Shown here: positions 1 through 20,485 of the stretch, in pieces
Layout of the letters: every line of letters starts with the position of its first letter
Numbering within the stretch: position 1 is the stretch's first letter
IMG/VR virus record: IMGVR_UViG_3300023184_000617
Coordinates: 1 to 20,485 of that record
DNA: 20,485 bases
Reading direction: 5' to 3' (one strand)
Source of the DNA: a virus
The notes under the pieces: generated by a model
What the model saw: the letters and a program-made list of their open reading frames with translations, nothing else
What the model was told of the DNA's origin: nothing
The model's database searches: none
Program-made: the position numbers and the translations under genes

Positions 1-398
1 AGAAATGTTTTGTGTGTAATGGTAATTCATCCACAACAGAAATGAAAAGTGTGGAGATTAATTTACCACATGGTATAGATAATGGTCAGTTTTTAAGATT
101 GAATAGTATGGGGGACTTTAAAAATGGAACATATGGTGACTTGATCATTAGAATTGATTTGAAACCAGAACAAAATTTTGATAAGATTGGTAATAATTTA
201 ATCTATAATGCTTTTATAACAATTGAAGATTTAAAGGAAGGTACAATTAACATCCCACATCCTGAAGGGTCTTTAAGTGTGAAACTTCCTAAAAATGTTG
301 ACACATCTATCCCGTTACGAGTAAAATTAAAAGGATTTAAATTAGAAACAATTGGTGACTTGATTGTCAATCAATTTGTTAGACACAAAAGAAATTAG
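1..398 (+). CDS. DnaJ-like co-chaperone, C-terminal part (5' end outside window)
   Basis: The open frame runs in from the left edge; a GTG at 12 is internal, because the frame before it already reads K-C-F-V-C-N-G-N, which matches the last CxxCxGxG zinc-finger repeat of DnaJ (final Gly replaced by Asn). After it comes the substrate-binding C-terminal domain: V-E-I-N-L-P-x-G-I-x-x-G, then GDLIIRI, then a second beta domain with an IPHPEGSLSVKLP segment, and a final GDLIVNQFV strand. This order is that of DnaJ/Hsp40 CTD I-II. Hsp40 proteins deliver unfolded clients to Hsp70; phage copies may help fold virion proteins. The J domain cannot be checked here. The product ends soon after the last GDL strand, without the longer dimerisation tail of bacterial DnaJ. 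Its TAG overlaps the stop of the convergent small gene at 395-556. Confidence 0.82.
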   Translation, partial: KCFVCNGNSSTTEMKSVEINLPHGIDNGQFLRLNSMGDFKNGTYGDLIIRIDLKPEQNFDKIGNNLIYNAFITIEDLKEGTINIPHPEGSLSVKLPKNVDTSIPLRVKLKGFKLETIGDLIVNQFVRHKRN

Positions 399-556
399 AA
401 TAAAGATATAATATCTTTAATAAATGAAACAATTCCGTAAATACCAAAAAAGGTAAATATTCCACCAAATATTAAAACAAACGATTGTGTGTTTTTAACT
501 TGCTTACTTTCATCACAAGTCGCGCATTTTACTTCTGTTGCTTTTTTCTCTTCCAT
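395..556 (-). CDS. 53-residue single-pass membrane protein with a CxxC motif
   Basis: Read on the minus strand, an ATG at 556 opens a 53-codon frame ending in TAA at 395-397, which overlaps the dnaJ stop tail to tail. The product starts MEEKKATEVKCATCDES, has Cys at 11 and 14, and continues into a hydrophobic stretch at about residues 24-47 (FVLIFGGIFTFFGIYGIVSF). It then ends with a short KDIISLF tail. This gives a short charged N-terminus with a possible metal- or disulfide-forming CxxC, followed by one membrane helix. The reading frame fills the gap between dnaJ and the methylase, which would otherwise be empty. I do not recognise a family. Coding status is inferred from the composition, the clean start and stop, and the fit in the gap. 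Confidence 0.6.
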   Translation of the reverse strand: MEEKKATEVKCATCDESKQVKNTQSFVLIFGGIFTFFGIYGIVSFIKDIISLF

Positions 557-580
557 GTTTATAATTTAATTAATTAAGTG

Positions 581-611
581 TTGAAAATAAATATCAAAAG
601 AACTATATTTG
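581..611 (+). promoter_or_regulatory. Bacteroidota-type promoter for the D12 methylase
   Basis: TTG at 581-583 and TATATTTG at 604-611, 20 bases apart, match the Bacteroidota primary-sigma consensus (TTG, about 19-21 bases, TAnnTTTG). The -7 box ends four bases before the ATG at 616, so the transcript would be leaderless or nearly so. Confidence 0.6.
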
Positions 612-615
612 TAAT

Positions 616-1455
616 ATGTTGAGCTATATTGGTGGTAAGAGTAGAATAGGTAAATGGATTGTTCCATTTTACGATAAAAATATGGAGGTTTATGTAGAGA
701 CCTTTGGCGGAATGTTTTGGTGTTTTTTTAATATGGACCTAAAACAGTTTCCTAATTTAAAAAAAGTTGTTTATAATGACTTTAACCCGCTGAACTACAA
801 CCTCTTTAAATGCGTTCAAACCCCAAATGAACTATTGAAAGCGATTAACGCAATTGATTGTCAAAAGTTGGGATTGGAACCAACACCACCAATTTATAAA
901 GAACAATTTATCAGCTTTCAGGCTGAAATATTCGCGGAGAATTTCAGCGTAGAACCTGGTAATTATGAAGTTGCCGCTAAGTATGTTTATATTCTTACCC
1001 AAGTATTTAGTGGGTCAAAACCTGAAACATCTAGTTTTATTGACCTTAAAGGTAAGTATAAATCAAAATATCTCACATTTAGGGATAAATTAATGAAACC
1101 TGATTGGATTGAACATTTTCTTAAAATTACAGAAGTAGAAAATATGGACTTTGCTGATGTAATTAAGAAATACGACTCGCCATCCACATACATTTATTTG
1201 GATCCACCATATTGGAAAACAGAAAACTATTACTCCAACCATGACTTTGATCGTGAAGATCACGAGAGGTTAGCAAATGTATTACATGGAGTTAAAGGTA
1301 AGTTTTCTTTATCCTACTATGACTTTGAATTACTCAATGAATGGTTCCCAAAAGAACAGTATACTTGGATTAAGAAGGAGTTCGCTAAGGCGGCATCTGC
1401 CAAGAAAGGAACAAAACAAAATATGGGTGAGGAATTACTTATTATGAATTATTAA
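616..1455 (+). CDS. D12-class adenine-specific DNA methyltransferase (Dam-like)
   Basis: A 279-residue protein that probably transfers a methyl group from S-adenosylmethionine to N6 of adenine. The order is that of the alpha-class D12 (Dam-like) family: SYIGGKSRIGKW at the N-terminus binds the cofactor region, motif I is degenerate (VETFGGMF at about 27-34 in place of the usual EPFxGxG), NDFNPLNYNLF follows at about 54-64, and the catalytic motif IV is D196-P-P-Y199 in YIYLDPPYW. The C-terminus (SLSYYDFELL, then EELLIMNY) matches the family's last strands. The length is normal for Dam-like enzymes. It has its own host-type promoter and no operon partner upstream. It could protect phage DNA from restriction or act as an orphan methylase; no endonuclease gene is next to it. 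The target sequence cannot be told. Confidence 0.9.
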   Translation: MLSYIGGKSRIGKWIVPFYDKNMEVYVETFGGMFWCFFNMDLKQFPNLKKVVYNDFNPLNYNLFKCVQTPNELLKAINAIDCQKLGLEPTPPIYKEQFISFQAEIFAENFSVEPGNYEVAAKYVYILTQVFSGSKPETSSFIDLKGKYKSKYLTFRDKLMKPDWIEHFLKITEVENMDFADVIKKYDSPSTYIYLDPPYWKTENYYSNHDFDREDHERLANVLHGVKGKFSLSYYDFELLNEWFPKEQYTWIKKEFAKAASAKKGTKQNMGEELLIMNY

Positions 1456-1473
1456 TTTTTTACTAATTCGGAA

Positions 1474-1480
1474 TATTTAT
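1474..1480 (+). promoter_or_regulatory. TATTTAT motif before the LRR gene
   Basis: TATTTAT, continuing as TTAATA, lies 16 bases before the ATG at 1497. It is one of a recurring set of such motifs close to starts in this window and is a candidate phage late-promoter element. All-AT heptamers are common by chance in this genome. Confidence 0.35.
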
Positions 1481-1496
1481 TAATAAAAAAAATATT

Positions 1497-2879
1497 ATGT
1501 CAATTAGGTTCACCAATCTATTAAGAGATCTTATTGTTGAAAGTTCAAGATTTCAAGTGCTATTCGATAAGTTTGTAAAACCAAAAGAAAAGGCTAAAAA
1601 AGGTATAATGCCATTTGAAACTTTATTTGCGTTAATTGTTGCCGACCCAACAACAAAAGTTCCTAATGGTATGGATATTGATAATGTTAAACCTCAGGAT
1701 ATGGAACGAGTTAAAATCGGAAAATATGCTCAGTGGTTAATCAAAAACTTTATTATGCCTAAGTTACCGGCAGACCATCCTTTAATGATTAGTGATCCAC
1801 AATCAGGTCAATACAAACAAGCATTAAAACAATTCCAAGATCTTTTCATGGAAGACTTATATAAGGTTACAACAAACCTACAAAAGTTTGAAAGATTTAA
1901 AAATAGGTTACCACAAGAATATAGAGATATAAATAAATTAAGTGTTGAAACTTTACAAGATCAAGTTAAAGATTTTAGTTTAGAAAAAACTAAAGCAACT
2001 GCCGATGAGAAAAAAGAGGCTTCTGTAACATATGCTCATCCTGGTGCTAACATTGTTTATAAAGGTCAAGATTGGACTGTTGCTAAAATCTCAGACAAAG
2101 GCCCTTTAGGTAAAGAGGCGGCATGTTTTTATGGTGGATCTCATAATGAAGGAAGGCGAGGAGAAACTACTTGGTGTACATCATCACCTGGCCTTACTTG
2201 GTTTGATAGGTACATTGGTAGAGGACCATTATATGTTGTAATCCCAAACAAAGCGAGATCATTCAAATCTTACGGAAAAGAAACAGGTGAAGTTTCAGGA
2301 TTACCAGCAGACAGATACCAATTCCATTTCCCTGATAATCAGTTCATGGATGCTGATGACAGACAAATTAATTTAATTGAGTTCTTAAATACAAATGAGG
2401 AAGGATTGAAACAATTCTTTAAACCTGAATTTATGCAGTCATTGGCTGGCGATAAAGGTGAGAAAGTGGTTATTGATTATCCTGGTGATTCGGCGTCTAA
2501 GTTCATTGCCCTATACGGATTTGATGAGTTTTTTGCAACATTACCTGAAAGTTTAAAAAGACTTACATTTAAAAATACATCAAAAGATAAAATCTCACTT
2601 AATATTCCTAATGACATTGGAAGATTTAAACAGTTAAACGCAATCAACTTTGTTGGATGTGTGGCTTCTTTACCTGAAGCTATTTGTCAATTACAAAATT
2701 TACAATACCTATCTTTGGTAAATAATCCTGATCTTCAGATGTTACCTGAATGTGTTGGGAATATGGAAAACCTTATGGTACTAAACCTTGGAGGATCTGA
2801 TCCTAAACAAGTTCTACCTGAATCAGTATTCAGAAGAGCGGAAGAAGACGAAGACTTCAACTTATTTACACACTCTTAA
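1497..2879 (+). CDS. Leucine-rich-repeat protein with a W-C-T/GPLYV domain and a short leader
   Basis: 460 residues. The N-terminus MSIRFTNLLRDLIVESS is a short hydrophobic leader ending in IVES, comparable to leaders elsewhere in the window. Residues about 30-170 are polar, mostly helical and unrecognised. A compact central domain at about 185-290 carries GQDWTVAKI, then TTWCTSS (W226, C227), then RGPLYVVIPN starting near residue 242; I recall this W-C-T/GPLYV pattern from other phage proteins but know no function for it. The C-terminus (about 345-455) has leucine-rich repeats of the LPxxhxxLxxLxxLxhxxN type, for example SLPEAICQLQNLQYLSL and MLPECVGNMENLMVLNL. LRRs usually bind proteins. 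The next gene starts two bases after the stop, so they probably share a transcript. Role unknown; a virion or host-interaction protein is an inference. Confidence 0.85.
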   Translation: MSIRFTNLLRDLIVESSRFQVLFDKFVKPKEKAKKGIMPFETLFALIVADPTTKVPNGMDIDNVKPQDMERVKIGKYAQWLIKNFIMPKLPADHPLMISDPQSGQYKQALKQFQDLFMEDLYKVTTNLQKFERFKNRLPQEYRDINKLSVETLQDQVKDFSLEKTKATADEKKEASVTYAHPGANIVYKGQDWTVAKISDKGPLGKEAACFYGGSHNEGRRGETTWCTSSPGLTWFDRYIGRGPLYVVIPNKARSFKSYGKETGEVSGLPADRYQFHFPDNQFMDADDRQINLIEFLNTNEEGLKQFFKPEFMQSLAGDKGEKVVIDYPGDSASKFIALYGFDEFFATLPESLKRLTFKNTSKDKISLNIPNDIGRFKQLNAINFVGCVASLPEAICQLQNLQYLSLVNNPDLQMLPECVGNMENLMVLNLGGSDPKQVLPESVFRRAEEDEDFNLFTHS

Positions 2880-2881
2880 TT

Positions 2882-3508
2882 ATGAAAAACAAATTATTTT
2901 TAACTGAATCCGAAAAACAAAGAATCAGTGGTTTACACAGAATGGCAATTGCTACCGAAAGTAAAAACACCTTAAATGAGGCGACACTACAAGACATTCA
3001 AAATTTATTATCAAAAAAATTAGGACCTGAAATCTTGGGTCCAAAAGGTGCTGACGGTAGATTAGGAACATTTACTTTAAATGCTATTTATTCTGCGTTA
3101 ACTCAAACTCAGGCAGAGCCGACCAAAGTAGATCCAACTAAAGTAGACCCGGCAAAAGTAGATCCAACTAAAGTAGATCCAACTCAAGGTCAATTTAAGT
3201 TGATTGAGTTAAAAGCTGGTATGATTGGAAACGGTTTTATGCAAGATGAAGCCGAAGGTAAAACATACAAAGTTAATAAAAGTACCGCTTTACCATGTGG
3301 TATAACGGAAGTGGAATTTACAAATAAAAGGGCCACACTTGAATATGGGTATTATAAACCTAACGAAATAAAATCTGGAGACCCAACTCAAATTACTTTT
3401 AGAAGAAGCGGTGAAGGAGTCAAAGATCCTGATCCGTGTAAAAACTTTGCATCATTTGAAAATTTTGGTTACTTAGATTTCTCTGGAGACCCCAATAAAT
3501 TTAAATAA
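2882..3508 (+). CDS. Leader-bearing protein with a peptidoglycan-binding-like module
   Basis: 208 residues. The leader (residues 1-32) has the pattern LTESEKQRISGLHRMAI followed by NTLNEA, and closely matches the leader of the gene at 19349. Residues about 35-75 (LQDIQNLLSKKLG, GADGRLGTFTLNAI) fit the PG_binding_1 pattern LQxxL...DGxxGxxTxxAh, so this part may bind cell-wall glycan. A linker of four DPTKV-type repeats (about 79-101) follows. The rest (about 102-208) is an unrecognised, probably beta-rich domain with two Cys residues. The linker is encoded by near-identical 15-bp units. The gene starts two bases after the LRR gene and is closed by a strong terminator. A wall-associated or virion role is inferred from the module and leader only. 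Confidence 0.8.
   Translation: MKNKLFLTESEKQRISGLHRMAIATESKNTLNEATLQDIQNLLSKKLGPEILGPKGADGRLGTFTLNAIYSALTQTQAEPTKVDPTKVDPAKVDPTKVDPTQGQFKLIELKAGMIGNGFMQDEAEGKTYKVNKSTALPCGITEVEFTNKRATLEYGYYKPNEIKSGDPTQITFRRSGEGVKDPDPCKNFASFENFGYLDFSGDPNKFK
3116..3187 (+). repeat. 15-bp tandem repeat encoding a DPTKV linker
   Basis: Four full 15-bp units (3116-3130, 3131-3145, 3146-3160, 3161-3175) and a partial fifth encode EPTKV, DPTKV, DPAKV, DPTKV, DPTQ. The second and fourth units are identical (gatccaactaaagta). The repeat stays in frame and forms an interdomain linker. Units of this kind change number easily by slippage. Confidence 0.9.
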
Positions 3509-3522
3509 CAAACAATAAATAT

Positions 3523-3551
3523 AACCCACTTCAAAAGAGTGGGTTTTTTAT
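3523..3551 (+). terminator. Rho-independent terminator after the LRR/PG-binding genes
   Basis: AACCCACT at 3523-3530 pairs with AGTGGGTT at 3538-3545 around a 7-base loop and runs into a T tract. It ends the 1497-3508 transcript before the next gene at 3573. Confidence 0.9.
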
Positions 3552-3560
3552 TTAACAAGG

Positions 3561-3567
3561 TATTTAT
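3561..3567 (+). promoter_or_regulatory. TATTTAT motif before the MKxII cluster
   Basis: TATTTAT lies directly after a terminator and five bases before the ATG at 3573, the first gene of the MKxII cluster. A gene right behind a terminator needs its own promoter, and this is the only candidate seen. If it is a -10 element, the transcript would be leaderless. Confidence 0.42.
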
Positions 3568-3572
3568 CTTAT

Positions 3573-3953
3573 ATGAAACTCATTATAACCAAAGATCAAT
3601 TAAGTCTAATCAACGAAACTTATAAAAGAGATCGTTTTGATGCTGATTATGAGGAAGAATATCCACAGTATAAGAAGTTGTTTTTAAAGACAATATCAAA
3701 AGATGTTAAAGGGTGGAGCGACGGTGAATGGCCAGGATCAATATATTTGATGAATGAAAAGGGGGAACCTTTATTTGTTTATAGAAGACCATCAAGAACC
3801 TTATATTATGATTATTCAATAGATAGAGAAATGGAAGACTTCATTCCTTCTCACATAGTTTCAAGACACTTGAAAAACGCAGTTTATGATTTTTTTATAA
3901 AGTTGTTTCCTGATGTTGAAATAAAAGAGGTTAATGGTGCTAATATTATATAG
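3573..3953 (+). CDS. Leader-bearing protein of unknown function (MKxII cluster, 1st)
   Basis: 126 residues, no family recognised. The leader MKLIITKDQLSLINET has the cluster pattern MKxIIx-x-x-Q-x-x-L-I-x-E. The body is charged, rich in Asp, Glu, Tyr and Arg, and ends in a probable helix (HLKNAVYDFFIKLFPD) followed by a short strand (VEIKEV). The gene at 5204 ends with a similar helix-strand order (SSVYDLFYKLLEKYG then DVDVDLQEI), which suggests a shared C-terminal fold. It begins a tight series: the next gene starts two bases after its stop. No signal peptide or membrane helix is present. Confidence 0.75.
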   Translation: MKLIITKDQLSLINETYKRDRFDADYEEEYPQYKKLFLKTISKDVKGWSDGEWPGSIYLMNEKGEPLFVYRRPSRTLYYDYSIDREMEDFIPSHIVSRHLKNAVYDFFIKLFPDVEIKEVNGANII

Positions 3954-3955
3954 AT

Positions 3956-4357
3956 ATGAAAATAATAATATCTGAACAACAATATATAATGTTATCTGAG
4001 TCAAGATTAGATCCAATACAAAATCTTATTAACATGGCTTTTGATGAGGTAAAAGAAAATTGTGAGGGAGGTTCTTATATTAGGTCACACCGCAATTACA
4101 TATGTGACCCAATAGAAATGATTGAAGAAATAAAGGTGGTAGATGTGTCAAAAACAACCTCTATGGGTTACCTTGAAAAAAAAGAATTATCTCAAATACA
4201 TATTACCGTTGATATTCATCTTGAATCTATATATTTATTTTACGATTTAGATAATTTTATTTATCAGTTACAATGGGAAGCAAGAAACATATTAGGGGGA
4301 AGTGTTGTGTCTATATCAATAGGAGAAGTAATCAATAAAAGAAAAGAATCTAACTGA
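3956..4357 (+). CDS. Leader-bearing protein of unknown function (MKxII cluster, 2nd)
   Basis: 133 residues, unrecognised. The leader is MKIIISEQQYIMLSES. After it comes a helix (DPIQNLINMAFDEVKEN), a loop with two Cys residues, and a beta section (IEEIKVVDV, then IHITVDIHL). A helix (LDNFIYQLQWEARNIL) and a last strand (VVSISIGEV) follow. The strand-strand-helix-strand order resembles the end of the 5204 product, so the two may be divergent paralogues; a structure prediction would be needed to show it. The stop TGA at 4355-4357 overlaps the next gene's first possible ATG, giving translational coupling. Confidence 0.75.
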   Translation: MKIIISEQQYIMLSESRLDPIQNLINMAFDEVKENCEGGSYIRSHRNYICDPIEMIEEIKVVDVSKTTSMGYLEKKELSQIHITVDIHLESIYLFYDLDNFIYQLQWEARNILGGSVVSISIGEVINKRKESN

Positions 4358-4359
4358 TG

Positions 4360-4902
4360 ATGAAAATAATAATATCTGATAATCAATATAATCTTATTAA
4401 AGAATCAGTTGCTATTAAAAATATAGAGGCAATTAAAAATCATTGGAAAAACCAATTAAAGAAAGGTAAAAAAATAAGATTTGATAAAGATGATCTTGAG
4501 TATTGGGGGATTACTAAGACTTCAGATAAAATCCGAACCCAAATAGCATTTCAAGAAATAGTTGGTGATGAGGTTTTTGCTAAAAATCTTATTAAACCAT
4601 TGTTAAACAAAACATTTTCAACAAAAGATTTTAACGATAGAACTGTTGGTGGTTATGATTTTGAGTGGATAATAACTCAAATGGTATATAATGATTTTGA
4701 TTTCTATTTATATGGGAAAATTTTACCTGGTGGGTCTGTTACTCTTATGGATGGTAGGTATTTATCTTTAGATGATGCTTTAGAGGATGGGGATATGTGG
4801 TGGGAAATTGAAAGTGAAGTTAAGGATGTTGCTGAAGATTGTATGAACGAAATAATTTTACCTTTTACAGGTTATCAGGTAGAAGTGTCATTAATAAATT
4901 AG
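4360..4902 (+). CDS. Leader-bearing protein of unknown function (MKxII cluster, 3rd)
   Basis: 180 residues from the ATG at 4360, or 181 from the ATG at 4357 that overlaps the previous stop. I prefer 4360 because it gives MKIIISDNQYNLIKES, in register with the neighbouring leaders. The body has a basic helix (about 20-45), an acidic middle with WGI and DFEWIITQMVYNDFDFYLYGKI, and a conspicuous acidic stretch DDALEDGDMWWEIESEVKD before a final helix and strand (YQVEVSLIN). No family is recognised. The leader DNA (atgaaaataataatatctga) is identical over 20 bases to that of the gene at 3956, a sign of duplication or leader exchange. Confidence 0.75.
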   Translation: MKIIISDNQYNLIKESVAIKNIEAIKNHWKNQLKKGKKIRFDKDDLEYWGITKTSDKIRTQIAFQEIVGDEVFAKNLIKPLLNKTFSTKDFNDRTVGGYDFEWIITQMVYNDFDFYLYGKILPGGSVTLMDGRYLSLDDALEDGDMWWEIESEVKDVAEDCMNEIILPFTGYQVEVSLIN

Positions 4903-4910
4903 ACGAGTAA

Positions 4911-5207
4911 ATGAAAATAATAATAACAGAATCTCAAGTGGCATTAATAAGAAGGTTAAGTGAGTTAGATCAAATTCTTGATACTAATATTAAAGAATTA
5001 AATGATGATATAAAAGGTGGTGGGCCAGGTAATAAACCTGATAATTTTGGCGTTTATGAAAATTGGTTGATAAATAGAATTAAAAATGATTTTGAAGATA
5101 ATAACCCAAAGATTGAATTCCCAATCCACGATTTTAAGATGTTAGTATCAGGGCAATTTAACGATAAAATTAGGAAAGGTTTTAATAAAGTTAAAAAAAG
5201 AAGATGA
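4911..5207 (+). CDS. Short leader-bearing protein (MKxII cluster, 4th)
   Basis: 98 residues, unrecognised. The leader MKIIITESQVALIRRLSEL keeps the MKIIIxExQxxLI core but lacks the simple LIxES ending of its neighbours; LSE at 16-18 could serve the same role. The rest is polar with a GGGPG turn, a helix (YENWLINRIKNDFEDN) and a very basic tail ending KKVKKRR-like (FNKVKKRR). The last four bases overlap the next gene (ATGA), so translation is probably coupled. The small size and basic tail would suit a DNA-associated protein, but nothing proves it. Confidence 0.7.
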   Translation: MKIIITESQVALIRRLSELDQILDTNIKELNDDIKGGGPGNKPDNFGVYENWLINRIKNDFEDNNPKIEFPIHDFKMLVSGQFNDKIRKGFNKVKKRR

Positions 5208-5791
5208 AAATAATAATCACAGAAAGACAACAAAGGTTAATAACTGAAAATCTTACCGAGGAAAACCTTCGTAAGTTGTGTTATCAAATTTGGGACAAAC
5301 AAAAAAAGATAGGAGAAGAACCTCATCTTGATGATGTGATTTATGATATTTCTGGAATTAGAAAAGAAACTCGTGATGATTATGACACAATTAGACCCAT
5401 ATGGTATAGATATAATGGGGGTTTTGATAGATTATTTAAAAAACTTAAAGATGAGATTGACACTAAGGAATATAAGTTAGTTGATGATGAATTTAATTTG
5501 GAAACCAAAATAAAGGTTGTCCATCTTGATAGACAAGGACAATTTGTTGAAATTATGGTTGATGTTGATCCTCGTGGAACTATGGAATTTCATGGTTGGA
5601 ACGAAGAAACTGAGGAAGAATATGTGGTGAACGACACAATAGATGCGGGTTACCATGAGGCGTTACTTAATTATGAAGGTAGCGATTTTCAAGGAATGAT
5701 TAGAAGTTCAGTGTATGATTTATTTTATAAATTATTAGAAAAATACGGGATTCCAATTGATGTAGATGTTGACTTACAAGAAATTTATTAA
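5204..5791 (+). CDS. Leader-bearing protein of unknown function (MKxII cluster, 5th)
   Basis: 195 residues. The leader MKIIITERQQRLITEN is again of the cluster type. A middle section (about 17-85) is charged with LRKLCYQIWDKQKK and RPIWYRYNGGFDRLFKKL helices. The C-terminal part has paired strands (IKVVHLD, FVEIMVDVDP), an acidic loop, a helix (SSVYDLFYKLLEKYG) and a last strand (VDVDLQEI). That end resembles the products at 3573 and 3956. No enzyme motif is seen. It closes the uninterrupted run of five coupled genes 3573-5791 and overlaps the preceding gene by four bases. Confidence 0.75.
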   Translation: MKIIITERQQRLITENLTEENLRKLCYQIWDKQKKIGEEPHLDDVIYDISGIRKETRDDYDTIRPIWYRYNGGFDRLFKKLKDEIDTKEYKLVDDEFNLETKIKVVHLDRQGQFVEIMVDVDPRGTMEFHGWNEETEEEYVVNDTIDAGYHEALLNYEGSDFQGMIRSSVYDLFYKLLEKYGIPIDVDVDLQEIY

Positions 5792-5803
5792 TACTTTTTA
5801 AAT

Positions 5804-6043
5804 ATGGGACCAATCGAAAAAAAAATTTTAGAATTATTAAAAACAGAAGGACTTTCTGAAGAAACTTTAATGACTTTAACTATTTTAAAAAATCAAGTTA
5901 TTGAGGATGAAAAAATAATGATTAATGAGGCATACCAAAAAGGTTATTTTGATAAAGAAATGAACCGTAGAGCCACTTGGAACTACTTTGATAGCAGATA
6001 CAAGTGTTACTTCTCAAATTTTAAATTTGGCCAAATTAAATAA
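5804..6043 (+). CDS. Small protein of unknown function
   Basis: 79 residues. It begins MGPIEKKILELLKTEGLSEE, a helical charged region without the cluster leader, followed by a second helix (KIMINEAYQKGYFDKEM) and an aromatic basic tail (WNYFDSRYKCYFSNFKF). The EAYxKGxFD segment is of a kind common in small phage proteins, but I cannot name a family. It lies 12 bases after the MKxII cluster and probably shares its transcript. There is no clear terminator before the promoter at 6027-6057. Confidence 0.65.
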   Translation: MGPIEKKILELLKTEGLSEETLMTLTILKNQVIEDEKIMINEAYQKGYFDKEMNRRATWNYFDSRYKCYFSNFKFGQIK

Positions 6044-6057
6044 TTTTCGTATCTTTG
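6027..6057 (+). promoter_or_regulatory. Bacteroidota-type promoter for the SAP-like gene
   Basis: TTG at 6027-6029 and TATCTTTG at 6050-6057 are 20 bases apart, matching the TTG / TAnnTTTG consensus. The -35-like box lies inside the end of the preceding gene. The ATG at 6062 follows four bases after the -7 box. Confidence 0.58.
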
Positions 6058-6061
6058 TGAT

Positions 6062-6346
6062 ATGGAAGACTTAACTAAACTTGAATTACCCGAAATTAAA
6101 ATTCTTTGTAAACAATACGGTATTGGTATTGTTGGAGATGAAAAATCTTTAATTAAAAAACTCAAATATTTCTTAGAACCTATTGGAGATGTTTTAAATA
6201 CACATCCTGGAAGAAAATTAACTAATGGTAAAAAAATTGTTGGTGTTAAAGTTAACAACCAAGAAGAAATTAATTCTATTTATAAGAAAAAGGGTCAATT
6301 TTTATATTATTCTTTGGGGTATCACTATTATATTGTGACAGAATAA
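6062..6346 (+). CDS. Small protein with a SAP-like N-terminal motif
   Basis: 94 residues. Residues about 4-38 (LTKLELPEIKILCKQYGI, then GDEKSLIKKLKYFL) fit the SAP pattern LxxLxxxELKxxCKxxGhxxxGxKxxLIxxL, a helix-turn-helix-like motif that binds AT-rich DNA or mediates nucleic-acid contacts. The second half (RKLTNGKKIVGVKV, then GQFLYYSLGYHYYIVTE) is a probable beta domain that I do not recognise. The protein has no leader and has a host-type promoter, so it is more likely an early or regulatory protein than a virion part. The SAP call is by eye and moderate. Confidence 0.68.
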   Translation: MEDLTKLELPEIKILCKQYGIGIVGDEKSLIKKLKYFLEPIGDVLNTHPGRKLTNGKKIVGVKVNNQEEINSIYKKKGQFLYYSLGYHYYIVTE

Positions 6347-6356
6347 AAAACTGAGA

Positions 6357-6363
6357 TATTTAT
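6357..6363 (+). promoter_or_regulatory. TATTTAT motif before the acidic repeat gene
   Basis: TATTTAT, followed by TAAAT, lies 15 bases before the ATG at 6379, at the same spacing as the copies before 1497 and 19047. Candidate late-promoter element. Confidence 0.35.
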
Positions 6364-6378
6364 TAAATAAAAATTGGT

Positions 6379-6927
6379 ATGAAAAAACAAATACTAAAAG
6401 AACTTAACGATATAAAGTATCTTTTTAATTACAGTAGAGGTAAAGTAATTTCTGAACAAGAACAATTTGAATCAGAAGATGCGGATTTTGAAGAAATTGA
6501 TATTGATGATGAAGATGATGAAGATGATGACATTAATTATCTTAAAGGTCAATTTGACGAAGAATATGATTATGTAGATATGAATGATAATAGTGAAATG
6601 TTTCCTTCATTTAGCCCTAATGGTGATATGGACACTAGAACTCCTGAAGAAAGAGAAATGGACAGGAGAGACATAGATATGGACAATAGAACTCCTGAAG
6701 AAATAGAAATGGACAGGAGAGACATAGATATGGAATTTGATGAGGATTTAATTGAAAATAGAGAATTAGAAGTTCCAGTTAAACCTGGCACAAAAACACC
6801 AACCAAACCAAAAAAACCTGGAACTCCGTATAGTCCTAAACCTGGACCAAAGAAAAACCCAAAAGCAAGAAAAGGCGATATGCCTGATTGGTTAAGTTTT
6901 GATGAACTTGGAATTGATTTTGAATAA
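6379..6927 (+). CDS. Very acidic repeat protein with a helical leader
   Basis: 182 residues. The leader (1-28) starts MKKQILKELNDIKYLF and ends GKVISEQE, another hydrophobic-xE-type ending. It is followed by a highly acidic stretch (DIDDEDDEDDD at about 41-53), then two 17-residue repeats beginning MDxRTPEExEMDRRDID (about 84-117). A Pro/Lys-rich basic linker (VKPGTKTPTKPKKPG and on, about 133-168) and a final DMPDWLSFDELGIDFE complete it. Low-complexity acidic proteins of this kind occur as scaffold or core proteins, but that is an inference. The next start lies one base after the stop, and the next product also ends in a GIDF-containing tail. Confidence 0.75.
   Translation: MKKQILKELNDIKYLFNYSRGKVISEQEQFESEDADFEEIDIDDEDDEDDDINYLKGQFDEEYDYVDMNDNSEMFPSFSPNGDMDTRTPEEREMDRRDIDMDNRTPEEIEMDRRDIDMEFDEDLIENRELEVPVKPGTKTPTKPKKPGTPYSPKPGPKKNPKARKGDMPDWLSFDELGIDFE
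6628..6729 (+). repeat. 51-bp tandem duplication in the acidic protein gene
   Basis: Two 51-bp copies, 6628-6678 and 6679-6729, differ at only two positions (act/aat and aga/ata codons) and encode 17-residue repeats. The near identity indicates a recent duplication. Confidence 0.92.
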
Positions 6928-6928
6928 T

Positions 6929-8173
6929 ATGAAAAAAAATACAAATAGATTATACACGGAAGGCATTTCCAAAAAAGACTTATTAAGACTTATGGAAGCA
7001 CCTATTGACTACGAAGGACCTGAAAGAATGGCTGGAGATGTTGAGAGAAAAATTACAGGAAAAGAAACCCCGTATCATGGATTCCCTGCAATTCCAAATA
7101 TGGATAGAGACTTTATTGAGTTAATATCTTCAAAAAGATTCAAGGACTCAGTTGATAAAGTTAGAACGGCAATGGGGGACACAAGAACAATCCAAGGATC
7201 AAATGCACTTATGCAATTGATGGGAACAGTTGGTCAGGCAATGCAAAAACTTGTAATGATACAATCACAAAATAAAGAGGTACTTGAAAACTTAGCGATT
7301 GAACTTGTTAGAAATGAGTTAGGTATTCCTGATGATGCAATGCAATTCAAAGCCGAACTTGTGGGGCAACCTATGGGAGCGGCAGAAGGGATGCAAAGTG
7401 AGCCTGAAATGCCAAGTGAAGAAGAGGTTGAAGAATTAATGGGTGATATGGAAAACTTTAATTTGGAAAGAGAAAAAAGAAGATTCATTAATTCACTTAT
7501 TCAAGGTGCGGCTTTTAAAGGAGGACACATGTATAATCTTGTTAAAAATGAGATCAATGATATTAATCCACAACTTATGAACCTATATGCTGTCACACAA
7601 TCTTTAATGGAACATGCATATTGGATATTTCCTAACATGGAAGGAATGGCAGGTGGCGGTGGTGGTCAAATGGGACAATCAGAAGTTGATGAAGAAACAG
7701 ATCCACCAACAGTTAAAGCTAAGGCGGTTACATTTCCGTTGTTGGTTCACGAATTAGTTAAAGGTGTTTATGAAATATTTGGATCACACGGATTGCCTGA
7801 TGACCCAAGACAACAAGAAATGATATTAAACGCTGAAGACACTTTACCTTCAGAAATTTGGGATTCAAGACTTGGTCCTGTATTTTGGGAAAAGTTTATG
7901 GCATCATATCCCATGGAATTGTTTGATGAAGACAAAAAACATATACAACATTACTTATTTATGCGATTCTCGGCATTAAACGCGGAAGAGTTTATGAGGG
8001 TTGCAAAAATGATTCTTAGTGGAGATCCTAAAGGACAACAATTTATTCAAAGAATGGTTGATGACATTATTAAAGAATTAAAAAATCAAGAATACCGTGA
8101 TGCTATGGGAGATGAGGATGATGACGATGGCGATGATTTGAGTGGGATTGATTTTAGTGATTTGGGACTTTAA
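6929..8173 (+). CDS. 414-residue phage protein, probably structural, with acidic tail
   Basis: I start it at the ATG at 6929, one base after the previous stop; earlier TTG/ATG codons at 6899-6902 would overlap that gene by 26-29 bases. The first residues (TNRLYTEGISKKDLLRLMEAPID) contain a hydrophobic helix ending LMEAP, like the other leaders. The body is mostly helical, rich in Met, Glu and Gln, with a GGGGG-type loop (AGGGGGQMG, about residue 240-250) and conserved-looking segments such as FPLLVHELVKGVYEIFG and SRLGPVFWEKF. The tail is GDEDDDDGDDLSGIDFSDLGL. No catalytic motif, signal peptide or membrane helix is present. I believe similar proteins occur in large uncultured phages, but I cannot name a family. 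A terminator overlaps its stop. Confidence 0.8.
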   Translation: MKKNTNRLYTEGISKKDLLRLMEAPIDYEGPERMAGDVERKITGKETPYHGFPAIPNMDRDFIELISSKRFKDSVDKVRTAMGDTRTIQGSNALMQLMGTVGQAMQKLVMIQSQNKEVLENLAIELVRNELGIPDDAMQFKAELVGQPMGAAEGMQSEPEMPSEEEVEELMGDMENFNLEREKRRFINSLIQGAAFKGGHMYNLVKNEINDINPQLMNLYAVTQSLMEHAYWIFPNMEGMAGGGGGQMGQSEVDEETDPPTVKAKAVTFPLLVHELVKGVYEIFGSHGLPDDPRQQEMILNAEDTLPSEIWDSRLGPVFWEKFMASYPMELFDEDKKHIQHYLFMRFSALNAEEFMRVAKMILSGDPKGQQFIQRMVDDIIKELKNQEYRDAMGDEDDDDGDDLSGIDFSDLGL

Positions 8174-8190
8174 TAAGTCCCATTTTTTTT
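8163..8190 (+). terminator. Rho-independent terminator overlapping a stop codon
   Basis: TGGGACTT (8163-8170) pairs with AAGTCCCA (8175-8182) around a 4-base loop that contains part of the TAA stop, followed by eight or more T. It closes the 6379-8173 pair. Confidence 0.9.
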
Positions 8191-8222
8191 TATGAGGAAT
8201 TTTTTTCCTATAATTATTAAAA

Positions 8223-8528
8223 ATGTTAGTTATGAAAAATATTGATTGTGAAATATACATAAAACAACTTATTACTTTTTTTGAAACTAACCCAGGTGAT
8301 TTAATGGAACTGATTGGGGATGTTCAAAAAGAAGACTTTTATAAGAAGTTAAGGGAAAAATGTGAAAAAAATTATGATGATGGTATAGACCATATTATAA
8401 ATAGACAACAAATGATTAATATAATTATGGAATTAAAAATTCCCGAACTATTTGAAACCCCAAACCCTAAGTCAGTTGTGGAAGGGTATATTCAAAAAAC
8501 AAAGTGGGGTAAAATAATTTTAAATTAA
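8223..8528 (+). CDS. Conserved-looking small phage protein
   Basis: 101 residues from 8223; the Met at 8232 (MKNIDCEIYIKQL) is an equally good start. The product is helical and charged: a segment FFETNPGDLMELIGDVQKEDFYKKLREKC, then NRQQMINIIMELKIPELF, and a C-terminal TKWGKIILN. I recall small phage proteins with a similar NPxxL...FxxKhR...Q..hhxIhhEL...G.IxLN arrangement, but know no function. It stands alone between a terminator and the DUF932 promoter; no clear promoter is seen in the AT-rich 50 bases before it. Confidence 0.7.
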   Translation: MLVMKNIDCEIYIKQLITFFETNPGDLMELIGDVQKEDFYKKLREKCEKNYDDGIDHIINRQQMINIIMELKIPELFETPNPKSVVEGYIQKTKWGKIILN

Positions 8529-8542
8529 TTTTTTAAAAAGTT

Positions 8543-8571
8543 TTGTATTTAATAAAAAACGCATATCTTTG
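8543..8571 (+). promoter_or_regulatory. Bacteroidota-type promoter for the DUF932 unit
   Basis: TTG at 8543-8545 (within TTTTG) and TATCTTTG at 8564-8571, 18 bases apart, fit the TTG / TAnnTTTG consensus with slightly short spacing. The first ATG downstream is the small gene at 8595. Confidence 0.58.
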
Positions 8572-8594
8572 TAATGTGATAAACGAGAAACAAA

Positions 8595-8717
8595 ATGAAA
8601 ACAATAGAACTTACTATGATGGAAATATGGCAGGCAACTAGACCCATCGTGCAAAAAAGTAAGAAATCCTACACTCGTAAAACCAAACACAAAAACAAAG
8701 AAAATAATAAACTATGA
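8595..8717 (+). CDS. 40-residue basic protein coupled to DUF932
   Basis: ATG at 8595 opens a 40-codon frame whose TGA (8715-8717) overlaps the ATG of the DUF932 gene at 8714 (ATGA). The product begins MKTIELTMMEIWQATRP and ends with a run of Lys, Thr and Asn (about a third Lys/Arg). It lies 24 bases after a good host-type promoter, and the overlap suggests its translation is coupled to that of DUF932. It could be a leader peptide or a small nucleic-acid-binding protein; there is no similarity to judge by. Confidence 0.55.
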   Translation: MKTIELTMMEIWQATRPIVQKSKKSYTRKTKHKNKENNKL

Positions 8718-9472
8718 TATACACACCAGAATTAATTAAATCAATTGCACCGGCAGTTTTCGCAACATCACCATCTTCTAAAATGACGAACAAGTATGAG
8801 TTCGTACCAACCAACGAAGTGATGGAGATTTTTGACCGCGAAGGTTGGAAACTATCGTCTGTAAAACAAACAGGTAGAGGCATTCATTCAATGCACGAAT
8901 TAAAATACCGAAACAGCGAACTACCAAAAGTTGGGGACACAGTTGTTGAGGCGATCGTTAGAAACTCTCACGATGGAACGGCAACATTCTCTATGGGAGC
9001 AGGGTTATTCCGATTAGTATGTTCAAACGGACTTACGGTTCCTACATCAGTGGCAGAACGATTCTCAATTCGACACAATCACTTCTCATTCGACGATGTT
9101 CGAGGTTTGGCTGAGGATTTCTCTAAGAAACTCCCAAGAATTGAGGAATCTGTTACTCGAATGATGGAAAAAGAGTTAACTGAAAAAGAAAAACTTCGAT
9201 TGATCAAAGAGGCAGTTAAGATCCGTTGGGCGGTTGGAAATGGACCTGAGTCTATTGACATTACAGACCTTCTAACACCGTTTCGACCTGAGGATGAGGG
9301 AAGTGATCTTTGGACTGTGTTTAATGTGATCCAAGAGAAAATGACTCGAGGAGGATTTACTTACAAAACTCCAAGAGGAAGACAAACAACTCTTCGTGGG
9401 ATTAAGAGTATCCAAACCACAAATCGTTTAAATACTAAACTTTGGGAGGCAGCGGAATTAATGTTGGTTTAA
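8714..9472 (+). CDS. DUF932 family protein
   Basis: 252 residues. The pattern of the DUF932 / phage-plasmid-like (TIGR03299-type) family is clear: an N-terminal TSPSSKMTNKYEFVPTNEV segment, HSMHELKYRN, HDGTATFSMGAGLFRLVCSNGL near the middle, FSIRHNH, and a C-terminal TPRGRQTTLRGIKSI. These proteins occur on phages and plasmids; their function is unresolved. Base and codon use differ from the neighbours: by my count 13 of 18 Arg codons are CGN, mostly CGA, while nearby genes use mainly AGA. This may mean recent transfer or selection for high expression. It has a host-type promoter and a strong terminator, forming a unit with the 40-residue gene. Confidence 0.9.
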   Translation: MIYTPELIKSIAPAVFATSPSSKMTNKYEFVPTNEVMEIFDREGWKLSSVKQTGRGIHSMHELKYRNSELPKVGDTVVEAIVRNSHDGTATFSMGAGLFRLVCSNGLTVPTSVAERFSIRHNHFSFDDVRGLAEDFSKKLPRIEESVTRMMEKELTEKEKLRLIKEAVKIRWAVGNGPESIDITDLLTPFRPEDEGSDLWTVFNVIQEKMTRGGFTYKTPRGRQTTLRGIKSIQTTNRLNTKLWEAAELMLV

Positions 9473-9478
9473 AACTAT

Positions 9479-9503
9479 GGGGGTGAAATGCCCCCTTTTT
9501 TAT
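9479..9503 (+). terminator. Rho-independent terminator after DUF932
   Basis: GGGGG (9479-9483) pairs with CCCCC (9491-9495) around a 7-base loop and runs into TTTTTT. An in-frame ATG at 9477 would put this hairpin inside the next gene, so I start that gene at 9507. Confidence 0.9.
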
Positions 9504-9506
9504 ATT

Positions 9507-9851
9507 ATGGAAAAATTTAAACACGAAGAACAATTTTTAAAAAATTTAACTGAAAGAACCAAAGAGATGTTCTCAATTATGGGATTAACTGATGGTCACA
9601 ATTTATCACCATCAGAATTAAAAAACAGACCTAAGTTTACCGAGTATTTTTCTGATTCAGTACAATTTTCCGATGGAATTAGTAACTCAGAATCGATTTA
9701 TGTGTATGATGAAAACATTTACATATATTTATCTAAAAGTGATCCGATGATCTCTTCTTTTTCTTGTAAAATTTATTATCCTATAAGAAAGAAAAAAGAT
9801 GTTGAATTTTTTATATTAAACTTAAAAAAAATGAAAAAAAATGGAAATTAA
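9507..9851 (+). CDS. Small protein of unknown function upstream of thioredoxin
   Basis: 114 residues starting MEKFKHEEQFLKNLTERTKEMF, taking the ATG at 9507 because the earlier in-frame ATG at 9477 lies in the terminator hairpin. A helical N-terminus is followed by a beta-rich part (YVYDENIYIYLSKSD, then CKIYYPIRKKKDVEFFIL) and a Lys/Asn tail. No family is recognised. The end overlaps the thioredoxin start by 11 bases, so the two are translated from one message. No promoter is clear behind the terminator. Confidence 0.68.
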   Translation: MEKFKHEEQFLKNLTERTKEMFSIMGLTDGHNLSPSELKNRPKFTEYFSDSVQFSDGISNSESIYVYDENIYIYLSKSDPMISSFSCKIYYPIRKKKDVEFFILNLKKMKKNGN

Positions 9852-10155
9852 TAGTGTTGAATTACAACAAAAAATTAATCAAGGAGAAAAGTTAATGGTT
9901 GAATTTTGGGCAGAATGGTGTGGTCCATGTAAAATGATGAAACCAATCTTTGAAAAAGTTGCGTCCTCAAACCAATCAGATGTTAAAATGTACACATTAA
10001 ATATTGATAACAATCATGAGATTGCGGTTTCTTTAGGTGTTAGAAGTATACCTACGATTAAAATGTTTAACTCAGGTCAGGTGGTTCAAACTAAAGTTGG
10101 TTTTATTAATGAATCTCAAATAAATCTATTAGTAACAGAATTAATCAATGGATAA
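9841..10155 (+). CDS. trxA: Thioredoxin
   Basis: 104 residues, the length of classical thioredoxin. The active site W26-C-G-P-C30 lies in VEFWAEWCGPCKMMKP, and the cis-Pro loop is S-I-P71-T. The order (beta strand, WCGPC helix, NIDNNHEIAVSLGVRSIPT, final GFINESQI) is canonical. Thioredoxin reduces protein disulfides; in phages it usually serves ribonucleotide reductase or acts as a polymerase processivity factor. It overlaps the glutaredoxin gene by eight bases, so the two redox proteins are co-produced. No reductase gene is in the window, so the phage would rely on the host thioredoxin reductase or on one encoded elsewhere. Confidence 0.95.
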   Translation: MEINSVELQQKINQGEKLMVEFWAEWCGPCKMMKPIFEKVASSNQSDVKMYTLNIDNNHEIAVSLGVRSIPTIKMFNSGQVVQTKVGFINESQINLLVTELING

Positions 10156-10435
10156 ATTAGCAATACTTTTTACAATGAAAAGTTGTCCCCATTGTCAAGA
10201 TTTTAAAAAAATGCTTGATGAGGCAGAATTAGATTATATTGAAAGAGACATTTACGAATATGAGGAAGAATATAATCTGTTTGTTGAGGCAACTGATAAT
10301 GAATTTGTTCCCGCATTTATGTTGATTGAAAATCCTGAAAGCAAAAAACCGTTAACTGAGTTATTTGCTCCTGACCGAGATTTTGAAGACATTGATCAAG
10401 GACTTAACATAATTAAAGAATTTTACGAAAGATAA
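10148..10435 (+). CDS. Glutaredoxin-like protein
   Basis: 95 residues. The N-terminus AILFTMKSCPHCQDFKKML carries the dithiol motif C13-P-H-C16 directly after the first strand, as in glutaredoxin and NrdH. The cis-Pro is in EFVPAFMLI (P55). Between them an acidic helix (YEYEEEYNLFVEA) replaces the more usual basic helix. The C-terminus is a helix (GLNIIKEFYER). The likely role is to reduce ribonucleotide reductase or other disulfides. The CPHC site differs from the CPYC of classic glutaredoxin. It lies downstream of, and overlaps, thioredoxin, and ends in a bidirectional terminator. Confidence 0.86.
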   Translation: MDKLAILFTMKSCPHCQDFKKMLDEAELDYIERDIYEYEEEYNLFVEATDNEFVPAFMLIENPESKKPLTELFAPDRDFEDIDQGLNIIKEFYER

Positions 10436-10436
10436 C

Positions 10437-10465
10437 AAAACCCCCTCTTAACGGAGGGGTTTTTT
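10437..10465. terminator. Bidirectional terminator between convergent genes
   Basis: CCCCTC (10442-10447) pairs with GAGGGG (10454-10459) around a 6-base loop, with AAAA before and TTTTTT after. It can stop transcription of the redox genes on the plus strand and of the gene 10464-11159 on the minus strand. Confidence 0.88.
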
Positions 10466-11159
10466 ATAATAATACTATATCTTTTAGTCTATCTTGAATC
10501 AAGTATGGTTTATTTAATGATTGATCTACTATATCATTTGTAAAGTTATAATCAGACAGTCTTTCTTTAAACTCGGATAGATCCATATCAAAACAATCTA
10601 AAACAAGACTTTCAATAGTTTGTTTTGGGATCTGAGAATCACAAACCACTTTAATTTTATAATCCTCATCTTCATTTAGTTCACTTGAATATCTAAAAGA
10701 TAATTTATCCACACCCAACAAAGAATACATTTGATTAAAGATATAATGTGAGTAATAGAATATTCCTCTACCACATCCTAAACTGTGACCATAAGGAAAC
10801 TCTGATGAAATGTTTATTTCTAACATTGGTTCATATTCTGTAACATATAATGACTTATTAACTGTGATCCATGTTTTTGAAACATCTATGATTTCTTGAT
10901 CGTATTTAATTATGTCAATAATGTTAATGTCTTCTTTCTTAAGTGAATTAAATAACTCTTTGTTTAATTCAATGAATTCAGTTTTTAGTTCATTTAAATC
11001 CAACACTTCTTTACTCGTTGTTTGGCCATTTACGACCACAAAGGTTTCACAATCTGTTACTTGGATTACTGTGTTGTCCTTCTTATCAAATTTAGAAAGG
11101 ATGTAGTCGGCAAATAGATTCACAAAGTATCTTCGTGTGTTTTTTTCTAATTTTCTCAT
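10464..11159 (-). CDS. Protein of unknown function (minus-strand island)
   Basis: 231 residues, starting MRKLEKNTRRYFVNLFADYIL. A segment TDCETFVVVNGQTTSKEVLDL loosely recalls the N-terminal strands of S-adenosylmethionine synthetase, but the downstream motifs of that enzyme are missing. A middle segment is FPYGHSLGCGRGIFYYSHYIFNQM, with Gly and Cys in a probable turn, and the rest is acidic and helical. No signal or membrane helix is visible. It is the last gene of the minus-strand island 10464-12571, 49 bases downstream of the next gene's stop, and ends at the bidirectional terminator. Confidence 0.78.
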   Translation of the reverse strand: MRKLEKNTRRYFVNLFADYILSKFDKKDNTVIQVTDCETFVVVNGQTTSKEVLDLNELKTEFIELNKELFNSLKKEDINIIDIIKYDQEIIDVSKTWITVNKSLYVTEYEPMLEINISSEFPYGHSLGCGRGIFYYSHYIFNQMYSLLGVDKLSFRYSSELNEDEDYKIKVVCDSQIPKQTIESLVLDCFDMDLSEFKERLSDYNFTNDIVDQSLNKPYLIQDRLKDIVLL

Positions 11160-11200
11160 ATTTTTTATTTTTATAATTAATATGAGTTTTATTTGGATTT

Positions 11201-11207
11201 ATAAATA
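11201..11207 (-). promoter_or_regulatory. TATTTAT motif upstream of gene 10464-11159
   Basis: On the minus strand TATTTATAAATC lies 41 bases before the ATG at 11159. It is further from the start than most copies and is the weakest of the set. Confidence 0.25.
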
Positions 11208-11208
11208 G

Positions 11209-12339
11209 TTAGATATAATCATCAAACATTTCGTTTATATATTTTTGAGTTGTGGACCAATCTGGATAATCAGGAGTGTAAAAATCTATACATTCATAAT
11301 CTTGATCGTAGATTAGTTGTTTCATCAAAGTAGTATAACTACCAAAATAGTCTAAATATGAATCTGAATATGATTGACCTTTATTGTTTTCTAAAAATAA
11401 AGTGATGTTTCCAACAAAATCTCTAATTTTAATATAATTTAAGTATGTGGTTACTTTTTTACCATCCGATTTGGTAGTTTCTTTTGGTACTTCATCAATT
11501 TTTCCTTCAAAGTATTCATTTAAACCATCATATACTAATTCATATATTTCATTTTCATATGCAGAATTATAAGCGTTCCAATAAATATTTTTTAATTCTT
11601 GACCTAACTCACTTAAATCATTTTCACATAGTTCGTTTATTGCGTCGGAATCTTTAATTAATTCATTTAAGTCTTCAGCTTGAATTTTAAAATAACCTTC
11701 AGTTCCCTGTTCTTCTGATAAACTTTCAAAAAAATCAGAGCTATAATCCTCTAAAGATAATTCAACATTACCAATTTCTTTAAAAATGGCATCTTTTAAA
11801 TTAATGGTATTTTTTTCATTTAAATCGTCAATAACATCAGATGGTTTTGTATCAACATCAAAATACCAATCGTGACCTAAACCATCTTCACTAAATATTT
11901 GTTTTGCAACATCTTCAGGAGAACTATCACGACGAGAGGAACCGCAGAAAAAAGACGCTAATTCATCTCTATCATTACCTAAATATAGATAGAACCCATC
12001 AGGTCTAATTTGAACATCAGTTAAAAGGTTGCTTGTAATATATTTAACGGTATCTTCGTAGTTATATTCTAAACCATGTAGTAGATAATTATTCGTAAAC
12101 TCTTCTGGAACAGAATTATAGTCTAAATTATCCATAATACCATTCTCAACCAAATAATCAAACAACTCATTGCTAAAATCATCAGGAGGAATTTCTCTTA
12201 AATCAAGTTCCTCTAAAAGATTATACTTTTTCATGAATTTAAAAAAGGTAATAAGGTCATTAAAATACGGTCTAATGTCCTCATCAAATTCTCCGTCATT
12301 GAAGCTATTTCTTAAATCTTGTGCTCTTTCTAAACTCAT
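11209..12339 (-). CDS. Large acidic protein of unknown function (minus-strand island)
   Basis: 376 residues, strongly acidic (many Asp, Glu, Tyr and Asn) and mostly helical. It starts MSLERAQDLRNSFNDGEFDE and has no leader of the kind seen on plus-strand genes. Recognisable sub-patterns are few: a short FFCGSSRRD segment with one Cys near residue 130, and several repeated-looking acidic helices (SNELFDYLVENGIMDNL, NYEDTVKYITSNLL). The C-terminus ends in NEMFDDYI. No catalytic motif, signal peptide or membrane helix. Acidity of this kind is common in DNA-mimic and structural core proteins, but nothing specific is supported. A TATTTAT motif lies five bases before its ATG, just after a terminator. 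Confidence 0.8.
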   Translation of the reverse strand: MSLERAQDLRNSFNDGEFDEDIRPYFNDLITFFKFMKKYNLLEELDLREIPPDDFSNELFDYLVENGIMDNLDYNSVPEEFTNNYLLHGLEYNYEDTVKYITSNLLTDVQIRPDGFYLYLGNDRDELASFFCGSSRRDSSPEDVAKQIFSEDGLGHDWYFDVDTKPSDVIDDLNEKNTINLKDAIFKEIGNVELSLEDYSSDFFESLSEEQGTEGYFKIQAEDLNELIKDSDAINELCENDLSELGQELKNIYWNAYNSAYENEIYELVYDGLNEYFEGKIDEVPKETTKSDGKKVTTYLNYIKIRDFVGNITLFLENNKGQSYSDSYLDYFGSYTTLMKQLIYDQDYECIDFYTPDYPDWSTTQKYINEMFDDYI

Positions 12340-12344
12340 ATCAA

Positions 12345-12351
12345 ATAAATA
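12345..12351 (-). promoter_or_regulatory. TATTTAT motif before gene 11209-12339
   Basis: On the minus strand GATATTTATTTGAT precedes the ATG at 12339, with TATTTAT ending five bases before it. It sits directly after a terminator, so a promoter is expected here. Confidence 0.4.
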
Positions 12352-12357
12352 TCATAC

Positions 12358-12386
12358 AAAAAAAAAGGTGCCCAATCAGAACACCT
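12358..12386 (-). terminator. Rho-independent terminator on the minus strand
   Basis: Read on the minus strand, AGGTG (12386-12382) pairs with CACCT (12370-12366) around an 11-base loop and runs into a long T tract. It follows the stop of the 53-residue Cys-rich gene. A T run also follows on the plus side. Confidence 0.85.
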
Positions 12387-12409
12387 ATAATTTTTTAGTA
12401 TAACAAAAA

Positions 12410-12571
12410 TTATCTTCTATAATATTTGTTAATGATTTTTTTTACATTCTCTTGCACATTACCTTTTGTTTCAGAAACATTTCCTCCTTGTTGCTGAACT
12501 TGAGTTTGTTGAGGTTGTGATTGAGGTTGTTGGGCCTGTTGATTAGCTTTGTTTTTACATCCGCAACTCAT
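12410..12571 (-). CDS. 53-residue MSCGCK-type Gln-rich small protein
   Basis: On the minus strand an ATG at 12571 opens a 53-codon frame ending at 12410. The product starts MSCGCKNKANQQ with two Cys (3 and 5), continues through a Gln/Pro-rich stretch (about 11-28), and ends QENVKKIINKYYRR, a basic amphipathic helix. It is followed by a terminator and preceded by a TATTTAT motif 30 bases upstream, so it has a complete transcription unit of its own. The CGC start could bind metal. I recall small MSCGCK-type proteins from other large phages but know no function. Confidence 0.65.
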   Translation of the reverse strand: MSCGCKNKANQQAQQPQSQPQQTQVQQQGGNVSETKGNVQENVKKIINKYYRR

Positions 12572-12601
12572 AATAAGTATTTTTAAGTGGTTTATTTATC
12601 T

Positions 12602-12608
12602 ATAAATA
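12602..12608 (-). promoter_or_regulatory. TATTTAT motif before the MSCGCK gene
   Basis: On the minus strand ACTATTTATAGATAAATA lies 30 bases before the ATG at 12571, in the 107-base divergent gap shared with the gene at 12679. No other candidate signal is seen in that gap for this gene. Confidence 0.35.
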
Positions 12609-12665
12609 GTATACAAACAAACTTTAATTCAAAAAAAATAAAAATCAATTATTTTTCTTTTGTTA

Positions 12666-12672
12666 TATTTAT
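12666..12672 (+). promoter_or_regulatory. TATTTAT motif before gene 12679-13893
   Basis: TATTTAT, in the context TTATATTTATAAAAG, ends six bases before the ATG at 12679. The divergent gap therefore carries one copy for each direction. Confidence 0.4.
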
Positions 12673-12678
12673 AAAAGT

Positions 12679-13893
12679 ATGTCAATAAAGAAGTTTTTTA
12701 AAAATTATATTGTAGAACAAGATGAAAACCTTGTTTCAATTTCTCCTGAGGATTATTTGGAATTATTAGAAAATGTTGGAGGAATTGCAGAAAGAATATC
12801 AAACCTAAAGCCGTATAGAGGTAAGGGAATTGTTATTACTGGACCACTAAGTGTTACTGGTTATAAAAATATTGGACCACTTACAGGAGTTGTAAGAGTA
12901 ATGGGTAGGTTAGACATTTCTCATACCAATATTTCAAACCTTAATGGTATTACAATAGATGGTTATGTTAGTGATTATGGATCTTCTATGTGGAAGATAA
13001 AAATGCAAAAAGAGTTAAATGAAAAACTTTCCAATTTGGATGAAAAAAGAAGAGAAGATGAATGGAATGTTGAAAACCAAGATGATGAATCTGAAAGAAC
13101 TGAAGCTGTATACAAATATTTAAATCAATATGGTGATGTGGATATGGTTGAAGATGACGAAGGAAATGAAGTTCCTGAAGATAAGTATTATATCAATCCT
13201 AATGGAAGGGCAACCTATGGTTACGGAAAACAATATGAATGGTTAGGGGGTGGTAATGGGTTTAACCCTAATACCTATGATGTTTATACTGAAGATGAGG
13301 TAGATAGTGCCGCAAGACAATATGTTGAACAATTAATTGATGATTCAGGAATGGAGGCGTTTAGTTCTTGGGCATTCAATGACGCTTTAGATGATAAACA
13401 ATGGTATCGTTGGTTATATGATTACTACGATGATTATGTTAGATCATCTCCTGAGGATTTTGATATACCTTTAGAACTATCAAATCAACAAATGAAACAA
13501 GTTCAACAACTACAATCAAACATAGATTCACTTAATAAAAGATTAGAAAGTGAAAATTTACCTGATGAAAAATTTGAAGAAATTGAAACAAAAATTGAAG
13601 GATTGGAAGAAATAATTCAAGAAATCAATGATGACCCACAAGGTGAATATGATGAAAGTTCAATTGAAAATGAAATTACAGGTAGAGTTGATGAGTACCA
13701 AAACGACATTTTTGGGTTTATTGATCATCATGGTTCTGATAAAGACTTTATCATGGATTTTATTGATTTAGATAAACTAACGGAAACGGTAGTAAGTTCT
13801 GACGGATATGGTAGTATGTTAAATTCTTACGATGGTGATTATGATACTTTTAATATAAATGGAACTGAGTATTATGTAATGAGGGTCAATTAG
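12679..13893 (+). CDS. LRR-like and coiled-coil acidic protein with a leader
   Basis: 404 residues. The leader MSIKKFFKNYIVEQDE resembles that of the LRR protein at 1497 (MSI...IVE). Residues about 50-95 (GIVITGPLSVTGYKNIGPL, then VVRVMGRLDISHTNISNLNGI) look like short leucine-rich or beta-solenoid repeats. A long charged middle follows, with NPNGRATYGYGKQYEWLGGG near 170-195 and WYRWLYDYYDDYV near 240-255. A coiled coil lies at about 268-318 (Gln, Leu and Glu heptads). The end is acidic, DGDYDTFNINGTEYYVMRVN. It may be a virion or interaction protein, judged by leader and repeats. A weak AGGG/CCCT hairpin at its stop may terminate it. Confidence 0.8.
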   Translation: MSIKKFFKNYIVEQDENLVSISPEDYLELLENVGGIAERISNLKPYRGKGIVITGPLSVTGYKNIGPLTGVVRVMGRLDISHTNISNLNGITIDGYVSDYGSSMWKIKMQKELNEKLSNLDEKRREDEWNVENQDDESERTEAVYKYLNQYGDVDMVEDDEGNEVPEDKYYINPNGRATYGYGKQYEWLGGGNGFNPNTYDVYTEDEVDSAARQYVEQLIDDSGMEAFSSWAFNDALDDKQWYRWLYDYYDDYVRSSPEDFDIPLELSNQQMKQVQQLQSNIDSLNKRLESENLPDEKFEEIETKIEGLEEIIQEINDDPQGEYDESSIENEITGRVDEYQNDIFGFIDHHGSDKDFIMDFIDLDKLTETVVSSDGYGSMLNSYDGDYDTFNINGTEYYVMRVN

Positions 13894-13908
13894 CCCTTTA
13901 TTTGTTTT
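13882..13908 (+). terminator. Weak hairpin at the end of gene 12679-13893
   Basis: AGGG (13882-13885) can pair with CCCT (13894-13897) around an 8-base loop, followed by a T-rich but broken tract. The short stem makes it doubtful. Confidence 0.3.
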
Positions 13909-13933
13909 ATATTTTGCATTATTTTTATTTTTA

Positions 13934-14701
13934 ATGACACGAAGAAAAAAAATAGAATTTTTAATGAACACCGATTGGATGTTCGAAAAACCTATTGATA
14001 GAGAATATAAAGAATACAAACTACTTTCCTATTTTCAAAAAATGGGAGAAAAACTGGACAAGTTAGAGTTATACCCAGGGTTTATTGAATTATCACTACA
14101 TTTAATGAATGTCCAAGCTCTTATGAGAGACCATAAGATTGTTTACACAGACAAAAAACTCACAAACATTGATGACGAAATTATGGTAAAAGATCTCAAA
14201 GTTAAAGAGATGCCCAATATGTCAGACGATGAATCCAAAGAATTTAAAAAAATACTAATGTACTCAGCACCAAGAATAATGGAATACTTTAACATTGCTA
14301 AATCAGTGTGGACAATAGTGTTTGATTCTTTGGATATGAAAGTTAAAAGAAACAAAAAAAACATTATTCATCCTAAAGGGTTCTTTTATTTTATTGATCA
14401 TGAAAAAACTCATTATGTTTGGGAATATGTGATCAAAAAACAAACTAAATTAAATCCCCAACAAATGACAAATGTAAAATTAATTTACGATCAGTCTATA
14501 AATGATTTGACTATTTCAAAAATTATTTATAATTTTTCTTCATTCGATGGTATTGACAAAAAAATAGGACCAATCTTTTATATGAGCTCAAAGGGAATTT
14601 TTCCAATAAACGAAACCCTACTTCCAATGTTCAAAAGAAGAATTGCTGGTCACATATCACAAACTAAAAAATTTGAAGAATTAAAAGAAAACAATGGGTG
14701 A
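13934..14701 (+). CDS. Protein of unknown function
   Basis: 255 residues starting MTRRKKIEFLMNTDWMFEKP. Charged, Lys- and Met-rich, helical in the first half, with a beta-like middle (KKNIIHPKGFFYFIDHEKTHYVWEYVI) and a basic C-terminus (PMFKRRIAGHISQTKKF). No leader, signal or membrane helix. I do not recognise a family, though it has the look of a soluble cytoplasmic phage protein. Its TGA overlaps the start of the tiny gene at 14694 by eight bases, and the tiny gene leads directly into glutamine synthetase, so the three probably form one transcript. Confidence 0.78.
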   Translation: MTRRKKIEFLMNTDWMFEKPIDREYKEYKLLSYFQKMGEKLDKLELYPGFIELSLHLMNVQALMRDHKIVYTDKKLTNIDDEIMVKDLKVKEMPNMSDDESKEFKKILMYSAPRIMEYFNIAKSVWTIVFDSLDMKVKRNKKNIIHPKGFFYFIDHEKTHYVWEYVIKKQTKLNPQQMTNVKLIYDQSINDLTISKIIYNFSSFDGIDKKIGPIFYMSSKGIFPINETLLPMFKRRIAGHISQTKKFEELKENNG

Positions 14702-14822
14702 TAAAGAAAAAAACAAAATTTTAGAATTTATTAAAAAAATGGTTGATAAATTTCCAAACGATCAGAATTTGGGTCACGAAATACGAAAGTATTATTTGAC
14801 AAAAACACAAAAAAATAAATAA
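14694..14822 (+). CDS. 42-residue small protein between two coupled genes
   Basis: ATG at 14694 opens a 42-codon frame to TAA at 14820-14822, overlapping the previous gene by eight bases and ending three bases before glutamine synthetase. The product has a helix (KNKILEFIKKMVDKFPN), then DQNLGHEIRKYYL and a basic tail. The PNDQ-x-LG-x-E-h-R motif is one I recall from other small phage proteins, but it has no known function. The tight spacing on both sides supports it as a real gene. Confidence 0.65.
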   Translation: MGDKEKNKILEFIKKMVDKFPNDQNLGHEIRKYYLTKTQKNK

Positions 14823-14825
14823 TAT

Positions 14826-15947
14826 ATGAAAATTAAATTGGAATATGTGTGGTTAGATGGATATAAACCAGAACCTAACCTCAGAAGTAAAGTTAAGATT
14901 GTTGAATACAATACAGTTAAAAACGCATTTTTAGATGGGAATTTTCCTATGTGGAATTTTGATGGATCATCAACTAACCAAGCTAAAACTGGAAACTCAG
15001 ATCGTATTTTAAAACCTGTTAGACATTATATGAAAGACATTTCATCAACGGTTTATGTTTTATGTGAGGTATTAAATCATGACGGGTCACCACACGAGTC
15101 AAATAAAAGATCAAGTATTGGTGAAGGTTTTGAAGATCTTTGGTTTGGTTTTGAACAAGAGTATTTTATTCGTGAAGAAATTAATGGGAATATTTTAGGA
15201 CATAAAAGAAATAGCCTTAAAGGACAAGGTGAGTATTATTGTGGTGTGGGACATAATGTTGTTGGTCGTAAGTTTGTTGACGAACATACAAATATGTGTT
15301 TAGATTATGGTATTAATATTACAGGAACAAACGCTGAAGTTGCGTTAGGTCAGTGGGAATATCAGATATTATCTAAAGGTAAGTTAAAAGGAGGGGACGA
15401 TCTTTGGATGACTCGTTATTTCTTACACAAAGTTGTTGAAAATTATGGTTACCATATTGAACTTCACCCAAAACCAATTCAAAATGGTGAATGGAATGGA
15501 TCAGGTCTTCATACAAACTTCTCAACAGACATTATGAGACTTGACGGGGATGAAGAATACTTCATGGCACTACTCAACGCATTTGAATCAAGGCACAATG
15601 ATCACATTAAAGCTTATGGTTCTAATAACAATCTAAGATTAACTGGGGAGTATGAAACTCAGGCAATTGATAAATTCAGTTGGGGTGTATCTGATCGTGG
15701 AGCGTCAATTAGAGTTCCTCAGGACACAGCAAAAGAATGGAAAGGATATATTGAAGATCGAAGACCAGGGTCAAATGCTGATCCTTACAAGATCATTCGT
15801 GAAATTGTTAAATCACTTGATGTTACACAACAAATATACGATACAAAAAATATGATGACCTCATTTGTTGATATGGATGGTCTTAATGGGAAATACGGAA
15901 CAATGCCCAACGATGAGTTATTAAAAGAATATAGAGAAGAAGAATAA
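14826..15947 (+). CDS. Glutamine synthetase, type II (GSII)
   Basis: 373 residues, the normal length for GSII. It makes glutamine from glutamate, ammonia and ATP in the cytoplasm. All main signatures are present and in order: WNFDGSST (43-50) in the beta-grasp region, GFEQEY (E110, E112) for metal binding, TGTNAEVALGQWEYQI, GSGLHTNFST (H229), SWGVSDRGASIRVP (R291), and YIEDRRPGSNADPY (E310, R312). Deviations from the usual motif, such as Phe for Tyr in WNYDGSST and Leu for Cys in GxxHTN, are mild, so it is probably active. GSII is typical of eukaryotes and some bacteria including Bacteroidota; a phage copy would be an auxiliary metabolic gene, acquired from a host. It would supply glutamine for nucleotide synthesis. 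It overlaps DUF3310 by one base. Confidence 0.93.
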   Translation: MKIKLEYVWLDGYKPEPNLRSKVKIVEYNTVKNAFLDGNFPMWNFDGSSTNQAKTGNSDRILKPVRHYMKDISSTVYVLCEVLNHDGSPHESNKRSSIGEGFEDLWFGFEQEYFIREEINGNILGHKRNSLKGQGEYYCGVGHNVVGRKFVDEHTNMCLDYGINITGTNAEVALGQWEYQILSKGKLKGGDDLWMTRYFLHKVVENYGYHIELHPKPIQNGEWNGSGLHTNFSTDIMRLDGDEEYFMALLNAFESRHNDHIKAYGSNNNLRLTGEYETQAIDKFSWGVSDRGASIRVPQDTAKEWKGYIEDRRPGSNADPYKIIREIVKSLDVTQQIYDTKNMMTSFVDMDGLNGKYGTMPNDELLKEYREEE

Positions 15948-16228
15948 TGGATAATGACTGTGTATGTGGCGGCACCGGACTTTGTCAGTGCCCCCCACCA
16001 AAAATAGAACAAGTAAATCATCCTCAACATTACGGAGGAGAAAATAATGAATATGAGGCAATCAAAGTTATTGATGCTTGGGATTTAGGATTTAGTTTAG
16101 GAAATACAGTAAAATATATTAGTCGTGCAGGAAAGAAAGGAAAATACAACGAACTCGAGGATCTCAGAAAAGCCCTATGGTACCTCGAACACCACATCAA
16201 AAAAATTGAAGAAAAAAACAGGATTTAG
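15947..16228 (+). CDS. DUF3310 protein (T7 gp1.7-like nucleotide kinase family)
   Basis: 93 residues. The DUF3310 pattern is clear: VNHPQHYGG (23-31), EAIKVIDAW (37-45), FSLGNTVKYISRAGKKG (49-65) and ELEDLRKALWYLEHHIKKI (69-87). T7 gp1.7, a member of this family, phosphorylates dGMP and dTMP, so a role in nucleotide supply is likely here too. Unusual is the N-terminal CVCGGTGLCQCPPP, with four Cys in 11 residues, which may bind metal. It starts within the last bases of glutamine synthetase (shared A of the TAA/ATG), so the two are co-translated. This links nitrogen supply with nucleotide production. Confidence 0.9.
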   Translation: MDNDCVCGGTGLCQCPPPKIEQVNHPQHYGGENNEYEAIKVIDAWDLGFSLGNTVKYISRAGKKGKYNELEDLRKALWYLEHHIKKIEEKNRI

Positions 16229-16520
16229 TAAAGAAATCTCAGTTTTAGATGCAATCACAACACCAAATGAATTATTACGAGAAACTCTCATAAATTTTAT
16301 GTGGGGGTTTCTTGGAAACTCTATTGTTGTGTTTGTAGCAAACGAACTGGATTTTTTAGTTTTAATAAACTATATTGTTTATTACATTTTAATTTCTTAT
16401 ATTGTGAATAGAAAGAAATATGACACAATTCTTGGAAAGTTTATAGTTCTTCCTGGATCTGCTGCGTCAGGAGCTTTTGCAGGATATAAATTAGCTCAAA
16501 TAATTACAGAAATAGTTTAA
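16206..16520 (+). CDS. Small integral membrane protein
   Basis: About 104 residues from a TTG at 16206, which overlaps DUF3310 by 23 bases. An ATG at 16125 would lengthen it but would bury 104 bases in DUF3310, and the added residues look like read-through of that gene in another frame. After a basic, polar start (KKKTGFSKEISVLDAITTPN) come two membrane helices (about residues 28-46 and 50-68) separated by an acidic turn, then a basic loop (VNRKKYD) and a third Gly/Ala-rich segment (PGSAASGAFAGYKLAQIITEIV). The function is unknown; the last segment resembles a small channel- or holin-like helix, which is only an impression. Confidence 0.62.
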   Translation: MKKKTGFSKEISVLDAITTPNELLRETLINFMWGFLGNSIVVFVANELDFLVLINYIVYYILISYIVNRKKYDTILGKFIVLPGSAASGAFAGYKLAQIITEIV

Positions 16521-16546
16521 ATAATGATAAAAAATATATTTTAAAA

Positions 16547-17398
16547 ATGATAGAAACAGGAAAAATTATAAATGGAGATTGTATTGAGGTAATGAAAACT
16601 TTACCTGAAGGTAGTGTTGATTTGGTTGTTACATCACCACCATATAATTGTGGGATTAAATATGATATGCACATCGATAACTTACCTATGGACCAATATT
16701 GGAGTTGGACAAGAGAATGGTTAACAGAAACTTACCGATTGATTAAAGATGACGGTAGAGTCTCAATTAATATTCCTTACGAAGTAAATGTTCAAGATAG
16801 GGGAGGTAGAGTATTTTTTGTTTCAGAATTTTATCAAATAATGAAAGAAGTTGGATTTAAATTCTTTGGAATTGTGGATTTAGAAGAAGATTCTCCCCAC
16901 AGAAGTAAGACAACCGCATGGGGATCTTGGATGAGTCCGTCTAGCCCTTATATTTATAACCCTAAGGAGTGTGTAATATTAGCGTACAAAAACAAACACA
17001 TTAAGAAAATAAAAGGTCAACCTGAATGGAAAGGTGAATCAACTGAAATTGAAAATGAAGATGGGACAAAAAGAAATAAAATGGTTTATAGGGAGAATGA
17101 TAAAAAAGAGTTTATGGAACTTGTTTTTGGTCAGTGGAATTATTTTGCTGACACTAAATCTCTTACTAAGGCAACCTTCTCAATGGACATTCCAACAAAG
17201 GCGATTAAGATATTGTCCTACAAGAACGATTTTATACTAGATCCTTTTTGTGGTAGTGGAACATCTATGGTTGCGGCAGAAATATTAGACCGTAGATGGT
17301 TAGGAATTGAATTAAGTCCTAACTATTGTGATGTTGCAAGAGGTAGAGTTCAGACTTTTGTTGATGAAAAAAAACAAGTTAAAATAGATTTATTTTAA
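16547..17398 (+). CDS. Site-specific DNA methyltransferase (N4-cytosine or N6-adenine, beta class)
   Basis: 283 residues. Motif order is that of the beta class: catalytic motif IV TSPPYN (29-34) comes first, and the cofactor motif I DPFCGSGTSMVAA (from residue 232) lies near the C-terminus, followed by LGIELSPNYCDVARGRV. The N-terminus INGDCIEVMKTLPEGSVDLVVTSPPYN is typical of the N6_N4_Mtase family. The SPPY form is more common in N4-cytosine enzymes, but adenine specificity cannot be excluded. No restriction endonuclease follows. The stop overlaps by two bases the stop of the convergent DUF192 gene. With the D12 enzyme at 616, two classes of methyltransferase are encoded here. Confidence 0.92.
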   Translation: MIETGKIINGDCIEVMKTLPEGSVDLVVTSPPYNCGIKYDMHIDNLPMDQYWSWTREWLTETYRLIKDDGRVSINIPYEVNVQDRGGRVFFVSEFYQIMKEVGFKFFGIVDLEEDSPHRSKTTAWGSWMSPSSPYIYNPKECVILAYKNKHIKKIKGQPEWKGESTEIENEDGTKRNKMVYRENDKKEFMELVFGQWNYFADTKSLTKATFSMDIPTKAIKILSYKNDFILDPFCGSGTSMVAAEILDRRWLGIELSPNYCDVARGRVQTFVDEKKQVKIDLF

Positions 17399-17736
17399 AG
17401 TAGAGTAACTTCATTGTCTTCTTTAATGTTATATTTTTTACAAGTTCCGCCAGGAAGTTCAAGTACTAAGTCACCACTGCCTTCGTAGTGATCACAATCA
17501 TTATCAAAACAAGGTTTACAGTTGTGATGTATTTTTACAATCTTGTGGTCATGTATGTAAATAATGTCTAAATGAATAACACAGTTTTTCATCCAAAAAG
17601 AATGTGGTTCATTTTTCATAAAAAATAACATACCATCATAACCGTCAAATTTTTTACCCATCATACCATTTTGAGTATCTTTTGAAGTTAATAGTGTTTT
17701 AACATCAAATAAGTTATCATTTATTTTTACTTTCAT
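17395..17736 (-). CDS. DUF192 family protein
   Basis: 113 residues, minus strand, from the ATG at 17736 (MKVKINDNLFDVKTL). A TTG at 17751 would extend it by five residues but would put the divergent Nudix start and the TATTTATAAATA palindrome inside the gene. The DUF192 pattern is clear: a GMMGKKFDGYDGMLFFM segment, SFWMKNCVIHLDIIYI, KIVKIHHNCKP, and LVLELPGGTCKKYNI. DUF192 proteins are small beta-rich proteins of unknown function, often secreted in bacteria. Here no signal peptide is seen, so the protein is probably cytoplasmic. It has extra Cys (CKPCFDNDCDHYEG) in the loop before the LELP strand. Confidence 0.87.
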   Translation of the reverse strand: MKVKINDNLFDVKTLLTSKDTQNGMMGKKFDGYDGMLFFMKNEPHSFWMKNCVIHLDIIYIHDHKIVKIHHNCKPCFDNDCDHYEGSGDLVLELPGGTCKKYNIKEDNEVTLL

Positions 17737-17747
17737 ATTTATAAATA
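17736..17747. promoter_or_regulatory. 12-bp palindrome TATTTATAAATA shared by divergent genes
   Basis: TATTTATAAATA is a perfect palindrome filling almost all of the 14 bases between the DUF192 ATG (17736, minus) and the Nudix ATG (17751, plus). It contains the TATTTAT motif in both directions, and TATAAATA equals the T4 late-promoter octamer. It may be a bidirectional promoter or a protein-binding site. Confidence 0.45.
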
Positions 17748-17750
17748 TCA

Positions 17751-18167
17751 ATGAAGAAGTTTAGAAGAAGTGCTGGTGTCATTCTTAAATATGGGGATGA
17801 GGTTTTACTCTGTAAAAGAGGGCCAAAAGAAACATTACCAAACATTTGGTCAATACCTGGTGGTGGTATAGAAAATAGTGAATCGCCAGGTCAAGCCGCC
17901 ATAAGAGAATTTCACGAAGAGACCAATATTGAGATTGATACCAATTTAGATCTTGTTGGTATTATAGACAACTTTAATGATGACGGAACAAAAAGAGGAA
18001 TGATGTTTGTATTTTTACAAAATATTAAAGACAAAAAAGAACCCGATTTAGATAGTGCAACTCATGGACATGAACACACATCATGTAAGTATTTTAAGTT
18101 AGATGACATACCAAAACAAAAAGAAGTTGACCAACTTTATGATATTATTAAAAAAGTTTTGAAATAA
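17751..18167 (+). CDS. Nudix hydrolase
   Basis: 138 residues. The Nudix box GX5EX7REUXEEXGU is present as G38-x5-E44-x7-R52-E53-F-H-E56-E57-T-N59-I, with the usual Gly replaced by Asn at position 59. The catalytic REXXEE glutamates and Arg are kept, so hydrolysis of a nucleoside diphosphate derivative (NDP-X) is likely. The N-terminus RRSAGVILKYGDEVLLCKRGP and LPNIWSIPGGG are typical of the MutT/ADP-ribose branch. Substrate cannot be told: it might sanitise nucleotides, process NAD or cap-like metabolites, or act in RNA decapping. It diverges from DUF192 by only 14 bases. Confidence 0.93.
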   Translation: MKKFRRSAGVILKYGDEVLLCKRGPKETLPNIWSIPGGGIENSESPGQAAIREFHEETNIEIDTNLDLVGIIDNFNDDGTKRGMMFVFLQNIKDKKEPDLDSATHGHEHTSCKYFKLDDIPKQKEVDQLYDIIKKVLK

Positions 18168-18191
18168 GTTTTTTAGATTCAAAAGTTTTAT

Positions 18192-18199
18192 TACATTTG
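18192..18199 (+). promoter_or_regulatory. TACATTTG, -7-type promoter box for gene 18216
   Basis: TACATTTG fits TAnnTTTG and lies 16 bases before the ATG at 18216. No TTG is found at the right distance upstream, so it is only half of the consensus. Confidence 0.42.
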
Positions 18200-18215
18200 T
18201 AGAAACAATAAAGAC

Positions 18216-18491
18216 ATGATAAAAACTCCGGTAAACCATAAGATTAATATTATCAACGAAAAATTTGGCACAATTTTGTCTGAATCTTTTGTTGACCCAA
18301 TTCAATTCAAGATCTTTTTGAAAATGGTTGACGGAGCTTTAAATCTTAAAGAGGATCTTTCATTTTATGATGGTAATATGTTTTTGGTTCACATTCCACA
18401 TAAAATTTTAAAAGAGTCAATTGTTTTAACAAGTCTGACACCTGTAACTATTGGAGAACAAGTGAGAAATAAATTAGAAACTTTAGTGTAA
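18216..18491 (+). CDS. Small protein of unknown function
   Basis: 91 residues starting MIKTPVNHKINIINEKFG. It is soluble, with alternating short strands and helices (FKIFLKMVDGALNLKEDL, then NMFLVHIPHKILKESIVL, VRNKLETLV). No cluster leader, signal peptide or membrane helix is present, and I recognise no family. The gap to the lipoprotein gene is one base, so the two may be co-transcribed from the TACATTTG box. Confidence 0.7.
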   Translation: MIKTPVNHKINIINEKFGTILSESFVDPIQFKIFLKMVDGALNLKEDLSFYDGNMFLVHIPHKILKESIVLTSLTPVTIGEQVRNKLETLV

Positions 18492-18492
18492 T

Positions 18493-18924
18493 ATGAAAAA
18501 ACTTATTTTATTTATTATAGGTCTTGTTTTACTTTCTTGTAAAAAAGTTGAGGTGAAACCACAACAACCTTTAAATCCGCAACCGATCATTACGGACACA
18601 ACTTTTGTTGATACAACAATAACTTTAAAAAATACCACTTGGGTAATCACTAAAGTTTTAAACACAAATTTTAATGAGGAACTAAGATCGGACACTCTTG
18701 TTTTTTTAAGTTATAATACTTATAGTTTTAATGGTGTTCAGTCAACATATAGTTTTTATCCAAATAATTTAAACTATACCTTGACATTAAATAACACACC
18801 TTGGGGACATATAAGTGGAGGCATTTATGACTACAATTTAACTCAAGGTTTAATAGAAAATTGTCAGTTCAAAAATTATTTTACAGGTCAAAATGTAATA
18901 AAAGTTTGGATGATTAAAATATAG
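18493..18924 (+). CDS. Lipoprotein
   Basis: 143 residues. A typical lipoprotein signal peptide: MKKLILFIIGLVLLSCKK, with the lipobox LLSC (Cys16) following a short Lys-start and hydrophobic core. After processing the Cys would be lipid-anchored. The mature part starts KKVEVKPQQPLNPQP, Pro/Gln-rich, and continues as a Thr/Asn-rich, probably beta-sheet domain (TTWVITKVLNTNFNEEL, YSFNGVQSTYSFYP, WGHISGGIYDYNL). This resembles small Bacteroidota lipoproteins of unknown function. A phage-encoded lipoprotein that reaches the host envelope may block superinfection by related phages, but no homology shows this here. Confidence 0.83.
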   Translation: MKKLILFIIGLVLLSCKKVEVKPQQPLNPQPIITDTTFVDTTITLKNTTWVITKVLNTNFNEELRSDTLVFLSYNTYSFNGVQSTYSFYPNNLNYTLTLNNTPWGHISGGIYDYNLTQGLIENCQFKNYFTGQNVIKVWMIKI

Positions 18925-18927
18925 TTT

Positions 18928-18985
18928 CTTTGTTCTATCAAAACAAAGTGGTGGAGTTAAATGACATTCCAATGTCGATCTCTTG
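18928..18985 (+). other. Two hairpins before a terminator, possible structured RNA
   Basis: CTTTGTT (18928-18934) pairs with AACAAAG (18942-18948) around a 7-base loop, and GACAT (18963-18967) with ATGTC (18972-18976) around a 4-base loop. Both lie between the lipoprotein stop and a strong terminator. This may be a small non-coding RNA or simply a structured 3' untranslated region. No matching known RNA family is recognised. Confidence 0.38.
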
Positions 18986-19017
18986 AAAGGTGGGAATTTA
19001 TTCTCACCTTTTTTGTT
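18986..19017 (+). terminator. Rho-independent terminator after the lipoprotein gene
   Basis: An 11-bp stem: AAAGGTGGGAA (18986-18996) pairs with TTCTCACCTTT (19001-19011), with one G-U pair, around a 4-base loop, and runs into a T tract. Confidence 0.92.
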
Positions 19018-19024
19018 TTTGATA

Positions 19025-19036
19025 TATTTATAAATA
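19025..19036 (+). promoter_or_regulatory. TATTTATAAATA before gene 19047
   Basis: The same 12-bp palindrome as at 17736-17747. TATTTAT ends 15 bases before the ATG at 19047, directly after a terminator, so a promoter is expected here. The TATAAATA half equals the T4 late-promoter octamer. Confidence 0.45.
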
Positions 19037-19046
19037 AAAATAAGAT

Positions 19047-19340
19047 ATGAAAAAATTAATCTTAAATGAAAAACAATATAATAGACTCCAAAATATTATT
19101 ATTGATAAAGCTATTATAAGTGAACAAACAAAAAGTCAAATAATGATAATCCAACAAAGACTAATAGAGTGTTTTAATGCAAATCTTGGAACTTCAGGAG
19201 CTAATAAAGATGGTGTTGATGGAATTGCTGGAGACAAAACAAAAAACGCAATTGAAACATACACAAAATACAGATTTGATCAAGTGGGAAATGATAAACA
19301 AAACGAGCCTGTGGTGGACGACTCAAATTTACTAGCTTAA
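19047..19340 (+). CDS. Leader-bearing protein with a peptidoglycan-binding-like module
   Basis: 97 residues. The leader begins MKKLILNEKQYNRLQNIII and ends in AIISEQ (about residue 28), like the cluster leaders. The remainder (about 30-83) reads IMIIQQRLIECFNANLG, then DGVDGIAGDKTKNAIETY, matching the PG_binding_1 pattern LQxxL...DGxxGxxTxxAh also seen in the product at 2882. The C-terminus is short and acidic. There is no enzymatic domain, so any wall binding would be structural. It lies eight bases before the gene at 19349. Confidence 0.75.
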   Translation: MKKLILNEKQYNRLQNIIIDKAIISEQTKSQIMIIQQRLIECFNANLGTSGANKDGVDGIAGDKTKNAIETYTKYRFDQVGNDKQNEPVVDDSNLLA

Positions 19341-19348
19341 AAATTACT

Positions 19349-20344
19349 ATGAAAAATAAATTTACATTAAAAGAAGGTGAAATCCAAAGAATTTTAGGGT
19401 TACACAAACAAGCGATTTTAAAAGAAAATAAAATAATCCTATCGGAGGTTTATAAACTTTCACTTATTTCAGCCGAAGGATATAATTCAGGAATTGCACC
19501 TAAAACATGGGGTTTAAAAACATTTAAAGTATCAAAAAAAAATGGTGACATTTTAAAAGTTACGGCAGTAGATTCGGATGGTACACAATTTGAAAATATT
19601 CAGATTAATTGTAAAACCAAAAATATTTTAACGATTAAAAGTGATGGGGCGGGTACAATTGCGGACCAAGTAAATGGTACGACATACAAACCTGGAAGTG
19701 ATTTAACGGAACTTATTACTAAATCTTGTGATGGGTCAAAAAAATCCAACGAAGGGTCAAGTAGTGTAGGTGGTAATTATAAACAACTAAGACAACAAGA
19801 TTTTGCACCAATGCCTGGTGGTAAAAACAAGGGGTCATTCAGTACACCTAAAGATATTATATGGAAAAAAACAGGTGACAAAGGGGCCGTTACAAAAAAG
19901 GCAGGACAGGGTAATATAGGATTTTTATGTGCTGGTTATTTATCACCTAAAAAAGTCGCTTATAATTTTATGTACGACAAAACATGGTATAGAAATAAAG
20001 AATTAGGTTCTGTTTTAAGAAAACGATTTTGTGGGTCTAAAACGGAAACAGATGATAATAAGGTTGATGGGACTAGTGAATACAAAAATGGTGAAAACCC
20101 CCAAAAAAACCCCAAAGTTAAAGGTAACAGATATACTTTTGATTTTGATACAATTATGAAGGCAATTAACGATACAGGAAAATGTGCCGGATCTTGGGGT
20201 TCATCCGATGGAACAAACGGTACAAGTGGGACTCAAGGAACTTCAGGGACTCAAGGAACTTCAGGAACAAATGGAATTCAAAATCCGTTACCAATTAGTA
20301 ATAAAATATCAAAAGAACTCTATTATAAAATAATAGCACCTTAA
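19349..20344 (+). CDS. Leader-bearing protein with a GTSGTQ repeat tail
   Basis: 331 residues. The leader MKNKFTLKEGEIQRILGLHK then ILKENKIILSE is close to that of the gene at 2882 (shared MKNK, xExExQRIxGLHxxAI). A beta-rich part (about 35-130), YKLSLISAEG and FKVSKKNGDILKVTAV, follows with two Cys residues. A basic middle (RQQDFAPMPGGK to LRKRFCGSKTE) has segments FLCAGYLSPKKVAYNFMYDKTWY. The tail near residue 288-309 is GTNGTSGTQGTSGTQG-type repeats, which in Bacteroidota phages often occur as flexible linkers of fibre-like proteins. A surface or virion role is inferred. A terminator follows. Confidence 0.8.
   Translation: MKNKFTLKEGEIQRILGLHKQAILKENKIILSEVYKLSLISAEGYNSGIAPKTWGLKTFKVSKKNGDILKVTAVDSDGTQFENIQINCKTKNILTIKSDGAGTIADQVNGTTYKPGSDLTELITKSCDGSKKSNEGSSSVGGNYKQLRQQDFAPMPGGKNKGSFSTPKDIIWKKTGDKGAVTKKAGQGNIGFLCAGYLSPKKVAYNFMYDKTWYRNKELGSVLRKRFCGSKTETDDNKVDGTSEYKNGENPQKNPKVKGNRYTFDFDTIMKAINDTGKCAGSWGSSDGTNGTSGTQGTSGTQGTSGTNGIQNPLPISNKISKELYYKIIAP
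20210..20275 (+). repeat. 9/18-bp repeats encoding GTSGTQ
   Basis: The DNA encodes GTN-GTS-GTQ-GTS-GTQ-GTS-GTN-G, with two consecutive copies of an 18-bp unit (ggg act caa gga act tca). It is in frame and low in complexity, typical of slippage-prone linkers. Confidence 0.88.
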
Positions 20345-20347
20345 TAT

Positions 20348-20374
20348 AAAGGGAGTTTGACTCCCTTTTTTTAT
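20348..20374 (+). terminator. Rho-independent terminator after gene 19349-20344
   Basis: AAAGGGAG (20348-20355) pairs with CTCCCTTT (20361-20368) around a 5-base loop, followed by a T run. Confidence 0.92.
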
Positions 20375-20388
20375 GCAATTTTTTTTCT

Positions 20389-20396
20389 TATATTTG
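20389..20396 (+). promoter_or_regulatory. TATATTTG, -7-type promoter box for the P-loop gene
   Basis: TATATTTG fits TAnnTTTG and ends four bases before the ATG at 20401, the same spacing as at the genes 616 and 6062. No TTG is seen at the matching distance upstream. Confidence 0.5.
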
Positions 20397-20400
20397 TACT

Positions 20401-20485
20401 ATGGAAAAAATGCTATATCTAGTTAGAGGAATACCGGGAAGTGGTAAGACAACTTTTGCAAAACAATTAACATCAATCAATGTAT
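20401..20485 (+). CDS. P-loop kinase, N-terminal fragment (3' end outside window)
   Basis: Only the first 28 codons are present: MEKMLYLVRGIPGSGKTTFA and on. GIPGSGKTT is a Walker A motif directly after the first strand, as in polynucleotide kinase-like and AAA_33 P-loop kinases such as the T4 Pnk kinase domain. The exact substrate cannot be told from this fragment; polynucleotide kinase or a related RNA-repair or nucleotide kinase is the best guess. It has its own host-type -7 box. Confidence 0.8.
   Translation, partial: MEKMLYLVRGIPGSGKTTFAKQLTSINV

Follow-up and report, generated by a model that had tools for sequence, protein, structure and literature searches.

The window, by which we mean the whole stretch of DNA analysed here, is an entire IMG/VR record of 20,485 bp and represents a fragment of a large T4-type phage. 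Between positions 3573 and 5791 it contains five closely packed genes, separated by gaps of 2, 2 and 8 nt and finally by a 4-nt overlap, whose products begin with the common leader MKIIITExQxxLIxE. All five open reading frames exist at the coordinates listed below, with the N-termini that an earlier note on this stretch had quoted. The claim of that note, namely five coupled genes carrying one leader on unrelated-looking bodies, held and turned out to describe only a small part of a larger phenomenon. In the list, as throughout the text, an arrow marks the putative cleavage position.

3573..3953, + strand: leader gene 1, 126 aa; leader MKLIITKDQLSLINE (residues 1-15, 3573-3617); inferred cut INE↓T
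3956..4357, + strand: leader gene 2, 133 aa; leader MKIIISEQQYIMLSE (3956-4000); inferred cut LSE↓S
4360..4902, + strand: leader gene 3, 180 aa; leader MKIIISDNQYNLIKE (4360-4404); inferred cut IKE↓S
4911..5207, + strand: leader gene 4, 98 aa; LIRR leader variant MKIIITESQVALIRRLSE; possible non-canonical cut LSE↓L at 4964
5204..5791, + strand: leader gene 5, 195 aa; leader MKIIITERQQRLITE (5204-5248); inferred cut ITE↓N

The gene at 4360 has an additional in-frame ATG at 4357. Four of the five leaders end at a canonical (L/I)xE, the non-canonical one being that of 4911, which lacks E15 and whose closest (I/L)xE is LSE at residues 16-18, followed by Leu. Leaders related to this variant (LIRR/LLRR) also occur on other body families. 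Searches of the five bodies against Pfam and PHROGs yielded no significant match. Among named phages there was neither a match at the DNA level nor a tblastn match to the 20-aa consensus leader.

Relatives of the window were retrieved via its gene at 6932 and are fragments of large phages of up to 292 kb. Being related, these phages are not independent samples. With a 15-column leader profile and a cut-off score of ≥15 for gene starts, all five window leaders scored ≥26, compared to −1.4 for the best internal methionine of the window. The cut-off was reached by 5 of 34 gene starts in the window, 12 of 334 in G003 (272,576 bp) and 15 of 352 in G006 (291,867 bp), but by none of the 2,585 internal methionines of these three records (maximum 7.9). 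A DNA pattern of the leader was found in at least 119 stretches of IMG/VR, but in 257 Gb of bacterial and archaeal genomes it occurred three times only, two of these occurrences being internal to longer open reading frames and the third matching no leader open reading frame. A looser pattern gave 67 matches in 11 viral records and its reversed control none. The glutamine at position 9 is kept in 99% of the leaders.

The earlier note had also listed 20 identical bases in the leaders of 3956 and 4360, and had offered duplication followed by divergence as one alternative to leader exchange. The identity of same-amino-acid codons among paralogous leaders (0.56-0.68) is close to the 0.56 expected from codon usage. 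A recent duplication is thus not needed for the 20 bases and is ruled out by this codon test as the source of the leader identity. Q9, I/L13 and E7 are conserved among the very leaders whose synonymous codons are near chance.

The leader type of the window (class A) heads at least 43 body families in about 3 Mb of related DNA, counted as single-linkage clusters of 234 distinct complete proteins. When leaders and bodies were aligned separately, only the leaders matched between the families tested. With hhalign the families of 4360 and 3956 align over residues 1-16 only, those of 3956 and 3573 over residues 1-22 only, and profile comparison of the bodies without leader gave a probability of ≤1.7% in all six pairs of four families, the 4911 family not being included. 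The claim that the sequences differ after residue 16 to 20 was therefore confirmed, four of the bodies being unlike each other. Among the leader bodies are an ECF sigma factor (PF04542, 4e-13; PF08281, 1.5e-16), a SleB-type wall hydrolase (PF07486) and phage lysozymes with or without LysM, while DHH and SprT-like domains were matched only weakly. The ECF sigma gene is located at L175:8108-8668. When 115 representatives drawn from several leader classes were scanned, acetyltransferase and other families were added to these, with few members matching anything.

In a structural model of the 4360 product (mean pLDDT 78), residues 1-6 are predicted as low-confidence coil and residues 7-34 as helix, so that the first 16 residues are not predicted to form an integral strand of a common fold, an outcome which the earlier note had named as one that would refute it. 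The predicted helices and strands follow the same order in the bodies of 4360 and 5204, and it therefore appears possible that these two are distant paralogues from an old duplication. A Foldseek search of the 4360 model against the PDB returned nothing at E ≤ 0.001. In the viral library BFVD, the only one in which a model of the fusion protein G006_256740 (see below) was searched, both models matched the uncharacterised phage protein A0A6J5L577, and neither obtained a named match; which domain of the fusion is responsible is unresolved.

Leader and body are separable in both directions. Switches of leader class were observed in up to 10 body families, for example class A on G009_79290 (MKIIISERQQKLIKE↓NS) and class C on G001_61488 (MKIIRLTESDLTNIVKKVIKE↓NS), which share one body, or class A on the family of 3573 and class D on its homologue at L198:4766 (MKNLIRKILKEE↓T); an exchange between classes A and D also occurs in the DHH family. 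Leaderless homologues (L131, L172, L196) were found at 81-93% identity. A body without its leader had been named by the earlier note as a second refuting observation. It was indeed found, yet it shows that the body is independent of the leader and fits an add-on tag. The idea of leader exchange, with new bodies attached to one tag, is thus supported by the number of body families, the class switches and the leaderless homologues.

Bodies known from single genes were also found fused. G006_256740 consists of a leader, a 5204 body, the junction ...YGINE↓NTQK... and a 4360-type body, the second leader being absent. In this protein as well as in L157_1449 the 5204 body is the first and the 4360 body the second domain, and the 4360-type body is preceded by INE↓N or INE↓S without a leader. 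In the fusion model the leader has a pLDDT of 52-77, the first domain is predicted with confidence, and the second one follows after a junction that is disordered (residues 188-209 below 50). A fusion is also encoded at L076:16740-17852. Longer chains, namely G003_243199 (1,018 aa), G012_23349 (904 aa) and G006_244713 (531 aa), are built from modules known as stand-alone leader proteins, with LNE↓S, INE↓S and sites of this kind between them, while L181_3165 (995 aa) contains two internal copies of a class-A-like leader. Near distinct internal module starts, [IL]xE was present in 19 of 25 cases (null 5.9) and [IL]xE[SNA] in 14 of 25 (random positions 1.4); the reversed motif, with 9 of 25 (null 6.1), was not significant. 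This test replaces an earlier breakpoint test on full-length alignments (target sites at 19 of 35, 6.5 expected), as such alignments often begin inside the leader. No peptidase exceeded the Pfam cut-off in the leader proteins scanned, although the longest chains were not scanned individually; weak SprT-like and Reprolysin-like matches were seen in L159_1855 and L181_3165.

(I/L)xE is a weak motif, lone sites are unconvincing, and only the statistics carry weight. An [IL]xE ends at residues 13-19 in 22 of 32 leader proteins, compared to 1-4 of 32 in control windows; the 10 without a canonical site there include the LIRR subclass with 4911. In scaffold and core proteins the residue after [IL]xE is Ser or Asn at 45 of 106 sites, against a background of 600 of 4,204 (p = 4e-12), and the leader sites share this preference (16 of 36 with one vote per body family; p = 1.4e-5). 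Genome-wide, [IL]xE is enriched at N-termini 1.8-2.6-fold in G003, G006 and G012, more weakly in G016, G017, G007 and the Flavobacterium phage immuto, and slightly or not at all in G008 (1.13-fold), whereas the reversed motif showed no significant enrichment at N-termini in the same scan. We estimate the excess at about 32-63 genes in G003, G006, G016 and G017. The density of [IL]xE[SN] alone flags scaffold and core genes and one polyprotein, a signal that is weak after multiple testing. The propeptide of the major capsid protein has conserved [IL]xE sites within its first 60 residues and ends with LINE↓A at residue 60, its counterpart in T4 gp23 being LTE↓A at 65.

The window record contains neither head genes nor a protease. 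Both are encoded by larger relatives: G003 has a T4-type head cluster with major capsid protein (phrog_138), S77 protease (phrog_207), portal (phrog_213) and terminase TerL (phrog_2), and Peptidase_S77 (PF03420; E values about 1e-22 to 1e-26) was detected in 11 of 26 relative records, among them all four with ≥250 kb. One S77 protease gene lies at L059:4046-4774. Peptidase_S77 was not found in the leader-bearing records G014 and G015 (208 and 214 kb), which are possibly incomplete. The head cluster of G016 includes a leader gene, positioned between the protease gene and a core gene. Within the head cluster of G003 a gene on the opposite strand (185278-185532) looks bS21-like by eye, a layout that has been reported for bS21 phages infecting Bacteroidetes (PMC9723584). 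As the assignment depends on this match in layout, Bacteroidota-type hosts can only be inferred. Two further arrangements were observed in the relatives: a leader-body family (ISLKEKL..) has at least seven copies in G016 (78977, 166712, 239222-242671 and 283644 among them), partly in tandem and with one in the head cluster, and in a dense cluster of G003 (231640-238341) leader genes of classes A and C alternate, their bodies being unlike.

The sequences themselves establish that one leader precedes unlike bodies, that it is exchanged and lost, that sites recur at junctions and that the site preference is shared with head core proteins. The most likely explanation, to which we assign a probability of roughly 0.8, is that the common leader serves as a propeptide which targets proteins to the capsid and is then cleaved off; both packaging and cleavage are inferences, as neither proteomics nor localisation data exist for these phages. 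The body would be translated together with its leader, whose conserved MKIIITExQ and short helix would dock the protein to the prohead core during assembly. The S77 prohead protease of the phage would then cut after (I/L)xE and thereby release the body inside the maturing head; ejection of the body together with the DNA would follow. With recognition and cutting confined to about 15 residues, bodies could be acquired, could swap leaders or could be linked head-to-tail in chains whose junctions carry a cleavage site. Recognition of and docking to the prohead core, ejection and the function of any cargo are likewise inferences. The targeting tag proposed in the earlier note is well supported by the protease-site evidence as far as a virion or prohead destination is concerned, but it has not been shown directly.

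Several other explanations have to be considered. It appears unlikely that the leader docks proteins on a phage structure other than the head core (tail, baseplate or an intracellular phage compartment), with (I/L)xE being part of a docking helix. The missing localisation data leave room for this idea, lysozymes and a wall hydrolase, which are often tail-located in other phages, are among the bodies, and the conservation of Q9 goes beyond what cleavage alone requires. Against it, the Ser/Asn preference of the leader sites is that of scaffold and core proteins, leaders of unrelated classes share their terminal motif and replace each other on a given body, and the site is kept at internal junctions, where most of the leader has usually been lost. 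Similarly improbable is a leader that targets proteins to the prohead where most of them remain uncut, (I/L)xE being incidental outside core proteins. In T4 an Asp at position 10 of the capsid-targeting sequence (CTS) blocks processing and not targeting (PMC9026906), and the LIRR subclass has no canonical site; the position and P1' preference of the leader sites and their retention at fusion junctions nevertheless speak against targeting without cutting.

We consider it very unlikely that the N-terminus is integral to one common fold whose bodies are paralogues diverged beyond recognition. The shared order of secondary-structure elements in 4360 and 5204 and the match of both models to A0A6J5L577 are in favor of this view, which may still hold for that pair only. 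In general it is largely refuted: a single fold for all bodies is ruled out by the clearly different folds of ECF sigma factor, lysozyme and SleB hydrolase and by the body-only profile comparison, and neither the close leaderless homologues, nor the unrelated leaders on the same body, nor a leader modelled as low-confidence coil and helix fit with it. Just as improbable, and already contradicted, is a similarity at the nucleic-acid level, be it a recent gene conversion or a gene start whose A/T-richness and lack of structure would favour translation in the SD-poor Bacteroidota. ATA is indeed enriched among the Ile codons of leaders (65% vs. 43% at other gene starts) and ATGAAAATAATAATA is exactly common to three gene starts, but the near-chance synonymous codons next to conserved Q9, I/L13 and E7 are not compatible with this explanation.

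The capsid-targeting propeptide has its closest known parallel in the T4 CTS, which heads IPI, IPII, IPIII and Alt and is cut by gp21; both the L/I-x-E rule and the targeting role of the CTS have been reviewed (PMC9026906). Here as there, a short common N-terminal propeptide ending in L/I-x-E precedes different mature parts (T4 IPII and IPIII share MKTYQEFIAE↓A on different bodies), and a gp21-family (S77) protease and a gp23-type major capsid protein are encoded in the same genomes, in our case as far as the larger relatives show, the window being a fragment without head genes and G014 and G015 giving no S77 match. By inspection, however, there is no sequence likeness beyond MK and xE. The leader would therefore work like the T4 CTS by functional analogy, and common descent is not shown. 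Unlike T4 with its four internal proteins, the large genomes have 12-15 class-A genes each, and the excess of genes with an N-terminal site is estimated at 32-63 in four of the genomes; they use at least two abundant leader classes and smaller ones, prefer Ser/Asn at P1' where T4 has mainly Ala, and contain polyprotein-like chains and a cargo with ECF sigma factor and wall hydrolases. T4 has thus set the precedent, and what is new are the scale, the several interchangeable leader classes and the polyprotein-like chains.

Other known systems share single traits. The head propeptides of SPN3US and phiKZ are cut by S77-family proteases (gp245 and gp175) with Glu at P1, gp245 of SPN3US prefers Ser at P1', and two of the N-propeptides are short, with 20 and 24 residues (PMC10052503). 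Most propeptides there are, however, long (111-254 residues) and protein-specific, and no single short leader extends across many bodies. In phage P1, the N-terminal 30 residues of DarB suffice to bring a reporter into the capsid (PMC9024508), but the Dar proteins have no consensus and no leader common to many proteins. The so-called polyvalent proteins (Iyer et al. 2017) have several domains, and packaging and early delivery have been predicted for them; their authors compare them to polyproteins (PMC5512222). Chained modules were found here as well, and their delivery with the DNA is only inferred. For polyvalent proteins release by embedded peptidase domains has been proposed, whereas the present chains have putative prohead-protease sites at their junctions and exchangeable leaders on stand-alone versions.

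A bolder reading, which is compatible with the data and to which we give slightly less than even odds, is a system that tags, packs, cuts and injects. Interchangeable leaders would admit dozens of unrelated proteins per virion, some as chains cut inside the capsid by the prohead protease, and the cargo would include wall hydrolases, acetyltransferase- and DHH-type enzymes and an ECF sigma factor pre-loaded to redirect the host RNA polymerase at once. Already under the main explanation, the packing and trimming of labelled proteins would allow the virus to exchange the proteins that it delivers to its host. If true, a 15-residue motif marks candidate injected proteins in poorly annotated large Bacteroidota phages, most of them without a recognised domain, so that it could be tested from sequence which of the phage proteins are carried into the cell along with the DNA. 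It would also provide natural cases of polyprotein cargo cut within the capsid, point to a virion-packaged sigma factor and offer a tag that can be appended to proteins in order to load them into phage heads.

Another abundant leader, MKKIIRLTESDLTRIVKRVIKE, stands at the start of about 50 more proteins. A broader count of 481 proteins in 152 clusters can only be taken as an upper figure because the class-D regular expression gives false positives (53 of 8,550 internal methionines); the 43 class-A body families are the solid count. For the class-C motif, no text match was found in the literature searched. The window contains further candidates outside the tandem genes:

1497..2879, + strand: other-class leader candidate, MSIRFTNLLRDLIVE↓S ahead of an LRR-containing protein (LRR matches); cut from the motif only
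2882..3508, + strand: class-B leader candidate, MKNKLFLTESEKQRISGLH..., with TLNE↓A downstream; cut inferred
6932..8173, + strand: conserved protein whose N-terminal segment ends LLRLME↓APIDYEGPERM; cut inferred
12679..13893, + strand: leader gene candidate, MSIKKFFKNYIVE↓QDEN; cut inferred
19349..20344, + strand: class-B leader candidate, MKNKFTLKEGEIQRILGLHKQAILKE↓N; cut inferred

Two of these have homologues with class-C leaders, namely gene 6932 in G016 (ending KIINE↓APIDYDGPERM) and gene 12679 in G008 (MKKVIKLKESDIHNIVSILLE↓QDDD). Phage immuto (L249-L252), which is isolated and culturable, has at least four genes that begin with a shared leader of its own, MENFDLKKFLVE↓N..; three of these lie between 103.8 and 118.9 kb, just ahead of the head genes.

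Several otherwise different leader bodies contain a Trp/His-Cys motif (TTWCTSSPG, SWCVSRS, SICTMAG, GHCGRSG) and, after it, a Tyr-rich region (window 1497-2879; L161:3303-4751; L170:8678-9832; L147:3407-4963), and window gene 1497 and L170_8678 also have YQFH and then QFM in common; this may possibly be a widespread cargo domain. A second recurring module, ..VVHKSNPKFRDKIMENGL..PAIFATNS.., is present in L139:3919-4527, G003 243199-246255, G012 23349-26063 and G006 244713-246308. By eye it resembles an ADP-ribosyltransferase, which would parallel T4 Alt, and Pfam gave no support for this in L139_3919. Also judged by eye, the remainder of the window includes a glutamine synthetase-like gene (14826-15947), two DNA methyltransferase-like genes (616-1455 and 16547-17398), a thioredoxin/glutaredoxin-like pair (9841-10435) and a NUDIX-like gene (17751-18167).
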